From positions 29,905 to 93,904 of IMG/VR virus record IMGVR_UViG_3300025896_000024: a stretch of 64,000 nt of DNA, one strand, 5' to 3'. Origin of the DNA: a virus. Below, in pieces: positions 1 to 64,000 of the stretch. Numbering within the stretch: the stretch's first letter is position 1; each line of letters opens with the position of its first letter. The notes beneath the pieces were generated by a model. The model saw nothing but the letters and a program-made list of their open reading frames with translations. It was not told the DNA's origin and ran no database searches. A program made the translations under genes and the position numbers.

Positions 1-815
1 TGGTCTTGTGGTAAATTTGGGAAATTTTTGTCAATTAATTCTCTCCACCACATTTCATGATATCTAGAAACCTCATCGGCATCTGTTAATTTATAACGAT
101 TCTTTAGGTCTTCTACCTTTTTAATAAATTTTGATTTATTTGTATCAAAATCAACGTCTTTACCGATCTTAATAATCTGTGGAGGAATAATAGTAAATAC
201 CTTTCCTATGTGTGCCTTGACATCTTCTAAGGCCTTTGCAATAGATCTAGCATATTTATTATCATCTCCGATAATATTACCATCACCGTCAGTTATTTTA
301 ATCCCATGGAACTGTATAATGTCTCTGTCATAGTAAATAACATTTGGATTCTTAGAATAAATAAGCTCCATATTCATGAAGTTCTTGCCATTATTAAATG
401 CCTCTAAATCTTTAGTTGATAATTTAATAAGTGCATTTGCTAAATCTTCTGCTGCATATTGAAAGGTCTCTTCGACCATTTTACTTGGATGTCCAGCAAA
501 TTTTTGTTTAAACGTATTAAGATCCATTGGATTCTTAAGTTCAGTTTTATTTCTGGCAAATTTAACCTGTCCATCTTGTACTGTTGCAAATACATTTTGT
601 CCATCTGTTTTTTCAGTAGGATCTTCCTCAAATGTTAAATTACCTGAAAGTCCCGCTTCAATTATTTTCTTAAAATCCCCGAATGTAAGATCTCTCTCGT
701 CAAATGGATGGGACATATGTCCAGCTGCTCCACCTTCAAGTAAAAGTTGTTCATTTAATTTTACTTCATATTTTTCAGTTATAAACTGATTGAAATTAAG
801 GATTTTTGTTTTCAT
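1..815 (-). CDS. Ligase-like nucleotidyltransferase with capsid-targeting-like N-terminus (3' end beyond window)
   Basis: The frame is open from an ATG at 813-815 to the window edge, giving at least 271 residues. Residues 67-74 read TEKTDGQN, matching motif I (KxDG) of the covalent nucleotidyltransferase fold of DNA/RNA ligases; K69 would be the adenylated lysine. FARNK at 86-90 fits motif Ia and MELIY at 148-152 fits motif III. The preceding GHMSHPFD...LTFGDF segment is one I recall from ligase-like proteins of other T4-type phages. The substrate, RNA or DNA, cannot be told. The first 14 residues end FNQFITE, like the T4 capsid-targeting peptide MKTYQEFIAE that the prohead protease removes, so the enzyme may be packaged (inference). 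The C-terminal domain is not visible. Confidence 0.6.
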   Translation of the reverse strand, partial: MKTKILNFNQFITEKYEVKLNEQLLLEGGAAGHMSHPFDERDLTFGDFKKIIEAGLSGNLTFEEDPTEKTDGQNVFATVQDGQVKFARNKTELKNPMDLNTFKQKFAGHPSKMVEETFQYAAEDLANALIKLSTKDLEAFNNGKNFMNMELIYSKNPNVIYYDRDIIQFHGIKITDGDGNIIGDDNKYARSIAKALEDVKAHIGKVFTIIPPQIIKIGKDVDFDTNKSKFIKKVEDLKNRYKLTDADEVSRYHEMWWRELIDKNFPNLPQD

Positions 816-846
816 AATATAATATACTGTAAATATAATAAAAAAA

Positions 847-872
847 TATGACCTAGAAAAATCTAGGCCATA
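847..872 (-). terminator. Intrinsic terminator after the 643-residue polyprotein gene
   Basis: Read on the minus strand, a hairpin with a stem of about 11 base pairs (TATGGCCTAGA against TCTAGGTCATA, one A/C mismatch) is followed by seven T residues at 846-840. It lies 19 bases beyond the stop codon at 891. This is the classic rho-independent layout and separates the polyprotein gene from the ligase-like gene. Confidence 0.7.
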
Positions 873-890
873 TTATTTATTTAAATTATT

Positions 891-2822
891 TTAAGATTCT
901 TGTGCGATCATTGCCTGGATAACATCTGATGATATCCATCCAGTTGCTTTAAAAAAATCATGAGCTAAGTTCATTACTTTCTTTTCTCCAGCATTAGTAA
1001 CTTCATTGTCTTCACCATCTTCATTGTTATCGTTCCACTCTTCAACTTCGTCTTCTACTGCTCTTGCAACTTTAGATGCTGAAGTTATTTTTGTAGATTT
1101 TTCATGGTAATCTTCCCAATATTTTGCGTTAAACGCTTCGTTAGTGGCAGATTCTCCTAGAGAACTAGTTAACATTCCAACTGCAGCACCATAGTCACCA
1201 TCACATTTTTTAAGGATTCCATCAATTGTATCTCCAGCCTTTGCTTCTTCAAAGTCAGATCCAAATGCTTTTTTCAAAACGGTCATTGCATATTCTTTAA
1301 ATTCATCATCAGATTTAATTTCAGCTTCAGTAACAATAGCTTCTTCAATATATTCTGCAAGATCCGCATCATCCCATCCATATTCATCATCCGCTAAAAC
1401 AGCTTTAAGACTTTTAACATCTCCTGTTAATTTAACTTCAGGATATCCTGATGGCCCATTTTTATTAATTACTTCTAGCGAAACTTTATACTTCTTTAAT
1501 AATTTTGCAAGATTTTTATCTTTAGGATCTACTGCATCTACTTCTACAGTTGCTTCATTTGTTGCAGATTCTTCAGAATTTGCCTCAAATACTAATGTAA
1601 CATCTTTAACATTAAGAGTTTTAACTAAATCTCCTAATTTATCATATAAATCATTCAATTCATCTTCAGTATGGTGTTTATATCCTTTCTTTAGGTTTAT
1701 AGTTGCGCTACCGAATTTAGCCATATAATCATCTTTTCCTTCAGTAATTACAGATTCTTTAATTCCTAATTCTTGTAATTTTCTAACAGGTACACCTTTC
1801 TTTTCTTCATCATCTGGATTAGGATATGCTAATAAATTAGCAGCGATTAATCTTTTATAGATTTCTCCTTTAACTAATTCAAAATCAATAGAGTCGCTTG
1901 AATTTTCCCAAGTATCTGATACGAATTCTGGATCAATCCAACCATAACCTGATTTAATATCTTTAATTAAAGTCTGCATGTCTTTGTCAAATTGCTTTGC
2001 AACCGCTTCATTAATTATAGATTCTTTAATACTACCCTTTAATGTATCTAATTCTGTCTTTAATTTAGGATCTAATTGTCGTTCAATTCCCCAATTAAAT
2101 GATGCCTTAACTAACATGTTTAATGGTAGGGTTGCATTTCTTTTTCCATATGGAGAAGTTCTAATCCAATCAATATAATGTTGTGCTAATTCTTTTGAAA
2201 TTTTTAAACCTTCGGCTGCAGATGTATTACCATCAACAATTTCTTGTAAAGCTTTAGTTGCATTAATCCTAGCCTCATTAACAGATTCATACATTCCTGC
2301 TAATTTGCTCTTCTTAATTTTCATAACAATGAAATCGCAAATTTCATCAAATTCAAACATTTCTTCAGATAAATCATCAAAGATTGTTTTTGCAGAATCA
2401 ATTAAAGATTTCATAGCTTTCATATTATGAAGTCCATCCATTCTATCATATTCACTTCTACTAATTGCTTCATCAATAATCTCATTATCTTCTTTGATGC
2501 CAGTATCTTTAATAGTTACTTTATAAGTTTTACCATTAAATTCAAATTCCTTTTTTCCATCTGCTTTAGCTTTACCTGCAGCGTACACAAATGCATTACC
2601 CTCATTTGTTTCTTTACCTAACAATTTAGATATGAAAGCTGACTGGGAATCTTCATCGATTTCAGATAGATTTGTTAATCCCATCTCATCTAAAATTTCT
2701 TCAATTTTAGATAGTGTCTCTTGTTTCTTTAGACTGTTTTCTTCTCTCAATTTCATTTCATTTTCTTGAGATTTAATCTCTGAAAAACTTTTAAATGATG
2801 AGATTCTATTAACTTCTGCCAT
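891..2822 (-). CDS. Putative internal/prohead-core polyprotein with repeated prohead-protease-like sites
   Basis: 643 residues, acidic and lysine-rich, with no recognised enzymatic domain. Its main feature is a set of short motifs of the form hydrophobic-x-E followed by A or G. They end at residues 118 (EIIDE|A), 183 (ESVNE|A), 272 (ESIINE|A), 361 (ESVITE|G), 423 (ESATNE|A), 499 (AIVTE|A) and 562 (ESATNE|A). This is the cleavage rule of T4 prohead protease gp21. The sites divide the chain into pieces of roughly 62-89 residues after a leading piece of about 118. T4 scaffold and internal proteins are cut in this way, so I infer a head-internal precursor giving several small peptides. The N-terminus (SSFKSFSE) loosely resembles a capsid-targeting peptide. 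A candidate promoter lies 33 bases upstream and a terminator follows. Confidence 0.55.
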   Translation of the reverse strand: MAEVNRISSFKSFSEIKSQENEMKLREENSLKKQETLSKIEEILDEMGLTNLSEIDEDSQSAFISKLLGKETNEGNAFVYAAGKAKADGKKEFEFNGKTYKVTIKDTGIKEDNEIIDEAISRSEYDRMDGLHNMKAMKSLIDSAKTIFDDLSEEMFEFDEICDFIVMKIKKSKLAGMYESVNEARINATKALQEIVDGNTSAAEGLKISKELAQHYIDWIRTSPYGKRNATLPLNMLVKASFNWGIERQLDPKLKTELDTLKGSIKESIINEAVAKQFDKDMQTLIKDIKSGYGWIDPEFVSDTWENSSDSIDFELVKGEIYKRLIAANLLAYPNPDDEEKKGVPVRKLQELGIKESVITEGKDDYMAKFGSATINLKKGYKHHTEDELNDLYDKLGDLVKTLNVKDVTLVFEANSEESATNEATVEVDAVDPKDKNLAKLLKKYKVSLEVINKNGPSGYPEVKLTGDVKSLKAVLADDEYGWDDADLAEYIEEAIVTEAEIKSDDEFKEYAMTVLKKAFGSDFEEAKAGDTIDGILKKCDGDYGAAVGMLTSSLGESATNEAFNAKYWEDYHEKSTKITSASKVARAVEDEVEEWNDNNEDGEDNEVTNAGEKKVMNLAHDFFKATGWISSDVIQAMIAQES

Positions 2823-2854
2823 TTTTAATTTGTTTTTTTATTACGTTATTATAT

Positions 2855-2863
2855 TTATATATC
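2855..2863 (-). promoter_or_regulatory. Candidate late promoter upstream of the polyprotein gene
   Basis: The minus strand reads GATATATAA and runs directly into TATAAATA (2859-2852), which is the T4 late promoter consensus. The motif overlaps the uvsW stop codon and sits about 33 bases before the ATG at 2822. The same GATATATAA word recurs at a similar distance before several other genes here. Confidence 0.5.
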
Positions 2864-4363
2864 TCCTTCAAAATTGACTTTCTTTATAGTGTAGTCGAAT
2901 TTCTCTTGTTTGTAAATTGCCTGCCTTGCTTTACCATGTCGATACAGATAATTATCCCATTCTAGTGTTCTAATATTATCTACAAAGTCAACGATTAACA
3001 CCTTGTCCTTTGATTCATGTTGTCTAAGTCCACGTCCAATTGACTGTCTAATTATCACTTCTGATTTAAAGGATTCTGTAAAAAATATATTGTGAATTTT
3101 CTTAATTGATATACCAGTTGAGAACGTTCCATAACTTGCAACAATAACTATTTCTTCGCCGGCTTCCATTTTCTTTTTATATTCCTCTCTAATATCAGTT
3201 GCAGTTCCACCATCTACATAGAATACTCTTTTATTCGTTTCTTGTCTAAGTTTTTCATAAAGTCTTTGTCCATGTTCTATTCTATGAAAAAGCACTAAAC
3301 TATTCTTTGGTACTCTACCAATTACATTTGAAATAAAATCAAGTCTTGCTGCATTATTGATAACGAAGTTCTGTTCCAATGCAAATACATCTTTGTTCTC
3401 GTATTTATTTTGTGCTAATTCCATCAAAGCTGTTTTTTGTTTGTCAGTTGCATAATCCATTTCGATTACTTTAACTGCACATTTTGCAATGTGTCCTTCG
3501 TTTTGTAAAAAACTTGCTTTAACCTCTGCAATGACAGGACCTGTCTGACTCATTAACGTTAATTTATCTAAAGTTCCATCCTTTGGGATTGTACCTGAAA
3601 GCCCGAATCGATATTTAGCGTTAGTACATTTTTGTAGAATTGTCTTAATACTTGCAGATTTTGCCTTATGAGTTTCATCAACTATTACTGCGTCAAATTG
3701 TTCAAAGTATTCTTTATCCTTTTTAATTAATGATTGGTAAGTACCTATCACTATATTTTTATTAGATTTGATTTTTTGTCCTGCAAAAATTTGTTGGATT
3801 CTTAAGTCAATTCTATTTTTAAAGTTATAGTCGTGGAAATCTTCATGCGCCTGTACTACCAATGAAACGTTAGGTACTATAAATAATATCTTAGATGCTG
3901 TTCCCTTTTCTAACATATATGATATTGTAAGAAAACTTATTAAGGTCTTACCTGCTGATGTTGCAAGCTCTGCAAGACACTTTCTAAATTTTAATATATT
4001 ATAAGCCGCATCTACTTGATAGTCCCTAGGTGTTATCTTAGAACCTTCAAATAGGTCGTATGCCCATTTTTCGAATGTTTCAGCGTTTATGTCTGGATCT
4101 ATTAATCTCTTAATTCCATTAATTTTTAATTCAAAACGATAGTCTTTACATACTCCCATGACATATCGCCATAGACCTGCCGGAATCCATTTATCATCTT
4201 TAATATATGTTACATAACCATCCCACACACCTCTTTTGACTAAAGGATTAAATCTCCAAGAGTCAATTCGTTTTGTTAAAGAAATTCTAATCTGCTCTAA
4301 CTCAAGTTCAGTTGATTCATCAATTCTTAAAAATTGATTATCTTCCGTTAATGTTAAAATCAA
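2855..4363 (-). CDS. uvsW: UvsW-type recombination DNA helicase
   Basis: 502-residue superfamily 2 helicase. Residues 1-100 match the UvsW N-terminal domain (for example WRFNP...WDGY at 36-50). Walker A is TSAGKT at 135-140, the DEAH-type motif II is DETH at 229-232, and motif VI contains QSIGRGLRQ near residue 437. In T4, UvsW drives branch migration and R-loop removal and shifts the phage from origin-dependent to recombination-dependent replication. The start is TTG at 4363-4361: an in-frame TGA stands just upstream, and the nearby ATG at 4370 is out of frame. The gene lies 17 bases after uvsY, the same pairing as in T4. Confidence 0.93.
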   Translation of the reverse strand: MILTLTEDNQFLRIDESTELELEQIRISLTKRIDSWRFNPLVKRGVWDGYVTYIKDDKWIPAGLWRYVMGVCKDYRFELKINGIKRLIDPDINAETFEKWAYDLFEGSKITPRDYQVDAAYNILKFRKCLAELATSAGKTLISFLTISYMLEKGTASKILFIVPNVSLVVQAHEDFHDYNFKNRIDLRIQQIFAGQKIKSNKNIVIGTYQSLIKKDKEYFEQFDAVIVDETHKAKSASIKTILQKCTNAKYRFGLSGTIPKDGTLDKLTLMSQTGPVIAEVKASFLQNEGHIAKCAVKVIEMDYATDKQKTALMELAQNKYENKDVFALEQNFVINNAARLDFISNVIGRVPKNSLVLFHRIEHGQRLYEKLRQETNKRVFYVDGGTATDIREEYKKKMEAGEEIVIVASYGTFSTGISIKKIHNIFFTESFKSEVIIRQSIGRGLRQHESKDKVLIVDFVDNIRTLEWDNYLYRHGKARQAIYKQEKFDYTIKKVNFEGDI

Positions 4364-4380
4364 ACTTCATGTGATCTTTT

Positions 4381-4809
4381 TTATAAACGACTCATATCAA
4401 GGCGATTCTTTATTGCAAAGCCCATATTGTCGAGTGTTTTTACAGATCCCTCTATAAAACCTTTTTGAGTTATCAATAACTCAAGGATTTGTGTATCATC
4501 TGAAATATCAGCTTCAACAAATTTTTCGCGCATCTTATCAGTAAGCTTATAATCATAGCTAAAGTATTCGATCCATTTATCTCTATACTTTTTATCTACT
4601 GTTGCTTTTTGTGATTTAATACGGTTTCCCATAGTAGCTAAGTGTTCTACTAATATTTGACGATAACTTAATGTATATGCACTAACCTCTTCTAGATTAT
4701 TACCTAATTTTAGTTCCTCAGTTAATGTCTTTATTTTAGAAGTCCAATCAGTACGTTGTTTACTTAGGTAATCATCTAACTGTTGTATTTTATCAATTGT
4801 TTCTGACAT
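4381..4809 (-). CDS. uvsY: UvsY-like recombination mediator
   Basis: 142 residues, charged and helical. The C-terminal segment (FIEGSVKTLDNMGFAIKN, then RLDMSRL) lines up with the end of T4 UvsY (ALDAIKSRGFAIKHIQDM), which is its most conserved part. Length matches T4 UvsY (137). UvsY loads the UvsX recombinase onto gp32-covered single-stranded DNA. Position immediately upstream of uvsW in the transcript supports the call. UvsX itself is not in this window. Confidence 0.75.
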   Translation of the reverse strand: MSETIDKIQQLDDYLSKQRTDWTSKIKTLTEELKLGNNLEEVSAYTLSYRQILVEHLATMGNRIKSQKATVDKKYRDKWIEYFSYDYKLTDKMREKFVEADISDDTQILELLITQKGFIEGSVKTLDNMGFAIKNRLDMSRL

Positions 4810-4820
4810 ACTTGTCTTAT

Positions 4821-5039
4821 TTAAAATAATGATGTTCCTTTATTATTGTCTTTAATATACACTGAACTTTTAAACTTAGCTTTAAGCTTTGGTTTTGTCA
4901 TTGTAAATTCCTTGCCCTCATGCGAGATACTAGTTGAGGTGAAATCTATAATCATCTTTAGATTTTTTCTCTTGCTTCTCTCATTTTCAAAGTCCTCGAA
5001 TTGCTCTTCGATCATTTGTAAAAATTCTTTTTTTATCAT
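4821..5039 (-). CDS. Small protein of unknown function downstream of the primase
   Basis: 72 residues. An acidic helical N-terminal half (EEQFEDFENERSKRK) is followed by a short probable beta segment rich in lysine. Its ATG overlaps the primase stop by 4 bases (5036-5039), so translation is probably coupled to the primase. The next gene, uvsY, begins 11 bases later, which places it inside the replication/recombination operon. I recognise no family. Confidence 0.6.
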   Translation of the reverse strand: MIKKEFLQMIEEQFEDFENERSKRKNLKMIIDFTSTSISHEGKEFTMTKPKLKAKFKSSVYIKDNNKGTSLF

Positions 5040-6160
5040 AGGTGATATGCATCAAGTTTAGAGTTAGTAAAATAATCCATCAATTTGTTTAAACATTTAT
5101 TTTTGGTAAGCCATGATGCTATAACCAAATCGTTTAAATCACCTATTTGTTTAGGATATTTATCTCTATTATTTTTGTCAATATTTTTTAAGAAATTATC
5201 CCAATCTCTTTCGATTCCAGTTTCTTTTAAAAACTTTTCCCATATAAATATCTTTCTACCTCTTCTTAATTTTTCCATCATCTTCTTTTTACCAGTAGTA
5301 TCATTATCAAACATATATCTAATTGTTGGAATTTCATCGAACTCCTCTGTAGATCTACCTGCAGTTGCAAGTCCAATAGAGTTTGGAATAAACATCGAGT
5401 CAATAGGTCCTTCAAACATAGTTACATCTCTTTCAAAATCAACCATCATCACATTAAATAATGTCGAAACCTTCTTAACACTTACTAATTCTTCTTCGGA
5501 TATTATAAGTTCCTTTCCTGTCTCTTCATATATTTTTTCAAGGTCGTATGTTAAGTATCTTGAATTTGCTTTCTTAATAAGAGAACGTGTTTGAAATCCA
5601 ATAACCTTGTCCTTTGGCGCAAGATTAAGGACTACAATTCTTTTATCCTTTGGAGAATACATAAACCTATTTAATTTTGAAGATAATAATCTATTCTTTA
5701 AATAGAAAAATGCAGGATCTCCTGGTTCTATTTCATGAAAGTCAAACCATTCTTTGAGTTCTGTACGTGTTGGTGATAAATCGTATGCTAATTTAAATAC
5801 ATCATGTTCTAAAACTTCAACATGATTTGTTTCCATTTTATGTTCTTGAATATAATCAATAACTTGGATTGAATCATCTGTATTTTTAAATTTTACATGA
5901 TGTTCTTTAAGTAATTGGTATGCGTTGGAGTGAGTGCCACAGTTGAAACAGTGGTATTGTAGTGTGTCCCAATATAAATTACCTCTCTTCTTTTTATGAT
6001 CTGAACTTGAGTCACCGCAAAATGGACATGCCATTGTAATTCTACCTGGCATTTCCTTAAGCATATGTTTAGAAGGCTCATTGTGCGCTTTTACAATTGC
6101 CTCTTTAACTAAGCTTCTAATCTTAGCCTTTAATTCTTCTGTGATTTTTTGACCTGCCAT
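5036..6160 (-). CDS. DNA primase (zinc finger plus TOPRIM, T4 gp61-like)
   Basis: 374 residues. The N-terminal zinc finger has CPFC at 45-48 and CFNC at 71-74. The TOPRIM catalytic region has the conserved glutamate in FEGPIDSMF (E250) and the acidic pair in FDNDTTG (D285, D287). These are the hallmarks of DnaG-type primases and of T4 gp61, which makes RNA primers with the replicative helicase gp41. The length is close to T4 gp61 (342). No helicase gene is seen in the window. A strong terminator separates it from gp32 upstream, so the primase probably starts its own unit. Confidence 0.9.
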   Translation of the reverse strand: MAGQKITEELKAKIRSLVKEAIVKAHNEPSKHMLKEMPGRITMACPFCGDSSSDHKKKRGNLYWDTLQYHCFNCGTHSNAYQLLKEHHVKFKNTDDSIQVIDYIQEHKMETNHVEVLEHDVFKLAYDLSPTRTELKEWFDFHEIEPGDPAFFYLKNRLLSSKLNRFMYSPKDKRIVVLNLAPKDKVIGFQTRSLIKKANSRYLTYDLEKIYEETGKELIISEEELVSVKKVSTLFNVMMVDFERDVTMFEGPIDSMFIPNSIGLATAGRSTEEFDEIPTIRYMFDNDTTGKKKMMEKLRRGRKIFIWEKFLKETGIERDWDNFLKNIDKNNRDKYPKQIGDLNDLVIASWLTKNKCLNKLMDYFTNSKLDAYHL

Positions 6161-6178
6161 ATATTATTATATAGAAAA

Positions 6179-6206
6179 AAAGGGCCAAGTTTAAACCTGG
6201 CCCTTT
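6179..6206 (-). terminator. Terminator after the gp32 gene
   Basis: A hairpin with arms AAAGGGCCA and TGGCCCTTT around a partly self-complementary core. On the minus strand it is followed by a run of T (6181-6175). It lies about 20 bases past the gp32 stop codon and isolates gp32 from the primase operon, as expected for a gene expressed at high, separately controlled levels. Confidence 0.75.
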
Positions 6207-6225
6207 AAATTTAAATATATGTTAA

Positions 6226-7146
6226 TTAAACTCCTAAATCATTTAGAAAATCATCTAAATCATCTGCATCACTAGAATCATTTGGGCTTGATGTCATTTC
6301 TGTTGGAAATTCAAAATCACTTGATGATGGAGATGCACTTTCAGTCTTGGCTGCTGGTTTTTTAGCTGCTGGTTTTGAAATAACAGAGTCCATTGAATCA
6401 CCTGGATTTAAATAATTTCTTAAAATGTTATTAACAAAGTCTCTAGTTTCTTCATCCCATGTTTTGTATTCGTATGGTTCTAATGAAGGGGCTGCATCTA
6501 ATTGAGTTTTGATAGTTGCCATAACTTCTTTAGTTCGTTCTGCTGGAGAACCTGCCATATCGATAGCGCTAGTTGAAGAAGAAAATTTAGACTTATCATA
6601 GTTATTAAAGTCTCCTTGTCTAGAAATAATCAATTCAAAGTTTTTACCTGCAAAAAGGTCAAATACTTGAGTTGGTTCACCAAACGCTGGTTTTAATTCT
6701 TCATCAATTTTCTCTTTGATTTTATAACCAAATTTAAAGATTTTGTATTGTCCTTCTAAATCTGGATTCTGAGGATCTTTAATAACTTTAACTAGTGCAA
6801 AGTACTGCTCACGTCTTTTAAGTTTATCACTCATTTTTCTATCCACTGCTGAATCACTTTTACGTAATTTAAAAAATACATCTGCAATTGGACATTTCTC
6901 ACCTACCGTTGAAGGAGAATCTACCATTTTACCATCACCGCCTGCATTTGTAAGCCAGTGTACGTATTTTTTTACTAAAGAGTTTCGGGGATTTGATGGG
7001 TTTGGAACAAAACGAATAATTGCTTTGTAAGTTCCGTCTTTACCATCGTCTGCTGTTGGTTTGTAAAGGTCACTTCCTGAAGAAGCCTGTGTTTCATGTG
7101 TGTCTACATCTGCTACACCTAAGTTAAAAATGTCAAATTCTGCCAT
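6226..7146 (-). CDS. gp32: gp32-like single-stranded DNA-binding protein
   Basis: 306 residues, essentially the length of T4 gp32 (301). The core contains NPRNSLVKKYVHWL, then VKVIKDPQNPDLEGQYKIF and FNNYDKSKF, which parallel T4 gp32 (VVKDPAAPENEGKV, GFSNYDESKF). The C-terminus is a flexible linker ending in an acidic tail (SDADDLDDFLNDLG), the part that contacts other replication proteins in T4. T4 gp32 uses His64, Cys77, Cys87 and Cys90 for zinc; here only H63 and a single cysteine (C85) are present, so the zinc site appears lost. Tandem AT-rich repeats stand just upstream of the start and may be an autoregulatory operator. Confidence 0.9.
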   Translation of the reverse strand: MAEFDIFNLGVADVDTHETQASSGSDLYKPTADDGKDGTYKAIIRFVPNPSNPRNSLVKKYVHWLTNAGGDGKMVDSPSTVGEKCPIADVFFKLRKSDSAVDRKMSDKLKRREQYFALVKVIKDPQNPDLEGQYKIFKFGYKIKEKIDEELKPAFGEPTQVFDLFAGKNFELIISRQGDFNNYDKSKFSSSTSAIDMAGSPAERTKEVMATIKTQLDAAPSLEPYEYKTWDEETRDFVNNILRNYLNPGDSMDSVISKPAAKKPAAKTESASPSSSDFEFPTEMTSSPNDSSDADDLDDFLNDLGV

Positions 7147-7155
7147 GTCTTAAAT

Positions 7156-7189
7156 ACTTTAATTTTTGTTAATACTTTAATTTGTTAAT
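7156..7189 (-). promoter_or_regulatory. Candidate gp32 translational operator: tandem AT-rich repeats
   Basis: Two directly adjacent copies of one word, ATTAACAAAAATTAAAGT (7173-7156) and ATTAACAAATTAAAGT (7189-7174) on the minus strand, end 9 bases before the gp32 ATG. T4 gp32 represses its own translation by binding an unstructured A/U-rich leader with UUAAA-type repeats. The position and composition here are the same, although no pseudoknot was identified. Confidence 0.45.
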
Positions 7190-7204
7190 TATATACTGAT
7201 ACCC

Positions 7205-7393
7205 TTAAAATGTTTCACGACCTATAGTTAAAATATTACCTGAATCATCTTTATATTGGTTTTTATCTATTCTAGATAGACCTGATTTAGTAAGTAAGTT
7301 TTCCATTTCATCTCTAGAGATTTTACCTAACGTTACTAGTTTACTTAGAGCTTTGAATAAATTAAAGTGCTCGGTCGTATTGAAAGAATTCAT
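7205..7393 (-). CDS. Small protein of unknown function upstream of gp32
   Basis: 62 residues, mostly helical with a hydrophilic C-terminus (NQYKDDSGNILTIGRE). The frame is intact and a GATATATAA candidate promoter stands 33 bases before the ATG, which argues for a real gene. It precedes gp32 by 58 bases. No family recognised. Confidence 0.55.
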   Translation of the reverse strand: MNSFNTTEHFNLFKALSKLVTLGKISRDEMENLLTKSGLSRIDKNQYKDDSGNILTIGRETF

Positions 7394-7600
7394 CTATGAT
7401 ACATTTTTAAATATTAGTACATGTATTATATATCTTTATTTAATTTAGTTTCAGTACTATTTTTAATTCTTTTTATAGGTACTTGAAAACTATTTTAATT
7501 TATTTTTAGTTTTTCTGAAACAATCCAGTAACCTGACAATATAACTTATGTCTTTAAGCCTGAGGGTAAAATAAACTTCTAGCTAAATGATTTAAGAAAT
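7394..7600. other. 207-base AT-rich gap between the homing endonuclease and the 62-residue gene
   Basis: I find no open frame, tRNA or strong terminator here. The gap holds one candidate promoter (7426-7434) and only weak local inverted repeats. It was examined for group I intron core sequences because a homing endonuclease ends at 7601; none was recognised. Confidence 0.5.
7426..7434 (-). promoter_or_regulatory. Candidate late promoter for the 62-residue gene and possibly gp32
   Basis: The minus strand reads GATATATAA about 33 bases before the ATG at 7393, the same word and spacing as before several structural genes in this window. Confidence 0.4.
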
Positions 7601-8290
7601 CTAAAGTCTCTTTTTACAATTATCAAAATGGAATCTAGACATTGAAGGTTTTCCTCCGGACTTGTTACAAAACGGACAAGTAACTCTTTCTTTTGGATAT
7701 GAATAATTTTCAGTTGATTTCTTTGGCTTGCTAAGATTATTTTTATGTTCTTCGCTTAGTATTCTTCCTTTCATTGAATTTGATAAATTTATCAGGTTTT
7801 CAGTAGAAGGTTTCCACATTCCTTTTTTATTTTTATTTATAGGCTCTTTACCTTTTTTAGCATCTGACATTTTAGTTAAAGTAATCTTATTATAAGGATT
7901 AATTAATCCTTTGTTCCATGGCTCTTTACCTTTCCTAGCATCTGACATTTTTTGTTTACTAATTTCAGTATGTTTAAAACCTGTCATGTCACAACTTGTC
8001 TCGGTTGATTTGGCATTATTATAAAATTTAGTAGACACTCCAACGTTGAATTTATTATGTAAAAATATTTCAAACAGAGAAGCATCCATTCTATTATTAA
8101 AAACCCTAACAATTATACACTTATAATTATGTGTATTTTGTATGAAGTCATTTCGAAATACAGTATCGCATGAAGATGTAAAATATTTAATACCTAAATC
8201 TAATTGTGGTTTAATTTTTGAAGTTCTTAATCCATAATAGTGTTTATTCTCAACTAGAGAGGTAACACGGTATACGTAATGGTATAACAT
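7601..8290 (-). CDS. GIY-YIG homing endonuclease with NUMOD3 repeats
   Basis: 229 residues. The N-terminal GIY-YIG nuclease domain begins HYVYRV...HYYGLRTS (about residues 3-23). It is followed by two to three NUMOD3 DNA-binding motifs (HTEISKQKMSDARKGKEPWN near 107-127, then SDAKKGKEP and LSEEHKNNLSK). The end is a Cys/Cys/His/Cys cluster (CPFC...H...C) typical of HNH/GIY-associated zinc knuckles. Such enzymes cut cognate DNA lacking them and spread by repair. It looks free-standing, since neither flanking gene is interrupted. A 9-base-pair inverted repeat ends 3 bases before its ATG. Confidence 0.9.
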   Translation of the reverse strand: MLYHYVYRVTSLVENKHYYGLRTSKIKPQLDLGIKYFTSSCDTVFRNDFIQNTHNYKCIIVRVFNNRMDASLFEIFLHNKFNVGVSTKFYNNAKSTETSCDMTGFKHTEISKQKMSDARKGKEPWNKGLINPYNKITLTKMSDAKKGKEPINKNKKGMWKPSTENLINLSNSMKGRILSEEHKNNLSKPKKSTENYSYPKERVTCPFCNKSGGKPSMSRFHFDNCKKRL

Positions 8291-8293
8291 AAT

Positions 8294-8341
8294 AATTAGT
8301 CTATTTTTAAAAAATAATATAAGTAATTTAACAGACTAATT
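8294..8341 (-). promoter_or_regulatory. Hairpin next to the homing endonuclease start codon
   Basis: AATTAGTCT (8294-8302) and AGACTAATT (8333-8341) are perfect 9-base arms around a 30-base AT-rich loop. The arm nearer the gene ends 3 bases before the ATG, so a folded leader could hide the initiation site. T4 I-TevI is controlled by an equivalent hairpin. Confidence 0.4.
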
Positions 8342-8348
8342 GTTAAAG

Positions 8349-8362
8349 TGGGTTCGAACCCA
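8349..8362. repeat. 14-base perfect palindrome TGGGTTCGAACCCA
   Basis: A GC-richer perfect palindrome in an AT-rich gap, between the resolvase stop and the homing endonuclease leader. It resembles a tRNA T-arm but is one base too short in the loop. It could be a protein-binding site, a hairpin or the remnant of an insertion target. Confidence 0.4.
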
Positions 8363-8382
8363 TTGTCCTTATATTATTTTAT

Positions 8383-9030
8383 TTATATATCTTTAATAAA
8401 AAATGATTTTACATATTTTAACATAAAATATGCATCAACTAGGTCATCTAATGGCTTGGGAACGTTTTTAATATCTTTTCCAATATTTTTATTACAATAT
8501 TTAATTAATGGAATATTATCCCTATCAATATCATCTAAGAAAAAAGGCCAAATATCATTTTTATTCATATTTCCTTTATGTATGAATTTTTTAATAGTTG
8601 AAGGTGCGATGGTCATCATTTCTAAGACTTCAAGTCTAGACATCATTTCCATTTTAAGAATTGCAGCACCAGCGGCCATATCTATTATGTTGTTAGTTCC
8701 GGCAGAAGAACCATAAGAGGATCCTTCAAACGCAATAACAAAGGGAGAATCATTACCTGTGATTTCTATAATCATATCAATAATGTCCTTTGCAGTCTGG
8801 GTATGTCTTTGGATTTTAATCATCTCGCTCTTTGAATAGGATTCGTTATTTGTCCAGTCAGGTTGATGCGAGATTTGAGTATCGGTCAGAAGGTTAAGTT
8901 CCTCCTGTAATATTTGTTCCTTTTTAGTTCCTGTCTTTGGTTTTAAATAACCAATAAAATTGTATTTATTATCTTTAAATACGCAGATACCAGGGGAATT
9001 AAGTGAAAAGTCAATTGTTACAAAATTCAT
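8383..9030 (-). CDS. RuvC-like Holliday junction resolvase
   Basis: 215 residues with the RNase H/RuvC fold pattern. The first catalytic aspartate is in VTIDFSLNSPG (D7). The second acidic residue is the glutamate in FVIAFEGSSYGSSAG near residue 100. A C-terminal acidic pair lies in PLDDLVDAYFML near residue 198. Such phage resolvases trim branched DNA before packaging. T4 itself uses the unrelated endonuclease VII (gp49), so this phage may have swapped in a RuvC-type enzyme; gp49 could also lie outside the window. The next gene starts 2 bases upstream of it. Confidence 0.75.
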   Translation of the reverse strand: MNFVTIDFSLNSPGICVFKDNKYNFIGYLKPKTGTKKEQILQEELNLLTDTQISHQPDWTNNESYSKSEMIKIQRHTQTAKDIIDMIIEITGNDSPFVIAFEGSSYGSSAGTNNIIDMAAGAAILKMEMMSRLEVLEMMTIAPSTIKKFIHKGNMNKNDIWPFFLDDIDRDNIPLIKYCNKNIGKDIKNVPKPLDDLVDAYFMLKYVKSFFIKDI

Positions 9031-9032
9031 AA

Positions 9033-9401
9033 TTATACTTTACTACCAAGTGAAGAACCTAAAGCGGCTCCTACTAATCTTGAAGTTAACATATCATACA
9101 TAATTCCGGAGGTAATTCCAAGAATATTTGCTATAGTTTTACCAATAGTTTTACCAAGTGCAAAACCTGCCAATCCACCAAATATACTTCCTAATACTCC
9201 TTCATTTGTAAGTTCTTCATTAAATGCATGGATATTATAAGTACCATCTGTATTCTTATATGTTGATGCGAACTCTTCAATTGCAGCATCTACTTTAGCT
9301 TCCAATTCTTCAGTCCACTCAGTTTGCAAGGATTCAGTTAATATCGCTAATTCCTTATCTGATATATTTTCCTCTTTAATATAATCTAAAAATGTTTTCA
9401 T
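9033..9401 (-). CDS. Candidate packaged protein releasing a glycine-zipper membrane peptide
   Basis: 122 residues. It starts MKTFLDYIKE, almost the pattern of the T4 capsid-targeting peptide MKTYQEFIAE. A second prohead-protease-like site, EELTNE|G, lies at residue 67. The segment after it is hydrophobic and glycine-patterned (GSIFGGLAGFALGKTIGKT...), like glycine-zipper membrane peptides. I infer an internal head protein that, once cut, frees a membrane-active peptide of about 55 residues. Its ATG overlaps the previous stop by 1 base, so it is co-translated with the neighbouring candidate cargo gene. Confidence 0.5.
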   Translation of the reverse strand: MKTFLDYIKEENISDKELAILTESLQTEWTEELEAKVDAAIEEFASTYKNTDGTYNIHAFNEELTNEGVLGSIFGGLAGFALGKTIGKTIANILGITSGIMYDMLTSRLVGAALGSSLGSKV

Positions 9402-9706
9402 TATTTAAATGCTTTAGTTAATTCGTCAGTTAATTCAGTAGGATCAATTCTAAATGTAAATCCTGCAGCGTCATGTCCAGCTTCAAACCACATACATGTT
9501 GATATTAGTGGAGAACTTTTAGCCATTTTCTTTTCAATAATATCTACAATAGTGTTTTTACCATTAACATGAATCGTATCTAATGTTTTTGAATCGGGTA
9601 TAAATGTTATAGCTAATCCCTTTCTATCTACAATAGTTTGTAATGTAAATGTTAGGTTATCTATATTAACCTTTCCTTCGTTTATATAATCATCAAATGT
9701 TTTCAT
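9401..9706 (-). CDS. Candidate capsid-targeted small protein
   Basis: 101 residues beginning MKTFDDYINE|G, a close match to the T4 capsid-targeting peptide with the expected cut after the glutamate. The rest looks like a small mixed alpha/beta domain (TFTLQTIVDRKGLAITFIP, then WFEAGHDAAGFTFRIDP). It is co-translated with the following glycine-zipper gene (TAATG overlap at 9401). No enzyme family recognised; an internal head protein is the favoured reading. Confidence 0.5.
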   Translation of the reverse strand: MKTFDDYINEGKVNIDNLTFTLQTIVDRKGLAITFIPDSKTLDTIHVNGKNTIVDIIEKKMAKSSPLISTCMWFEAGHDAAGFTFRIDPTELTDELTKAFK

Positions 9707-9718
9707 ACTTTATATATC

Positions 9719-10270
9719 TTAATCTATTTCTAATTGAATATTAAACTTGTTATAATAGAAGTTTAAATCAAATGTAGTAAACTCTGCAATATTTGAACTC
9801 ATATTTAAATCAAGTTCAGATATAGAGTTCATAATTGGTTTTTCAAATACAGCACTCATTATATGAATTCCTTCAGCATCCATTATTTGAAGTTTAATAT
9901 CATTTAACCATGGTTCCCTTACTGTTTTTGAATAATAATAAAGTAAAGTATCTTGCATAATCCAATAATTAATATAACCATCTAAAAGTTGCATTGTAAC
10001 TTTAAACTGCCTATCAATTGTATTTTGTATCGGAATAGAACCTCTATGATATGTTATTGTTCCATCATTTGGAGATACTTCAATTGGATCAAATGTTATC
10101 CCTGGTAAATTAACACCCTGGATTGAGTAGTTTATAAAATCAATTGGTTCTGAAATTAAATTACCTGGCATTCTATTCAAATACTTTCGATATTTGTCAG
10201 CAACTTCCTTAGGAATAAAAGTCCTAGGGAATTTGAAATTGAATAAATTATTTCTACTATTTAAAATCAT
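9719..10270 (-). CDS. Tail-tube-fold structural protein (gp19-like candidate)
   Basis: 183 residues, beta-rich. The pattern is an N-terminal FKFPRTFIPKE, a central DFINYSIQGVNLPGITFDP loop, a strand with RQFKVTMQLLDGYINYW, and a C-terminal AEFTTFDLNFYYNKFNIQ. This order resembles tail-tube and baseplate-tube folds of contractile phages (T4 gp19 family, about 163 residues), but I cannot tell the tube from a tube-like adaptor. Its ATG overlaps the stop of the 687-residue structural gene by 1 base. Confidence 0.45.
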   Translation of the reverse strand: MILNSRNNLFNFKFPRTFIPKEVADKYRKYLNRMPGNLISEPIDFINYSIQGVNLPGITFDPIEVSPNDGTITYHRGSIPIQNTIDRQFKVTMQLLDGYINYWIMQDTLLYYYSKTVREPWLNDIKLQIMDAEGIHIMSAVFEKPIMNSISELDLNMSSNIAEFTTFDLNFYYNKFNIQLEID

Positions 10271-12333
10271 TATATAATGTTAACGTTTCCGTAGTACAAT
10301 AAAGATTCAGTACCACCATTTTTTATGTTAATATAAAATTTATCAGCGTTTTGATTTGTATCTGATTGGTCAAATCTAACTGCTGTACTTTTTGCAATTT
10401 TAAAGAAAACTTCTCCATTACCCATATCCACTCCTGGAAATGAAGGGTCATGTGAAATTCTTTCTTCTATTGTTCCACTTTTAATTATTAAAATCATGTC
10501 TTCCGCATTCACAAGACTTACTGCATTGAGAACTCCATCCCCTGGTTTTGCAACTTTAAATTTAATAAAGTTATCTGATACCTTAGACAGTGTAATAATT
10601 CCTGCTCCTTCTATATCATACTTAATATTAGAAGTAGAAGTTACATCTGCTCCATCTGTCGCAATTTTACTGTTTGATGCAACAATCCCGTATGTATCTA
10701 AAGCAACTGGAACATATTTAGTTTCTCCGACTGATGGTCTTATTGAATTAACAAATTGATTTAACTCTCTGTTAACTGATGTATTTGGTAATGTATTATA
10801 AACAATAGTAGGCGAAAAACTTGAGTTTAAATTTAACTTTAATAATTTTTTACCATATTTTTTAGGTTGACTATAAATTAATGATGCTACTTTTAATATT
10901 TGTGTATTATCTGTCTCATTATAAATTCTCATATTTACCGTAATTGTAAAGTTATTTGAAATTGATGAGTTCATAATCACTGGTCTAAATACAATAGGCT
11001 GATCAAATTGTGATGTTTGTGTAAATGTATTTGAGAATGTGTTAATATAATTAAGACCTAACTGTTCACTTACCTGTACTTCATAAAAAATAGTTAAATC
11101 ATCGCCGGATGTTTGCATTCTTCCATTAATATAACTTTCAAATCCAGCAGTAGAACCATCTTTAGTTCCATATATTTCAAAATAATCTCCTTCAGTTGAA
11201 TGTTCTACATTTACTGAAATATCAACATACTCGTCTTCTTGAGAAAGAGTAAGAGAGTTACCGTCAGATACTCTAATATAATCATATCCTCCAATCGTAA
11301 CTACTTCATTAATTAATTTAAAATCAATTTCATAATTTATCGAAGGGTTAATTGCATCTAAAGAACCTGTAGTTCCAAAGAAACTTTCTTCAAATTCTAG
11401 ATTTCTTGTGGGATCATACATACTTACTAGAGTAGGTATTTTAATCTCAATATATTTTGAATATGATGTATCTCCTAAAATAAATGGATTTGGATTTTGA
11501 AGTTCAAAACTTGAAGAGTTTAAGTAAACAGTAGAGTTAAAATAGTTATAAACACCTGAATGTCTTTTAATCTTTGTTTGAAATAAAAACCCATCATATC
11601 CTCTTCCTGAAAAAGAATAACCAGTTCTTAGGTGAAGTCTTATAGTATCATACCATACTGCATTAACAGTTGCAGTGGAAACTACACTAAGAGAACTTGA
11701 ATTTGTTCCTAACCACTCGGTTGAATCTAAATAATTTAAAGAATTATTTAATAATGCCAATGTTCCACTTGTTTCAGTAGGAACTGCATAATATCTACCG
11801 GATTCCCCAGGTGCTGTTTTAATATCGTTTCCAGTTTGCGCTTCTGGAACTGAAAAAAGAGAACTTGCTCTATTTGAAACTTCAATTTGACCTCCAATAA
11901 ATTTAGTACCATCTAAATCGGTGTATTCATATTGGAATGTCCCATTAGTAGTTGGTGTATAAATATATATTTGACCATTTAAATAACCAGCACCTCCCGG
12001 AATTATAAATTCTGATACATTATTAATACTTGAATCTGTTAAATCAAATTTATATGTTTTACCATTTCTAAGTAAAAGTTGTCTACTTGCAAAACTATTT
12101 ACAACAATATATCCGCTATCGGTAGTAACTGTAAACTCGACAACATCTGCACCAAGTTCACTAATCAAGAATCTTGAAGCACTATTGTCTCCATCAACCG
12201 TATTTAGGTATTTAATTTGAGTTCCATTATTATCATTTTCAATCTTAACCTGATCGGCATTTGATTGATCGTGATAGATGAATTCTAATAATACATCTTC
12301 GTCTATTCTTAAGAATCTAGATGATTTTGCCAT
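10270..12333 (-). CDS. Large beta-rich tail/baseplate-associated structural protein
   Basis: 687 residues, rich in Ser, Thr, Asn and alternating hydrophobic strands, with no signal peptide, membrane segment or enzyme motif. The N-terminus begins KSSRFLRIDEDVLLEFIYHD. The composition and its place between fibres and a tube-fold protein suggest a virion component such as a baseplate-peripheral or fibre-network protein. The family is not recognised. It is followed with 1-base overlap by the tube-fold gene, so the two are translationally coupled. Confidence 0.5.
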   Translation of the reverse strand: MAKSSRFLRIDEDVLLEFIYHDQSNADQVKIENDNNGTQIKYLNTVDGDNSASRFLISELGADVVEFTVTTDSGYIVVNSFASRQLLLRNGKTYKFDLTDSSINNVSEFIIPGGAGYLNGQIYIYTPTTNGTFQYEYTDLDGTKFIGGQIEVSNRASSLFSVPEAQTGNDIKTAPGESGRYYAVPTETSGTLALLNNSLNYLDSTEWLGTNSSSLSVVSTATVNAVWYDTIRLHLRTGYSFSGRGYDGFLFQTKIKRHSGVYNYFNSTVYLNSSSFELQNPNPFILGDTSYSKYIEIKIPTLVSMYDPTRNLEFEESFFGTTGSLDAINPSINYEIDFKLINEVVTIGGYDYIRVSDGNSLTLSQEDEYVDISVNVEHSTEGDYFEIYGTKDGSTAGFESYINGRMQTSGDDLTIFYEVQVSEQLGLNYINTFSNTFTQTSQFDQPIVFRPVIMNSSISNNFTITVNMRIYNETDNTQILKVASLIYSQPKKYGKKLLKLNLNSSFSPTIVYNTLPNTSVNRELNQFVNSIRPSVGETKYVPVALDTYGIVASNSKIATDGADVTSTSNIKYDIEGAGIITLSKVSDNFIKFKVAKPGDGVLNAVSLVNAEDMILIIKSGTIEERISHDPSFPGVDMGNGEVFFKIAKSTAVRFDQSDTNQNADKFYINIKNGGTESLLYYGNVNII

Positions 12334-12347
12334 TTCTTTATACTTTT

Positions 12348-13184
12348 TTAAAATCTAAGCCATTTTGGTGACCATATTATACCAACATTAAGTGAGGGTC
12401 CGGGTGTTAATACTCCATTTCCAAGATTTATTCCATAACCTAACCCTACTCCAATTGACCATCCAGCCTTCTTTTCGTATTTTTCATTTAGTTTGTCATT
12501 AACTAAATTTATATTTTCTATATTAGTGAAAGTAACTCCAGGATATGGTGTACTTATTTTTAATTTACTTACTCCATTTTCCTTTAATATTGCAGCCTTT
12601 AATTCAATTCCTTCTTCAAGATTAAATTGACTAGATCCAATTGATAAGATATTTGTTTTACTATTTCTAAATACTCCAACGTTGCCACTGAATCGTCTCC
12701 AATTATATTTATCCCAATTTTTTTCATCAGTAAAATTAATAATGCTTAAAGTATCATTAACATATAATATATTTGATTTAGAATTAATAATTGAATCCTT
12801 AATTCTAATTTCTATTTTTAACAATGAATTAATACCTTTAAAATCCTTTGAAAGATTAAGAGCACTTTGATAATTTTTAATTAGATTTTTATTATCGTTG
12901 GTTAATGTATTTATATCAAATTCATATGCTTTTTTAATTGCAACTAAATCATTATTTTTATTTCTTTCGATCTTAATAGTATCTAAACTTGCTTTATAAT
13001 TATTAAGTTCTCTATCTGCAACTAATTGAACCTGTTTAATTTCTCGTCTAAGAGAAGCATTCGAGTTACATTGTTGTAATAATAATAAAATAAGAAGAAC
13101 AGCCCCAATAAAAATTAGGGTTGTTCTTGAAATTTTAGATTTTATAACTCTTAAATATTCTATATATTGATTAATTTTATTCAT
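12348..13184 (-). CDS. Membrane-anchored coiled-coil protein, spanin-like candidate
   Basis: 278 residues. One strong transmembrane helix lies at about residues 22-41 (TTLIFIGAVLLILLLLQQC), followed by a long coiled coil (about 45-135). The C-terminus (GWSIGVGLGYGINLGNG...VGIIW) looks like short amphipathic strands. This layout recalls proteins of Bacteroidota phages annotated with DUF6808-type domains. An inner-membrane anchor with a long periplasmic rod is the shape expected of a spanin, which fuses inner and outer membranes at lysis. No endolysin or holin is visible nearby, so lysis is only an inference. A structural whisker is less likely. Confidence 0.4.
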   Translation of the reverse strand: MNKINQYIEYLRVIKSKISRTTLIFIGAVLLILLLLQQCNSNASLRREIKQVQLVADRELNNYKASLDTIKIERNKNNDLVAIKKAYEFDINTLTNDNKNLIKNYQSALNLSKDFKGINSLLKIEIRIKDSIINSKSNILYVNDTLSIINFTDEKNWDKYNWRRFSGNVGVFRNSKTNILSIGSSQFNLEEGIELKAAILKENGVSKLKISTPYPGVTFTNIENINLVNDKLNEKYEKKAGWSIGVGLGYGINLGNGVLTPGPSLNVGIIWSPKWLRF

Positions 13185-13199
13185 TGGATTTATATATTA

Positions 13200-15980
13200 T
13201 TAAGCTCCACATGAATTCCATGTAGTACCTCCGTTAATTGAATATTGTAATTCCATCGCTGCTGAACCAAAGCTTCCAGATCCTGTATTTATAGTTGGAG
13301 TACCTGTGAATTGTACAAAGGTACCATTCACGGTTCCGAAGGAACTTGGATATGCAATGGCAATTGTTTCAGATGTAGTTGTTGTATAAGGAAAATTACC
13401 AGAAGCCATCTCAGTTCCTGTAATTCCACCATACAATACCTTTCCAGGACCTCCGCTTATATATTGTTGAGATATTAACCTAAGTCTAGCTATTGCAGTA
13501 ACACCAGGTCTAACTTGCATTGTTCCACCATCGTATATGGATAGATTACTTGATCCGGAAGTTGTATAGTAAAAGCTTCCATTGACCTTAGAAGAATTTA
13601 TAACACTAGTATAAAGAGATGCCTCTCCATATATTTTTATAAGTATCGTAGAAGTTCCACCTGGTGTATTAGAACCAAAATTACTATCTCTAACTACATA
13701 ATCTACTACCTTTCCTGTCATCCATGATGGATTTACTACATTTGCTGCCGAATATTCTGTAATATTACCGGCTCCTTGTATATTTTGTATAGAAAAATCA
13801 GAAAGAGTAGATGATAAGAATTTATAGAAATAATCGTCTGCTTTAATTCTATATTTAATATACCTAATACTTCCAGTACTTGCAGTAACAGAACCACTTG
13901 TAGTTAATATACCAGTACTATTAGGATCTGTTCCTAAATCATACACCTCATACACCATTCCATTTGTAATATTATCGATACTTGAATAATTACTAGGAGT
14001 AGTATAAATTACAGTACTAACATCGTACACTTTATGTGCTAGTGAATTGTATTTGATCTCTACTATATTATTAGTAAATGCTCCATCTTCAGGTTGAGAT
14101 GTAACACTTGTCGTTATTTTAATAGTTTTATCACTAGTATCATCAGTATCTATTGTCGCACTAAAGCTTAATCCACCATTTGCTGGTTGAGTAAACGTAG
14201 GAACAGAAGTCCAATGCATTCCTGGGCTAAGTGACGCTGCACTAATTAATACATTACCTAATGGTATAGTATTAGAACCTTGAACACCTGTATTTGTTAT
14301 TTGAACAGTCGGAACTCCATTGTTTGTATTCTCATCTATAAATTTATAAGTTATAGTATATGCTGGAATTGTTGCAATATTACTTGTTGTATTATATGTT
14401 ATACTTCTTTGTGTGCCATTAATGCCTTGGGTTGATACACTCACCGTAACAATTATAGATGTAGGATATGTTCCACCACCTGAAACAACATTAGTTACAG
14501 TATATCCTGAATTTACTTCAGTAAATGAAGCAGTCGTCGGTATTGTTTGGAAATAATAAGAACTTGGCGCTGTTATTGTCTGAGTAAATGTAATCGCAGG
14601 AGAAACGGCTCCTTCGGCACGAGTATCTGTCTTAGTTGTAGTTACACATCCGGTCGCCGTATTATTTAAATCATCAAACGTATATGTATTTATTGCTTGT
14701 GGTAAAACACCTCCATCTTTCCAATATAAATCGGCCACTCCTAAATATATAATTTGGGGTAATTTTTTAATTGTAAGCGATGTACCACTACCATTTGCAT
14801 TTAATAATACACTAGTAGTTTGCACTGTACCACTGATAGAATAAATTCCAGGAGATGATGTGGTTGCTGTTAAACTAGCATCCGCACCACCTATTAATGC
14901 TATTTCACTATTTGTAATGCTTGCAACTCCTTGACTTGTCGATACTGTAGATGTTGTGTTATCTGCAATGGAATAAGAAAATGAATTTAAGTCAGGTAAT
15001 ACATAATTGGTAGTTCCATTTGTCCATGTTTTTCCATTACATAAATACCAACCAGTATAATCTCCAATACCTCCACCTACTTTAATAGGAATCGGTAAAT
15101 CTTTTTCAGGAGAATTGGCCGCATTATAAATTTGACTATTAATAAATTTGGCAGAATCAGTAAAGATAGAAGGCAAGATAGAAATTATAGTACCTACTGG
15201 AACTATTCCACCTATTTCTAATGCAGTTTTAAATGTAACTTTACCAGTGTCATCTGCCGCAACTGCTATTTTATTTGCACCTGCACTTGAATTTCCTATT
15301 ATTAAGTTTCTATTAATAGTAACAGGTCTATTAAAAATAGTATCAGTATTATATGTTATTGACGAATCTGATATATTTAATAATGTTGCCCCAGTAACAT
15401 TACTTTTAAATATATGATTTTGTGCATACCAAGTAATGGTAGAAGATACTCCGTTTTTAGATTCTATTGTTAAATTATTTTGTAGTGTTACAGAATCATA
15501 GTTCATTATAAAATCAAAATAATTAGATATACCTGCATTGGTTAATCTTAAATTTGATTTGAAATGATTTTTTCTATTAATTATCCACTGATATGGAGAA
15601 TTAGCTCCATCAAATGGTTGCGCCGTATTATATTCTGGATCTGTTTCTAAAAACCCTACGCTAACAACAGGAGGATATAACATAGTATTATTATGAATAG
15701 GTAGGATGGTATCTGTTGTTAGATTTGCGCCGGATCCTTGAATTCTCCTCCAAGACGCAGTATCATTAGATCCCTGTGGACCTTGTGTACCCTGATATCC
15801 CTGATTTCCTTTTTCTCCAGTTGCTCCAGTAACACCCTGTGGCCCAGTTTCTCCCTTAGGTCCAACATTACCTTGAGGTCCTCCACCATTTGCCACTAAT
15901 TGGTCAAAATTATAATTAGTTTTATCTAATTTAATATTATCACTATCAGAAACACTAATTTGTTTTAAATTAATTGCCAT
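13200..15980 (-). CDS. Collagen-like tail fibre with collar-type domain
   Basis: 926 residues. A short N-terminal anchor (about 1-30, ending NYNFDQLVANGG) is shared with the next gene. Then comes a collagen-like Gly-X-Y tract at about 31-68 (PQGNVGPKGETGPQGVTGAT...). Near 300-320 is a tail-collar signature, GWYLCNGKTW followed by VLPDLNSF. The remaining 600 residues are beta-rich, Ser/Thr-rich modules that look like repeated Ig-like domains. The role is a trimeric fibre or adhesin. It is a paralogue in architecture of the neighbouring 451-residue fibre, and the C-terminal half probably carries receptor contacts (inference). Confidence 0.7.
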   Translation of the reverse strand: MAINLKQISVSDSDNIKLDKTNYNFDQLVANGGGPQGNVGPKGETGPQGVTGATGEKGNQGYQGTQGPQGSNDTASWRRIQGSGANLTTDTILPIHNNTMLYPPVVSVGFLETDPEYNTAQPFDGANSPYQWIINRKNHFKSNLRLTNAGISNYFDFIMNYDSVTLQNNLTIESKNGVSSTITWYAQNHIFKSNVTGATLLNISDSSITYNTDTIFNRPVTINRNLIIGNSSAGANKIAVAADDTGKVTFKTALEIGGIVPVGTIISILPSIFTDSAKFINSQIYNAANSPEKDLPIPIKVGGGIGDYTGWYLCNGKTWTNGTTNYVLPDLNSFSYSIADNTTSTVSTSQGVASITNSEIALIGGADASLTATTSSPGIYSISGTVQTTSVLLNANGSGTSLTIKKLPQIIYLGVADLYWKDGGVLPQAINTYTFDDLNNTATGCVTTTKTDTRAEGAVSPAITFTQTITAPSSYYFQTIPTTASFTEVNSGYTVTNVVSGGGTYPTSIIVTVSVSTQGINGTQRSITYNTTSNIATIPAYTITYKFIDENTNNGVPTVQITNTGVQGSNTIPLGNVLISAASLSPGMHWTSVPTFTQPANGGLSFSATIDTDDTSDKTIKITTSVTSQPEDGAFTNNIVEIKYNSLAHKVYDVSTVIYTTPSNYSSIDNITNGMVYEVYDLGTDPNSTGILTTSGSVTASTGSIRYIKYRIKADDYFYKFLSSTLSDFSIQNIQGAGNITEYSAANVVNPSWMTGKVVDYVVRDSNFGSNTPGGTSTILIKIYGEASLYTSVINSSKVNGSFYYTTSGSSNLSIYDGGTMQVRPGVTAIARLRLISQQYISGGPGKVLYGGITGTEMASGNFPYTTTTSETIAIAYPSSFGTVNGTFVQFTGTPTINTGSGSFGSAAMELQYSINGGTTWNSCGA

Positions 15981-16023
15981 TTCTTATTCTATATTTATAT
16001 TACTATATATCCATTAAATATTA

Positions 16024-17379
16024 TTAGACACCTGGATCTTGCCAAATTAAATCATCTCTTTCCAAATAAACAATATGTATCATTTTTGTAACATATACAT
16101 TCAATGTTGGAGTACTAGGTAACAGTATCGATGTTCCATTATCATTTGCAGGTATTGTATTTGCATATGAAATATTGTATATACCAGCAGACTGGGTTGC
16201 ATTTAATAAAATATCGGATCCTCCTATTAATATTGGAGAATTATCACCAGCACCTGTCACTGTGTGCTGCCCAGCCCCATTTGATGCTATAGAATAATCA
16301 AACGAATTTAAATTAGGTACTAAATAAGATGGAGTAGCAGATCCACTTGGTTTCCATTCCTTTCCATTACATATATACCAACCGGAATATTGTGTATTTA
16401 ATTTACCTCTTCCCCATCTAATATCCAACAATGGTAGAGAACCATTAATAGTCTGTGTGATTGTTTCATTCAAATAAAAGGAAGTGCTATTTAAATCGGA
16501 AGCCTTTATTGAAATTATAGAACCAATTGGAAAACTTGGAAATACTTCACGTTTTTTTCTCCAACTTACATTACCTGTGGAGTTATTAGATGATAACACA
16601 TAACCTATAGTTGCGCCAACATTATAGTTAAATACGTTATTCGACGTAGTTGTAGCGGTCGAACTATTTGAAAGAATCACATTATTTGTTAGTCCTATCT
16701 CGCTTATCATTGAAGTATAGACTCCGCTAATCTGTTCGATGACATGACCTGGATATATTATACCAGTAGAATCACATGTCTTTATAGTAGATTTTGATAC
16801 ATTCTGTATTATTGAAAAATTAGGGTCACTTGTAACAAATTTACCGATGTGCAGATTATTATTTTCATCTAATTTAAAATCACATACCTTACTATTATAA
16901 CTAAGTCTTAGATTTGACTTTACACTCCCTGAGGTTGCAGTTGAATTTACATTAGATAATACAACATAATCACCATATCCTACGGGCGTTGTATATCTAT
17001 TTATACCACCATAATTATCATTCCATTTAATTCCAATATTTACAGGAGTAGGAGCATATTGAACTCCACTTGAACTTATTTTTTTTGGAAATAAATATCC
17101 AGGTTTTTGAGTATCTGTTTGAAAATAAATCCAATCAGTATCCGCAGAAACACCCTGTGCTCCCTGAAATCCAGAGTTCCCAATAGCACCCTGGAATCCT
17201 TTCCTTCCAACTGCCCCAAAATTACCATCAGGGCCAATGCGACCATCAGGGCCTGGCATACCTCCATTCCTTAATTGATAAAAATTATAATTAATTTTAT
17301 CTACCTTCGGAACTGACCACCATCCTGGACCATTCGCATCCATGTCACTTTTGAATATTTCTTTTATATCGATTTTCAT
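16024..17379 (-). CDS. Short collagen-like tail fibre with collar-type domain
   Basis: 451 residues. The N-terminus ends NYNFYQLRNGGMPGPDG, matching the anchor of the 926-residue fibre. A Gly-X-Y tract runs at about 36-75 (GRIGPDGNFGAVGRKGFQG). The collar-like segment GWYICNGKEW...LVPNLNSFDYSI lies at about 330-360. The protein ends soon after this domain, so it resembles the 926-residue fibre without its long C-terminal extension. Two fibres with a common anchor suggest shared attachment sites or alternative adhesins. Confidence 0.7.
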   Translation of the reverse strand: MKIDIKEIFKSDMDANGPGWWSVPKVDKINYNFYQLRNGGMPGPDGRIGPDGNFGAVGRKGFQGAIGNSGFQGAQGVSADTDWIYFQTDTQKPGYLFPKKISSSGVQYAPTPVNIGIKWNDNYGGINRYTTPVGYGDYVVLSNVNSTATSGSVKSNLRLSYNSKVCDFKLDENNNLHIGKFVTSDPNFSIIQNVSKSTIKTCDSTGIIYPGHVIEQISGVYTSMISEIGLTNNVILSNSSTATTTSNNVFNYNVGATIGYVLSSNNSTGNVSWRKKREVFPSFPIGSIISIKASDLNSTSFYLNETITQTINGSLPLLDIRWGRGKLNTQYSGWYICNGKEWKPSGSATPSYLVPNLNSFDYSIASNGAGQHTVTGAGDNSPILIGGSDILLNATQSAGIYNISYANTIPANDNGTSILLPSTPTLNVYVTKMIHIVYLERDDLIWQDPGV

Positions 17380-17382
17380 TAA

Positions 17383-20300
17383 TTAAGCCTGTATTTTAAC
17401 GTGTATTTTAAAATTATAAAAATATCCACTTCTCTTATTATATATTAATCTAAAACTCAATCCATCGTTTTGATAACTTTGAATATTGTAATTAGTCAAT
17501 GGTTTAAATCCATTATCAGTTAATTCCGATACATATTTAGTAGAATAGAATTCAGTTTTTAAATCTTTACCCTCTATTCCATATATTGTAATTGCATCTA
17601 TAATAAATCTTGGAGAAATATTGTAATCTGCATATATTTTTAAATCATCATCTAGACTTGTTTTATCGCCATACGAGTTTTCAGGTATTACATACTTTTC
17701 AAATTTTGAAGTAATTCCATCTTCTATTAATTCTGATAAAATAGCATCTGGTAAATAAATATCTGCAATAATTTGTGAATCATCCTCATACCAGTGTATT
17801 GAAGAGGTATTCAATAAATTTAATCTAACCTTGTCCAGCGCGTCTAATGAAAATTCTTGAGTATTTGTATAATTTGTAATATCATACTCATTTTTAACTT
17901 TCATTATAGTAGAGGATAAAAACGTTTTCTTTTCAACTGGACTTAATGTTCCAGTTACTGATTCACTGCCTCCTCCTGAAAGTGATTTTGTAAAATAATC
18001 GATAGAATACTTGGATTTAAACATATTAATTTGTTTCTTATCAATTGCCACCTCTCCGATTTTAGGATATAGTGGTAACTTATCAGATGTTTGAGAAAGT
18101 TTTAATATATTTTTAGAATCCTCTGCATTTGTTTTATGGAAAAAATAGTTATCAATATATCCATAGTTTGCATTGACTTCTTTATATGAATCAAATGCAA
18201 TTGAAATATTATTAAATTTATTATAAATTAAATTTGTTCTTTCATTAATAACTTCTCCATCCAATATAATTTTATTATTTGTATAGATATCAGAAAATGT
18301 AATAATATTATTAAATGATGGATTATACGCTCCATTCATTCTTCGTAATAATGTTATATAACCACCATCGGCTCTATCTGTTATTATACTACCAATCTCT
18401 CCTGATGACAATTGATATGCTTTGGGTCTATATGGGTCAGTCTCTGACCTTATTAGCGATGGTTTAATAATATCAACGCCTGATTCTATATTTAATACAA
18501 AATCATTAAGAGTAACACTAGAATCAATATTAATTGTAGTGTATGTTATATCTCCAAACTGATTAAATCTTTTTGTAAAGTTATATGCATTTACTTCATT
18601 CAATATATCCGTAAACCCGTTTCTACCTCCCTTTGAATATTTAAATTCTCCATTAATTGCAATAAGAGAAAAGTTTGATGGATTTAGTCTGGTAGAAGGA
18701 ACTGTAGTTTCTCCATTAATTATATCAAATTTCCACGGCCAACCGCCTACCCTAACACTTATATCATTAATAACCTCAAGTACCTTTACCGCATAAATAC
18801 TACCAAGCGCCTCGAAATATATCCATGAATATTCTCCAAACTCATCACGCGTAATAACTTTTTTAAATTGAGCAGTACCATCCAGGATTGAAAACTGCGA
18901 AGCTTTCAGAATTGATTCTTGATCCATGTTAGTTGAGTGAAAGTCTGAATTATCAAAATCAATGAAAAATGGTATATTAGTATCTAACACAGTATTATTA
19001 ACCTCAATATCTGATAAAGAATACATTTGGTATCTATCAATATATTCAACATCATTTTCTACTACATTAATTTCTACGATAACACATATAAATTTAAAAA
19101 TATCATTTTTAACAACATTGAAATTAACAGTATTATTTTCTATAGTTGGTCCACTATTATAATTGAATACCACACCAAATTTATAATCATTAACATTTGA
19201 GTCTGCTATAAATTCAGAAGGTACTTCTTTTTGATTTTCTTTTCTTTTTAAATAAGAGTACCTAAGTCCTCTAAATACTGCAGATGAATTTCTCTCGGAG
19301 TTTCCAATATCAAATTTGCTCCAAAGTTTTTTATAGGTATTGTCATACCACACATCATCAACAGAATCATAATATCCATTCCAATTAAAGTGAACATCAA
19401 AATAATTAAAATTAGTATCTTTTAATCTATCCATTGTTATTCCTTCATCCGCATTAAAATTTAAATAATTATTAAAATCTAATTTGCCAGTTCCATATAA
19501 TCTAAATGGTATTTTATTGATATGAAAGTGCTCCATATTCATTAATTCTACCTTTCTTCCTGATTCTATTTCAATATTTGGAGAAAGATTATCTTCACCA
19601 AATGCTTCATTTACATTTAATACATATGGAAGATTTCTAGCGTTAGTTGCATTTTTTAATTCAAATTTACAAATAGTAGGAACGATTCTACTTAATATTG
19701 CAGTTTCCTTTAACTGATTTTCATTAAGTCGATCGTATTCACTTTCTATAATTTGTTGTACACTATCTTTATATATAGTCTCAGACTCTAGCACTCCATT
19801 TAATCCATCGTACGACGCCAACGAAATCATATCGTTATCATATACCAAATCTCCTAGTTTTGAATTTTTTGTAGAATAAAAATCAAAATCAAAATCTTTA
19901 AAATCATATGCTGAAAATAAACCATGTGAAACTCTATATGGTTCATATATTTCAAATGTATTATCATTAGATAATTTAACTGGAGTATTTAAAACTACTC
20001 TATAAAAATCAATATTGAATGGATCTTTTTCTATTTCAATTATTTGAACAAATATATTTGAATCTTTTTGTTTTACCCATTCTCCGGATATCACATTTCC
20101 TATTTCTTTTTTATCAACGAGTATTGATTGTCCTTCATTTGAACCTCCAATCATTGTATATATGCTCCAGTGACTAAATACTGTGTTTGTTGTAATAGGG
20201 ACTAATGAATCCACTAAACCAACATCGTTTAACTCTCCTGAATCTATTGTAACAAAATCAACAAAATTTAAATTATAAACACCAAATGCATTTTGCCTTC

Positions 20301-21789
20301 TTCTATTTCCTGCTGAATAATCTTCAATAATAACAGAGGTACCATCCACTGTAACTTCATATGTTATAATTTCTCCATTTTGTATTGCAGATGAAATTGC
20401 CATGGCAATTTGTTGTAAACTCCCCTGATTTGAAAATTTATTACCGCTTGCTCTTCCTGGTAAAATAGAAGGATCTGCAATAACAATATAATCTCCTAAA
20501 TTATATTGCGAAATCCCTAATTCAGTTTTATCGCATATAAAAAGTCTATCATTTTGATTAGGCACGTTAATTACTGTAAACTTAATAAATCCTCTAGAAT
20601 TAGGAGTATTTGAAGATGCTGTAACAATCTTGCCATTCTTCGCAAATCCAGTAAACATATCTGCTCCTGTTTTATTAGGAGAAATAATCAATCTGTGGTT
20701 TGGAATTGTTATTGCATTCTTTAAATTATAAAAATTACTATTCTTATCTTTAACCCATCTTAATTGTGGAATATCGAAATCAGATGCGCGTGGAAACATA
20801 TCTAAATGTGTAATTGTTCCAATTGGATTATAAGAGCTTGAATAACTATTTGAATTTACATTAATAATTCCAGATATACTCATTCCTTCACTATCAAAAT
20901 ATCCTTCGTCGTGCGAATCTGCATATAATCCAAAATATCTATATATTTTATAATCATCAGCATTAATATCGTCGAATAAAAATTCAAGATTAATTATATT
21001 AGCGATTGCTATTTCATTTCTCTCAAACCCTTGCGTTATTATTTCATTGCTAAATATTTCTGGATAATCTACTTGTGTGTAATACTTATCTAATTGCTCA
21101 GCTTTGCTTATAAATCCACCATTATTTAAATCAATTCCATTAAACGTTGTCTGAGATCCTTCCGCAAAATTAACAGTAAGTGATGATTCAGGAAATAATT
21201 TATCGTTAATGTGATTGTTTAAATATGTACCGAGATTTGAACCTTTGCTTAGGTCAAAAGTTTTTACAATTGTAGCATTCTTTAATAATTCCTTTATTCT
21301 TGAATTTTGACCTTGCACATTTTCAGTAAATGTATCAGAATAATCAACATCCTCTATTCTATATACGATAAAATTTGTTGGAATTTTTTTATCAAGCCAC
21401 AATGGCGCAAAAATCTTATATTGCTCATCGTATAATTTAGTAACATTATGAATAGCGCCATATTGATACTGATCCTCATACTGAAATTTATAGTCTGAGA
21501 ATACTGTGGTATCTGAATTAGATCTAAGTACTTGATATTTTTGGGTAGAAGGAAGACCTTTGTAAAATTTAGCGATATCGTCTGAGTATCTTCCGCTTGA
21601 TGATACTGCATACTTTTGATATTCTATTTTGGAAAGTTCCTTATTTGCTCTAAAAGAACTTAAGAATAAATCACCAACATTGTTAACAAGTAACTTTGCG
21701 TTACTTGTTAACTTAGGGTTTGTTCTTAAAAGTGCAAATGATTTATCATCTATTGAACTGTTTTCAATATTAGTATTAATGTTAGCCAT
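17383..21789 (-). CDS. Very large structural protein (1468 residues), tail or baseplate
   Basis: The longest frame in the window. It is acidic, beta-rich and packed with Asn, Asp, Tyr and Ile, with no signal peptide, membrane helix or enzyme motif. The N-terminus begins MANINTNIENSSIDDKSFALLRTNPKLTS at low complexity. It lies 3 bases before the collagen fibre gene and after the 1212-residue gene, so it is expressed with the fibres. I do not recognise a family; a baseplate-fibre connector is the simplest guess. A candidate promoter sits inside a large hairpin upstream of its start. Confidence 0.5.
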   Translation of the reverse strand: MANINTNIENSSIDDKSFALLRTNPKLTSNAKLLVNNVGDLFLSSFRANKELSKIEYQKYAVSSSGRYSDDIAKFYKGLPSTQKYQVLRSNSDTTVFSDYKFQYEDQYQYGAIHNVTKLYDEQYKIFAPLWLDKKIPTNFIVYRIEDVDYSDTFTENVQGQNSRIKELLKNATIVKTFDLSKGSNLGTYLNNHINDKLFPESSLTVNFAEGSQTTFNGIDLNNGGFISKAEQLDKYYTQVDYPEIFSNEIITQGFERNEIAIANIINLEFLFDDINADDYKIYRYFGLYADSHDEGYFDSEGMSISGIINVNSNSYSSSYNPIGTITHLDMFPRASDFDIPQLRWVKDKNSNFYNLKNAITIPNHRLIISPNKTGADMFTGFAKNGKIVTASSNTPNSRGFIKFTVINVPNQNDRLFICDKTELGISQYNLGDYIVIADPSILPGRASGNKFSNQGSLQQIAMAISSAIQNGEIITYEVTVDGTSVIIEDYSAGNRRRQNAFGVYNLNFVDFVTIDSGELNDVGLVDSLVPITTNTVFSHWSIYTMIGGSNEGQSILVDKKEIGNVISGEWVKQKDSNIFVQIIEIEKDPFNIDFYRVVLNTPVKLSNDNTFEIYEPYRVSHGLFSAYDFKDFDFDFYSTKNSKLGDLVYDNDMISLASYDGLNGVLESETIYKDSVQQIIESEYDRLNENQLKETAILSRIVPTICKFELKNATNARNLPYVLNVNEAFGEDNLSPNIEIESGRKVELMNMEHFHINKIPFRLYGTGKLDFNNYLNFNADEGITMDRLKDTNFNYFDVHFNWNGYYDSVDDVWYDNTYKKLWSKFDIGNSERNSSAVFRGLRYSYLKRKENQKEVPSEFIADSNVNDYKFGVVFNYNSGPTIENNTVNFNVVKNDIFKFICVIVEINVVENDVEYIDRYQMYSLSDIEVNNTVLDTNIPFFIDFDNSDFHSTNMDQESILKASQFSILDGTAQFKKVITRDEFGEYSWIYFEALGSIYAVKVLEVINDISVRVGGWPWKFDIINGETTVPSTRLNPSNFSLIAINGEFKYSKGGRNGFTDILNEVNAYNFTKRFNQFGDITYTTINIDSSVTLNDFVLNIESGVDIIKPSLIRSETDPYRPKAYQLSSGEIGSIITDRADGGYITLLRRMNGAYNPSFNNIITFSDIYTNNKIILDGEVINERTNLIYNKFNNISIAFDSYKEVNANYGYIDNYFFHKTNAEDSKNILKLSQTSDKLPLYPKIGEVAIDKKQINMFKSKYSIDYFTKSLSGGGSESVTGTLSPVEKKTFLSSTIMKVKNEYDITNYTNTQEFSLDALDKVRLNLLNTSSIHWYEDDSQIIADIYLPDAILSELIEDGITSKFEKYVIPENSYGDKTSLDDDLKIYADYNISPRFIIDAITIYGIEGKDLKTEFYSTKYVSELTDNGFKPLTNYNIQSYQNDGLSFRLIYNKRSGYFYNFKIHVKIQA

Positions 21790-21804
21790 GTATAAGACTC
21801 TTTT

Positions 21805-21849
21805 TGTTTAGATTATATATCCCTTGTATAGTTGGGACTAATCTAAACA
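21805..21849 (-). promoter_or_regulatory. Large hairpin containing a promoter-like motif upstream of the 1468-residue gene
   Basis: Eleven-base perfect arms TGTTTAGATTA (21805-21815) and TAATCTAAACA (21839-21849) enclose a second small stem (TCCC/GGGA). The GATATATAA word at 21821-21813 lies in the loop and the arm nearer the gene. A transcript starting there would lack the distal arm and could not form the hairpin. Confidence 0.45.
21813..21821 (-). promoter_or_regulatory. Candidate late promoter for the 1468-residue gene
   Basis: The minus strand reads GATATATAA, 24 bases before the ATG at 21789. It is the same word and spacing as before the genes starting at 45372, 62280, 35390 and others. 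Confidence 0.45.
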
Positions 21850-21854
21850 ACGTC

Positions 21855-24800
21855 CTACCATTGTGTTATCTCAGGGAATGAATAGTTTATAGTATTATCA
21901 CTTAGGTATTTTCTTCTACCCCCAGAGGTACCACCGATTACATTAGTATTATAATTAGTTAACATAGAACTGGTAATATTATTTATGTTCTTACCTTGCG
22001 TTGTATATTTTGAGTAAACTTCAATATCAAATTGAAAATCCATATTTGAAAAATCTAAAATATCAATACCTATTTTCTTGGAATACGTTAAATTAGTAAG
22101 AGTATTTGCAAGTACACCACCAACTCTACCCGTTCCAGTATCTCCAACTCCATAATAATCTGTCATTCTATATTGAAATATTAAATCAACTGTGATTGCA
22201 TTTGCAGATCCACCTGGAATTATTTTCTTTCCATTTTTATTAGAAGATGAAACTACTAATGAATTTATATTAAGAGGAGACATATATAAGAAAGATCCAC
22301 ATGATCTTCCTCCTAGTAAATATTGATCTTCTGGCGCAAATCCATTTTTAATAGTAGATCTAGGACCAACTGTACCATTATTCGTTATAGTATTTATTAT
22401 TCTAAGTGGAGTTTGTTTAATTCCATGAATATCAGTAGATCTTCTAGGCGCGGTTTTTGGCATACCTACCATTCCATAACTAATGATTTCTAATGGAGTT
22501 TTAGCACCATTTTGCAATAATGGATGTGAAGAATGCATAAATATTCCAGCATCATAATTTGAATTAGTAACAGTAGATACTGCTGTCCTTTGAGGGGTAG
22601 TTCCTGAAAAAGAACCTGACCATATAAAATCAGTAGAACCGTTGTCAGAAGTCCAATTAGTTATAACGGCGTTATCAAAATTTGAAATTCCAGCTCCTGA
22701 AATTATAGGATTTGTAGTATAATTGAATTTAAGTCCATATTCATATGAGTCATACCCATATCCTGAATTAGGGTCAATATCTCCATTAGTTCCCTCTGTT
22801 ATAACATATAAATTATCATCGTTTGCAATATTTCTAAATCTTGAATAAATGAATTGTCCCTTTAATTGAATTGACTGATCTGGTCCATTATTAAAATAGG
22901 TAGCGTCAGTAGCTCCTGTGATGTTTTGATAAACAATAGGAACTAAGTCATATCTAGCTTCTTGTCTGTAATAATCACTGTTATACACAGGATCTGGTGT
23001 TCCAGTTCCAATACCAAACCTGGTATTAGTTGTAGAAATTGGAGCAGGTTGCGTAATATCACCCACTATTCTGCTTATTAGTTCAAGATCAGATGCTTTA
23101 GTATTTGATAATTCTATCTTAAAGTTTTTAGTAACGATAGCACCTTTACCATTTGTTGTAGGAATCTCATTAACATAATATCCTGCAAATAATTGAACTG
23201 TTGTATTATTAGTTACTGGTGTTACGTTACCATCTTCATCAATAATTTTTACTAATAATTCTCCAGTAGTTTTTTCAATAACGGCACGTAAACTCAATAC
23301 TTCATTTTGAAGAGCTAATAACTTTTCATAAACTGAAATAGGAGCTTGTTGGTCTGTTAAAAACCCAGAAGCAATTGAATTAGCGTTGTGGGAATACGTG
23401 GTATCACCTGTGGTAAATGAATCTTCAACATGTTTATAAACACCCGCCGATTCTAAATCTGCCTTAATAGATACCTTTAACGCATCCATTTCATTTGACT
23501 TTATTGTATCACTTAATACATCAGTATTAATCTCAGCAACTGGAAATTCTATTTTATTAATATCTGACCATACTGACTCAACTGGATTTGCTGGAAATCC
23601 TGCCTCAGAAATAGACTTAACCATAAATTCAACGATTTCACCAGGAACTATAGGAAGATCAAATGAATTAAAGTTAACTGCATCCGCATCTTCTTCTCCT
23701 TCTATAATCCATACATATTTTCCTTCAGTATTCATCTGTCTTTTTCTAACAGGTCCTAATACTTCAGTCCAGTTCGAAAACGCTGCTGTTTTTTCAGTTT
23801 GATTTGTTGAATCTGTAAATTTAATTTGGTCAACAGAAGCAGTTTTACCAGAAGTAGAAACATATCTATATCTAATTTTAAATTGAACAACTTCTTGTGA
23901 AACTTCATTACCTATTTTCTTTGGTTCTGGAATAGACCAAAATCCTCTAACTCTAAATTTTGGAGCAACTGTCTGTAAATCTGCAGACTCTGCTGACGAT
24001 TTAATCTCAGTTACAATAGATGAGAATAATTTTGATTCAGATTCTCTCTGTGATATTAATGAACTAAGCTCATTAATATGCGTATCCTTTTCTGCACTTG
24101 AAGAAAACTTCTTAGTATTTACTAAAGATTTTTTTTGTTTAATAGATTCATCTAATTTCTTTAAAGATTGTTCTGTTGCAATCTTGTCAGATTTTAGTTG
24201 TTTAATCTTATCTGTGTTTGTATTATCAGTAAGGTGTTTATTAATTTGAACAACTTTAAAATTTGTTGCATCAATCGTAGGTGAATCTGGTACAATTCCA
24301 ACTGAACTAGGTGGAATATAATCTACCTTTAGTGATTTAATAAATTGTCCAAAGTCAGAAACTTGATCTCTATAATATTGTGCTAATGTCATAGAGACTC
24401 CAGTTGTATCTGTAATCTCTAATTCATTTGAATAAAATGCAATCCCAGGCGAAAAGTTCTCCGCTGGGATTTTAGAGTTAGGATCGATTGGTTTTACAAA
24501 GACAACTTGTCTTTCATTATATCCAACTTTAACTTCAATATCTAAATTGGTATCTACGTCTTTATAGATTCCAAGTTGATTTGCACCAAGTTTTACAACC
24601 TCTGAACCTTCTAATAATAAAAGTTCTAATTGTGAAGTTGAATTATCTATAGAAACGATTTGGTATCGTGTTCTATAATTACCAGAATTAATAATTAGTG
24701 AATCGCTAACCTTTAATGTTTCCGTATCTTTAAGCGCTTTTGCTGAATCAGTATATGTTAATTTATTAACCGTATATAATTTTATGGTTTTAGTCTGAGA

Positions 24801-25493
24801 TACCCCATCAATAATATAATTCTTTTCAGCATTATCTATTTTAGTAACGTCAAAGGCTCCACTATATTGTATTAATCGCATCGGCATATCTAAAACCTCA
24901 GCGTCAACATAATATTTATATGCATTATCAAGTATTGCAGTTTTAAATGTGATATAGTCAATTTCACTTCCACCTTTATAAATTTCATCAAATGCAGTAC
25001 TAGTTGCAGCATCTTCGTAATCAAAAATAAATCTTTCAACATAAACCTTTTCTGTTTCAACTGGAATTTGACCAGTGACATCAAGGTTTATTGTTAGTAA
25101 TGGATTAAGAAAATCCTCGAAAAATTCATTTAATTTAGTAGTGAACGTTGTTGGAGTTGCAAGTGATGTAATATCCTTAGATGGACCTTTTAATCTTGCA
25201 GTATGGATAGTTCTATATGAACCATCCTTTAATCTTACGTTTGCATCAGATCCTTCAAGACCACTGATTGAATTAATATTATTATTTAATCTTTCAATTT
25301 CTCTTTTCAAATATCCAAACGCTGGAATTTGAATGGTCTCCATGGACCCTGTCTTGCTATTATAAAGATCAATAACCACCGTTTCTTTATTGGTGGTTAT
25401 TGCTTCATTAATTCTATTAAAAGTTTCTAATGAGTTAGTGTTTAACTCCAAAAACTGTTCAAGTAATTGTGATATTGAATTGCTAGTGCTCAT
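21855..25493 (-). CDS. Large structural protein (1212 residues) with central coiled coil
   Basis: 1212 residues. The N-terminal part is mixed. A charged coiled coil spans about 420-498 (LKSDKIATEQSLKKLDESIKQ...). After it comes a fibronectin-III-like stretch (VVQFKIRYRYVSTSGKT...FSNWTEVLGP). The C-terminal 450 residues are Gly/Asn/Thr-rich beta structure ending with a conserved-looking YLSDNTINYSFPEITQW. No catalytic motif. By position it is a virion protein between the 643-residue structural protein and the 1468-residue one. The start is 1 base after the previous stop. Confidence 0.5.
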   Translation of the reverse strand: MSTSNSISQLLEQFLELNTNSLETFNRINEAITTNKETVVIDLYNSKTGSMETIQIPAFGYLKREIERLNNNINSISGLEGSDANVRLKDGSYRTIHTARLKGPSKDITSLATPTTFTTKLNEFFEDFLNPLLTINLDVTGQIPVETEKVYVERFIFDYEDAATSTAFDEIYKGGSEIDYITFKTAILDNAYKYYVDAEVLDMPMRLIQYSGAFDVTKIDNAEKNYIIDGVSQTKTIKLYTVNKLTYTDSAKALKDTETLKVSDSLIINSGNYRTRYQIVSIDNSTSQLELLLLEGSEVVKLGANQLGIYKDVDTNLDIEVKVGYNERQVVFVKPIDPNSKIPAENFSPGIAFYSNELEITDTTGVSMTLAQYYRDQVSDFGQFIKSLKVDYIPPSSVGIVPDSPTIDATNFKVVQINKHLTDNTNTDKIKQLKSDKIATEQSLKKLDESIKQKKSLVNTKKFSSSAEKDTHINELSSLISQRESESKLFSSIVTEIKSSAESADLQTVAPKFRVRGFWSIPEPKKIGNEVSQEVVQFKIRYRYVSTSGKTASVDQIKFTDSTNQTEKTAAFSNWTEVLGPVRKRQMNTEGKYVWIIEGEEDADAVNFNSFDLPIVPGEIVEFMVKSISEAGFPANPVESVWSDINKIEFPVAEINTDVLSDTIKSNEMDALKVSIKADLESAGVYKHVEDSFTTGDTTYSHNANSIASGFLTDQQAPISVYEKLLALQNEVLSLRAVIEKTTGELLVKIIDEDGNVTPVTNNTTVQLFAGYYVNEIPTTNGKGAIVTKNFKIELSNTKASDLELISRIVGDITQPAPISTTNTRFGIGTGTPDPVYNSDYYRQEARYDLVPIVYQNITGATDATYFNNGPDQSIQLKGQFIYSRFRNIANDDNLYVITEGTNGDIDPNSGYGYDSYEYGLKFNYTTNPIISGAGISNFDNAVITNWTSDNGSTDFIWSGSFSGTTPQRTAVSTVTNSNYDAGIFMHSSHPLLQNGAKTPLEIISYGMVGMPKTAPRRSTDIHGIKQTPLRIINTITNNGTVGPRSTIKNGFAPEDQYLLGGRSCGSFLYMSPLNINSLVVSSSNKNGKKIIPGGSANAITVDLIFQYRMTDYYGVGDTGTGRVGGVLANTLTNLTYSKKIGIDILDFSNMDFQFDIEVYSKYTTQGKNINNITSSMLTNYNTNVIGGTSGGRRKYLSDNTINYSFPEITQW

Positions 25494-25494
25494 A

Positions 25495-27426
25495 TTATCT
25501 TATAATTTCAAGTTCAAACGTTTTGTTTGTTTGGTCTACACATATTAATTCAATATATGGTTTTAGGCTTAATAGATTTGATGTATCTAATGTTGCCTTT
25601 AATAACCATCCATTTTGTTTATCAGTGTATATGTTAATTTTATTAGTTCCCAGTGATGGTAGTAAATTTTTAAAAGAGAACTTAATTATTTGTCCTTTTT
25701 TCCAATTATTAATACTATCATCTAGGTATATATTCAAATCTCCTGATAACACTCCAGTATTGGTATGAATTCTTATTAAGTTTTCATAAGGTCTTACTCT
25801 TGTAATAAGGCCTTTAGATGCAGTTAATGTCATATTGAATAAATTAGAAGATCCAATTAAATTTCCAGTAATCGCAGAAATAAAATCATATTCAAAGATA
25901 TCATTCAATGTATATCCATAATTAGTGTTTACTAATTTTATAGAAGACTGTGTTGATTTATCTATTGTCATTCCATCACCACCTGATAAAACATCAGTAT
26001 TGTATTGTACTTCTGTTGGTATCTGTCCATTGATTACTTGGTTTAATCTAGAGTTAACTGAGGTAATCATATCTAAAATAGATGTAGAATTAGCATAATT
26101 AAGAGTGGCATCCTCTAGGGATTTCTCTAGTGCACTCACCCTAACCGATAGATCAGCCGCTTCGCCCGATGTCATTAATAAATCTTCAACGGTTGCTAAT
26201 CTATCAACGATACTTGCATATCTATTATTAGCTTCAACCATTAATTTCGCAGCATTTTCTAAAGCAGTGGTTGTGTCTAAGAAAATGTCCATTGAAAATG
26301 TGGTAAAGTCATTAATATTAGACTCAACTCCTACATTATCCAATGAGGAATTAAATTTAACATTAAGCTTTAATGCAAACGCATTACCATTTAATCCAGT
26401 AACATCGTTTGGTTTATATTTTGTCAATTCTGGAATATACCATCCAGTTGAATTAGGATCATTTTTAAAATTATCTAAAAGGATTATACCATATAGATTT
26501 GTTGATCTATTTACTACATTCGATTTAGAATATAAATCATAGTAAACTAAAATTGCATTAAATCTAAAATCTCCACCTCTTTTAGAATAATCTCCAAAAT
26601 TATTTAATGTAGGATCATTTACTATTTTAGCATATATGGATGAGTTCCATTCAATTCCATAATTATACGAAGTTCCTGGATCCAAGTCTATAGTACCATC
26701 AACATTGTCAGCAAGAGAGTCTAACGTTAGATTAATATCCGGATGTGATTGACCACCTCTTCCATTTATCTCTGATCCTGGTAAATAATTTGAGGCAGTT
26801 GTATTATAATTTGAAGATTTAAATAAAATGTCTGGACTATATCCAGCATATGATGGAACATTTACAAATATTTCATTGTAAGTATTTCCTTGATAATTCT
26901 TGTCATTAGATACATCAATGTTTCCAAGGTACTTTACAACTCTATTATAATTATTACCAGTATCGGTGGTATCTTCATTCTCAGTCACTCTAGAATATCC
27001 AGAAATGGCCTCCTGTGTGGTTGCAGGTTTAACTTCAAATGCACCTAAGTGATGTAACCATTTAAAGAAAACTTTCTCAGCATCCGACGCATATATTGAA
27101 GGATCAAAATCGTCATCAGTCAAAATGAAGTTTTCAAAATTCAGTGCGTAGTTTTGCAACGTTTCTGCAAAACTAACGTTTGCATCGGCATTTGGAATAT
27201 ATGATGATGCGGGTGAAGCTCCCCCTTCGAATAAATTTTCGAATTGGATGTAATTTTCACCATTTGAAGGAGCAGCAACTACCGGAATATCAACGAGCGC
27301 AAATTTAGAATATTCAAAATTAATATCTGGATTATAGTATGCTCTCGTTAAGTCCCTAGCTGCACCTGAAAATGCATACATAGTTCCTCCTTGTTCTTGA
27401 GGTATTCTTATTAATGGTGTTGCCAT
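25495..27426 (-). CDS. Structural protein (643 residues), baseplate or fibre-associated
   Basis: Begins MATPLIRIPQEQGGTMYAFSG. A beta-rich N-terminal two-thirds is followed by a helical, probably trimeric coiled-coil stretch at about 395-470 (ALENAAKLMVEANNRYAS, then VSALEKSLEDAT) and a C-terminal beta domain. This order suits a trimeric attachment protein. It sits in an almost gapless run of structural genes (20 bases after the previous gene, 1 base before the next). No family recognised. Confidence 0.5.
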   Translation of the reverse strand: MATPLIRIPQEQGGTMYAFSGAARDLTRAYYNPDINFEYSKFALVDIPVVAAPSNGENYIQFENLFEGGASPASSYIPNADANVSFAETLQNYALNFENFILTDDDFDPSIYASDAEKVFFKWLHHLGAFEVKPATTQEAISGYSRVTENEDTTDTGNNYNRVVKYLGNIDVSNDKNYQGNTYNEIFVNVPSYAGYSPDILFKSSNYNTTASNYLPGSEINGRGGQSHPDINLTLDSLADNVDGTIDLDPGTSYNYGIEWNSSIYAKIVNDPTLNNFGDYSKRGGDFRFNAILVYYDLYSKSNVVNRSTNLYGIILLDNFKNDPNSTGWYIPELTKYKPNDVTGLNGNAFALKLNVKFNSSLDNVGVESNINDFTTFSMDIFLDTTTALENAAKLMVEANNRYASIVDRLATVEDLLMTSGEAADLSVRVSALEKSLEDATLNYANSTSILDMITSVNSRLNQVINGQIPTEVQYNTDVLSGGDGMTIDKSTQSSIKLVNTNYGYTLNDIFEYDFISAITGNLIGSSNLFNMTLTASKGLITRVRPYENLIRIHTNTGVLSGDLNIYLDDSINNWKKGQIIKFSFKNLLPSLGTNKINIYTDKQNGWLLKATLDTSNLLSLKPYIELICVDQTNKTFELEIIR

Positions 27427-27446
27427 TTAATGTATGTTTATATTTA

Positions 27447-28010
27447 TTATGTAGGATATGTTACTGTTGCGTTAATTGCTGAAACTACATAGAATTTTGA
27501 AATTATACTAGAATACATCAATGTAATAGATCCTGATGCCTTAATTGTAACAACAGTAGGACCTTGAAGTTTACTAACATTTAAATTTATTACTCCATTT
27601 CCCGCAATTAATGTGATTAATTGGCCATCTTCCGCATTTGGAAGTACAATTGGAGAACTAAATGCACCCAAAATATATGTAGATGCTAGATATCCAGCTG
27701 TTGGAATAGTAGTAATCCCAGTTTCTATATTCAAAATTAATGCATTTTGTAAAGTTACCTTTGCATTGAAAATAGATGCAACGTTTGCCGTAATATCAGT
27801 TGAAGAAACAACCAACGTGTCTATTGTACCATTGTTTGTTCTAAGGGTACCTCCCTTAATCTCGCCAGTTAATGATAATGTTTGATTTGTTGTATTTAAC
27901 ACTGATGCAAAGTTACCAAGTTGGGTATTTAATGCACTAAAATTATTGTTAATTACAATTCTTGATGAGGAAACACTGTCGGTTCCTAAGATAGTTGTTA
28001 TACTTGCCAT
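27447..28010 (-). CDS. Small fibre-like protein
   Basis: 187 residues. The N-terminus contains RIVINNNFSALNTQLGNFASV, a pattern often seen at the base of phage fibre proteins. The rest is Thr/Ser/Ile-rich regular strands consistent with a beta-helix or beta-sandwich. There is no cysteine, signal peptide or enzyme motif. Starts 1 base after the 920-residue wedge-like gene. A short fibre or whisker is the likely role; the identification rests on composition and position. Confidence 0.45.
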   Translation of the reverse strand: MASITTILGTDSVSSSRIVINNNFSALNTQLGNFASVLNTTNQTLSLTGEIKGGTLRTNNGTIDTLVVSSTDITANVASIFNAKVTLQNALILNIETGITTIPTAGYLASTYILGAFSSPIVLPNAEDGQLITLIAGNGVINLNVSKLQGPTVVTIKASGSITLMYSSIISKFYVVSAINATVTYPT

Positions 28011-28011
28011 T

Positions 28012-30774
28012 TTAAATGATTTTTAATATATTTTTATTTATTTTGTTTTTATTTCCGTTAACATCTGTTAATTCAAGCTCTATAGTGTAATCACCCTTAT
28101 ACTTGAATAAGTATGTTAGCCACGTATTACTATAATATATATCATTAACATTTTCACTATTGTTTTTTAACGTCCATTTTTGCGAAATAATACCTGGCAT
28201 ATTTGTAATATCATATGAAAATGTAACATGGTTTAATCTATTCACTTCCATATGTGTATCAATTATACATATATCATTAAAATCCGGATTGTAACTTGTA
28301 AAGTGAACTTCAGATCCGGGCACTATAATTCCGCCAGTAGGATTTAAAAATCCTGCAATTTCAAAATCGTTTGTTCTAGAAGGTTCTTCACCAACTACCA
28401 AAATATAGGTGCATTCATCTTCAATTCCATCTCCACCATTATCCTTTAATATCGCATTATAATTAAATCTAGTTAAAATAGGATGTTCAGTTGGATCTAA
28501 GGATGATAGTTCATTTGCGACATTACTCCATGCTACTAAATCATTTTTATCAGTAGGATATGTTGATATTATTTTATATGAATCTATTATTTCAATATTA
28601 GTCCCAGGATCTACCTGTTTTATAAAAAATTCATATCCATTAGTATACCCTCCTGATTGTCTAATATCAAATTTAAATGAAGACGTAATATCAGCGCCTA
28701 CTCTCATCATATCCCAATTAACTTCTGCACCGTCATTCCATTCCTGGGTTCTTAATTCTTTCCATTGATATGGACCTGGAGTTTCATTAAATCCAGTAGG
28801 TGTACTACTATCTAAATATCTTCTAACTGTTGAGAATTCCTCTCCATCATCACCGTCGTGTACATAATTTGCTCTATCTAATGTTAAATAATATGTTGCA
28901 ATTATACTATCTAAATTCGCGGTATTTTCTCTAGCCCAATCCCAGTCGCTTCCAGTATCTTGCCAATCATATTTATATTGGTTCCAATTTAATTTAGGAA
29001 GCATACGTTGAAATAATCCATATACTTCAACATTTTTATTTTTTACTTCAAAATAATTCTCTTCTCTCCATGAACTTCTTACATTATATAAATCAAATAT
29101 TGCAAGTTCTACCGAGTACATTCCATCAAATGGCAATACTAATGGAAATTGCTGATACTCCGGATGAAATATTCCAGTGTTATCCCAATAACCTACACCA
29201 CCTCTAAATGTTTTTAAATAATTATTAGGTCCCTTTACTATCCATTCCATTTCATAGACTCCTTGTTTCCACCAATTGTTCCATGTCAATAAATGATTAC
29301 CTGTATCGTTTGCATCCATCCACGTGAATTCAGCTGAATCCCACATATGTATAAATGAATCTGCACTTAATACAATAGGACAACCTACAGGTATACCCTG
29401 TAGCGTATTAAAGGACGATAGATCATCATTATAATACCCATTATAAAAATTTATAATTGATTGCGTAATTTCTTCTCTGTCAGAATCTGTTAATACATTA
29501 AAATCTTGATTAATTCCAGTAAGCCTATAATCTACCTTTCTAAGATCTTCAATAAATACCTGTCTTTTCTCAGGTATTCTGTGGAATGTAACATCAACTC
29601 CTGCATTTTGCACCTTTATTGAATGTTGATTATTCCATACATTTAAATTAAATTGAGAAAAGTAATCGCCTTCTCCCGTGATATCTACAATTTTAGCCTG
29701 TAATGGTAAAAAATTCTTTTGTAGTTTATTTTTTAATCCGTACAATTTAATCAATACTTCATCAGGGGAATAATCAATAGACTCTTTAACAGTTGGGATA
29801 TCCCATTCGTCTACACCGCCATCTGCCTCATTTAATCTATAAACTAATGAAAACCTACTTGTCTTTTTAAGATTTGAACTTGGAAGTTCGTGTCCTTTAT
29901 TTTTATCTGCTAAAAATCCAGTAACCTCTTGATTTGGAATAGCAACTGCCTTTAATTTTCCAAAATTTTCAGACTGTTCATTGATATTTAACCAATATTC
30001 TTTAAGAGTTATTTTGTCATAACCGAAAAAATCTATTGCATTTAATAGAGCCTTATACGTTCCTACAAACGGTTTAATAGTGCTTGCCTGTAAAAGTAAT
30101 TCTTTACGCTTTTGATTCATTAACAGCCAGTCAGGAGATAACTCCTTAATGTCTGCATCTTTAAGTATCATATAATCTTCTGGAGTAAGAGTCATTCCTA
30201 TATTTGATAATAGGACTGCAAGTCTTTCATCTTCTTCTTCAGTTTCTCCGTAAATTCTGATGGTTGCCACTAGAGTTTCAACTCCATCTGTAATTTCAGT
30301 AATATCAAGAAGTCTAGTATGATAGTTGTCAATATTACTCATAAGAGCAATATTACATTTCATCGGAGATAATGGAAGGTTTCCTCCAATTATTTTAAAT
30401 CCATCTGAATTTATTCCTATACTTAAGGTTGCATCTAATAAATCAAAGGTTTGTTCTTCGATTTTTTTAATCTCTAAATTACCACCTATATTTTCAGCGC
30501 CATACATGAAAATATCTTCACTAAATTCATATCCATTAAAGAATTTAAATTTAAATGAAGTAGGATTTGCATTTTCTGCAATTGGTGTAATGTATTTGGT
30601 ATTTCCCAACTCCCCTTGAACTTCCTCTAATATATAAATAGTAAGAGTTTCATAAAGACCGGTTGAAACCTTTGGTAAATAACAAACACCTTCCCATATA
30701 TTCGTGTCTGAATTATATAGAAGGTTTAGGTCATTTGATTCACTATCAAAGAATCTTAATTTATTATATGCCAT
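28012..30774 (-). CDS. Baseplate wedge protein, gp7-like candidate
   Basis: 920 residues. The segment at about 215-255 (PDWLLMNQKRKELLLQAS...FVGTYKALLNAIDFFGY) resembles tail protein I/gp7-type wedge proteins. T4 gp7 is 1032 residues. The gene follows gp25, gp6 and an 89-residue gene in transcript order, much as wedge genes cluster in T4. The C-terminal third has several Trp-rich beta modules and ends in a PKD-like domain (YTIELELTDVNGNKNK). The gp7 assignment is inference from the short motif, size and order. Confidence 0.5.
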   Translation of the reverse strand: MAYNKLRFFDSESNDLNLLYNSDTNIWEGVCYLPKVSTGLYETLTIYILEEVQGELGNTKYITPIAENANPTSFKFKFFNGYEFSEDIFMYGAENIGGNLEIKKIEEQTFDLLDATLSIGINSDGFKIIGGNLPLSPMKCNIALMSNIDNYHTRLLDITEITDGVETLVATIRIYGETEEEDERLAVLLSNIGMTLTPEDYMILKDADIKELSPDWLLMNQKRKELLLQASTIKPFVGTYKALLNAIDFFGYDKITLKEYWLNINEQSENFGKLKAVAIPNQEVTGFLADKNKGHELPSSNLKKTSRFSLVYRLNEADGGVDEWDIPTVKESIDYSPDEVLIKLYGLKNKLQKNFLPLQAKIVDITGEGDYFSQFNLNVWNNQHSIKVQNAGVDVTFHRIPEKRQVFIEDLRKVDYRLTGINQDFNVLTDSDREEITQSIINFYNGYYNDDLSSFNTLQGIPVGCPIVLSADSFIHMWDSAEFTWMDANDTGNHLLTWNNWWKQGVYEMEWIVKGPNNYLKTFRGGVGYWDNTGIFHPEYQQFPLVLPFDGMYSVELAIFDLYNVRSSWREENYFEVKNKNVEVYGLFQRMLPKLNWNQYKYDWQDTGSDWDWARENTANLDSIIATYYLTLDRANYVHDGDDGEEFSTVRRYLDSSTPTGFNETPGPYQWKELRTQEWNDGAEVNWDMMRVGADITSSFKFDIRQSGGYTNGYEFFIKQVDPGTNIEIIDSYKIISTYPTDKNDLVAWSNVANELSSLDPTEHPILTRFNYNAILKDNGGDGIEDECTYILVVGEEPSRTNDFEIAGFLNPTGGIIVPGSEVHFTSYNPDFNDICIIDTHMEVNRLNHVTFSYDITNMPGIISQKWTLKNNSENVNDIYYSNTWLTYLFKYKGDYTIELELTDVNGNKNKINKNILKII

Positions 30775-30776
30775 TA

Positions 30777-31046
30777 TTATTTAACTTTTTTGTCTCCCTT
30801 TTTAAGGGTAAAGGACTTATATGATTTTAAATATGTAACTGAATCTACTAAATCTGCAATAACATGCTGAATCATAATTATAAAGTCATTTACTGCATCA
30901 TTTCTCTGAATATATTGCGAAATTGAATTAATTAAAATATTATTTCTGTAATTATTTCCAACATTTTTCCTATCATCCATTGCGGATAATCTAGTATCGT
31001 ATAATTTAACTTTACGAACTTTAAATAAATTACTTAATAAGTCCAT
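30777..31046 (-). CDS. Small protein of unknown function in the wedge operon
   Basis: 89 residues, helical, basic at both ends (VRKVKLYDTRLS near the start, LKKGDKKVK at the end). Its ATG overlaps the gp6 stop by 1 base and the next gene starts 2 bases after its own stop. The tight coupling to gp6 and the gp7-like gene suggests a wedge component or assembly factor. No family recognised. Confidence 0.55.
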   Translation of the reverse strand: MDLLSNLFKVRKVKLYDTRLSAMDDRKNVGNNYRNNILINSISQYIQRNDAVNDFIIMIQHVIADLVDSVTYLKSYKSFTLKKGDKKVK

Positions 31047-32866
31047 TATAATGCTTTTCTATTTTGCGATTGTACTCTACTGAATATTGTATTTGGGACT
31101 GCAGGTTCATCAAAATAAATTGAAAGTGCTGCCATTTCTCCCATCTTTGCATCATCTAATACTGTTATCCCTTCTCTGTCTTGCCATCCACCTCTAAATA
31201 ATGCAACTTCTTCTTTATCTAAAAGAATATCTCCAAATGAATCTAAGTTAATTACATTCTCTGGAAGAGCGGCTCCTGCTTCAAAATTAATATTTGTTTT
31301 TGTAACTGTTCTCTTAAAGAAAACATATTTAGATTTTCCATTACCAATATCTTCAAGTATTGGAGTACTCGGTGTAACAGTAACTGTTTCGCTTGTATAA
31401 TATCCATTTCGTCTAGCAGTTTCCTCAGCCTCTGAAACAAATCTAACATTTACTGAATCTATTCCATCAACACCTTCCAACAGTGCAATAATATCAGACT
31501 TTGGCAAACGGTCTCTTCTTGTTATATTAATTAAATAGTTTGAAATTTTAGAACGAATTGCAGTATATAAATTTGTTTTATCATATCCTTCAAAATATCT
31601 AACTTTAATATCCATTCTAAAAAATTGAACCTTAGGATCAACCACTTTTACCTCAGTTGTAACCATTTGTTGTCCTGATTTTTCTATATTAGATAGTATT
31701 CCATTTATTTCATCTTCAGAAAAGAAAAATTCTTCTCTATTAAGATTAAAATAATCATTATTTTTTGAAAGTTTTTTCGCAGTATCAGGTAACATAAATA
31801 AATATATTACATTGTCATCGTCAATATATCCATCATCTGTTGTGTTATATGCATCTAAATATGAAAACATACCGTATCTCGAAAGAAAGGCCTCATAGTG
31901 TTCAGGAGTTGCCAAGACAAATGAGTGACTTTGCATCGGTGCTATTAATTTTGTAAGTTCAATCGATTCTGGATCTGTTCCCATTACCGGTGCTGTTGTA
32001 AATGAAGATTCTAGTAATTTATTTAAATTATACGAGTTTCCTAAAGAATCGTATCCTTCGGTTTCAAATGTAAAATTAAGATCTTTAGAACCTGTCAAAT
32101 TACCTTTGCTCCCATCCGTTATCATATATTCTACATCAATGGTAGCTCCTTCAACTGGAATCATTCCAAATGATCCATTTCCAAAATAAATATCTAAACC
32201 ACCAGTAATACCTGTTTTTACAATATACCCTTTAGTGCCATACTTCATATCATATAAAGAATCGTATTTGCTCCATGGCTCACTATTCACACTCAGTTTA
32301 ATAGAATGGTGGTCAGTATTCTTTTTAATAATAAGATTAAATGATTGCAGTTTTTCACCAGTTCCAGTTATAGTTTGATTTTCTATTTTACCCTGCATTA
32401 TTGGAATATACAAATATTCAGGATTACTTTTTTCAATTCTAAACTGATCATTACTTGTTTTTAATAAATAATATAAGTTATTTTTATTAGCCTTAATTAT
32501 TGTATTTGCTGGAATATTAATAGCATCTCCTGCGATATCATTAAATGCACTAGTATTCAATCTTATTTTTATTTCTCCAATCGCAGAACTTCCTCTATAT
32601 GAATCATGTCCGGCTAATCTAGCAAGACCATATATTGATTCATTATTCTGTGCGGTTAATATGTTTTGTTCAACGGTTGCATCCTCTATATAAAAGAATA
32701 TTAAATTAGAAAGCTCTGTTAATACTTCTAGTATTTGTGAAAATGGAGAAGCCCTTGTAAATAATTCTCCACCTACTCCATATAATCTACTGATATATGT
32801 CCTAGTGTCTGCTAACATTTCACTAGCCTTTATTCTAGCGGTTGATAAAAATTTTAATTCTGCCAT
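31046..32866 (-). CDS. gp6: Baseplate wedge protein gp6 (baseplate J-like)
   Basis: 606 residues, close to T4 gp6 (660). The N-terminal segment NNESIYGLARLAGHDSYRG at about 74-92 matches the conserved gp6/baseplate-J motif (T4: ESVIGLARLAGH). The middle contains the usual baseplate J layout with VEYMITDGSKGNLTG and a C-terminal domain with DSVNVRFVSEAEE. gp6 forms the ring linking wedges in the baseplate. The immediate neighbour gp25 is its known structural partner. Confidence 0.88.
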   Translation of the reverse strand: MAELKFLSTARIKASEMLADTRTYISRLYGVGGELFTRASPFSQILEVLTELSNLIFFYIEDATVEQNILTAQNNESIYGLARLAGHDSYRGSSAIGEIKIRLNTSAFNDIAGDAINIPANTIIKANKNNLYYLLKTSNDQFRIEKSNPEYLYIPIMQGKIENQTITGTGEKLQSFNLIIKKNTDHHSIKLSVNSEPWSKYDSLYDMKYGTKGYIVKTGITGGLDIYFGNGSFGMIPVEGATIDVEYMITDGSKGNLTGSKDLNFTFETEGYDSLGNSYNLNKLLESSFTTAPVMGTDPESIELTKLIAPMQSHSFVLATPEHYEAFLSRYGMFSYLDAYNTTDDGYIDDDNVIYLFMLPDTAKKLSKNNDYFNLNREEFFFSEDEINGILSNIEKSGQQMVTTEVKVVDPKVQFFRMDIKVRYFEGYDKTNLYTAIRSKISNYLINITRRDRLPKSDIIALLEGVDGIDSVNVRFVSEAEETARRNGYYTSETVTVTPSTPILEDIGNGKSKYVFFKRTVTKTNINFEAGAALPENVINLDSFGDILLDKEEVALFRGGWQDREGITVLDDAKMGEMAALSIYFDEPAVPNTIFSRVQSQNRKAL

Positions 32867-32880
32867 TTTTTTTATATATT

Positions 32881-33234
32881 TTATATGTATAGTCCTAATC
32901 CATATCTATTATCAATAGTAATATCGATGTAAACTGCATTCCTATCGGACTGTGTGGTATATGATACTTCAACGCTCACCGGATACTTTGCAGACAGTGG
33001 AATATAACGTGATATTGCATTATTTACTACTCCCATTAACATGTCATCATTATACATGAATGAATACACATAATCTTCTAAGTTTAATCCAAATTCAGGA
33101 TCTCCCATTACCTCTCCCTTATTTGTAAATACTAATGTTTCGATTTGAGTTAACATCATTTGAATTTCCTCATCCGACTGCATTTGGTCATCTCTGTAAT
33201 TAGGATCCCCTAGGGTTTTTATGTATAGTTCCAT
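32881..33234 (-). CDS. gp25: Baseplate wedge protein gp25
   Basis: 117 residues, the size of T4 gp25 (132). It contains the family core TNKGEVMGDPEFGLNLEDYV at about 39-58, the short motif that contacts the sheath initiation platform, and the C-terminal strand pattern VYIDITIDNRYG. gp25 nucleates sheath assembly together with gp6, whose gene follows after 14 bases. Confidence 0.9.
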   Translation of the reverse strand: MELYIKTLGDPNYRDDQMQSDEEIQMMLTQIETLVFTNKGEVMGDPEFGLNLEDYVYSFMYNDDMLMGVVNNAISRYIPLSAKYPVSVEVSYTTQSDRNAVYIDITIDNRYGLGLYI

Positions 33235-33250
33235 AGTATTATATATTTGT

Positions 33251-34081
33251 TTAAGAATGCATCATCCAATCTACACCCTCATCTCCTTTTATTTCTTCAA
33301 TTACTTTATCTAATTCATCTTCACCAAGACCCTTGATCGCATCCGCATTTACTTCAATATTTCCAGGAAGAGAAAACCCAAATATAGATAATTTTTGTCC
33401 TAAAGAAATTTTAATTTTTGCTGCACAATATCTAAAGAAGATTTCATCATCGAAAAGTGCACATTCTGGAATTGTTTCATAAACGTTAAGAATAACATTT
33501 TTCTTTGGAGTTTCTCCTGTAAATCTTAATTCATGCGTTAACTGATTATAGTGATATCCTATTGGATTTTGAATAATTTGTCTGGCAAGGTCAAAGAAAC
33601 TTTGATTAATTACATAGTATTGTAAATTTTCAGCAGCATCAGCCGTTCTAGATCCTCCGCTCATTCCGCTCATTAACATTCTTTCAATAGAAAAATCTCC
33701 TTGCGTAAAGTTGATATCCATTGAACCTCCCCAATTTGCACCAACTTCAAATAATCCATAAACTGAATAGACTTCATTTCCTCCAGTTACTATATCCATT
33801 TTAGGAAGTGTAAAACTTCTTTTATTTTTAAAGTGGTCTGAACTGAATAATTCAACAGGTAAAACCATAAAATTCTCTCTAACCGAATATTCATAATTTT
33901 TATAAAACCATTTCTTAGCCCTTAACACTATATTTTGCACTTCTTTTCTTGGAAGATTCATAGGAATCATGCAAGAACCTGTAATTTCATCAGCTAATTC
34001 GTTAACAAAGTTATTAAAACAATCACTTCCCCATGTAGGATCATTTAATAAATCGTCGTTTCCTATAATTATATTACTCAT
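33251..34081 (-). CDS. Putative structural protein, neck or tail completion
   Basis: 276 residues. The N-terminal half contains NLPRKEVQNIVLRAKKWFYK and VRENFMVLPVELFSS. The middle is glycine-rich (MSGMSGGS). The C-terminus is acidic and helical (LDKVIEEIKGDEGVDW). It directly precedes gp25 in the operon. The pattern reminds me of connector or completion proteins of T4-type phages (gp13/gp14), but no motif is decisive. Confidence 0.4.
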   Translation of the reverse strand: MSNIIIGNDDLLNDPTWGSDCFNNFVNELADEITGSCMIPMNLPRKEVQNIVLRAKKWFYKNYEYSVRENFMVLPVELFSSDHFKNKRSFTLPKMDIVTGGNEVYSVYGLFEVGANWGGSMDINFTQGDFSIERMLMSGMSGGSRTADAAENLQYYVINQSFFDLARQIIQNPIGYHYNQLTHELRFTGETPKKNVILNVYETIPECALFDDEIFFRYCAAKIKISLGQKLSIFGFSLPGNIEVNADAIKGLGEDELDKVIEEIKGDEGVDWMMHS

Positions 34082-34097
34082 TATACTATTTTTATTT

Positions 34098-35390
34098 TTA
34101 TATTAATTTATATTTAATGATTTCAACATCATTAAATTTCGCAAGTTTTTTGTCATAACTTCCTTCTCTAAAAATACCACCATGCATGGTACCTTTAAAT
34201 ATTCCTTTTCCATATATATAACAATCTGACGTAACACATGAACCATGCACATATGATGAATCTAATTTACTTGAATTTATTTGAGTACTTGAATAAAAAT
34301 TACAGTAATGAATATCAGATCCACTAATATCGCAACCATACATATCACATTCTGAAAATTCTCCTCTCAAGAAACATCCGATAAATTCATATCCATGCAA
34401 ATCTACACAATATTCTAATTTACCATCAGCCACTTGAATTTTACCATTATCTGAATCGTAATTAATATGCCCCTTTGTTAAAGTTCCATGTGTAAATAAT
34501 TTCATAACACGGTCTTTAACACTTGGCCAATAAAGATCTACTATTTTTGGATTGTCTTTTAAATCAACTGTAAATTTAACATTTTTCCAATTGTCCTGTA
34601 GTGTTTTCCAATCCTTTCTTGCATCAATTATTCTTTGATTTTTAGAAATTATTTTTTTAAGTTCAATTGCGTTTAATTCTGAGAATTCAGTATTTTCAGT
34701 TGATTTCCATACCTGCAATAGAAAGCTGTCGACTAGATGTAGAATTGTAGTTGTTTTCTTTTCCCAATCTGCGCCACCAACATATCTAAATTCAAGATAG
34801 TTTTTGTGCCTCTTTTCAAAATTGATACCATAATATTTAGTATCTGGAAATATGAAGTTTTGTTGATTGATATATTTACCATCAAAGAAATAGGTATCTT
34901 CTTTAGGTAAAACAAATTTAATTGATTTTGCATACGCTGAATTTTCTCTCTTTGGAAAGAATTTAAACACCTGCTCTTCATTAAAATCTAAAATGAATTT
35001 AAGAGTATTCATTTTAGAGATTCTATATTTATTTTCTATTTTAGATTTATCAAAAGAAAGATTTAGGTGAATTGACGAACGATCATTAGTATATCCATTC
35101 TTTTCTATCCAATCACATACTTTGATTATCATTAATCTTGCTGCGAAATAAGGTAACGCCCCTGTAACTAATTCTAAAAGCTTAGCTCCACCTGACATAT
35201 CAGGTTCTATTTTAAATTCATCTTGAGTTACTTCAAAATCGCTGTGTGCTTTTTTCTCAACATGTATTTTTTTGCCAAGCATTTTTGCAATCTGATCTGC
35301 AGTTTCTTCTGCTGATAAATTTGAATAAAATTCAAATTCAACACCAACTAAGGCATTTTGTAAAATATTTGCATCATTTAGATTATTCAT
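34098..35390 (-). CDS. Amidoligase-like enzyme fused to pentapeptide-type repeats
   Basis: 430 residues. Residues 15-21 (VGVEFEF), 61-66 (IEPDMS), 73-81 (ELVTGALPY), 106-112 (SIHLNLS) and 199-206 (LEFRYVGG) follow the order of conserved blocks in the amidoligase family (Pfam PF12224, glutamine-synthetase-like fold), which join carboxylates and amines using ATP. From about 325 to 410 the chain turns into short repeats with Cys, Ser, Asp and aromatic residues (CDMYGCDISGSDIHYCNFYS), resembling a pentapeptide-repeat beta-helix. The substrate is unknown: peptide, cell-wall component or protein tail. It lies amid baseplate genes with its own candidate promoter. Confidence 0.6.
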   Translation of the reverse strand: MNNLNDANILQNALVGVEFEFYSNLSAEETADQIAKMLGKKIHVEKKAHSDFEVTQDEFKIEPDMSGGAKLLELVTGALPYFAARLMIIKVCDWIEKNGYTNDRSSIHLNLSFDKSKIENKYRISKMNTLKFILDFNEEQVFKFFPKRENSAYAKSIKFVLPKEDTYFFDGKYINQQNFIFPDTKYYGINFEKRHKNYLEFRYVGGADWEKKTTTILHLVDSFLLQVWKSTENTEFSELNAIELKKIISKNQRIIDARKDWKTLQDNWKNVKFTVDLKDNPKIVDLYWPSVKDRVMKLFTHGTLTKGHINYDSDNGKIQVADGKLEYCVDLHGYEFIGCFLRGEFSECDMYGCDISGSDIHYCNFYSSTQINSSKLDSSYVHGSCVTSDCYIYGKGIFKGTMHGGIFREGSYDKKLAKFNDVEIIKYKLI

Positions 35391-35417
35391 TACTATATAG
35401 ATATATTACTTATTAAG

Positions 35418-35426
35418 TTATATATC
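35418..35426 (-). promoter_or_regulatory. Candidate late promoter for the amidoligase gene
   Basis: The minus strand reads GATATATAA, 28 bases before the ATG at 35390. The word and spacing are shared with other late genes in the window. Confidence 0.45.
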
Positions 35427-35437
35427 TTAGTAAAAAA

Positions 35438-36241
35438 CTACACCATAGAATCTCGTTTTGCTTGTAGTTTTTTAAGTTCTTTAGTAGCACCTATCAACCA
35501 CGATTTATTTGAATTTACATTTAAATATTTCCAATGATCTATTCTAGAATTTAAATATCTTTCTTGTTCTTTGTAATAATGCGCCTCATCATTATTATAA
35601 TTTTTAGCAGCATCTCTTTTTATTATTTCTTCCCATGTAGGAGATTCACGCCAATCTTCTTTAGACTTTAAGATTTTTAATATTTCAGCATCCGTTACTT
35701 TAGAATTAACTTCAACCTTTTCTTCAGCAGTTTTGATACGTTGTTCATAGCTATTAATTTCTTTATTAAGTTTTTCAAGCTTAGACATTTTCTTAATTTT
35801 CTCAGTATACTCTTTTGTTATTTCACTAACCCCTGTTTTAGGAATTGTTGTTTTAACAATATATCGATAATGAAGTCTTTGAATATTATGTCCACCTGCG
35901 TAAATAGCTTCAGTATTAAAATTATATGTAATTCCATCTCTTTGAATTTGAGAAGAAATTTCAATATTTCCTTTGGCACTTTTCCTAACATTAAGTGAAA
36001 TTAATGAATCTGATGGCATTGTGTATATCTCAATAGATTTAACCATGTCATATATTAAGTTTAACCTAGCACTTTCTCTATCATACTTGGTAAATTCCTG
36101 TTTAAATGTTTCAACAAACCATTTTTCGGTTGCAGCTAGCATTTCAACAATTGTCGGTTCTAATGAATCTAAAATAATATTAACAATATTATTTTGTTTT
36201 GATTCATTAATAAATTCGTTGTATTTCATTAGTTTACTCAT
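35438..36241 (-). CDS. Candidate capsid-targeted coiled-coil protein
   Basis: 267 residues. The second methionine opens MKYNEFINE|S, a good match to the T4 capsid-targeting peptide with the expected cleavage glutamate, so initiation at 36229 is as plausible as at 36241. The middle is beta-like (SLISLNVRKSAKGNIEISSQ). Residues about 145-250 are highly charged and helical with coiled-coil character. No enzyme motif. It begins a transcription unit after a terminator and leader module. An internal head protein is the inferred role. Confidence 0.5.
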   Translation of the reverse strand: MSKLMKYNEFINESKQNNIVNIILDSLEPTIVEMLAATEKWFVETFKQEFTKYDRESARLNLIYDMVKSIEIYTMPSDSLISLNVRKSAKGNIEISSQIQRDGITYNFNTEAIYAGGHNIQRLHYRYIVKTTIPKTGVSEITKEYTEKIKKMSKLEKLNKEINSYEQRIKTAEEKVEVNSKVTDAEILKILKSKEDWRESPTWEEIIKRDAAKNYNNDEAHYYKEQERYLNSRIDHWKYLNVNSNKSWLIGATKELKKLQAKRDSMV

Positions 36242-36285
36242 ACTATATTTATCTGTTTTAATTATAGTGTAAATATAAACAAAAA

Positions 36286-36309
36286 ACCCGAGATTAAAAA
36301 ATCTCGGGT
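36286..36309 (-). terminator. Intrinsic terminator after ribosomal protein S1 gene
   Basis: Ten-base-pair stem ACCCGAGATT/AATCTCGGGT with a four-base loop, followed on the minus strand by six T residues. It lies 28 bases past the S1 stop. Its flanks (GTTAATAACTTTTATAA before, GTTTATATTTACACTATAA after) recur around two other terminators in the window. Confidence 0.85.
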
Positions 36310-36336
36310 AAATTAATTTATAAAAGTTATTAACAA

Positions 36337-37527
36337 TTACAGTTTTAAGAAAACTTTTCGCGTATCAATATCGATTCGTATAACTTGTACTGTGATTGGA
36401 CTATTTTTAGTAAGTGATTCAACTTCCATGCCTTCAGGTAATTCAGATACATGTAATAATCCTACAATTCCATCTCCAATATCAACGAATACTCCATAAT
36501 CTTTAACAGACTTAATAGAACCTTGTACTTCTGTTGGAAACGATTTATATTTTCCAATTATTTCTTTCCAAGGATCTACAGTTTCAGCGTATTCTAATTG
36601 TGTTAAAGTAATTTTAGTATCGCTAATAATTTCTTTCACTTTAAATTCAATTTCATCACCTGGTTGAATTTCTCTAGATTTATGTTTCTTAGCCATTTCT
36701 AAAGTTAAATCATTTGCATGAATCATTCCAGTTAAACAACCATCGAATTCAACAAATACTCCGTATTTAGCAGAACCTGTAACATTTCCGGTTTTAGTTT
36801 CTCCCATACTGTTTCTAAGTTCTTCAACTTTACCAGGAATTAGGGCTTGTAAGTATTTTCTATGTGAAACAATTACAGTACCTCTCTCTGGAGAGTAACT
36901 CATAGGAACTACATACATTTGTGTATTTAAAATAGACTCAAATTCTGCAAGTTTATTAATTCCAGCAAGAGAACCTGGCATAAAACAATCGATACCTTGT
37001 ACATTTACGAAATAACCGCCGTTTGGAATCATTCCAGTTACTGTTCCAATATAAGCTGTATTTCCATCTTCAATTGATGCTAAAATTTCTCTAAGAATCG
37101 CAGCTTTAATTCCAGCTTCAACTGATCCAATAACAAATCCTTTAACATTTCTATCTCCTGTAATTTCAACAGATACCTCAGTTCCTGGTATTAATTTTAA
37201 TTTTGAAATATCGGATTCTCTTGACATATTTACATAAACCATTTCTCTATGGCCTATATCAATGGATGCCCATTCGGTATCAACTGAATACACTTTTCCA
37301 GTATAAGTTTCTCCAACGTTTACTGCAAATACTAATGTAGTTTGTGAAAATGAATTTTCCATTAAGTCATAAAGTTCTTGAGCATAAGGTTCTCTAGAAT
37401 ATACTTTGTGACCATCCTTTGTTTTTACATGTGAATTTGGTCTTTTATATGATGATGGACAATCCGCCAAATGCGCGTCCCAATCAAATCCAATAATCCC
37501 TTCCGTTACTAACTGTTTTTTTGACAT
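36337..37527 (-). CDS. rpsA: Ribosomal protein S1 homologue with four S1 domains
   Basis: 396 residues. There are four S1 RNA-binding domains, at about 70-140, 150-225, 240-315 and 330-396. The last two are canonical (KYGVFVEFDGCLTGMIH, DYGVFVDIGDGIVGLLH). The N-terminal FDWDAH and AQELYDLMENSF resemble Bacteroidota S1. Cellular S1 brings mRNA to the 30S subunit; a phage copy may favour phage mRNAs that lack Shine-Dalgarno motifs, as those here do. The leader is nearly pure A before the ATG. It is surrounded by baseplate genes rather than translation genes. The N-terminus reads LVTE|G, matching the protease-site pattern of the candidate cargo proteins. Confidence 0.88.
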   Translation of the reverse strand: MSKKQLVTEGIIGFDWDAHLADCPSSYKRPNSHVKTKDGHKVYSREPYAQELYDLMENSFSQTTLVFAVNVGETYTGKVYSVDTEWASIDIGHREMVYVNMSRESDISKLKLIPGTEVSVEITGDRNVKGFVIGSVEAGIKAAILREILASIEDGNTAYIGTVTGMIPNGGYFVNVQGIDCFMPGSLAGINKLAEFESILNTQMYVVPMSYSPERGTVIVSHRKYLQALIPGKVEELRNSMGETKTGNVTGSAKYGVFVEFDGCLTGMIHANDLTLEMAKKHKSREIQPGDEIEFKVKEIISDTKITLTQLEYAETVDPWKEIIGKYKSFPTEVQGSIKSVKDYGVFVDIGDGIVGLLHVSELPEGMEVESLTKNSPITVQVIRIDIDTRKVFLKL

Positions 37528-37581
37528 TTTTTTTGTTTTTAAGTATTAATAATTATAATATGTTATATATATATGTTTTTC

Positions 37582-39216
37582 TTAGAATGCAAGTTTACTA
37601 AATCCTACCATCGGAACCGTAACAGTTCCCATTGTTAATTTACCGATATATGTAAATTTTAATTTTAGTAAATGTCTAGCACATGATACTGCAATCGCAG
37701 TTGAAACTATTCGTGCAGCAGGTCTATTTAAATAATCTAATTGAAACCTTTTACCAGAATTCCATGCCTTTCGTAAGTCATTCGCTAAAATACGGGTATT
37801 TCCGTATGATATTGGTAAAAAAACACCTGGATCAGGAACATTACATGGAGGAATTGGAGGAGCATTTGTGAATGGCGCTGGGCCAGTTGACATCCAGTAT
37901 TTAATAATACAATCTGCCATTACAAAGTACGGATCATTTTCATCCAAAGTTCCTTCATTTTCCTTTTCCTTTTCAGAAATTTCATTAATCCATCTTCTTT
38001 TTAATTCGTTAAATCTTTCCTGTTCTATTTTATATTTATTTAGTTTAACCTCCAACGCATCCTTATCCGCCTTCTTTTTATAGTTAGTATAAAACGCACC
38101 TACGAAATCATTAGTTGATTTTTTATAATCAGATAATCCCATGTACATGTTAGTAGGATCATACACGTATCGTACTATAAATTCAACAGTAAGCCATTTT
38201 GGTAAACGTTTGACATGTAATTTGTATTCCTCTTGAAAAAACCTATCATGTAAATTGCGATTAAACAATGTTCCAGACTGCATACTATTTAATACGCGGG
38301 CCTTTACCATTTTAAGAAAAGGATCCGAGCTATTAATATCTATGTTTTCAATCCACCTTCTAAAGAATTCACTTCCATCATTTTGCATTAAGATCCTATT
38401 GGTAACATATTCTACCCTTGAATTCACATTAACGTCTTCTACTATTTGTCTCTCTGGACCTTGGTCAACACTAATAATGCGTGGAATTCCATCTGGGGTT
38501 ATTTCGATCGAAGCTCTTTGATTAACGTTTTTTAATTCTATTTTTTTAGTAGAATCTATTGCACTTTCAAATACATATTCATAAAACCCTGGTTCTGTTG
38601 GTATTTTAACACTAGAGACACTCTGTGAATCAGTGGTAGTATTAAATACAACTCCATTTAGTTTATATGTAATTATATAAGGTGCTTCACCGTCACCCCC
38701 TGTTACCTTCATAGTAACTTCATTTCGAGGTGTATTTTTAATAACTTCAGATAAATTTTCTAGTGTTATATCTATTTCTCCAAATACATTAATTTCAGTA
38801 GGCGGAGCTCCAGGCAATTTAATTGGGCATGTTGATGGAAAAAATTGATAAAACAGGAAAGGATCAATCGTATCCTTATTTTCAAGGATCCAATTTTCCA
38901 TATCGCATAATGGATCAATTTTTGGGTCTATCTCTGGAAAAGATTCGAACATATCATCGTACAATTCATTTCCAAATTTATCAATTAAAGTAGGTTCTTT
39001 TGAAGTATATAACATATTGAAGGCTTTTTTAAATCCTTCTTCTAATATCTTCTTTTGACCAGATTTATGTGTATTGTTGAATAACGTTTGTGATGTTTTA
39101 ACGGCATTAAAATATTCATTAGCAACGAACATGCCAATGTGATCTGGCCCAGTAGAATCTCTACTGATCAGCTTATTTGAAAGATTATATATGAATGTTG
39201 GCCACTGAGCAGGCAT
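37582..39216 (-). CDS. Putative baseplate structural protein (544 residues)
   Basis: Helical N- and C-terminal parts flank a central Ig-like beta insertion at about 140-250 (VTMKVTGGDGEAPYIITYKL...). A charged coiled-coil stretch (about 380-420) and a hydrophobic C-terminus (LTMGTVTVPMVGFSKLAF) follow. It sits directly after the gp5-like spike gene in transcript order, which favours a baseplate role. I recognise no named family. Confidence 0.45.
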   Translation of the reverse strand: MPAQWPTFIYNLSNKLISRDSTGPDHIGMFVANEYFNAVKTSQTLFNNTHKSGQKKILEEGFKKAFNMLYTSKEPTLIDKFGNELYDDMFESFPEIDPKIDPLCDMENWILENKDTIDPFLFYQFFPSTCPIKLPGAPPTEINVFGEIDITLENLSEVIKNTPRNEVTMKVTGGDGEAPYIITYKLNGVVFNTTTDSQSVSSVKIPTEPGFYEYVFESAIDSTKKIELKNVNQRASIEITPDGIPRIISVDQGPERQIVEDVNVNSRVEYVTNRILMQNDGSEFFRRWIENIDINSSDPFLKMVKARVLNSMQSGTLFNRNLHDRFFQEEYKLHVKRLPKWLTVEFIVRYVYDPTNMYMGLSDYKKSTNDFVGAFYTNYKKKADKDALEVKLNKYKIEQERFNELKRRWINEISEKEKENEGTLDENDPYFVMADCIIKYWMSTGPAPFTNAPPIPPCNVPDPGVFLPISYGNTRILANDLRKAWNSGKRFQLDYLNRPAARIVSTAIAVSCARHLLKLKFTYIGKLTMGTVTVPMVGFSKLAF

Positions 39217-39248
39217 ACTTTATTGTTTTAATAAGTTATATATTCTTA

Positions 39249-39968
39249 TTATTTTCCTTTTTGTTGGTAATCAATATGTGCACTCTTTAAACTTGAAATG
39301 GTTAAAGGTGTTGGAGTAGATGGTGGACCTGAAGGACCTGTAGGTGTCGGATGTATATGCTTTTGATAATCATCCAACAATTTATTTAACCATTTTTCTA
39401 AAGAAACTCCGCGAACCGCTGGTTCTTTTTCATCTTCTGACCCTTCGCCGGTATTACTTAAAAATATATTTCCAGAGTCTAGAAATATTTTTTCGGTGGT
39501 TGATATTTTAATATAACCCTTTTCATCAATTTGAATCAATGGTCTTTCTTTAGCTCCACTACCTCTTGTAATTACCAATCCATCCTCAGGTGAGTGATAG
39601 ATTCTAATATTTCTTACTTCATCATATACTAATGAAACAACATCATGCGCTGCGGTAGATGCATCTAAAATATCTTTCTTTAATGATTTGCTTTGATCTA
39701 TTTGAAACCAGTATTCAGGATGATATATGTTTCCATTATCGAATCGTACTGCAACAATAGTACCAATATTAGGAGTGTGATGAGAACCAACAAAATCCCT
39801 AGTCATTGGAGTTGCCCATGGAATAGAATCATTTGGTAATTTATCAAATTTTCCAAATACCTTTACCTTACATCTTCCTAAAAATTTAGGGTCATTATTA
39901 TCTACAACCTCACCAATCCAGTGGGTTTCTCTAATATTATCTTTATCTAACTCTTTATCGGTTGCCAT
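39249..39968 (-). CDS. Baseplate central spike protein, gp5-like OB-fold without lysozyme
   Basis: 239 residues. An N-terminal OB-fold at about 15-85 carries WIGEVVDNNDPKFLGRCKV, VFGKFD and IPWATPM, the gp5/VgrG signature. A middle helix-poor segment with GYIKISTTEKIFLDSGNIF looks like the start of the trimeric beta-helix. The C-terminus is Pro/Thr-rich (HPTPTGPSGPPSTPTP). T4 gp5 has a lysozyme domain between these parts; here it is absent, so cell-wall digestion must be elsewhere. Start overlaps the stop of the 418-residue gene by 1 base. Confidence 0.75.
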   Translation of the reverse strand: MATDKELDKDNIRETHWIGEVVDNNDPKFLGRCKVKVFGKFDKLPNDSIPWATPMTRDFVGSHHTPNIGTIVAVRFDNGNIYHPEYWFQIDQSKSLKKDILDASTAAHDVVSLVYDEVRNIRIYHSPEDGLVITRGSGAKERPLIQIDEKGYIKISTTEKIFLDSGNIFLSNTGEGSEDEKEPAVRGVSLEKWLNKLLDDYQKHIHPTPTGPSGPPSTPTPLTISSLKSAHIDYQQKGK

Positions 39969-41224
39969 TAATTATATACATTTCCTAGGTTTTTAATAGC
40001 AGCTATATCTAATCCTTGTTTAATAGTGCTTCCAACTACATTTCCATTAACATTTGATTGAATTGCATTTCCAATGTTTCTTTTTTGTTGAGTTACATCA
40101 GTTGCATTATCTAGCTTTCTAACTATATTAGAGAATACATTTTCCATTGATGGAATTCTATTAACTGTTCTAGTTCTAATTTCCTGTACAATCTCCCTCT
40201 TTTTATCTTCAGCTAATTTTTTTATAGCATCAACCCCTTTACCTGCAATATCGACAATTCTTCCGGTGGCTTTTTCTTTAGCTAACTCAAGTGGAGTTTT
40301 ACTAGAATTCTCAAAAAATTCAGAATCAGGCGATGGAGATACATTATTTTTTGCGTATGGAGATTCCTCTATAATTCCATTAAGTACCCTTGCTTCTACC
40401 TTTTCCAATGTTTCATATTTTAACGTAATTGAGTTAGTTGCCATTTCTGGATTTTTCGAAAGATCTGCAAAAATAGCAGTACCGGTTGTCATATCGAATT
40501 CACAATATCCCAATCCTGTCATAAAATATGGTCTTCTAGTTGTTCCCATTATTCCAGCGTTTTCATTCTGTGAATCAATCGTAGGTTTAAAGTTACCAGG
40601 AAACCCGCTAACAGCATCTTTATTTAATTTAGAAGGAATTCCATTCATTTTAGTACTAACATTCGTCTGAATACTTCTGACCTCAGTAACATAAATATAC
40701 ATTTTAAATTTTCTAAGATTAATGGGTAATATATATGTCCATTTTGTTTCATCAAAGATAGCGCTACGATATAAATGCATTAAACCTGCAATAGGTAGAT
40801 TAAGAGATTCTAATGTTTCTATTTCTAATTTTGCGTCATCTCCTCCTAAATATGCATTCATAGGGTCATGTTGTTTAACTCTGTCCAATCCCTTTAGGGA
40901 CTGCCAATACCATGGCATTTCATCATTAATTACTTTAAGAGCTTTCTTAAAATTAATAAGATCTTCAAAACGATCTCTATAATATTGACGTAAAACTCCT
41001 GCGTCAGTTTCACCTGCGTCAGCGTGTCCTAAGTTGTATAAGAATAATTCAGCAGGACCCAGTGTATCTGGTTTAGTAATATCACCACTACCTGCGAGCA
41101 ATGGAGATTCTTCTGGATTATACCAGTCAAATAAAAGGGCAAATGAAAGGTACGTAGGATCCTGATATGGATATTTCTTAAGCGAACCTTTTCTAAAATC
41201 CGATACATTTTTAAAATCTGACAT
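39968..41224 (-). CDS. Baseplate/tube protein with tube-like C-terminal strands (gp48/gp54 candidate)
   Basis: 418 residues. The central part includes RKFKMYIYVTEVRSIQTN and YCEFDMTTGTAIFADLSKN followed by SITLKYETLEKVEARVL, a strand order typical of tail-tube-fold proteins. A charged helical C-terminus follows (about 300-380). It lies between the hub-like and spike-like genes, where tube-cap or tube-initiator proteins (T4 gp48, gp54) would be expected. That specific assignment is inference. Confidence 0.45.
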   Translation of the reverse strand: MSDFKNVSDFRKGSLKKYPYQDPTYLSFALLFDWYNPEESPLLAGSGDITKPDTLGPAELFLYNLGHADAGETDAGVLRQYYRDRFEDLINFKKALKVINDEMPWYWQSLKGLDRVKQHDPMNAYLGGDDAKLEIETLESLNLPIAGLMHLYRSAIFDETKWTYILPINLRKFKMYIYVTEVRSIQTNVSTKMNGIPSKLNKDAVSGFPGNFKPTIDSQNENAGIMGTTRRPYFMTGLGYCEFDMTTGTAIFADLSKNPEMATNSITLKYETLEKVEARVLNGIIEESPYAKNNVSPSPDSEFFENSSKTPLELAKEKATGRIVDIAGKGVDAIKKLAEDKKREIVQEIRTRTVNRIPSMENVFSNIVRKLDNATDVTQQKRNIGNAIQSNVNGNVVGSTIKQGLDIAAIKNLGNVYN

Positions 41225-41263
41225 GTATTATATATTTTTTATTTATTATGAATGTAATATTAA

Positions 41264-43057
41264 CTAACCTTTTTGCATTTTTTCAACGCCAGGATAACTA
41301 TCCTGTAATCCTAAAATGGCAGTTCGTTTTAAATCATCATCGGTTACTCCTATTAGTTCATTTCCTGTAAATATCAATACCCCAGCTTTAAATACTTTTA
41401 TTCGTGTTAAAGGGCCTCTCTCTACAAATACATATGAATATTCGGATGATTCCGGGGTTGGTTCTGACGTAGGAGCAGGTTCTGCTACTGGAGTCGGAGG
41501 TGGCTCAGGAGTTGGTGGTTCAACTGCAGGTGGAGTTGGTGGTGTCTCTTTAGGTTTAGAAGTAGGGGCAACTGTTTCCTCATTAATATTATTAACCCTA
41601 CTTGGCCACTCTCTTCTAAGTAAATTTACCTTTTGTGAAACCGACGCATTACCAGACTTATAGATATATTGAATTCCCCCAACTATATAATATCCACTTA
41701 AAAATTCATCAACAACATATACTGACGGATTTCCTAAATTTGAGTCTTCTATCTTTTTACTTTCAAATCCACCTTTATCTTTTGCATCATTTATTTGCTT
41801 TTCTGCTAGCATTCTATCAATATCATTATTATAAATAAATACTGGTATTTTGTGATATTTATGTATCGCTGGATTAAACGTTGGTAATTCTATATCTAAC
41901 GACATCTTTTTAACTTCATCAATATTTTGCGCATTCGATATTGCAGCATATTCATAGTTAAGATGTACATTTGCAGTATCGGGATCTCCTGACTTTCTGC
42001 CAACATATTTATATTTAATTTCATTTTTATATCGATCTTCATCTCTTCTACCTCTCATAGGTTCATCAATATCCTTCATGTTCTTACTTGCGAGTGGTTC
42101 AATTTCATGTGAAACTAATCCTTCTTCAGAATCATTTTCATAATATTGTAAAACTCTTTTATATCCATTTTTTTTAGAAGAAGCACCTGCTCTATTTTTT
42201 AAAGATTGTGAAGATATAAATCTATTTGTACCTTCATCTCTAACATGATTTGAAAAAACAAGAGGTAATTTAGCCTGATTTATTGCATCATCTTTAATAT
42301 TGGCGGATGGCATATCTGTAAAATCTGGACCATATGCTAAAATTGCATCTTCTAAAGTTTCTTCAGAATCAAATAATTTATTTAAATTAACATAATTAAC
42401 ATAATAATATTGATCTATACTAAATGTTTGAAAACTATCTTCATCTATATAAGAGTGTCTTACGAGATCTTCTAATGTATCGTACATTGAATTAAATGGT
42501 ATTACTAAATTCATTTCATCGTCAGATGAATCGATATTAGTAGCAACTCCTAATTTTAAATCATTTGCAATAGATTCAACATGGTCTATTGATTTTCCCT
42601 TTCCATACGATTTACAATCTTCAGAGTATAATCCAGGCACTTTAAGTCTTCCTGTGAAAATATATTTACCACCTTTCATATCTGAACCTTGTTGCGGTGT
42701 TTCAACATTTACAATATCGAAATCCATTCTAATATCCTTATATGTCTTTTTGTCAAGTGAACCTATTCTTAAATTTATTACGTCGCCATCCCTTGGAAAG
42801 GTATCAACACTAAACTGTCCATTGGTATCTATAAGTACTAAATCGATTGTAGGTAAAGTTCCCATGCAATCGACTAACATACTTTTAATATTTTCCATAT
42901 TAAACATGTATCGATTAATCATTACTATTAAATTCATTCCCTTGGATAAATTAGCGTTATCATTACCTTCACCTTCTCCCATGGAAGCAAACTCAAGTTT
43001 ATCTAACTTAATGGTAGGTTCTGTTATTGTTAATATATGATTGTCTATTGATGCCAT
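41264..43057 (-). CDS. Baseplate hub protein, gp27/late-control-D-like, with Pro-rich linker
   Basis: 597 residues. The N-terminal half has beta-barrel features and the segment KGKSIDHVESIANDLKLGV followed by IPFNSMYDTLEDLVRHSYI at about 160-215, as in gp27/gpD hub proteins that hold the spike. A proline-rich linker spans about 490-540 (ETPPTPPAVEPPTPEPPPTP). A short beta domain ends the protein. T4 gp27 has 391 residues, so the C-terminal linker and domain are extra. Neighbours are the gp53-like and tube-fold genes. Confidence 0.6.
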   Translation of the reverse strand: MASIDNHILTITEPTIKLDKLEFASMGEGEGNDNANLSKGMNLIVMINRYMFNMENIKSMLVDCMGTLPTIDLVLIDTNGQFSVDTFPRDGDVINLRIGSLDKKTYKDIRMDFDIVNVETPQQGSDMKGGKYIFTGRLKVPGLYSEDCKSYGKGKSIDHVESIANDLKLGVATNIDSSDDEMNLVIPFNSMYDTLEDLVRHSYIDEDSFQTFSIDQYYYVNYVNLNKLFDSEETLEDAILAYGPDFTDMPSANIKDDAINQAKLPLVFSNHVRDEGTNRFISSQSLKNRAGASSKKNGYKRVLQYYENDSEEGLVSHEIEPLASKNMKDIDEPMRGRRDEDRYKNEIKYKYVGRKSGDPDTANVHLNYEYAAISNAQNIDEVKKMSLDIELPTFNPAIHKYHKIPVFIYNNDIDRMLAEKQINDAKDKGGFESKKIEDSNLGNPSVYVVDEFLSGYYIVGGIQYIYKSGNASVSQKVNLLRREWPSRVNNINEETVAPTSKPKETPPTPPAVEPPTPEPPPTPVAEPAPTSEPTPESSEYSYVFVERGPLTRIKVFKAGVLIFTGNELIGVTDDDLKRTAILGLQDSYPGVEKMQKG

Positions 43058-43060
43058 TTA

Positions 43061-43570
43061 CTATATAATTATTGTACCGTTTCCGATTGATATATGATTT
43101 TCGCCTTCTTTTAATACGTTTGGAGGTAATATTTGTTTGGATCCATTGGATTTTTGAGTTGCTTTTCGCTGTAGGTATTCAATTCTCTTTGCATCTTTAA
43201 TAGGTAATCGTTTAGTATCAATGAATTGATTACGAATTGATGCATTAGACGCATTTATATTAGATATTTGTAGAATTTTAACAGGAATAATTGTTTGTAA
43301 AGCAGATTTATTATATGGAATTTCAATCACATCTCCTATATTTAGTATAAATGGATTTGATATATTATTCCATTTTAAAATAAAATCAACATAATTTTCA
43401 TCGGTATAATACTTTAAAGATATTAAATCCATTCTACCAATCTGATCCTCTGTAATAATATGTTCTGCGATTACTCTAGTATCGCTTGCAAAAACAACAG
43501 TCGGTGTTGTTAAAATTATTTTACTTCCATCTATTGAAAATGGCTTAAGTTCTAATGTACTAAATTTCAT
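43061..43570 (-). CDS. Baseplate wedge protein with LysM-like segment (gp53-like candidate)
   Basis: 169 residues. The segment GRMDLISLKYYTDENYVDFI followed by LKWNNISNPFILNIGDVIEI (about 45-84) has the LysM-like pattern found in gp53-type wedge proteins. A C-terminal tail contains NVLKEGENHISIGNGTIII. Its ATG overlaps the stop of the 600-residue structural gene by 1 base. gp53 secures the wedge ring around the hub in T4. The assignment rests on the one motif and location. Confidence 0.5.
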   Translation of the reverse strand: MKFSTLELKPFSIDGSKIILTTPTVVFASDTRVIAEHIITEDQIGRMDLISLKYYTDENYVDFILKWNNISNPFILNIGDVIEIPYNKSALQTIIPVKILQISNINASNASIRNQFIDTKRLPIKDAKRIEYLQRKATQKSNGSKQILPPNVLKEGENHISIGNGTIII

Positions 43571-45372
43571 TATCCATTACTTATTTTTCTAAATACATTC
43601 ACAAATTCGCTAGCGGTTCTTTTACCATCTCTATTTCCATAAGCACTAACATCTTCTGTTTTATTAATATCTGCAACATCATCAGGTTGAACGTAAAACC
43701 TTCCTCTGCCTGAATTAAACATTGATTCGATTTCAGCCTTATCGCGGGGTCTTGCTGGTTTTAATGTAATACTTACAACCATTCTCTCAGGAAAATCTTG
43801 AAGAGCAGTTGCACCTTCAAAATTAATTTCGCAATCTGTCATTGCTAAATTACCACAAACCATTATAGGATTTAATGGATTTCCAACAGTAACATGCCAT
43901 TGCCCCGTAGGATCTCCAGTTAAAAGAGCTGCAGCGGCTTGACCTCCCTGTGGTGTGTTAAACATTTCCATTAAACTACCACCTATTAAATTATTCAATA
44001 ATTTATTATTTGCTAAGTTTTTCCAATTAGCAGGGTCAGCAACTCCTTGAAATAACTTACCCATATCTGAAACTATAGATCCTAAAAATCCACCGTAATC
44101 GCCAGATCTAAGTTTTGCCAAATCCCCTAGGGGTTTTGCAACAGATCCATCGCTAATATATCTAACACTACCTCCCCAAAATGGAGCATTATTATAGGTA
44201 AGCGCAAGAATATTTGATAATTGGTCTAACATCATCACCTTTGGGTTAACTCCTTCAAAACTCTTAAGTTCATATTCAAATTTAAGTTTAAATTCATTAG
44301 AGAATTTAAGTCCTTGTTCCCTTACCAATGTATTTTTGATAACATTTAATGGTCCAAATACATGATTTGGATATGTATCTGAAAATGCATCATAACCTGC
44401 ATTTTGTTTTTGTGCATTTGATGAAACTGCATCCTTTCCAGACGCTGCGTTTGCCGCAGCAGATAAAAATTTGTTGCTATTTACTAGATTTCCAAAACTT
44501 CCACTCGCAGCACCTTTTTTCGATTGTAATGTTTGCACTGCAGCCTCTGCATCTTTCCATTCAAACCCATGCGAAAATTTTAATATTTCAGCCATTGAAT
44601 TTCCAGGAGCTTCTCCTAGCCATGTTACTGCCCTCGCAATATCGGGTTGTCCAATTGCTTCTAACTTACTACCATCTGCAGATAATCCTTTAGGTGTAAT
44701 AATATCATCAGTACATGGATATGCAAATCGTCTTAAGGTTATAAGCATATTATTTGGAATTTTTCCAAAATATCTAGTTAATGCAAAATCGGAATAATTA
44801 TATCGATATCCTAAATTGCCCTCAACCTTTCCTGTGATTTCTATAATTTTAGAAGCAGTTGGATTAATTAAAGTTAAAGGATCTATTTTAGAGTATCTTC
44901 CCGAGCCTACATTAAGTCCATCGACACTAAGATCTAATGGATTCCCTCTATAATTAACGAGTGAGTATTTATTGAAAATAGAATAGGGTCTTTTACCTAC
45001 GGTAATAACCTTACCCTTATTTGCGCCTGCTTGTGTAGAGGTATATTTCTCAGATTCAATTTCTTCAGTATAGTACTTAGATTTTGATGATGATATTATG
45101 GTAAATGGTTCATCGGAAGCTTTAGCGCGATTTGCAGTTTGATCAGGAGTACCGGTACTTTTAATTCTAATACCGCCTCTCCTAACTCCAGTATGTACTC
45201 CATCAGAATTAGCGCCATCAGTTCCTAATGGGTCATACCCTGTTACGCTTTTGATTGCACTTATAAATCCTTTACCCAAACTTGATTTATTTGCATATTC
45301 AAATCCGGATTTAGATGTTTTAGAAATAGATTCCTTTATTTTATCAAAATAACCTTTGGTTGCATCTGGCAT
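43570..45372 (-). CDS. Tail tube/baseplate junction protein candidate (600 residues)
   Basis: Low-complexity basic N-terminus (about 1-90). The large central region includes NKYSLVNYRGNPLDLSVDG and YRYNYSDFALTRYFGKIPNN. The C-terminal block has WHVTVGNPLNPIMVCGNLAM, then INFEGATALQDFPERMVV and SITLKPARPRDKAEIESMF, which reads like a tail-tube-type fold. Start follows a candidate late promoter by 24 bases. Position beside the gp53-like and gp27-like genes supports a tube-cap or initiator role (T4 gp48/gp54), not proven. Confidence 0.5.
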   Translation of the reverse strand: MPDATKGYFDKIKESISKTSKSGFEYANKSSLGKGFISAIKSVTGYDPLGTDGANSDGVHTGVRRGGIRIKSTGTPDQTANRAKASDEPFTIISSSKSKYYTEEIESEKYTSTQAGANKGKVITVGKRPYSIFNKYSLVNYRGNPLDLSVDGLNVGSGRYSKIDPLTLINPTASKIIEITGKVEGNLGYRYNYSDFALTRYFGKIPNNMLITLRRFAYPCTDDIITPKGLSADGSKLEAIGQPDIARAVTWLGEAPGNSMAEILKFSHGFEWKDAEAAVQTLQSKKGAASGSFGNLVNSNKFLSAAANAASGKDAVSSNAQKQNAGYDAFSDTYPNHVFGPLNVIKNTLVREQGLKFSNEFKLKFEYELKSFEGVNPKVMMLDQLSNILALTYNNAPFWGGSVRYISDGSVAKPLGDLAKLRSGDYGGFLGSIVSDMGKLFQGVADPANWKNLANNKLLNNLIGGSLMEMFNTPQGGQAAAALLTGDPTGQWHVTVGNPLNPIMVCGNLAMTDCEINFEGATALQDFPERMVVSITLKPARPRDKAEIESMFNSGRGRFYVQPDDVADINKTEDVSAYGNRDGKRTASEFVNVFRKISNG

Positions 45373-45395
45373 TTTTATTAGATATATTTATTTTA

Positions 45396-45404
45396 TTATA
45401 TATC
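45396..45404 (-). promoter_or_regulatory. Candidate late promoter for the central baseplate operon
   Basis: The minus strand reads GATATATAA, 24 bases before the ATG at 45372. It heads the run of tightly packed genes that includes the hub and spike proteins. Confidence 0.45.
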
Positions 45405-45417
45405 TATAAAACCAAAG

Positions 45418-46005
45418 TTACTCTAGATTATCCAAATCAACTGTCCTAGGTCTAAATAGTAATTTTTCAAAATAATCTTTTGATGTTCCTGCCCTATCCC
45501 CTAGGAATTTCCTGATGTGCGCTTCGAATATGCCTTTACTACCATAATAATATGAACCATTTGAATAAGTATTTCGAGTGGAAAGTTCATATAAATCCTT
45601 TATGGTTTTTTCAATAAAGAAGTCTTGTATATTATTATATAATTCGTTTATTTCCTTATGTGTCTTAACACACATAACTGAATCTACTACTATTAAATAT
45701 GTTTCCCATTTAGAATCTATATAATTTTGAAAATCCTTTACATTTGAAAATTTTTGTCTAGATATTCTAAATGATGTTAAAGCACCTTCAAAATTTCTAT
45801 CAAATTTCATATCAAACATATATCGTTTTAAAAAATCTAAATCGTCATAGAATTTAGTAATACGTATTTGATATCGTGGCATTTTATCATTAAATTCCAC
45901 ATCATGTATAATTGCCTTTACTGGAAATACTATATTGTTATACCTATTATTGGAAATAAGAACATGAATATGTTCTCCCTTTGAGAAAAGTTTATGTCTA
46001 ATCAT
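45418..46005 (-). CDS. Protein of unknown function (195 residues), baseplate region
   Basis: Begins MIRHKLFSKGEHIHVLISN. A beta-rich N-terminal half (VFPVKAIIHDVEFNDKMPRY) is followed by a helical C-terminal half rich in aromatic and charged residues. Its start overlaps the stop of the preceding gene by 4 bases, implying coupling. It may be a baseplate component or assembly factor by position; no family recognised. Confidence 0.5.
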   Translation of the reverse strand: MIRHKLFSKGEHIHVLISNNRYNNIVFPVKAIIHDVEFNDKMPRYQIRITKFYDDLDFLKRYMFDMKFDRNFEGALTSFRISRQKFSNVKDFQNYIDSKWETYLIVVDSVMCVKTHKEINELYNNIQDFFIEKTIKDLYELSTRNTYSNGSYYYGSKGIFEAHIRKFLGDRAGTSKDYFEKLLFRPRTVDLDNLE

Positions 46006-46406
46006 GTTTTAATAATATTAACTTGGTAAAATAAATCGTTTAGTCGAGTATCCACCTTTACATTATTATGTATAACTGTTAATATGATTATTGTTTCTCT
46101 TTCTGACTTTGACTCTATTAAATTTGTAAAATTAATAGCCACATCATATTCAAGATTTTTAAATAAGTAAATTACGCGATTTACATTTTCATTAGAGATA
46201 TGTACGTGTCGCGTAATTTCATTTACTATAGTTAATCCAACCACTGAGTCGCTAGGTTCTTGTCCATAGGGATCTGCCTTAATAAGTTTACTCTTGATAG
46301 ATGCATAGTCAATTACCTTAGTTGACACTTTATCTATATCCTTTATAAACTTATTAAATTCACGCCTTGATGGACACCATACGCATTCAATTGTTAAATT
46401 ATTCAT
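46002..46406 (-). CDS. Protein of unknown function (134 residues)
   Basis: Mixed alpha/beta with strands IECVWCPSRREF at the N-terminus and ETIIILTVIHNNV near the C-terminus. It contains a CxxC-like CVWC without a partner. Overlaps the next gene by 4 bases and follows the previous by 3. Part of the small-gene run ahead of the central baseplate genes. Confidence 0.5.
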   Translation of the reverse strand: MNNLTIECVWCPSRREFNKFIKDIDKVSTKVIDYASIKSKLIKADPYGQEPSDSVVGLTIVNEITRHVHISNENVNRVIYLFKNLEYDVAINFTNLIESKSERETIIILTVIHNNVKVDTRLNDLFYQVNIIKT

Positions 46407-46409
46407 TAA

Positions 46410-46721
46410 TTATTTAGATGACGCACTTAATTCCTTTAATTGAATTTTAAGTTTATCTATTTTTTCTAATTTCTCAGATTGGCTAGGTATATAATCTACT
46501 CCCCAATCTTCGATAATTTTTATTTGTTTTTTATTCTTTGAATTGCCAAAGGATAATCCAATGTCAATACATAGTTCTTTGATAAATTTAACTTTGCTTT
46601 CCTTGTTATCGAAATCATATATTGTAGTTGATTCGAAACTTTCTCCAGCAGAATTAATATTATCATCTAATACTGTTTTGATAACCCCGTTATCCGCTAA
46701 TGTTATTTTAATTGTTTGCAT
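46410..46721 (-). CDS. Small protein of unknown function (103 residues)
   Basis: N-terminal strands with VIKTVLDDNINSAGESFEST, then a helix with KVKFIKELCIDIGLSFGNS and a coiled C-terminus. I recall similar small proteins in tail-gene clusters of other phages but can name no family. It overlaps its upstream gene by 14 bases. Confidence 0.5.
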   Translation of the reverse strand: MQTIKITLADNGVIKTVLDDNINSAGESFESTTIYDFDNKESKVKFIKELCIDIGLSFGNSKNKKQIKIIEDWGVDYIPSQSEKLEKIDKLKIQLKELSASSK

Positions 46722-47100
46722 CTAATCTAGAATTTAAAGATTCTTTGGCTTCTTTTATAAGTCTTTTGGCTTCCTTTTTATCTTGTTTAAATGTTTCTTT
46801 ATTTTTAATATTCATTAATAACCATGCCTCTTCTAATAATTTGATTTCATCATCGTTATGTCCCATTTCAAGCCATACTTCTTTTATAGAAGTCAGTTTG
46901 GTTTGTAATTGATTTTCAATATTATCTAATGTTCTATTAGTATTTGCCTCGTGGACTGTTTTTCCATTTTCAGCCATTTTATTATACCATGCTTGGCCTT
47001 CTTCCGAAAATCTTCCAAACATATTTTTAACTTTTAAATAACCCATTGATCCGAACTGGGACCTTGATTGTTTTCTTGATGGTGATGTTCCTTTACTCAT
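46708..47100 (-). CDS. Small helical protein (130 residues), possible assembly factor
   Basis: Basic Ser/Arg-rich N-terminus (MSKGTSPSRKQSRSQFGS). The rest is helical and charged, ending KKEAKRLIKEAKESLNSRLD. Overlaps the genes on both sides (8 and 14 bases), so it is part of a coupled set. Its size and place resemble T4 baseplate hub assembly helpers such as gp51, but this is only positional. Confidence 0.45.
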   Translation of the reverse strand: MSKGTSPSRKQSRSQFGSMGYLKVKNMFGRFSEEGQAWYNKMAENGKTVHEANTNRTLDNIENQLQTKLTSIKEVWLEMGHNDDEIKLLEEAWLLMNIKNKETFKQDKKEAKRLIKEAKESLNSRLDANN

Positions 47101-47713
47101 TGTAATAATTATTGATAAATTTTGTTACTTCTTCTTTTAAATATTCTTGTAGTTTATTTATCTCAATTTGCGAGACAGCTACCCTTGCAATCGTTTCAAT
47201 TAGATTATCTCTATCTTCATCTGCTGATTCGATTAACATATTAAATATTTGTCTATTCGGTATATTTAAGTTGATAACCGTTGAAAGCGGTTCGATATTC
47301 TTTTTAGAAAGTTTACCAACTAATTCCTCTAATGGTGAAATTTCTTGTTGAATTTCTATAATAGATTCTTTAGTTTTAGTTTGATTTTTTTTGATACTAT
47401 TAGGTACCTCGCCTTTAGATAGCATATTTAACGAATCTGCCCCTGGAAATGGTAATTTATCTCCAACTACTTCTTCTAAAAATTCTAGTATTGCATTATT
47501 AAATATTTGAGAACCATCTGTGAATTTTGTGAATTTTTCATCTTGTTCTAATACTTCAACAACTTTACCGAAGTTTTCTCCTTTTTTCCATTGATATTTT
47601 TTAACCGAGTCTTTCACTGCTTCCATTATTTGTATATTTTCATAATTATATTCCTTTTTATAAAATTGTTTCTTAATCCAACGAATGAAACTCCATGTTA
47701 CTTGTGGTATCAT
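47093..47713 (-). CDS. Helical protein (206 residues), possible baseplate assembly factor
   Basis: The long N-terminus reads VTWSFIRWIKKQFYKKEYNY. An alternative start at M30 (47626) would remove a 41-base overlap with the upstream gene. The C-terminal half contains VINLNIPNRQIFNMLIESAD and an acidic helix. Its length matches T4 gp26 (208), a baseplate hub assembly protein, but I see no decisive sequence match. Confidence 0.45.
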   Translation of the reverse strand: MIPQVTWSFIRWIKKQFYKKEYNYENIQIMEAVKDSVKKYQWKKGENFGKVVEVLEQDEKFTKFTDGSQIFNNAILEFLEEVVGDKLPFPGADSLNMLSKGEVPNSIKKNQTKTKESIIEIQQEISPLEELVGKLSKKNIEPLSTVINLNIPNRQIFNMLIESADEDRDNLIETIARVAVSQIEINKLQEYLKEEVTKFINNYYNE

Positions 47714-47876
47714 AATACTTATTTTCGAAATCTTCTATAAAATCCACTGCGTCATCGTCTCCTATTAATACGTCTATTTTTTTTACATATTTCATATAAA
47801 ATAAAGTACTTCCATTGTATTTAAGAAATTCATTAAGAGTCTTTTTTCCAGGTACTATTAATTTATTAATACTCAT
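47673..47876 (-). CDS. Small protein of unknown function (67 residues)
   Basis: A basic N-terminus (MSINKLIVPGKKTLNEFLKY) and an acidic middle (IGDDDAVDFIEDFENKYY). It overlaps the dCMP deaminase by 11 bases and the 206-residue frame by 41. The intact frame between two real genes makes it probable, but the large overlap lowers certainty. Confidence 0.45.
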   Translation of the reverse strand: MSINKLIVPGKKTLNEFLKYNGSTLFYMKYVKKIDVLIGDDDAVDFIEDFENKYYDTTSNMEFHSLD

Positions 47877-48384
47877 TCCATGTATTTACTTGTTCAACAA
47901 TAATATTTGCAGTATGCAATAATTCGACACCACTCATATCTCTATAATCTTCAGTATAGTATACTTTACTAATTCCTGCCTGTATGATTAGCTTTGCACA
48001 ATCAAAACATGGACATGTTGTTGTATATAATGTCGCTCCTTCACAATTCATTGTTGATTTTGCAACTTTCATTATTGCGTTTGATTCTGCGTGTAATACT
48101 TCTCTCTTTGTGATTTGGGTTTCTTTGGTACAACATCCATTACTACATGAAAATCCATAATCTTCTAATACTACTACCGCATCTGGATTTTCATAGTATT
48201 GCGTTTCTATTTTAATCTCCTCGCAATCATTATTAAATCCTTTAGGGGTTCCATTATATCCAAATGATATAACTTGATTTTCCTTTACTATGACACACCC
48301 TACTTTACGTCTGGTAGCATAACTTAGTTTTGCAAATTGGTATGCTACTTGCATGTATATAATTTCAATCGGAATTTTAGGCAT
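47866..48384 (-). CDS. dCMP deaminase
   Basis: 172 residues. The zinc and catalytic motif is HAESN at 98-102 (E100 the proton shuttle), with PCFDC at 125-129. The N-terminal GYNGTPKGF at 42-50 and the inserted cysteine/histidine region are typical of the T4-type dCMP deaminase. It converts dCMP to dUMP to feed dTTP synthesis, fitting an AT-rich genome. The start codon lies 2 bases after a long hairpin that is also a terminator. Confidence 0.92.
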   Translation of the reverse strand: MPKIPIEIIYMQVAYQFAKLSYATRRKVGCVIVKENQVISFGYNGTPKGFNNDCEEIKIETQYYENPDAVVVLEDYGFSCSNGCCTKETQITKREVLHAESNAIMKVAKSTMNCEGATLYTTTCPCFDCAKLIIQAGISKVYYTEDYRDMSGVELLHTANIIVEQVNTWNEY

Positions 48385-48386
48385 AA

Positions 48387-48425
48387 AAAAAGTCTATATA
48401 TGTTTAATATTATATATAGACTTTT
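48387..48425 (-). terminator. Hairpin terminator directly before the dCMP deaminase start
   Basis: Fourteen-base arms AAAAAGTCTATATA (48387-48400) and TATATAGACTTTTT (48412-48425) form a hairpin ending in a T run on the minus strand. It can terminate the acidic-protein transcript. It also abuts the dCMP deaminase ATG (48384-48382), so read-through RNA would present that start beside a stable stem. The upstream arm contains TATATATAA, promoter-like. Confidence 0.65.
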
Positions 48426-48447
48426 TATTTAGTTTAATTGAGTTGTA

Positions 48448-48924
48448 TTATTCTACATCTTCAGCATCAACTGCCTCTTTAGTTTCTTTACACTCATTTA
48501 TTTTTTTAGTATAAGCTTCTGACATTTTATTCAAGCATGCTTCAAACGCTTCAGTTTGCATATCACCTTTCATTTCAGTAAGCGAGTTAACTGCCATCTT
48601 TGCAACTAACGCAGAATTTTCAGCCATATATGTTTCTATCGTGTGATCGTCGTGTGCATCAGATTCCCATACCTTAGCTTCATCAATAACTTCTTCATAG
48701 CATTTTTCTAGCATTGCATATACTGGAAGTTTTTGCTTATTTGCATCCGGTTCTTTAATTCCAATTGGAGTAACATCTTCGGCTTCTTGAACTTCTTCAG
48801 CTTCTTCTTCGGTTTCTTCTACATCCTTTTCATCAGGTTCTCCAACCTTATTTAATTTAGTTTCTATCTCCTCTGCTCTGTCCATTTCGTTAACAAAGGT
48901 TTCAAATGATTTAATATTTGCCAT
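48448..48924 (-). CDS. Acidic candidate prohead-core or capsid-targeted protein
   Basis: 158 residues, very acidic (VEETEEEAEEVQEAEDV at about 35-51). The N-terminus MANIKSFETFVNE|M fits the capsid-targeting pattern with a cleavable glutamate at residue 13. Further hydrophobic-x-E sites occur (SLTE, MQTEA). Acidic, helical and proteolysed is the profile of T4 core proteins such as gp67/gp68 and the internal proteins. A GATATATAA motif lies 33 bases upstream and a terminator follows. Confidence 0.5.
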   Translation of the reverse strand: MANIKSFETFVNEMDRAEEIETKLNKVGEPDEKDVEETEEEAEEVQEAEDVTPIGIKEPDANKQKLPVYAMLEKCYEEVIDEAKVWESDAHDDHTIETYMAENSALVAKMAVNSLTEMKGDMQTEAFEACLNKMSEAYTKKINECKETKEAVDAEDVE

Positions 48925-48956
48925 ACTGTTCTTTTTTTTATATGATTACTTGAATT

Positions 48957-48965
48957 TTATATATC
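48957..48965 (-). promoter_or_regulatory. Candidate late promoter for the acidic core-like gene
   Basis: The minus strand reads GATATATAA, 33 bases before the ATG at 48924, immediately after the stop of the preceding membrane-protein gene. Confidence 0.45.
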
Positions 48966-49283
48966 TTAATTTTTATTCATATATTCAAAACTAGAAGGAA
49001 GTATATATTTTTGTAATTTAAGAGCTTTTATTAATAAAGCAACAATCATTCCACCTGGCATTAACGCAATTGTAGTAAGTCCTATTGTTTTTAAAACATT
49101 GCTCATTTGAGTTCCTACCCATTCCTTTTCAATATCATTCATCTTTCTTGTATTTATTGCATGATTATATAACATCTTAAAGGCTGTTTTGGTTTCTTTA
49201 CTTTCCTGTTTTAATGCATTAATAAATTTCTTAAAGTTTGCTAATATGTCATCTAAATGTAATTGGTTAATGTTTATTTTCAT
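48966..49283 (-). CDS. Small membrane protein, LETM1-like C-terminus
   Basis: 105 residues. Charged N-terminal helix, then one hydrophobic segment at about 69-90 (VLKTIGLTTIALMPGGMIVA) and KLQKYILPSSFEY. The PGG...LPSSF order weakly resembles the LETM1 membrane segment seen in other phage proteins. Its start overlaps the GNAT gene stop by 4 bases. It may be an inner-membrane protein made with the cargo cassette. Confidence 0.45.
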   Translation of the reverse strand: MKININQLHLDDILANFKKFINALKQESKETKTAFKMLYNHAINTRKMNDIEKEWVGTQMSNVLKTIGLTTIALMPGGMIVALLIKALKLQKYILPSSFEYMNKN

Positions 49284-49738
49284 TTCTTAGGAAAACGTAC
49301 CATTGTATTTCTAGTTTCGCTTTTGTCAGTATTTTTTATAAATCCATGTTGCTTATAAAATTGTTCTAGACGTGACGTTGAAGTTGCACCAAAATCTTTA
49401 GATGGAGTTAAATATATTTTAAGACCATTTTGATCTGCGTATTCATTAATTTTATCCATTACTTCGGAACCAATACCTTCTCCTCTTTTTTCTTTAGGAA
49501 TAACTATTCGAGTAAGTTCTAAAAATTTACCATTGTTGTATAAATCTAATATTACATTAAATTTAGGTTCAAGTTCCTTTAAAACATATGATTCACTGAG
49601 TATTGGAGAATTATCATATCCACATTTATGGCAAATATACATATCGTTTCCACCGTCTTCTAGTTTCCATGTCCATTCACAATTATTACATTTAATTTGG
49701 TTGGCTGAAAATTCCTCAAACAGTTTAATGTACTTCAT
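49280..49738 (-). CDS. GNAT acetyltransferase with zinc ribbon and capsid-targeting-like N-terminus
   Basis: 152 residues in three parts. N-terminal MKYIKLFEEF resembles the capsid-targeting motif. A zinc ribbon is formed by C17, C20, C36 and C39 (CNNC...CHKCGYDN). A GNAT domain spans about 50-150, with acetyl-CoA motif RGEGIG at 85-90 and the C-terminal FYKQHGF. The target is unknown. If packaged, it could modify host proteins right after infection, as T4 Alt does by ADP-ribosylation. Translationally coupled to the genes on both sides. Confidence 0.7.
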   Translation of the reverse strand: MKYIKLFEEFSANQIKCNNCEWTWKLEDGGNDMYICHKCGYDNSPILSESYVLKELEPKFNVILDLYNNGKFLELTRIVIPKEKRGEGIGSEVMDKINEYADQNGLKIYLTPSKDFGATSTSRLEQFYKQHGFIKNTDKSETRNTMVRFPKK

Positions 49739-50268
49739 TATTTATCCTTCTTTTTACCTTGCGCGCTATCCCATGCATCTTCATCCGGATAATCTTCATC
49801 ACCTGGTTTTGCGGGTTTTTCACCACGTTTTCTTTTTGCCCATACGTTATCCCATAGTCCTTTCTTTTCTTCTAAGAACTCTTCAAATAATTTAACATGT
49901 TTCATCGTAGATATTAATTTATTTTCATTTTTTATTTGTTTCATTTTAGACATAGCCCAATCAACACCTTCATCACCTCCCCAAATAAGCCATGCAACAT
50001 ATCCATTATCTTTCCATGGTGTATCTTTAAATTCAGGAGCTATTTTAGAATTTTTTCTATGTCTATTAAACGCAGACATTCTACCAACTGTTTCTGCAGA
50101 AAGATTCTCACCACTTGATAATTGATGTGCTCTAGTCCAACCAACTGCAGTTCCAGCAGTTACTTCATCTCTACCGTACCTTTCTTTCCATTCGATTGCC
50201 TTCTTTGCATTTGCCTTGGCCGCTGCTGGATAATCGTTATATGTTTCGTTTGATTCAAATATATTCAT
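49738..50268 (-). CDS. Two-part protein: conserved phage head-associated domain plus KKGLW-type tail
   Basis: 176 residues. Residues 14-112 (AAKANAKKAIEWKERYG, then GTAVGWTRAHQLSSGE and RMSAFNRHR) form a domain I recall attached to prohead proteases and head proteins of other phages. Residues 122-176 begin with a fresh capsid-targeting-like start, MKHVKLFEEFLEE, followed by KKGLWDNVWAKRKRGEKPAK, a short module found as a separate small protein elsewhere. An internal ATG at 49905 with an A-rich leader could express the tail alone. Overlaps both neighbours by 1 base. Confidence 0.55.
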   Translation of the reverse strand: MNIFESNETYNDYPAAAKANAKKAIEWKERYGRDEVTAGTAVGWTRAHQLSSGENLSAETVGRMSAFNRHRKNSKIAPEFKDTPWKDNGYVAWLIWGGDEGVDWAMSKMKQIKNENKLISTMKHVKLFEEFLEEKKGLWDNVWAKRKRGEKPAKPGDEDYPDEDAWDSAQGKKKDK

Positions 50269-51188
50269 TAACTATATATCATAGAAAATTCTTTGTGATA
50301 TTTAATAAGAGCAAGTTCTTTTGCCTTGGCCTCTATTTCGATATCTAGGTCCATTCCATATGTTTCGATAAATTCATATAGATAATCAGCATGTGCTCTT
50401 AGGATTACCGTATTATCTTCGTGTAGTTTCTTGGAGGATGAATAGTGACATAATTGTCTAATATTATTAGGCCATGTTGTTGCACATAATTCTAATGCAT
50501 CCTTTTCTGTCATAGAATCTTCATAACAAAAATGATGAAAGAAATCAAATGTAATTGGAGTGCCACATAATTTGTAAATCTCATAAAGATCTAATACGCC
50601 ATATTGGCTTGGTTTATCGTCATTTTCTAAAACAAGACGAGAACTTGCGCATTCGGGTAATAGTTTAAAATTTTCTGCAAATCTTTTAATTGCAGAATCT
50701 TTATCGCCATAAGTTCCACCAACGTGAATATTCATCGCAGCATATTGTGTTCTAGGTAATCCCATTAAATCTAATACCTTTCCATGTTGTGTTAATTCCC
50801 ATACAGCGTCATTAACTACCTTTGGATTTGGACTTGCAAGAATATTAAAAGGACCTGGATGGAATGTAAGTCTTTGACCTACTTTAGTTGCATAATCGCC
50901 TGCGGTTTTCAATAAAGATTTGATAGCAATATAGTTAGGTAATTCTTCGATATCATATTCTGAATTCCACGGAAACATACTAGATGACATACGATACATA
51001 GTAATTCCATTTGCATTATTCCATTTAAGAATTTCAATCATATCCTTGAGATTAGCTTCTGCTAACTCACCTGCGTATTTAATACCCTTTGCTTGGAATG
51101 TTTTTTTAATCATTCCTCTACCGATTTTGATTCCCTTTTGTTTATCTAATGTTAGATTGATACAACAGTATCCATAATTTGCTCCCAT
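50268..51188 (-). CDS. uvsE: UV-damage endonuclease (UVDE family)
   Basis: 306 residues, the family's usual size. The TIM-barrel metal-binding blocks are present: RLTFHPGPF near 107-115, MNIHVGGTYGDK near 152-163, RLVLENDD near 184-191 and TFDFFHHFC near 213-221, plus RAHADY near 273. UVDE nicks DNA 5' of UV photoproducts. T4 uses the unrelated endonuclease V (DenV), so this is an alternative repair route. Heads the coupled run leading to the candidate cargo genes. Confidence 0.9.
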   Translation of the reverse strand: MGANYGYCCINLTLDKQKGIKIGRGMIKKTFQAKGIKYAGELAEANLKDMIEILKWNNANGITMYRMSSSMFPWNSEYDIEELPNYIAIKSLLKTAGDYATKVGQRLTFHPGPFNILASPNPKVVNDAVWELTQHGKVLDLMGLPRTQYAAMNIHVGGTYGDKDSAIKRFAENFKLLPECASSRLVLENDDKPSQYGVLDLYEIYKLCGTPITFDFFHHFCYEDSMTEKDALELCATTWPNNIRQLCHYSSSKKLHEDNTVILRAHADYLYEFIETYGMDLDIEIEAKAKELALIKYHKEFSMIYS

Positions 51189-51189
51189 A

Positions 51190-51420
51190 TTATTTTATAT
51201 CTAAATATTTATTAATGTTTAATATTAGTTTAGCAGCGATACCCGCTTCCTCTAGTGTTAATACCATCATATCTTGGAATAAAAGGCCATTACCTACATT
51301 AACAAATACAATATTACCTATTTGTTCAACTGAGTCAACCGCATACACTGTAGAATCATCAATTAATACAATATGTGTTGTATTAATAATTCTTTCCTTT
51401 CTTTCCTGAAACGATATCAT
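51190..51420 (-). CDS. Small protein of unknown function (76 residues)
   Basis: I choose the ATG at 51418-51420, 4 bases after the previous stop, rather than one at 51486 inside the previous gene. The protein begins MISFQERKERIINTTHIVLI and consists of alternating strands (IVLIDDSTVYAVDS) with a C-terminal helix. A small beta-rich domain of unknown role. Confidence 0.5.
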   Translation of the reverse strand: MISFQERKERIINTTHIVLIDDSTVYAVDSVEQIGNIVFVNVGNGLLFQDMMVLTLEEAGIAAKLILNINKYLDIK

Positions 51421-51424
51421 GATA

Positions 51425-51832
51425 TTACTCCCATTCTTTTTCAAAAGCATACCAATGGTCTGCACCTGCACAATCACGCATTCCATCTATTATTAATTCA
51501 TCCATTTCAGATCCTTTTAATGAATTAACAAAGGATTCTATTATTTTTATAACTAATAAATTATCGTCATCTGTTATATCGAATGATCTTTTATTGATAT
51601 GAGTTACAAATACGCTATCAGTAATTGCTGACATTATCCTAATAGTCACATCATTATCTGAATTAAATCTAGATCCTGCATAATAATCATGACCTTTTGG
51701 AAATTTTTCAAATATTTCTTCTTTTGAAATTCTCATTCTAAACAAAGAAATTGCAGTTTGTATTTGTTGACGAGATGGATGGTTATGATTAAAAGGACCA
51801 ATTCCATTACATTTAATATCTGATACTTTCAT
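51425..51832 (-). CDS. Protein of unknown function (135 residues)
   Basis: Begins MKVSDIKCNGIGPFNHNHPS. A helical segment with RQQIQTAISLFRMRISKEEI, then AGSRFNSDNDVTIRIMSAIT and an acidic C-terminus. No motif I can name. Spaced 2 and 4 bases from neighbours, so part of the operon. Confidence 0.5.
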   Translation of the reverse strand: MKVSDIKCNGIGPFNHNHPSRQQIQTAISLFRMRISKEEIFEKFPKGHDYYAGSRFNSDNDVTIRIMSAITDSVFVTHINKRSFDITDDDNLLVIKIIESFVNSLKGSEMDELIIDGMRDCAGADHWYAFEKEWE

Positions 51833-51834
51833 AA

Positions 51835-52104
51835 TTATGCTTGTTTTAATTTAGGGTATGTTTTACATGTGTTATAAACTGTCATTACTCTTTCTTCTAA
51901 GTTACTAGGTAATTCTAATGCGTACATTTGAACATTTTCATAAAGATATCCATCAAACATTCCGTACAACATATTTTCTAAATGGAACATATTGTCATTA
52001 TCATCCAATGTTTCATCATATCTAATATCTTTAATAAGATTCATAATTTCATGTCTAACATCTTCATTCATGTTTTCGTGTCTGTCAAATTTTGTGTAAC
52101 TCAT
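51835..52104 (-). CDS. Small acidic protein of unknown function (89 residues)
   Basis: Acidic and helical (HEIMNLIKDIRYDETLDDND). No recognisable motif. Precedes the 135-residue gene by 2 bases. A 105-base AT-rich gap with no clear signal lies upstream of its start. Confidence 0.5.
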   Translation of the reverse strand: MSYTKFDRHENMNEDVRHEIMNLIKDIRYDETLDDNDNMFHLENMLYGMFDGYLYENVQMYALELPSNLEERVMTVYNTCKTYPKLKQA

Positions 52105-52190
52105 GGTGTTTGTTTTAAATTGTTTGTTTTTAATTATAAGTAAATCTAATCATTTTCCATGATATATGAAAACTTTTATGCAACTATTTT

Positions 52191-52213
52191 CAAAAAAGTT
52201 ATTAACAATTTAA
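52191..52213 (-). repeat. Copy of the GTTAATAACTTTT 3'-end element
   Basis: The stop codon of the 66-residue gene is followed directly by ATTGTTAATAACTTTTTT. The same word follows the S1 stop (36339-36321) and the glycosyltransferase stop (56374-56361), and a degenerate copy overlaps 52494-52516. Unlike the others, this copy is not followed by a clear terminator. Confidence 0.5.
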
Positions 52214-52410
52214 TAAAGGAATTTCTGAACTGCATTGTATACAGATTCTCCATCATTGTTTAATACTTCTAACTCTTCATCATTCATTTCACGATCGCCA
52301 TATGTTGCAGATGTAATAAATGCATCACAAAAATCAGGATAATCTCCCATATCAATTCCATCTACCTCGATGTCACTAATTTTACTATAATCTAATTTTA
52401 ATTCGCTCAT
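52210..52410 (-). CDS. Small conserved phage protein, VDGID...DYPDFCDAF type
   Basis: 66 residues, very acidic. The core DIEVDGIDMGDYPDFCDAFI followed by a REMNDEELEVLN helix is a pattern I recall from small proteins of Bacteroidota and other phages, without known function. It starts downstream of a terminator/leader module and therefore probably opens a transcription unit. Confidence 0.6.
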   Translation of the reverse strand: MSELKLDYSKISDIEVDGIDMGDYPDFCDAFITSATYGDREMNDEELEVLNNDGESVYNAVQKFLY

Positions 52411-52463
52411 ATTTCTATATTTTAATATTGTTATTTAATTACTATACAAATATAAACAAAAAA

Positions 52464-52487
52464 AGCCAAACAAAAAATGTTTGGCTA
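52464..52487 (-). terminator. Intrinsic terminator after the membrane-protein gene
   Basis: AGCCAAACA and TGTTTGGCT pair around a six-base loop, followed on the minus strand by a T run. The stem sequence is identical to the terminator at 56328-56351 and the flanks are related, so the two units are duplicated copies. The T run continues into TTTATATTTG, fitting the Bacteroidota -7 promoter consensus TAnnTTTG. Confidence 0.8.
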
Positions 52488-52513
52488 CTTATTTTTAAAA
52501 AAGTTTTAATAAT

Positions 52514-52858
52514 TTATTTCCAAAACAACTGGACGCATATTAATAATACTGAAAGTGATAATGATATTATTGTTTTTTGATTTAATGGTTCATCCATTAT
52601 AAAATATGTTAGTATTCCGAATGATACCATGCCCATCGCGAATCCAATAAATCTCCCTGGCCATAGTTGACCATCATAATATTCGGCAACATACTTGGTT
52701 GCAATTATAAACATATAAGATATTGTAGATCCTCCTATTAATGCAATTAGAACTGGATTTCTTTTAAACCATGGCCAAACGAATTGTCCATTTGTTTGAA
52801 ACCATATCATCGATTGACCTACTATGAATAGGATTATTCCATATATTAAATTTCTCAA
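52514..52858 (-). CDS. Small four-helix membrane protein
   Basis: 114 residues with about four transmembrane helices (about 3-18, 34-54, 68-86 and 95-112). A conserved-looking GQLWPGRFIGFAMG lies between helices, and WPWFKRNP between the first two. I recall similar integral membrane proteins in many phages; function unknown, possibly transport of a small molecule. Its start overlaps the RNase HII stop by 4 bases. Confidence 0.6.
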   Translation of the reverse strand: MRNLIYGIILFIVGQSMIWFQTNGQFVWPWFKRNPVLIALIGGSTISYMFIIATKYVAEYYDGQLWPGRFIGFAMGMVSFGILTYFIMDEPLNQKTIISLSLSVLLICVQLFWK

Positions 52859-53487
52859 AACAAAGATCCTGTTGCGGTTAATAAATGTGATATAAAGCTG
52901 GGACGATGCACTTCATTTGGTCCAATTTCTTTAATCGCTTTAATATGTTGTGCAGTTCCATATCCTTTATTAGAATTCCAACCATATCCTGGTGTTTGAA
53001 TATCTAATTCCTTCATCATTGCATCTCTTTCTGTTTTTGCTAAAATGCTAGCTGCGGCAATAGATGTGTATTTATTATCTCCACCTATTATTGTTTCAAA
53101 TGGAATTCCTTCAAATCCATGAAACTGATCTCCATCTATAAGAATAAAATCGAAATCTTGTGTTTTTTTAACATTAACTAGACATTCATTCATTCCTTGC
53201 AATGTTGCTCTTAATATGTTAGTTGATTCTATTTGATTTGGATAAATATGAACAATGCTATATGCAATTACATTTTCCAAAACGATTTTTCTAGCATCCT
53301 TTCGTTGTTGTTCATTAAGTAACTTTGAATCTTTAACTAATTCATGTTGAAATCCAAATGGCATAATGCATGCAGCGACTGTAACTGGACCTGCGAGTGC
53401 TCCTCTTCCTGCCTCATCGACACCAATTTCTATGGTATCTTCATTTCCAGTATAACTTGATTTAAGTAATATTTGTCTTGTTTCCAT
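52855..53487 (-). CDS. rnhB: Ribonuclease HII
   Basis: 210 residues, the full family length. The signature IGVDEAGRGALAGPV at 21-35 carries the first catalytic acids; FILIDGDQF and AAASILAKTERD hold the others. RNase HII removes ribonucleotides from DNA:RNA hybrids and may remove primers in place of T4's own RNase H. The start codon is inside a 13-base-pair hairpin. Confidence 0.92.
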   Translation of the reverse strand: METRQILLKSSYTGNEDTIEIGVDEAGRGALAGPVTVAACIMPFGFQHELVKDSKLLNEQQRKDARKIVLENVIAYSIVHIYPNQIESTNILRATLQGMNECLVNVKKTQDFDFILIDGDQFHGFEGIPFETIIGGDNKYTSIAAASILAKTERDAMMKELDIQTPGYGWNSNKGYGTAQHIKAIKEIGPNEVHRPSFISHLLTATGSLF

Positions 53488-53522
53488 CTATTATATTTTT
53501 ATAAGTATTATATAATAGATGG
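53484..53522 (-). promoter_or_regulatory. Hairpin enclosing the RNase HII start codon
   Basis: Perfect 13-base arms CCATCTATTATAT (53484-53496) and ATATAATAGATGG (53510-53522) flank a 13-base loop. The gene-proximal arm contains the ATG (53487-53485). The loop and proximal arm read TATAAAAATATAATAG on the minus strand, a T4-late-promoter-like sequence, so a transcript starting there would escape the hairpin. Confidence 0.5.
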
Positions 53523-53535
53523 ACCTTAAGTTTCA

Positions 53536-54249
53536 TTATTTATTAGGATTATCGATCATCCATTTATCATATCGTCCTACTACTTCTTGTAGAATTTTAG
53601 CTCTAACAATATCTGAATTTGAAAATTTATGATGTCCAACACCATTAATACCTTGCATTAATTCAATAAATCCAGTTAAACCTGCGTTTGCCTTTGGAAT
53701 ATCATATTGACTAATATCTCCAGTAACAAGTACCTTTGAACTTTTACCCATTCTTGTAGTAAATAACATAAGTTGCTTAAACGTTGCATTCTGTGCCTCG
53801 TCAAGAATCATAAATGCGTCATCAAATGTATCACCTCTCATAAACGCAAGAGGTTTGAATTCTATTAATCCATGGTGGATTAAACTTTCAGTTAATTCAT
53901 TTCCAACTATTTTTTTAAAGTTAGAAATATATGATTGCATATATGGATCTATTTTATCTGCAATATCGCCTGGAAGGAATCCAAGTTTTTCTCCAGATTC
54001 TTGGATAGGTTTACATAAAATTATCTTTTTAACCTTTTTTTCAGCTAATAACCTTAGTGATGTATAACATGCTGTAAACGTTTTTGAAGTTCCAGCGGGT
54101 CCAGAACAAAATGTTATATCGTTTTTTAATATTTGATTGACGTATTCGTGTTGATTATTTTTTAAATTAACGTGTTTAATATCCTCTTCTTTGACTGACA
54201 TTTTTTTAATGCTCTGTGTCTGATCTGAATTCGTCTTTTTTTGTTGCAT
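53536..54249 (-). CDS. phoH: PhoH-like P-loop ATPase
   Basis: 237 residues. Walker A is GPAGTSKT at 50-57, Walker B FMILDEAQN at 146-154, and the PhoH-family LCKPIQESGEKLGFLPGD at about 78-95. A charged N-terminal tail of about 25 residues precedes the domain. PhoH proteins are common in large phages. Their proposed roles in RNA metabolism or phosphate starvation remain unsettled. It follows a UVR-motif-like gene by 14 bases. Confidence 0.9.
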   Translation of the reverse strand: MQQKKTNSDQTQSIKKMSVKEEDIKHVNLKNNQHEYVNQILKNDITFCSGPAGTSKTFTACYTSLRLLAEKKVKKIILCKPIQESGEKLGFLPGDIADKIDPYMQSYISNFKKIVGNELTESLIHHGLIEFKPLAFMRGDTFDDAFMILDEAQNATFKQLMLFTTRMGKSSKVLVTGDISQYDIPKANAGLTGFIELMQGINGVGHHKFSNSDIVRAKILQEVVGRYDKWMIDNPNK

Positions 54250-54263
54250 AAATTTAAGTATAT

Positions 54264-54521
54264 TTAATCACCTGCCATAGTGACAAGTTCCTTTAACTTT
54301 TTTAAGGTATCACATTTTTCGTATTCTTCCAACCCTACAAAATACTCTATAAGAAGATCTATAAACATACTTCTCTGTCCAATTCCATGTGGAATATCTA
54401 TTGTATTTTTGCTATCTTGATATACAATAAATCTGTTAACAGTTTTTGTAAAATTTCTAGTTATTATGTAGTAGCTGGATCTCATTAAAGAGTCTCTTTC
54501 ATCTCTTGTAACTTCTTCCAT
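54264..54521 (-). CDS. UVR-motif-like small protein, paralogue 1
   Basis: 85 residues. The C-terminal part LIEYFVGLEEYEKCDTLKKL resembles the UVR helical hairpin of UvrB/UvrC/McsA. Two neighbours (54793-55044 and 56001-56285) end with the same EEYEKCxxL pattern, so the three form a family. The N-terminal part differs among them. Role unknown; protein-protein docking is typical of UVR motifs. Confidence 0.55.
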   Translation of the reverse strand: MEEVTRDERDSLMRSSYYIITRNFTKTVNRFIVYQDSKNTIDIPHGIGQRSMFIDLLIEYFVGLEEYEKCDTLKKLKELVTMAGD

Positions 54522-54619
54522 CTTTCTTGCTTGTTTTTAGTAGATAATGTATTACGTACTTTATCTTTATTATATATTTAGATGGATATATGAATTAATT
54601 CCCAGGGATAAAAATGTTA

Positions 54620-54799
54620 TTATATTATATTCTGCTGCTTGTATTTTGCATTTGTCATTATTTCTCTTTTTTTAATAGATGGTTTTATAAATTCCTTTCT
54701 TTCCCTAAGTTCCTGAGTTTGTTTAGTTGAAAAAACTTTACGCTTAAGATTTTTAAGTGCTTTTTCTATATTTCCATTTTCTACTTTCGATATTAACAT
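54620..54799 (-). CDS. rpsU: Ribosomal protein S21 homologue (59 residues)
   Basis: A short frame from ATG at 54797-54799 to TAA at 54620-54622. Translation begins MLISKVENGNIEKALKNLKR and continues with KVFSTKQTQELRERKEF and IKPSIKKRE. This follows bS21 closely: the leading strand, ENGNIEKALKNLKRK helix, then the ELRERKEFIKPSIKKR segment typical of Bacteroidota S21. Length is normal. In Bacteroidota, S21 helps cover the anti-Shine-Dalgarno of 16S rRNA. It overlaps the 83-residue gene by 7 bases. Confidence 0.85.
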   Translation of the reverse strand: MLISKVENGNIEKALKNLKRKVFSTKQTQELRERKEFIKPSIKKREIMTNAKYKQQNII

Positions 54800-55044
54800 G
54801 ATAGTTTATCTATTATTTTTTTAAGTTCAATACACTTTTCATATTCTTCTCTTTCTTTGAAAAAATCTAAAATCTTTTGAACTCCTTCTATTTTATCCTC
54901 GACAGGTGCGTTATGCTTTAACGCTCCCATTCTTTCATTTACTATAGAATTATATATTAAATCCATCATTTCATCCTTCGATGATTCTTGTAATTTTTTA
55001 ATGAATTTTGTTTCGTCATATTCGTGATCTTCTAATTCATCCAT
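54793..55044 (-). CDS. UVR-motif-like small protein, paralogue 2
   Basis: 83 residues, acidic N-terminus (MDELEDHEYDETKF). C-terminal ILDFFKEREEYEKCIELKKI matches the motif of its two paralogues. It is sandwiched by overlap between the DnaJ gene (1 base) and the S21 gene (7 bases), so the three are made together, suggesting a link to chaperone or ribosome function (inference). Confidence 0.55.
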   Translation of the reverse strand: MDELEDHEYDETKFIKKLQESSKDEMMDLIYNSIVNERMGALKHNAPVEDKIEGVQKILDFFKEREEYEKCIELKKIIDKLSC

Positions 55045-55829
55045 TATGAATTTTTTATCTTTTTTAGTAATTCTATTTGGTTTTCTGTTAAATTAACTGG
55101 TAAACTTCTAAGTTTTACCATTAGATTACCAAATCCTTCTTGGTTATATATTGGCATTCCCTTGCCAACTACTCTGAGGATTTTAGAATCATGAGAACCT
55201 TCTGGTACCTTGATTTTAACAGTATGTACTTTAGTTTTAATTTCAAATTCTCCACCTAATAACATATCAATCCATTCTAAATAAAGGTCAACATAAATAT
55301 CATGTCCATTTACTATTAGATCTATGTCGTGTATAATATTTACTGTTAATATTATATCTCCCTTCGGTGCACTTGAGTTAATTGGGTGACTTTGCCCTTT
55401 TTCACGGACTTTAAGTTTTGTGCCATTCTGAATTCCTTTAGGTATATTAATATTAAATCCACCAGTACCGACATCGATGTATCTTCTTGTTCCTTCATAA
55501 CTTTCCTCTATTGTTATATTTATTGAAACTCTAACGTCATTGCCCTTTGCATTATTACCAAATGATTGGTCAAATACATTAGAAAAATCATATCTATTAA
55601 AAATATCTTGCCATGCATCATTTAAATTTGAATGATGTGATGGTCCATCGTGATTTTTCCTGCTAATAGGATTACTTAAAATTTCATAAGCCTCTGATAT
55701 TTTTTTAAATTGGCTATCATCTCCTCCTGTTTTATCAGGATGATATTGTTTTACTAATTTTCTATACGATTTTTTAATATCTTCTTGACTTGCATCTCGT
55801 GAAACATTAAGCGTTTCATAGTAATTCAT
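55044..55829 (-). CDS. dnaJ: DnaJ-like co-chaperone (CbpA-type, no zinc domain)
   Basis: 261 residues. J-domain at 1-63 with the HPD motif at 30-32. A short Asn/Asp-rich linker follows, then two C-terminal substrate-binding domains (KGNDVRVSINITIEESYEGT, then VPEGSHDSKILRVVGKGMPI). The cysteine-rich zinc region of full DnaJ is absent, as in CbpA. It would recruit host DnaK to phage proteins during assembly or replication. Confidence 0.9.
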   Translation of the reverse strand: MNYYETLNVSRDASQEDIKKSYRKLVKQYHPDKTGGDDSQFKKISEAYEILSNPISRKNHDGPSHHSNLNDAWQDIFNRYDFSNVFDQSFGNNAKGNDVRVSINITIEESYEGTRRYIDVGTGGFNINIPKGIQNGTKLKVREKGQSHPINSSAPKGDIILTVNIIHDIDLIVNGHDIYVDLYLEWIDMLLGGEFEIKTKVHTVKIKVPEGSHDSKILRVVGKGMPIYNQEGFGNLMVKLRSLPVNLTENQIELLKKIKNS

Positions 55830-55831
55830 AT

Positions 55832-55966
55832 TTATTTCGTAGATGGTTTTTTAGACTCCTGTAACTTTTTCTTATTTTCAGCTACGTCTCTTGCCTGTTT
55901 ATTTTCCATACACACTGCGATTCTATCAAGAGTTTCAGCTATTTTTTTTAATATTTCCTCGTTCAT
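55832..55966 (-). CDS. Very small coiled-coil protein (44 residues)
   Basis: ATG at 55964-55966 to TAA at 55832-55834. It begins MNEEILKKIAETLDRIAVCM and continues as a charged helix to KKPSTK. It lies 2 bases before the DnaJ start and 34 after the UVR-like gene, filling an otherwise empty gap, so it is probably real. No family recognised. Confidence 0.5.
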   Translation of the reverse strand: MNEEILKKIAETLDRIAVCMENKQARDVAENKKKLQESKKPSTK

Positions 55967-56000
55967 ATTATTTGATTAATTTATTAATATATTATATATT

Positions 56001-56285
56001 TTAGATTTGTTCAATAACATCTCTAATCTTTGCACATTTTTCATATTCCTCTAATTCAATGAATAAATCTAACATAACATTAAGGGTTACTAATAATGCA
56101 TCTATATTTAGACCGTTTTTTCGCATGGATGCAACATCGATGCCATTGTCTACAATCATTACATAGTTCTCATTTGCGAGTTTTAACTTTAAATCATATA
56201 TCGCTTCTTCCATTTGTGCTTCTTTTTTCATAGTTTCAATTTCATTATTTTCTTCAAATAATTCATTAGAATCAAAGTCTTCCAT
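56001..56285 (-). CDS. UVR-motif-like small protein, paralogue 3
   Basis: I place the start at the ATG at 56283-56285, giving 94 residues, because a longer frame starting at 56378 would run across a terminator and leader. N-terminus MEDFDSNELFEENNEIETMK is acidic; C-terminus DLFIELEEYEKCAKIRDVIE matches the other two paralogues. It follows the terminator/leader module and so probably begins the S21/DnaJ operon. Confidence 0.55.
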   Translation of the reverse strand: MEDFDSNELFEENNEIETMKKEAQMEEAIYDLKLKLANENYVMIVDNGIDVASMRKNGLNIDALLVTLNVMLDLFIELEEYEKCAKIRDVIEQI

Positions 56286-56327
56286 ATTTTTATCTATTTT
56301 AATTATAATGTAAATATAACTAAAAAA

Positions 56328-56351
56328 AGCCAAACAAAAAAATGTTTGGCT
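56328..56351 (-). terminator. Intrinsic terminator after the 275-residue glycosyltransferase gene
   Basis: AGCCAAACA pairs with TGTTTGGCT, followed on the minus strand by a T run. It is flanked by GTTAATAACTTTTATAA on the gene side and TTATATTTACATTATAA on the far side, the same module as at 36286 and 52464. Confidence 0.8.
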
Positions 56352-56371
56352 AATTATTTTTATAAAAGTTA

Positions 56372-57199
56372 TTAACAATTTACTATAATAGATTTATTTA
56401 TTAGTGTATCTATTTCTTTTTCAATATTATTTCCTTCAATTGCAATATCATAATGATTTGCTAATCCAGCTTCTTTATTTTGTTTACTATTTCTAAAAGA
56501 ATATTGAATATATTTAGATCTAACATATTCTGAACCCATAAATTTATAATGCAATAGTTTTATAGGAAAATCGTTATACGTATCTAATATTTCAAATTGC
56601 ATTTTCCATCTTCCCCATGGATGGCCATTCCATTCTCCAATTGGTCTAATTTGTATTGGAACTGGATGTAGTATTTCTCCATCTATCTTTAAATCTAATT
56701 CTACCTCGTGGCAACCTTCTATCCATTTTAATGATTTTACCTTATTTGGATTAATAAGAATAGGTTTAGAATACCATGGATCTGGTACTCCATGTTTTAC
56801 TTCATCATATATTTGTCCTTCCCCTGTTGGAAATGAATATGAAACCATTTGAAAACCAGCGGGAAATATTACAGGATGATTATTTTCTTTTAAAAATTGA
56901 ATAATATTAGGATGGTATATAAATTCATCACAGTCGCCTATTATAACATAATCAGCGTTTCCCTTAGACTCTTCAATACATTTGTGTTTTAAATCTAAAT
57001 GCACATAATCATTAAAGGTATTGTTAGTATTATATTCTCTAACTTCTACCATAGGCCATTGCTTGCAAATATCTCGAGTGTTGTCTGTTGAATTATTATC
57101 TAAGACTATTATTCTTTCACAAAACTGAGAATAGTGTCTTAGATAGTATGGGAGTATCTTCTCCTCATTCCAGACAGTAACATATGCCCATATTCTCAT
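56372..57199 (-). CDS. Glycosyltransferase, GT2-like
   Basis: 275 residues. GT-A features: AYVTVWNEEKILPYYLRHY at 5-23, IIVLDNNSTDNT at about 30-41 and the metal-binding IIGDCDEF near 84-91 (DxD). The remainder resembles a family of glycosyltransferases acting on polysaccharides. First of three glycosyltransferase genes here. The acceptor may be phage fibre, DNA or host envelope. It ends with a TAA overlapping the GTTAATAACTTTT element. Confidence 0.75.
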   Translation of the reverse strand: MRIWAYVTVWNEEKILPYYLRHYSQFCERIIVLDNNSTDNTRDICKQWPMVEVREYNTNNTFNDYVHLDLKHKCIEESKGNADYVIIGDCDEFIYHPNIIQFLKENNHPVIFPAGFQMVSYSFPTGEGQIYDEVKHGVPDPWYSKPILINPNKVKSLKWIEGCHEVELDLKIDGEILHPVPIQIRPIGEWNGHPWGRWKMQFEILDTYNDFPIKLLHYKFMGSEYVRSKYIQYSFRNSKQNKEAGLANHYDIAIEGNNIEKEIDTLINKSIIVNC

Positions 57200-57203
57200 A
57201 ATA

Positions 57204-57926
57204 TTAGAGTATTGGTAAATATGAAAGCTTTAACATAACGTTCATGGTTGATTTTACATCTGCCTCGCAGTAATTCTTAATCTTTTCGAGATTTCCACTC
57301 CAATATTCTTCAGTCGTTTCACTACCTTTCATAATAGATTTAGGAGAAGGAATGCTTAATGAATCGCATATCAGATCCAGGGATGCACTATTCCATCCTG
57401 CGAATTTCCAAACCTCATAAGTATCTAAAAGACAATTTTCCCATGGTTTTTTATTTTGTAAATGTAGTTGCTGTGGAATTTTTACACCATTAATAATTGA
57501 ACGCTTAATTAGAAATGGAAAATCAAAGTTCTTTATATTATGTCCAGTAAATTGGATATTTGAATTTTTATTAAATATTGCCTGAGCAGTTCCCATGAAT
57601 TCTTGTAGGAACGTTGCTTCATCGTCACCATAAAATGATTTGATTTTTTCAACAATTGGAATTCCATCTTCATTAAATTGAATTTGTCCAATCGATATTA
57701 CAATGATTTTTGCAAACTCAGGGTGTAATGCCGCATTTTTCATATAAAGATCTGCGTTACTTAAATCCTTAAGGTCATCTTCAGTTCTTCTATAATTATC
57801 TGCTTTCTTTTCCCAATGCATTATTGCCCCAGGTCTTGCCTCTTGAAATTCACTATAGTATTTATATTCTGAGGTAGTTTCGATATCTATAAATAACATA
57901 GATTTTAAATTTGATATACTATACAT
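57204..57926 (-). CDS. 3'-5' exonuclease, DnaQ/PolB-exonuclease-like
   Basis: 240 residues. Exo I is FIDIETT at 12-18 (D14, E16). Exo II is TGHNIKNFDFPFL near 126-138. Exo III is YCEADVKST near 218-226. This matches the predicted exonuclease related to the proofreading domain of PolB. It may process DNA or RNA ends. It overlaps the next small gene by 8 bases and lies between glycosyltransferase genes. Confidence 0.85.
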   Translation of the reverse strand: MYSISNLKSMLFIDIETTSEYKYYSEFQEARPGAIMHWEKKADNYRRTEDDLKDLSNADLYMKNAALHPEFAKIIVISIGQIQFNEDGIPIVEKIKSFYGDDEATFLQEFMGTAQAIFNKNSNIQFTGHNIKNFDFPFLIKRSIINGVKIPQQLHLQNKKPWENCLLDTYEVWKFAGWNSASLDLICDSLSIPSPKSIMKGSETTEEYWSGNLEKIKNYCEADVKSTMNVMLKLSYLPIL

Positions 57927-58155
57927 CTTCTAATTTTTTAGAAATATTATAAATAGATACGGGATATTTACATGTTTTTATACCTTCTTTGTCGCATGTG
58001 AACCAATACCATGCATGTCCATGCATTTTTGTTAAACTATCACACATTGATAAAATCGGCCCATACATAAGAGTACCTGCAAATCTAAAATAGTATCTTT
58101 CTCCTATTACTGGTTTAACAACATAAATTTCTTGTGGTTTTTTATTCTTTGCCAT
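57919..58155 (-). CDS. Small protein of unknown function (78 residues)
   Basis: Basic N-terminus (MAKNKKPQEIYVVKPVIGER), then aromatic-rich strands (YYFRFAGTLMYGPIL...HAWYWFTCDKEG). Contains two cysteines but no clear metal site. Overlaps the exonuclease by 8 bases. No family recognised. Confidence 0.5.
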   Translation of the reverse strand: MAKNKKPQEIYVVKPVIGERYYFRFAGTLMYGPILSMCDSLTKMHGHAWYWFTCDKEGIKTCKYPVSIYNISKKLEDV

Positions 58156-58185
58156 ATAATATTATATATGGATATTTTAAAAAGT

Positions 58186-58407
58186 TTATTTAAGCGATAT
58201 CAAATCGGTATAAATGCGTACTTGTCTAAGTCTTAAATATCTTTCAAAAGTTATAGATAATTCGATCCATCCCCCTGTAATCGATTCTGGAAGATATGTT
58301 TCGCATATGAAATAAGTAGGAGCGTCTTCGATACGTCCAAGCAGGAAGTCGACCATACGATCAACTTCCATGTTATGGACCCATATTTTAACAAATGTAT
58401 TATTCAT
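58186..58407 (-). CDS. Small protein of unknown function (73 residues)
   Basis: The likely start is the ATG at 58405-58407 (or 58411-58413), overlapping the preceding stop by a few bases; an upstream start at 58557 would lie deep inside the glycosyltransferase gene. Begins MNNTFVKIWVHNMEVDRMVD. Contains a Trp/Ile-rich segment (ITGGWIELSITF). No family recognised. Confidence 0.5.
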   Translation of the reverse strand: MNNTFVKIWVHNMEVDRMVDFLLGRIEDAPTYFICETYLPESITGGWIELSITFERYLRLRQVRIYTDLISLK

Positions 58408-60250
58408 TTTCATTATAGATAATGTTTGCAGCCATTTCATCTTTACCATATCTTGGCGCAGAATTAAGAGGAGCATTTGGATTTTCTTCGTATGCCCAAT
58501 CAGTAAGACCAAGTTCCTCAAATCTATTCTTAATTTGTTCATTGTAATAATAACCAATAGTTCTTACTCTTCGTTGAATATCTGCCCTGGCCATATCATG
58601 GGTGTTTTGCCCACTTGCGTTATTATACAAGAACTGGACATATCCTAATTTTGGAATTTTACAGGTTATCGTCTTTAGAAAAGTTCTTACCACTAATTCA
58701 TAATCGTCAGCAATTGCAAGATTTCGGTTATGTCCTCCTATTTCAAAATAAGTGGAACGTCTCCATGCTCTTACATGGTTTGGAACACCAACTATATGCC
58801 TAATCGTTTTAGGATTAATATTATGTTGGTTTGCAACTTTCACAATTTTACCATTATACTCTTCATCTCTATAAGATCCATACGCAAATGCAAATCCATC
58901 AGGGTATTGTAAAGAATTCCAATTTTCATCAACCTCCATTGTATCATTAAAAAAGAATCCTGCTTCTGGATGTTTCTTTGCTGCTTTATATAAATCTTCA
59001 GTGCACCATGGTACTAATAAATCATCATGGTCTAATTCTGCTAAAATAAATCCTTTAGCCATACAATTTGCTCTCCACTTTACTTCACCAATGTTTCCGC
59101 CACTCTTCTCTCTAAAATCATAAACCTTAACCCTTGGATCCCTTTTTGCAATATCTTCTGCTATTTTAAGAGTTCTTCCTCCGTCTGTTGAATCATTAAG
59201 TAAAACCCATTCCCAATTTGCATGTGTCTGATGTCTTAGGGATTCATACGTTTCATATAGTTTTTTACCAGTATTATATATTGGTGTGGTATATGAAATC
59301 ATCTCTGAATCCTCAAGTGAATCTGTGTCTAACATTGATGTCATTGCACATTGATATGCTATTTGACCTATATCACTTATTGAATTATCATTAGTAACAT
59401 TTATCCATTTTCTACGAAATTGAAGTGGCATGCTAGCTAATGTTGGAAATTTCTGCCATGATTCTCCTTTTGTAATTATACAATCTGGCTTAAATTCAGC
59501 AAGAATCGTTGTAATATTTTCGTCAGATGTTAAATATTTAACATTTAAATTATCGGCTTCATACTCTAATATTTTTAAAGATTTTAATTCAGGTTCATCT
59601 TCTCCAATGTATAAAATTTTAGGAACATTTGCAGTTGATTTTTTTTGCAAATAATTATAGTATGATAATTCTAACTTAGTGAATGTGAACCAATCTGAAT
59701 GTTCTTTGTAAACTTTGTTTATTAAAATCCCATCTGCACAATAGTCTGGTAAAAACTTATATCCATATTTGTTGTAGACATCAATCTTAGTAATATATTG
59801 TGCTAAATCAATTCCTCCAACATACATATTAGATGGCCCTGCAATTCTTTTTTGTAAATTGGTAAAATCCTTTCCTTCAACACTCTGTGATACTACATGT
59901 ATTTTTTTATTAGGATTTTTTTCTAATATTGTTGAAACATAATCATAAAAATTTTCATGAATAATGTTATCATCATCTGCAAAATAAATCCAACCATCTT
60001 TTAATGTTGAAATTATATCAGAACATTGAGGGTATAACATTCCTATAGCATCTCCTTTTTTAAAATAATAATTAGTTGAATTGTCCTTTAAATCGCTTAA
60101 CAATTCTGCATCAATATCTTTAAGTGTTGCAGTGTCAAATACAACATGCCATTCAATTTCCATAGCAGTTGGTATGTTTTTAAAAACTGATTCTTTAACG
60201 GTTCTTAAGTTTTGAAGTCTTGTACTTCGTGTAATTACGTGAATTTTCAT
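58400..60250 (-). CDS. Two-domain glycosyltransferase
   Basis: 616 residues with two GT-A-like halves. The N-terminal half has GWIYFADDDN at 86-95, a DDD motif like GT43 glucuronyltransferases. The C-terminal half from about residue 313 is GT2-like (MISYTTPIYNTGKKLYETYE, VLLNDSTDGG, ILAELDHDDLLVPW). Such fused enzymes usually add two different sugars or have one regulatory half. Target unknown; lies 18 bases after the oxygenase-like gene. Confidence 0.8.
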   Translation of the reverse strand: MKIHVITRSTRLQNLRTVKESVFKNIPTAMEIEWHVVFDTATLKDIDAELLSDLKDNSTNYYFKKGDAIGMLYPQCSDIISTLKDGWIYFADDDNIIHENFYDYVSTILEKNPNKKIHVVSQSVEGKDFTNLQKRIAGPSNMYVGGIDLAQYITKIDVYNKYGYKFLPDYCADGILINKVYKEHSDWFTFTKLELSYYNYLQKKSTANVPKILYIGEDEPELKSLKILEYEADNLNVKYLTSDENITTILAEFKPDCIITKGESWQKFPTLASMPLQFRRKWINVTNDNSISDIGQIAYQCAMTSMLDTDSLEDSEMISYTTPIYNTGKKLYETYESLRHQTHANWEWVLLNDSTDGGRTLKIAEDIAKRDPRVKVYDFREKSGGNIGEVKWRANCMAKGFILAELDHDDLLVPWCTEDLYKAAKKHPEAGFFFNDTMEVDENWNSLQYPDGFAFAYGSYRDEEYNGKIVKVANQHNINPKTIRHIVGVPNHVRAWRRSTYFEIGGHNRNLAIADDYELVVRTFLKTITCKIPKLGYVQFLYNNASGQNTHDMARADIQRRVRTIGYYYNEQIKNRFEELGLTDWAYEENPNAPLNSAPRYGKDEMAANIIYNENE

Positions 60251-60268
60251 TATTATTATATTAATATA

Positions 60269-61198
60269 TTATACATCAAAGAAAAACATGTGGAAAAATC
60301 TAGCGTTATCTATTCCATCTCCAAAATATTGTGTTGCAGCATGTATATTTTTAGCATCAAATAATACTAATCTATTATATACATTTCCAACTTCATCTAT
60401 TTTTTCAAAATTAGTGCCATCGTAAAAATTCATCTCTGCACTTTTACCTTGAAATGCCCTAACATAGTTAATTGTTTGTCTTTTTTCATCATCAAAATTA
60501 TAGTCACCTGTGACTTTACTTCTATAGAACGCAGTTCCGGTGGATGGTGGAGCGTCAGGTGTTAGGAATACGATTCCAGCATATGTCTGATTATCGACAT
60601 GATATACAATAGGTTGATCCGCTGTACAGAATTGAAATATTCCGTTTGCGTATGCATCATAGTTCCAGTTGTATACTGGTTTTCCAATAATTTCTTCAAG
60701 TTTTTCTTTCATTCCAAATATTGAAAATCTTTCAGTAGCTCTTTCTCCCTTGTGATAATCCGAAGGTGAGAAATTAATTTCATTCATTGCCCATTCTCTA
60801 ATAAAATCTGGATTAGCATAAAAATTATCGACTACGATTACTCCTTTATCGGCATTCGCGAATCCTGAATAATACGCAATCCATTTTGAGAATGATTCCA
60901 TTTCTATTAAAGAGTCAGCTCCTTTAAATTTTATTTGAATAGGTTTTTTAATATCTGTTTTCTTTATGGAAACCTTTAATCCATGGTTAAATCCCATTGG
61001 ATTGTATACTGAAACTACATCGTTTCTTGGAGAAAAAGTAGGATTCAAAGAAACTCCTTCTATTAAAATATCTTCAATTTCATGTTCGGTTGAACATATC
61101 CAACCTGTAAAATCCCATTTAGATTTTACAGATTTTACTTCGTCAATATATGCATAAGTTCCATATATTCGTGTTTGATGTTTAATTATATCTGCCAT
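60269..61198 (-). CDS. 2-oxoglutarate/Fe(II) oxygenase-like protein (DUF6445-type)
   Basis: 309 residues. The C-terminal half carries the likely iron triad HVD at 200-202 and H286 (KNIHAATQ), with R300 as possible 2-oxoglutarate ligand (ARFFHMFFF). The N-terminal 110 residues are a separate beta domain. Similar proteins in phages are annotated as DUF6445 or 2OG-Fe(II) oxygenases. It could hydroxylate a protein or sugar. Sits between two glycosyltransferase genes upstream of the collagen-like fibre's operon end. Confidence 0.65.
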   Translation of the reverse strand: MADIIKHQTRIYGTYAYIDEVKSVKSKWDFTGWICSTEHEIEDILIEGVSLNPTFSPRNDVVSVYNPMGFNHGLKVSIKKTDIKKPIQIKFKGADSLIEMESFSKWIAYYSGFANADKGVIVVDNFYANPDFIREWAMNEINFSPSDYHKGERATERFSIFGMKEKLEEIIGKPVYNWNYDAYANGIFQFCTADQPIVYHVDNQTYAGIVFLTPDAPPSTGTAFYRSKVTGDYNFDDEKRQTINYVRAFQGKSAEMNFYDGTNFEKIDEVGNVYNRLVLFDAKNIHAATQYFGDGIDNARFFHMFFFDV

Positions 61199-61227
61199 AT
61201 TTATTATATTAAAAAAATGATTTTAGT

Positions 61228-62280
61228 TTATATTGTTCTATTATATCGTAATTTTCTATACGTTTCGATATTAAGGTATGTTTCAGGCAAGTACACTGGA
61301 TTATCTAATAATTTTCTTATCTCTTCAAATATGGTTGCGTCGGATAAATCAGCATCTACCTTTGTGAGTAATTCCATAAATCTACTATTATGGATATTGA
61401 AATCAGTATAATCCTTTGATTTGTCGCACATAACACAAAACATTTGTTCAAAAAATATGAATCCATATTTACATGAATTATTTCCTAAAGTATCGAATGA
61501 TTTGCAACCTTTATTTTTTTCTAACCATGGTTTCCAATTTTCCTTGATAATAGTATGTTCGTTATGTATAAAATTTCCTAGTTTTAACCATGCCCCATTT
61601 AGGTTATGTAATTCAGAAGCTCTAATCTCAGCAAATCCCCATTCATCATTACCCTTTATTTCCAGCGAATTACCATTTTCATCATATTTTTCAGGTAATG
61701 GAAAAACACCCTTTTTAAAATAGGTGCTCATTCTTCTAAGAGTTGGTGTATTCACATATTCTCGATGTTTTAAAATAACAAATGTATCTCCATTATAAAT
61801 TTCCTTTTCTATATTTTCGGGAATAATCCAATCTTTATATCCATATTGTCTATCGTCTAAATCATCTAGGTATTTCCTAAATTGAACCTGATCAATTTCT
61901 AGGTTTTCTTCTAATAATTTAACACTGTTTAATAACCATTCAGTAGAGAAGCCTGTAACTTCTCCTGGAACACATATCCAGTCTCCTTCTATAAATAAAC
62001 TATACTCATATTTCTTTGATAATTCATTTAGTACATTAATTCCTGCACCAGGACCCGTGTTCTTATGGTTAATATGTATCTCAAAATCAATTTCTTCAGA
62101 ATATTCATTAATTGCTTCTTTAATGACATTATCTATTTCTTGATTTGTAACATTAACTAATATAAACCATTTCAAATATGGACCATTGTATGATTTCATA
62201 AATGTTTTAATAGTTAATCTAAGAGATTCTGCCCTGTCCGGGGAATTATGGGTTAGAGTACACACACAAAAATTATTCAT
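61228..62280 (-). CDS. Glycosyltransferase-like protein (350 residues)
   Basis: N-terminus FCVCTLTHNSPDRAESLRLT resembles the start of GT2 glycosyltransferases. NTGPGAGINVLNEL and SLFIEGDWICVPGE follow, with EGDW in the place of the DxD metal motif. The C-terminal half is unusual and Trp-rich. A GATATATAA motif lies 26 bases upstream and a terminator precedes it. It opens the glycosyltransferase operon. Confidence 0.65.
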   Translation of the reverse strand: MNNFCVCTLTHNSPDRAESLRLTIKTFMKSYNGPYLKWFILVNVTNQEIDNVIKEAINEYSEEIDFEIHINHKNTGPGAGINVLNELSKKYEYSLFIEGDWICVPGEVTGFSTEWLLNSVKLLEENLEIDQVQFRKYLDDLDDRQYGYKDWIIPENIEKEIYNGDTFVILKHREYVNTPTLRRMSTYFKKGVFPLPEKYDENGNSLEIKGNDEWGFAEIRASELHNLNGAWLKLGNFIHNEHTIIKENWKPWLEKNKGCKSFDTLGNNSCKYGFIFFEQMFCVMCDKSKDYTDFNIHNSRFMELLTKVDADLSDATIFEEIRKLLDNPVYLPETYLNIETYRKLRYNRTI

Positions 62281-62305
62281 ATTATGATATTAATATATTA
62301 TATGA

Positions 62306-62314
62306 TTATATATC
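62306..62314 (-). promoter_or_regulatory. Candidate promoter for the glycosyltransferase operon
   Basis: The minus strand reads GATATATAA, 26 bases before the ATG at 62280 and immediately after the terminator of the upstream unit. Confidence 0.45.
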
Positions 62315-62320
62315 ACTAAA

Positions 62321-62346
62321 AAAGGGATCCTAATTAGGATCCCTTT
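62321..62346 (-). terminator. Terminator after the fibre/DUF7936-like unit
   Basis: A perfect palindrome AAAGGGATCC...GGATCCCTTT around TAATTA, followed on the minus strand by a T run. It lies about 45 bases past the stop at 62392 and closes the fibre transcript. Confidence 0.8.
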
Positions 62347-62391
62347 AATTACTATATTCAATTTAATAATTAATTTATATAGTTGTGTAAT

Positions 62392-62727
62392 TTATTCAAC
62401 CACAGTGTCCCATGGATTTCCTACACTAACATACTTCGATGTTAATTGGTCTTCCACTTTATTTGCCAATACAGGGCGCATTGGCAATGTATCTACGCTT
62501 GCTTCTAACCATGTTTTAACATCATCTGGTGTTATCTGTGTAAAGGGTTTAAATTGAGAGTCAGCCGATAATTCAAAATTTTGAAAATCTGTATAATCTG
62601 CGTACGTATTAGAATCGGTATCTTTTGCTCTATATGTATAGTGCACTCTTGTAATTACCATTTCTTTACCATCCATCGAAGGAGCAGCTTCTAAATTTAA
62701 ATCTGTGAATTCATATATGATATTCAT
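62392..62727 (-). CDS. Small conserved phage protein, DUF7936-like
   Basis: 111 residues. A strand pattern IIYEFTDLNLEAAPSMDG then MVITRVHYTYRAKDTDSNT, and later FTQITPDDVKTWLEASVD with a C-terminal VGNPW. I recall this arrangement in a widespread family of small phage proteins often placed after tail fibre genes. Function unknown, perhaps fibre-associated. It starts 8 bases after the fibre stop. Confidence 0.6.
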   Translation of the reverse strand: MNIIYEFTDLNLEAAPSMDGKEMVITRVHYTYRAKDTDSNTYADYTDFQNFELSADSQFKPFTQITPDDVKTWLEASVDTLPMRPVLANKVEDQLTSKYVSVGNPWDTVVE

Positions 62728-62735
62728 ATCTTTAA

Positions 62736-64000
62736 TTATTTATTTTTTAATATTGAAACCTCTGATTTTAACTCATCGATTTGTTTTTGTTGTTCCTTGA
62801 CTCCTTCAATTAATAGTGCAATAAGCTTGTCATATTTAACTGCTTTATACCCATTATTTCTGGTTTCAACTAATTGTGGAAGGATTGCTTCAATTTCCTG
62901 TGCAATAACTCCTACGTCATTTCCTGTATATGTTTGTTGATTTTCATTCCAGTCGAACGTATAACCACCTATCTTAGATATTTTTTCTAAAGGATTTTCA
63001 ATTTGTATTATATTATCCTTTAGTCTTCTATCAGATGCGGCAGCGGCTACAACATCTCCCGTACAATATATGGTATCTGTTGATGGATTACAATAAATTC
63101 CAGCAGTACCATATACTCCATTTCCTGAACCCCATAACATTTGATATGTTGATGCTGCATCATTATTATAATTAATTACAGCGGTTGGACCAGTTGCTCC
63201 AGTTGCTCCCTGTGCTCCAGTTCCTCCAGTTCCTCCAGTTGCTCCAGTTGCTCCCTGTGCTCCAGTTCCTCCAGTTCCTCCAGTTGGACCAGTTGGACCT
63301 TGCCGTCCCTGTGCTCCAGTTCCTCCAGTTCCTCCAGTTGGACCAGTTGGACCTTGCGCTCCTTGGAATCCAAGTGATCCTGTTCCTCCAGTTGGACCAG
63401 TTGGACCTTGAGATCCTTGTGCTCCTGTTGTTCCAGTTGTTCCAGTTGGACCAGTTGGACCTTGAGATCCTTGTGCTCCTGTTGTTCCAGTTGGACCAGT
63501 TGGACCTTGTCGTCCCTGTGCTCCAGTTGCTCCAATTACTCCTTGTGCTCCAGCAATACCTTGGAAACCAGTTGCTCCAATTACTCCCTGTGCTCCAGTT
63601 GGACCAGTTGGACCTTGAGATCCTTGTGCTCCAGTTGCTCCAATTACTCCTTGTGCTCCAGCAATACCTTGGAAACCAGTTGCTCCAATTACTCCCTGTG
63701 CTCCAGTTGGACCTTGCCGTCCCTGTGCTCCAGTTGCTCCAATTACTCCTTGTGCTCCAGCAATACCTTGGAAACCAGTTGCTCCAATTACTCCCTGTGC
63801 TCCAGTTGGACCAGTTGGACCTTGAGATCCTTGTGCTCCTGTTGTTCCAGTAATACCTTGGAAACCAGTTGCTCCAATTACTCCTTGTGCTCCAGTAATA
63901 CCTTGGAAACCTTGAGATCCTTGTGCTCCTGTCGTTCCAGTAACACCTTGGAAACCTTGCGCTCCGGTTGCTCCGGTAATACTTGTTCCAGTAACACCTT
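62736..64000 (-). CDS. Collagen-like tail fibre with S74-type chaperone (5' end beyond window)
   Basis: At least 421 codons, open to the window edge. From 64000 to about 63189 the frame is uninterrupted Gly-X-Y, roughly 90 triplets such as [15 protein letters not shown]. Many Y positions are threonine. After a short linker ([14 protein letters not shown]) the C-terminal 130 residues hold the intramolecular chaperone signature SDRRLKDNI and GVIAQE, followed by a coiled coil ([14 protein letters not shown]). S74 chaperones trimerise fibres and then cut themselves off. Overlapping frames on both strands are artefacts of the repeats. Confidence 0.9.
63517..63810. repeat. Three 87-base direct repeats inside the collagen-like fibre gene
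   Basis: Copies at 63517-63603, 63625-63711 and 63724-63810 are near-identical at the DNA level, each coding 29 residues of Gly-X-Y. Spacings are 108 and 99 bases, all multiples of three, so gain or loss by slippage or recombination would keep the frame. Confidence 0.8.

Follow-up and report, generated by a model that had tools for sequence, protein, structure and literature searches.

We consider it likely that a 643-aa open reading frame of an uncultured phage encodes an internal-head precursor that uses a single targeting step and that the prohead protease cleaves in trans to give about eight small packaged proteins, which would probably be ejected. The window analyzed here is a stretch of 64,000 nucleotides (bases 29905-93904 of a 93.9-kb IMG/VR virus record), and judged by its genes the source is a large T4-like phage. 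The start of the record holds portal, gp67/68-position, and prohead protease/scaffold genes, while the polyprotein gene itself lies next to a UvsW-type helicase gene (Table 1). The major capsid proteins of close relatives had their best match in a 462-kb uncultured phage (51%), followed by Prevotella Lak megaphages and Tenacibaculum phages, so a Bacteroidota host is likely.

The open reading frame contains seven E↓A/G sites (the arrow marks the putative cut point), after E118, E183, E272, E361, E423, E499, and E562, and splitting at these sites would give pieces of 118, 65, 89, 89, 62, 76, 63, and 81 aa. A sequence-only reading of this DNA had described seven near-identical motifs at these residues. 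The positions held, as did the likeness of six of the motifs, but not that of the site at residue 118, which fits only a looser hydrophobic-x-E↓A pattern; a relative (L207/L002) has HLDE↓A at the equivalent place. With a strict linker motif, defined as E[S/A]x(1-3)[N/T]E↓[A/G], there are six sites in the frame; 20,000 protein shuffles gave 0.087 on average and 3 at most. The whole 93.9-kb record has 10 strict sites, six of them in this frame and three in a second polyprotein outside the window. Several linkers have Thr at P3 (SATNE, SVTNE) instead of I/L/V and are looser than the leaders described below. As the linker and leader sets were collected by pattern, there is some circularity in their P1 and P2 statistics, and a comparison anchored on the modules served as an independent check. 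In that comparison the motifs are well kept in homologues, with P1 Glu and a hydrophobic P3 in 28/28 distinct homologues of module M02, 25/25 of M03, 9/9 of M17, and 7/7 of M10.

Table 1. Features of the window that bear on the putative polyprotein (positions in the window; the arrow marks the putative cut point)
Feature	Position	Strand	Residues or motif	Remarks
Polyprotein gene	891..2822	-	643 aa	ATG start, frame open; architecture M00-[119-183]-M06-M04-M10-M17-M02-M03
Module M03	894..1136	-	aa 563-643	A leader-bearing gene of its own in other phages
Module M02	1137..1325	-	aa 500-562	
Site 7	1137..1154	-	ESATNE↓A after E562	
Module M17	1326..1553	-	aa 424-499	Distant likeness to phrog_5922 (85-position profile)
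Site 6	1326..1343	-	EAIVTE↓A after E499	
Module M10	1554..1739	-	aa 362-423	
Site 5	1554..1571	-	ESATNE↓A after E423	
Module M04	1740..2006	-	aa 273-361	Leader-borne in G005 33152-33769
Site 4	1740..1757	-	ESVITE↓G after E361	
Module M06	2007..2273	-	aa 184-272	
Site 3	2007..2024	-	ESIINE↓A after E272	
Module 119-183	2274..2468	-	aa 119-183	Counterpart in few relatives
Site 2	2274..2291	-	YESVNE↓A after E183	
Module M00	2469..2822	-	aa 1-118	N-terminal; targeting-like aromatic pair F10/F13 in SFKSF; GNAF mini-module from aa 75
Site 1	2469..2486	-	NEIIDE↓A after E118	Weak form
Extra candidate site	2601..2618	-	GKETNE↓GNAF after E74	From sequence; in low-pLDDT segment 69-77; absent from the sequence-only reading
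Putative late promoter	2855..2863	-	GATATATAA	41 nt upstream of polyprotein start; overlaps UvsW stop codon
UvsW-type helicase	2855-4363	-		Same strand as polyprotein gene; followed by primase and gp32-like protein
Separate gene with CTS-like leader	9401..9706	-	MKTFDDYINE↓G	10-aa leader; compare T4 IPIII, MKTYQEFIAE↓A
Separate gene with leader	35438..36241	-	MSKLMKYNEFINE↓S	Cluster M23; also in G001 and G002
Acidic protein	48448..48924	-	MANIKSFETFVNE	Late-type gene, leader-like start; larger G001 homologue and the scaffold protein have a segment in common; likely a further prohead core protein

The predicted structure is consistent with a chain of separate units. AlphaFold2, run on the 643-aa chain with 24 sequences in the alignment, gave a row of small, confidently predicted domains with nine low-confidence stretches between them (mean pLDDT 70, pTM 0.29). 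The seven sites are all no more than 5 aa away from such a stretch, a proximity equalled by 1.9% of circular shifts, and are thus predicted to be at or beside disordered joints, with the proviso that low pLDDT at the joints may partly reflect alignment breaks. Most modules are predicted to be folded domains of about 7-10 kDa. Pfam and PADLOC searches of the window protein gave no match and detected no peptidase domain, a fold search with its model returned nothing significant (none below E 0.4), and these Pfam, PADLOC, and fold searches assigned a recognized function to none of its modules. M17 also matched an 81-aa Erwinia phage gene, though weakly and over a short length (E 0.005).

The N-terminal module, M00, occupies that position in 23 of its 24 occurrences. 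Its FxxF pair (SFKSFSE↓I) has no canonical cut site beside it; SFxxF is present in relatives, one of which, L015, has SFEQYATE↓A. In another relative, L223, M00 and the scaffold half of the protease protein have an acidic segment in common (50% over 58 aa, E 6e-8), a link between M00 and the prohead core; this segment is missing from the M00 of the window. A 31-aa mini-module (EGNAFGDAVRKAKEAGEKEFEFDGKTYKVEE) forms tandem repeats with possible VEE↓G sites in L006:3-1472 and other relatives, and residues 75-105 of the window protein are one diverged copy of it.

Small genes in the same genomes begin with a 13-aa leader, MKHIKLFE[Q/E]F[I/V/L]NE↓[A/S/G], that links the sites to a known processing scheme. 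An alignment of 128 leader proteins had only the 13 leader residues in common, with F10 nearly invariant and E13 invariant, the latter because it was defined by the pattern. Among 144 leaders, F/Y occupies P7 in 141 and P4 in 142, I/L/V occupies P3 in 138, and A/S/G occupies P1' in 136, with Glu at P1 in all 144 as fixed by the search pattern. In the T4 record, IPII and IPIII start with MKTYQEFIAE↓A, and mutagenesis of the T4 leader has shown that residues 4 and 7 govern targeting and residues 8 and 10 processing (PMC9026906). The conserved leader positions P7, P4, P3, and P1 are exactly these targeting and processing residues. The separate leader genes, those at 9401-9706 and 35438-36241 of the window among them, have both the aromatic pair of T4 IPIII positions 4/7 and the hydrophobic-x-E↓A/G/S cut type, while the linkers keep P3, P2, P1, and P1' without the aromatic pair, as would be expected if they are cut sites that lack a targeting role. 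In 25 distinct homologues of M03, a linker precedes the module in 17 and a leader in 4, and in G001 IGESIVNE↓A joins a leader-bearing M03 to a module that the present record carries as a separate leader gene. At the level of sequence, leader and linker are interchangeable before the same module. The 462-kb uncultured phage (LR756500.1) has about a dozen leader genes of the form MKYIxxYxxF[L/I]xE↓A, two of them with leucine-rich repeats, and no linker polyproteins; the leader is therefore more widespread than the polyprotein.

To compare module order, we scanned IMG/VR viral contigs by protein and DNA pattern, together with stretches of several phage genomes, and obtained a sample of 189 non-redundant proteins, each of which had a leader or two or more linkers. 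Splitting these at the sites and clustering the pieces yielded 26 module families with at least three members, and shuffled architectures were seen in 51 non-redundant polyproteins. In G002 the order is M00, M06, M01, M04, M07, M10, M02, M03, with other modules in between; in L002, M17 comes after M02, and the G001 polyprotein ends in M17. In three relatives (L022, L210, and L231) M02 is the last module, and the stop codon sits where the next linker would start. Eight left neighbours were identified for M04 and eleven for M02. In BLAST comparisons with the linkers masked, 33% of homology breakpoints fell within 3 aa of a site, compared with 7.7% for rotated masks (range 5.6-9.9%); as the compared pairs are not independent, this excess should be read as an effect size and not as a p-value. 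Assembly chimeras were considered and ruled out, because identical architectures recur in independent contigs (L003/4/7; L012/13; L015/16/18/19) and all frames are open. Our searches found no named-phage homologue of the window protein, of L069 (1029 aa), or of the second polyprotein type, and no relatives in bacterial genomes.

The sequence-only reading had suggested that small internal peptides were recombined into one precursor and had proposed module order in related phages as a check. The order does differ among phages, the breakpoints fall at the sites, and the pieces also occur as separate genes, all of which support recombination of the pieces; "peptides" is too weak a word for modules most of which are predicted to be folded domains. 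One module provides a particularly precise boundary. M16, which in relatives follows a linker as NE↓GTRSQIGKID..., corresponds to a stand-alone cyanophage protein that begins MGTRSRIG... (139 and 149 aa in the two examined), and Caulobacter phages have a stand-alone M16-type protein that begins MATRSN.... The start of the free M16 gene coincides exactly with the cut point, and removal of its Met would leave the same first residue as cleavage.

The T4-like leader, a gp21-family protease in the genomes, and late-type promoters all support the link between the sites and a prohead protease that had been proposed from the sequence. The prohead protease family phrog_207 was found in all ten genomes first searched, this record included (G000 89-613, E 4e-46, truncated at the record end), and in 5 of 7 further fragments. 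The protease is fused to a scaffold-like domain. In G001:C1:51569-53383 and G002:C1:139642-141564, this scaffold-like half is long and rich in YLAE↓S / HIAE↓S repeats, which suggests that the scaffold may be diced by its own fused protease.

The sequence GATATATAA is a probable late-promoter element of this phage group. It lies 41-45 nt upstream of the polyprotein in four genomes (this one, G001, G002, and G003) and is almost wholly confined to the coding strand, with strand counts of 0/13, 0/19, 1/28, and 11/0 in four genomes. It stands 25-45 nt before many starts and farther upstream of gp23, and the genes that have it include gp23, the protease, tail genes, some leader genes, and the polyprotein. 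The window holds nine matches, each of them on the minus strand, whereas 3.8 would be expected over both strands; examples are at 2855-2863, 35418-35426, 45396-45404, and 48957-48965. As the copy at the polyprotein overlaps the conserved C-terminus of UvsW (GDI-stop), that instance is weak when taken alone. We also considered TATAAATA as a late promoter, but it was not enriched, and GATATATAA was found instead.

Based on these results, we propose that the precursor is probably made late in infection, from a putative GATATATAA promoter, and that an aromatic-x-x-aromatic signal in M00, like that of the T4 capsid-targeting sequence (CTS), carries the chain into the prohead core. There the gp21-type prohead protease would cut in trans after the Glu of each ES-x-x-NE↓A/G linker and release about eight small proteins, most of them of 7-10 kDa, with an N-terminal piece of 13 kDa. 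The freed proteins would remain with the DNA and probably be ejected into the host for takeover or counter-defence. Recombination in frame at the linkers may add, remove, or reorder cassettes or swap them with stand-alone genes, an exchange that is possible because the same linker bounds every module and the same site ends the leaders of single genes.

The protein might instead be a processed core or scaffold protein, the modules of which would be structural pieces that are cut by the prohead protease and mostly lost, rather than effectors. T4 gp22 and gp67 are core proteins that are cut by gp21 at several sites and mostly lost to make room for DNA, much as the putative multi-site cutting of the polyprotein, and T4 gp67 is annotated as a precursor to internal peptides. 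The acidic segment that a relative's M00 shares with the scaffold half of the protease protein also points in this direction, as does a leader of the same kind on the gp67/68-position gene. However, the T4 proteins are structural core proteins and not chains of exchangeable domains with identical linkers, and a scaffold would be expected to be conserved. The modules here are diverse folded domains that are variably present and are exchanged with leader genes, a class that includes enzyme and Tad3 domains, and M16 is a free gene in unrelated cyanophages. We regard a scaffold role as unlikely.

Even less probable is an uncut multidomain protein in which ES-x-x-NE is a flexible spacer and the chain acts whole, for example as a polyvalent injected protein. 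Flexible joints are indeed predicted, and polyvalent proteins are known, some of which, such as the N4 virion RNA polymerase, are packaged unprocessed (PMC5512222). A spacer would need neither an invariant Glu followed by a small residue nor identity with the cut site of T4-type leaders, though, and the modules are also found alone behind such a leader. It is also very improbable that the linkers are chiefly units of recombination at the DNA level or of mobility, with the protein motif as a by-product. Linkers within a gene do share synonymous codons more often than expected (562 observed versus 455 expected of 774 same-residue pairs), but linker DNA still varies at many synonymous sites; what is conserved is therefore the protein motif, and its conservation with diverged DNA is largely seen across independent phages. 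Moreover, the leader has the same P3-P1' residues with a different upstream sequence. A cleaved internal-head precursor remains the reading that we favour.

Judged by the features of its cut sites, the polyprotein appears to be a variation on the internal-head-protein scheme of T4. IPI, IPII, IPIII, and Alt of T4 have a CTS and are cut by gp21, and they share with the present system the spacing of the aromatic pair, the hydrophobic-x-E↓A cut, a gp21-family protease, and diverse cargo behind a conserved leader, some of it directed against host defences (T4 IPI; Tad3 in a relative). T4 has one cargo protein per leader, whereas here at least seven cut sites chain many modules that are shuffled between chains and single genes. 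In the large phages SPN3US and phiKZ, internal head proteins are cut after x-x-E by the prohead protease (gp245/gp175) and their propeptides are cut several times (PMC10052503), but the described cuts strip N-terminal propeptides from single proteins, and no chains of mature products are described. Polyvalent proteins are mosaics of dissimilar domains that are thought to be delivered with the DNA and were likened to polyproteins by the authors who described them (Iyer et al. 2017, PMC5512222), and the window polyprotein is likewise a mosaic of several dissimilar domains. They are thought, however, to be self-processed by an embedded metallopeptidase (PMC5512222), whereas Pfam and PADLOC found neither an embedded peptidase (MPTase) nor another defining polyvalent domain in the window polyprotein, which instead has repeated linkers for putative trans-cleavage. 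The open-access literature describes the T4 CTS, gp21/gp245 processing, and polyvalent proteins, and in it we found no phage polyprotein of exchangeable modules with prohead-protease linkers. We put the chances at about even that this is a true polyprotein strategy of one group of tailed dsDNA phages for injected effectors, in which one targeting signal serves many exchangeable anti-defence or takeover cassettes that the prohead protease releases in trans and the protease site doubles as the recombination joint.

By analogy with T4, the modules of the window protein probably serve as takeover or anti-defence factors that are ejected. T4 IPI is an inhibitor of a restriction system, and the internal proteins of T-even phages have been described as diverse defence proteins with a conserved CTS (PMC3012670). 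In G001, a leader-bearing protein (L056:4513-5292, minus strand) contains a Tad3 domain (type I Thoeris inhibitor, E 8.5e-19), suggesting a head-packaged anti-Thoeris activity. Among the other domains on leader cargo in relatives are NUDIX, polynucleotide kinase, GNAT, ATP-grasp, zeta-toxin-like kinase, and cytidylyltransferase domains. If our reading is correct, the leader/linker signature identifies the proteins that a large, uncultured group of T4-like phages packages, and more than 100 hypothetical proteins or modules become candidate injected counter-defence or takeover factors, one of which is already recognizable as a Thoeris inhibitor. It would also reveal a polyprotein economy in a tailed phage, with many products per targeting signal, and provide a natural design for loading multiple cargoes into heads.

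The second polyprotein, which lies outside the window (G000:C1:24220-27168, minus strand, equivalent to L026:9220-12168), is 982 aa long and has three strict linkers. Its large C-terminal cargo domain, M05, had no Pfam, PHROG, or fold match, and an Alt-like identity, at first suspected, drew no support from AlphaFold and Foldseek, which gave no match. M05 is present in at least 14 related proteins and occurs once alone behind a leader, in G004 (locus L167:2859-3908).

Follow-up and report, generated by a model that had tools for sequence, protein, structure and literature searches.

A T4-like myovirus whose start sites avoid Shine-Dalgarno pairing encodes a Bacteroidota-type ribosomal protein bS21 in a DnaJ, PhoH and RNase HII gene block

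Judged from its sequence, the open reading frame at positions 54620 to 54799 of the window, by which we mean the whole 64,000-nucleotide stretch of viral DNA analysed here, is a gene for a Bacteroidota-type ribosomal protein bS21 that a T4-like myovirus carries and that selection has retained. The explanation that we consider best, with a probability of roughly 0.6 for the whole of it, is that the phage bS21 occupies the 30S subunits of the host and keeps them competent for phage messages without a Shine-Dalgarno (SD) sequence.

On the minus strand, the frame begins with an ATG at 54799 and runs down to 54620 over 59 codons; the plus strand at 54620-54799 is broken by stops. A preliminary description of this DNA, which gave no strand, had reported a 59-residue bS21 homologue at this place, and both the frame and its identity were borne out. 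The profile PF01165 matched at 46.7 bits (E 2.5e-12, cut-off 27), with residues 5-55 of the protein aligned to positions 3-54 of 55, nearly the whole domain, and this was the sole PF01165 match within the virus record of 93,904 bases. When PDB was searched with phmmer, the top chains were bS21 of 9i5v (E 4e-8) and then of 7jil (E 2e-7), the latter being the Flavobacterium johnsoniae ribosome structure with bS21 (PMC9723584). In a bS21 tree in which all cellular rows were Bacteroidota, the window protein nested among these rows near the Flavobacterium-type group, as far as 64 columns with few firm forks can place it.

The gene stands in a block of minus-strand genes, with the following features:

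52855..53487, minus strand: RNase HII (PF01351, 122.9 bits)
53536..54249, minus strand: PhoH-like ATPase (PF02562, 218 bits; phrog_170)
54264..54521, minus strand: small protein c, 85 aa, with an EEYEKC motif, better conserved than any other small protein of this block
54620..54799, minus strand: phage bS21 (rpsU-like), 59 aa (PF01165 and PDB matches, intact in relatives, purifying selection)
54800..54824, minus strand: start region of bS21, within the terminal part of the upstream ORF (best anti-SD pairing -0.4 kcal/mol)
54793..55044, minus strand: small protein b, helical, 83 aa, C-terminal EEYEKC (no Pfam family above cut-off)
55044..55829, minus strand: DnaJ-type co-chaperone with DnaJ and DnaJ_C domains (PF00226, 79.6 bits; PF01556, 97.9 bits)
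55832..55966, minus strand: conserved small ORF before DnaJ, 44 aa, syntenic in relatives
56001..56288, minus strand: small protein a, the third EEYEKC protein (weak UVR resemblance)

The preliminary description had set bS21 between a UVR-like gene and the PhoH side and regarded it as co-translated with DnaJ and the UVR-like protein. The location holds, with a small ORF on one flank and the PhoH side on the other, as does the overlapping or abutting arrangement of starts in the DnaJ array, but the UVR label is weak: PF02151 (UVR) remained below cut-off anywhere in the virus record (best 14 bits versus 21.5), with the best score in small protein a and not in the bS21-adjacent small protein b, and a Pfam search of the neighbouring small proteins gave no UVR match at E up to 1. 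Since the DnaJ stop and the start of small protein b have one base in common (TAATG) and bS21 of the window begins with an ATG 7 nt before the small protein b ORF ends, translational coupling of bS21 with the upstream ORFs is likely.

Relatives were collected by searching with the neighbouring RNase HII, which yielded 18 viral contigs. Across these, the genes run from DnaJ through small protein b, bS21, small protein c and PhoH to RNase HII, the exception being L042, where small protein c is followed by RNase HII with no PhoH match in between. Small proteins a, b and c have a common C-terminal helix motif around EEYEKC and matched one another in hhalign (E 9e-11 to 4e-8, with 9e-11 for a versus b); they apparently constitute a family of phage paralogues in the surroundings of bS21 and DnaJ. 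Fold searches against PDB with the predicted models of small proteins b (pLDDT 79.5) and c (pLDDT 83) gave no significant match, and small protein c matched no Pfam or PHROGs family. Identity of small protein c across the relatives (L002-L042) is 65-94%, with many invariant residues, in relatives where DnaJ identity is as low as 33-41%. Elsewhere in the window, a UV-endonuclease UvdE homologue (198 bits) is encoded at 50268-51188 on the minus strand, and large ORFs follow one another through 35438-45372 on the same strand. Most of the ORFs tested there had no Pfam or PHROGs match; one large protein of this series had no match in GenBank phages.

Genes elsewhere in its record, for a portal of T4 type, family B DNA polymerase, ribonucleotide reductase and a baseplate wedge protein, place the virus among the T4-like myoviruses. 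For the baseplate wedge protein, the nearest relatives are those of Prevotella Lak phages and of huge uncultured phages; no clear isolate relative emerged from the matches of RNase HII, PhoH and the baseplate protein in the GenBank phage collection, and the bS21 matches in that collection were solely to unannotated uncultured or metagenomic phages. Upstream of the window, at 12-18 kb of the record, the family B DNA polymerase is apparently split (L085 12254-13450 and 17046-18443), with both ribonucleotide reductase genes between the two ORFs. The bS21 sequence type together with the SD-avoiding start sites indicates that the host is probably a member of the Bacteroidota. Promoters of Bacteroidota type (TTTG, then TAnnTTTG) were no more frequent than by chance (4 found, 4.3 expected) and thus give no evidence on the host. 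No tRNA genes were found in the window.

The start sites were examined by comparing the anti-SD pairing of the stretch before each start with that of a mock stretch 50 bases further upstream. For 54 genes of the window the mean was -0.29 versus -2.71 kcal/mol for the mock stretch (p 2e-5), and for the start sites of the relatives -0.81 versus -3.06 kcal/mol (p 5e-11), whereas the strong SDs of T4, our positive control, gave -5.93 versus -1.67 kcal/mol. By this test the phage start sites avoid the SD, and nearly all genes are SD-less; such avoidance is known from Flavobacteriales (PMC9976891). The bS21 gene is no exception, as no SD was detected before it in 54800..54824 in the same pairing test, where rpsU of Flavobacterium-type genomes reached -17 to -20 kcal/mol. 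With the extended SD of autoregulated Bacteroidota rpsU defined as pairing stronger than -13 kcal/mol, the window bS21 gene, at -0.4 kcal/mol, carries none. A possible bS21 SD was seen in the relative L037 (-9.3 kcal/mol), and the nearest cellular rpsU genes, of Saprospiraceae/Chitinophagales type (L043-L048), are likewise without an extended SD.

In F. johnsoniae, bS21-replete ribosomes initiate better on SD-less mRNA, and loss of Tyr54 or of residues 43-64 favours strong-SD messages (PMC9976891); Tyr54 stacks on the 16S tail, according to that paper. The equivalent of this residue is Y53 in the window protein, and it is present in all 15 phage family rows and all 32 bacterial rows of our alignment. 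Ala52 and Gln56 are each found in all 15 phage family rows and Lys51 in 14, the one exception being the window phage itself, which has Asn. As Tyr54 and most of the neighbouring C-terminal residues are kept, the pocket of the phage bS21 should still accommodate the 16S rRNA 3' tail. The protein would most likely be made during infection and compete with that of the host for the bS21 position on the 30S platform, which is exchangeable; it probably replaces or tops up the host protein, a substitution that the preliminary description had already envisaged. A phage bS21 protein, from another phage, does enter E. coli 70S ribosomes (PMC6375957). Ribosomes would thereby stay bS21-replete, a state suited to SD-less messages, and because the phage messages are SD-less, the phage would gain from bS21-bearing ribosomes whose anti-SD is tucked away.

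The F. johnsoniae rpsU gene has an extended SD and is autoregulated, being turned on by ribosomes that lack bS21 (PMC9976891). Since the phage gene lacks an SD and starts inside the preceding ORF, synthesis of phage bS21 should escape this feedback in Flavobacterium-type hosts, and 30S subunits filled with phage bS21 would keep host rpsU repressed, driving replacement. It is conceivable, though we hold it only tentatively, that these properties act together as a clamp, in which phage bS21, outside the feedback yet sequestering the anti-SD, holds rpsU off while taking the 30S pool, with small protein b or DnaJ aiding the exchange. The opposite view, with the rpsU loop as a possible counter-defence, was put forward by McNutt et al. 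(PMC9976891). Were the host of Saprospiraceae/Chitinophagales type, the feedback argument would fall away, as the sampled rpsU genes of that type have no extended SD.

The main phage-specific differences in bS21 lie in the first half and loop, at F. johnsoniae positions 18-30, rather than in the tail. Phage-specific residues recur at positions 23, 24, 27 and 28, and Gln28 is present in 15/15 phage family rows, 5/9 other phages and 0/32 bacterial rows. Positions 18-30 are on the mRNA side by published mapping, and the divergent Arg21, Phe23, Asp25 and Thr28 that Chen et al. reported in other Bacteroidetes phages fall in the same region (PMC9723584). These recurrent residues are what would be expected from the specialised ribosomes of Chen et al., in which phage bS21 replaces that of the host and its divergent mRNA-side residues favour phage messages. 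However, we found no sequence feature present in phage but not in host messages, both being SD-less, and the signature is not strictly viral, since Lys27-Gln28 also occurs in L088, a cellular bS21 paralogue in one Bacteroidota genome. As the full account, message selection of this kind is a possible but rather unlikely explanation; within our preferred reading, that phage bS21 keeps host 30S subunits fit for SD-less messages, changes at positions 18-30 may add some preference for phage messages, although we hold this part less firmly. Several bS21 genes in one genome were also observed among Bacteroidota: G122, G202, G107 and G092 each have two or three (loci L057, L059, L063, L088-L092, L097 and L098), one of them preceded by an extended SD (about -17.6 to -19.3 kcal/mol) and the divergent copies, L088 among them, by a weaker SD or none.

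Incorporation of a phage bS21 can also inhibit, as E. coli ribosomes carrying pelagiphage bS21 were nearly inactive in vitro, retaining about 5% activity (PMC6375957). A shut-off factor that slows host translation from within the ribosomes, or acts off the ribosome, would accord with this loss of about 95%, but E. coli is a mismatched host for the pelagiphage protein, the phage depends on the same ribosomes, and the known rRNA-contact residue is kept in our protein, all of which makes this explanation improbable.

The preliminary description had favoured a different role, in which alteration and shortening of the tail weaken the sequestration of the anti-SD, so that SD-led messages are turned on. 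The tail of the window protein is indeed shorter, with 6 residues past Tyr54 versus mostly 10 in bacteria, and Asn takes the place of Lys at position 51. However, this length is not a fixed property of the phage family, in which 6, 7 or 11 residues follow Tyr54, and the window tail, though shorter, keeps the known working residue on the alignment evidence. With Tyr54, Ala52 and Gln56 conserved throughout the family and Lys51 in all but the window phage, weakened sequestration is not supported, and phage genes that avoid the SD leave hardly any SD-led messages to profit from a freed anti-SD; we regard this role as very improbable.

An intact bS21 gene is present at the same place in 17 of the 18 related contigs; the remaining contig does not extend to this spot, as it is cut off close to the next gene. 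Disruption of the frame in related phages, which would have spoken against the preliminary description, was thus absent, the frame being intact in every complete related block. Between the window and L002, pN of bS21 is 0.11 and pS 0.67, and between the closest pair, L028 and L030, 0.01 and 0.24, ratios that are rough because many silent distances are saturated. As the frame is intact in all complete related blocks and pN is far below pS, it is not a chance frame, and by these measures it is under purifying selection and a maintained gene. The same two observations leave next to no room for a non-functional hitchhiker taken from the host, for which its small size alone speaks.

As a protein, the window bS21 is a well-supported further member of the known phage bS21 genes and no surprise, since Bacteroidota phage bS21, including the conserved Tyr54, was published between 2019 and 2023 (PMC6375957, PMC9723584, PMC9976891). 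The idea put forward in the preliminary description has precedents in these three papers as well. In a partial literature search we found no paper that reports the DnaJ/PhoH location or puts the missing SD of a phage bS21 gene to the test. The block thus represents a further genomic setting, the second, for bS21 genes retained by T4-like phages, SD avoidance in bS21-bearing phages is shown against a positive control, and the idea of phage-specialised ribosomes becomes a concrete question: does phage bS21 both retain the anti-SD and silence host rpsU in F. johnsoniae?

The pelagiphage HTVC008M and metagenomic viruses of Mizuno et al. (2019, PMC6375957) resemble the present case in that their bS21 is under purifying selection and they are mostly lytic, but the bS21 studied experimentally there belongs to the alphaproteobacterial type, and E. 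coli was the only test system. The F. johnsoniae bS21 (rpsU; PDB 7jil; PMC9976891) belongs to the same protein family and has the anti-SD-contacting Tyr54; its gene, however, has an extended SD and autoregulation where the phage gene has no SD, and in the phage protein residue 10 is missing and the tail is shorter. The freshwater Bacteroidetes myophages of Chen et al. (2022, PMC9723584) are likewise T4-like myoviruses with PhoH in the genome and a Bacteroidota-type bS21 that has a conserved aromatic residue at Tyr54 and diverges in its first half. In those phages, bS21 lies on the opposite strand among the TerL, portal, protease and MCP head genes, a layout that L008, L016 and L018 also show (head genes were identified in L008, where bS21 lies between the prohead protease and the portal, and a portal in L016), whereas the copy within the contig of the window phage is co-directional with DnaJ, PhoH and RNase HII.
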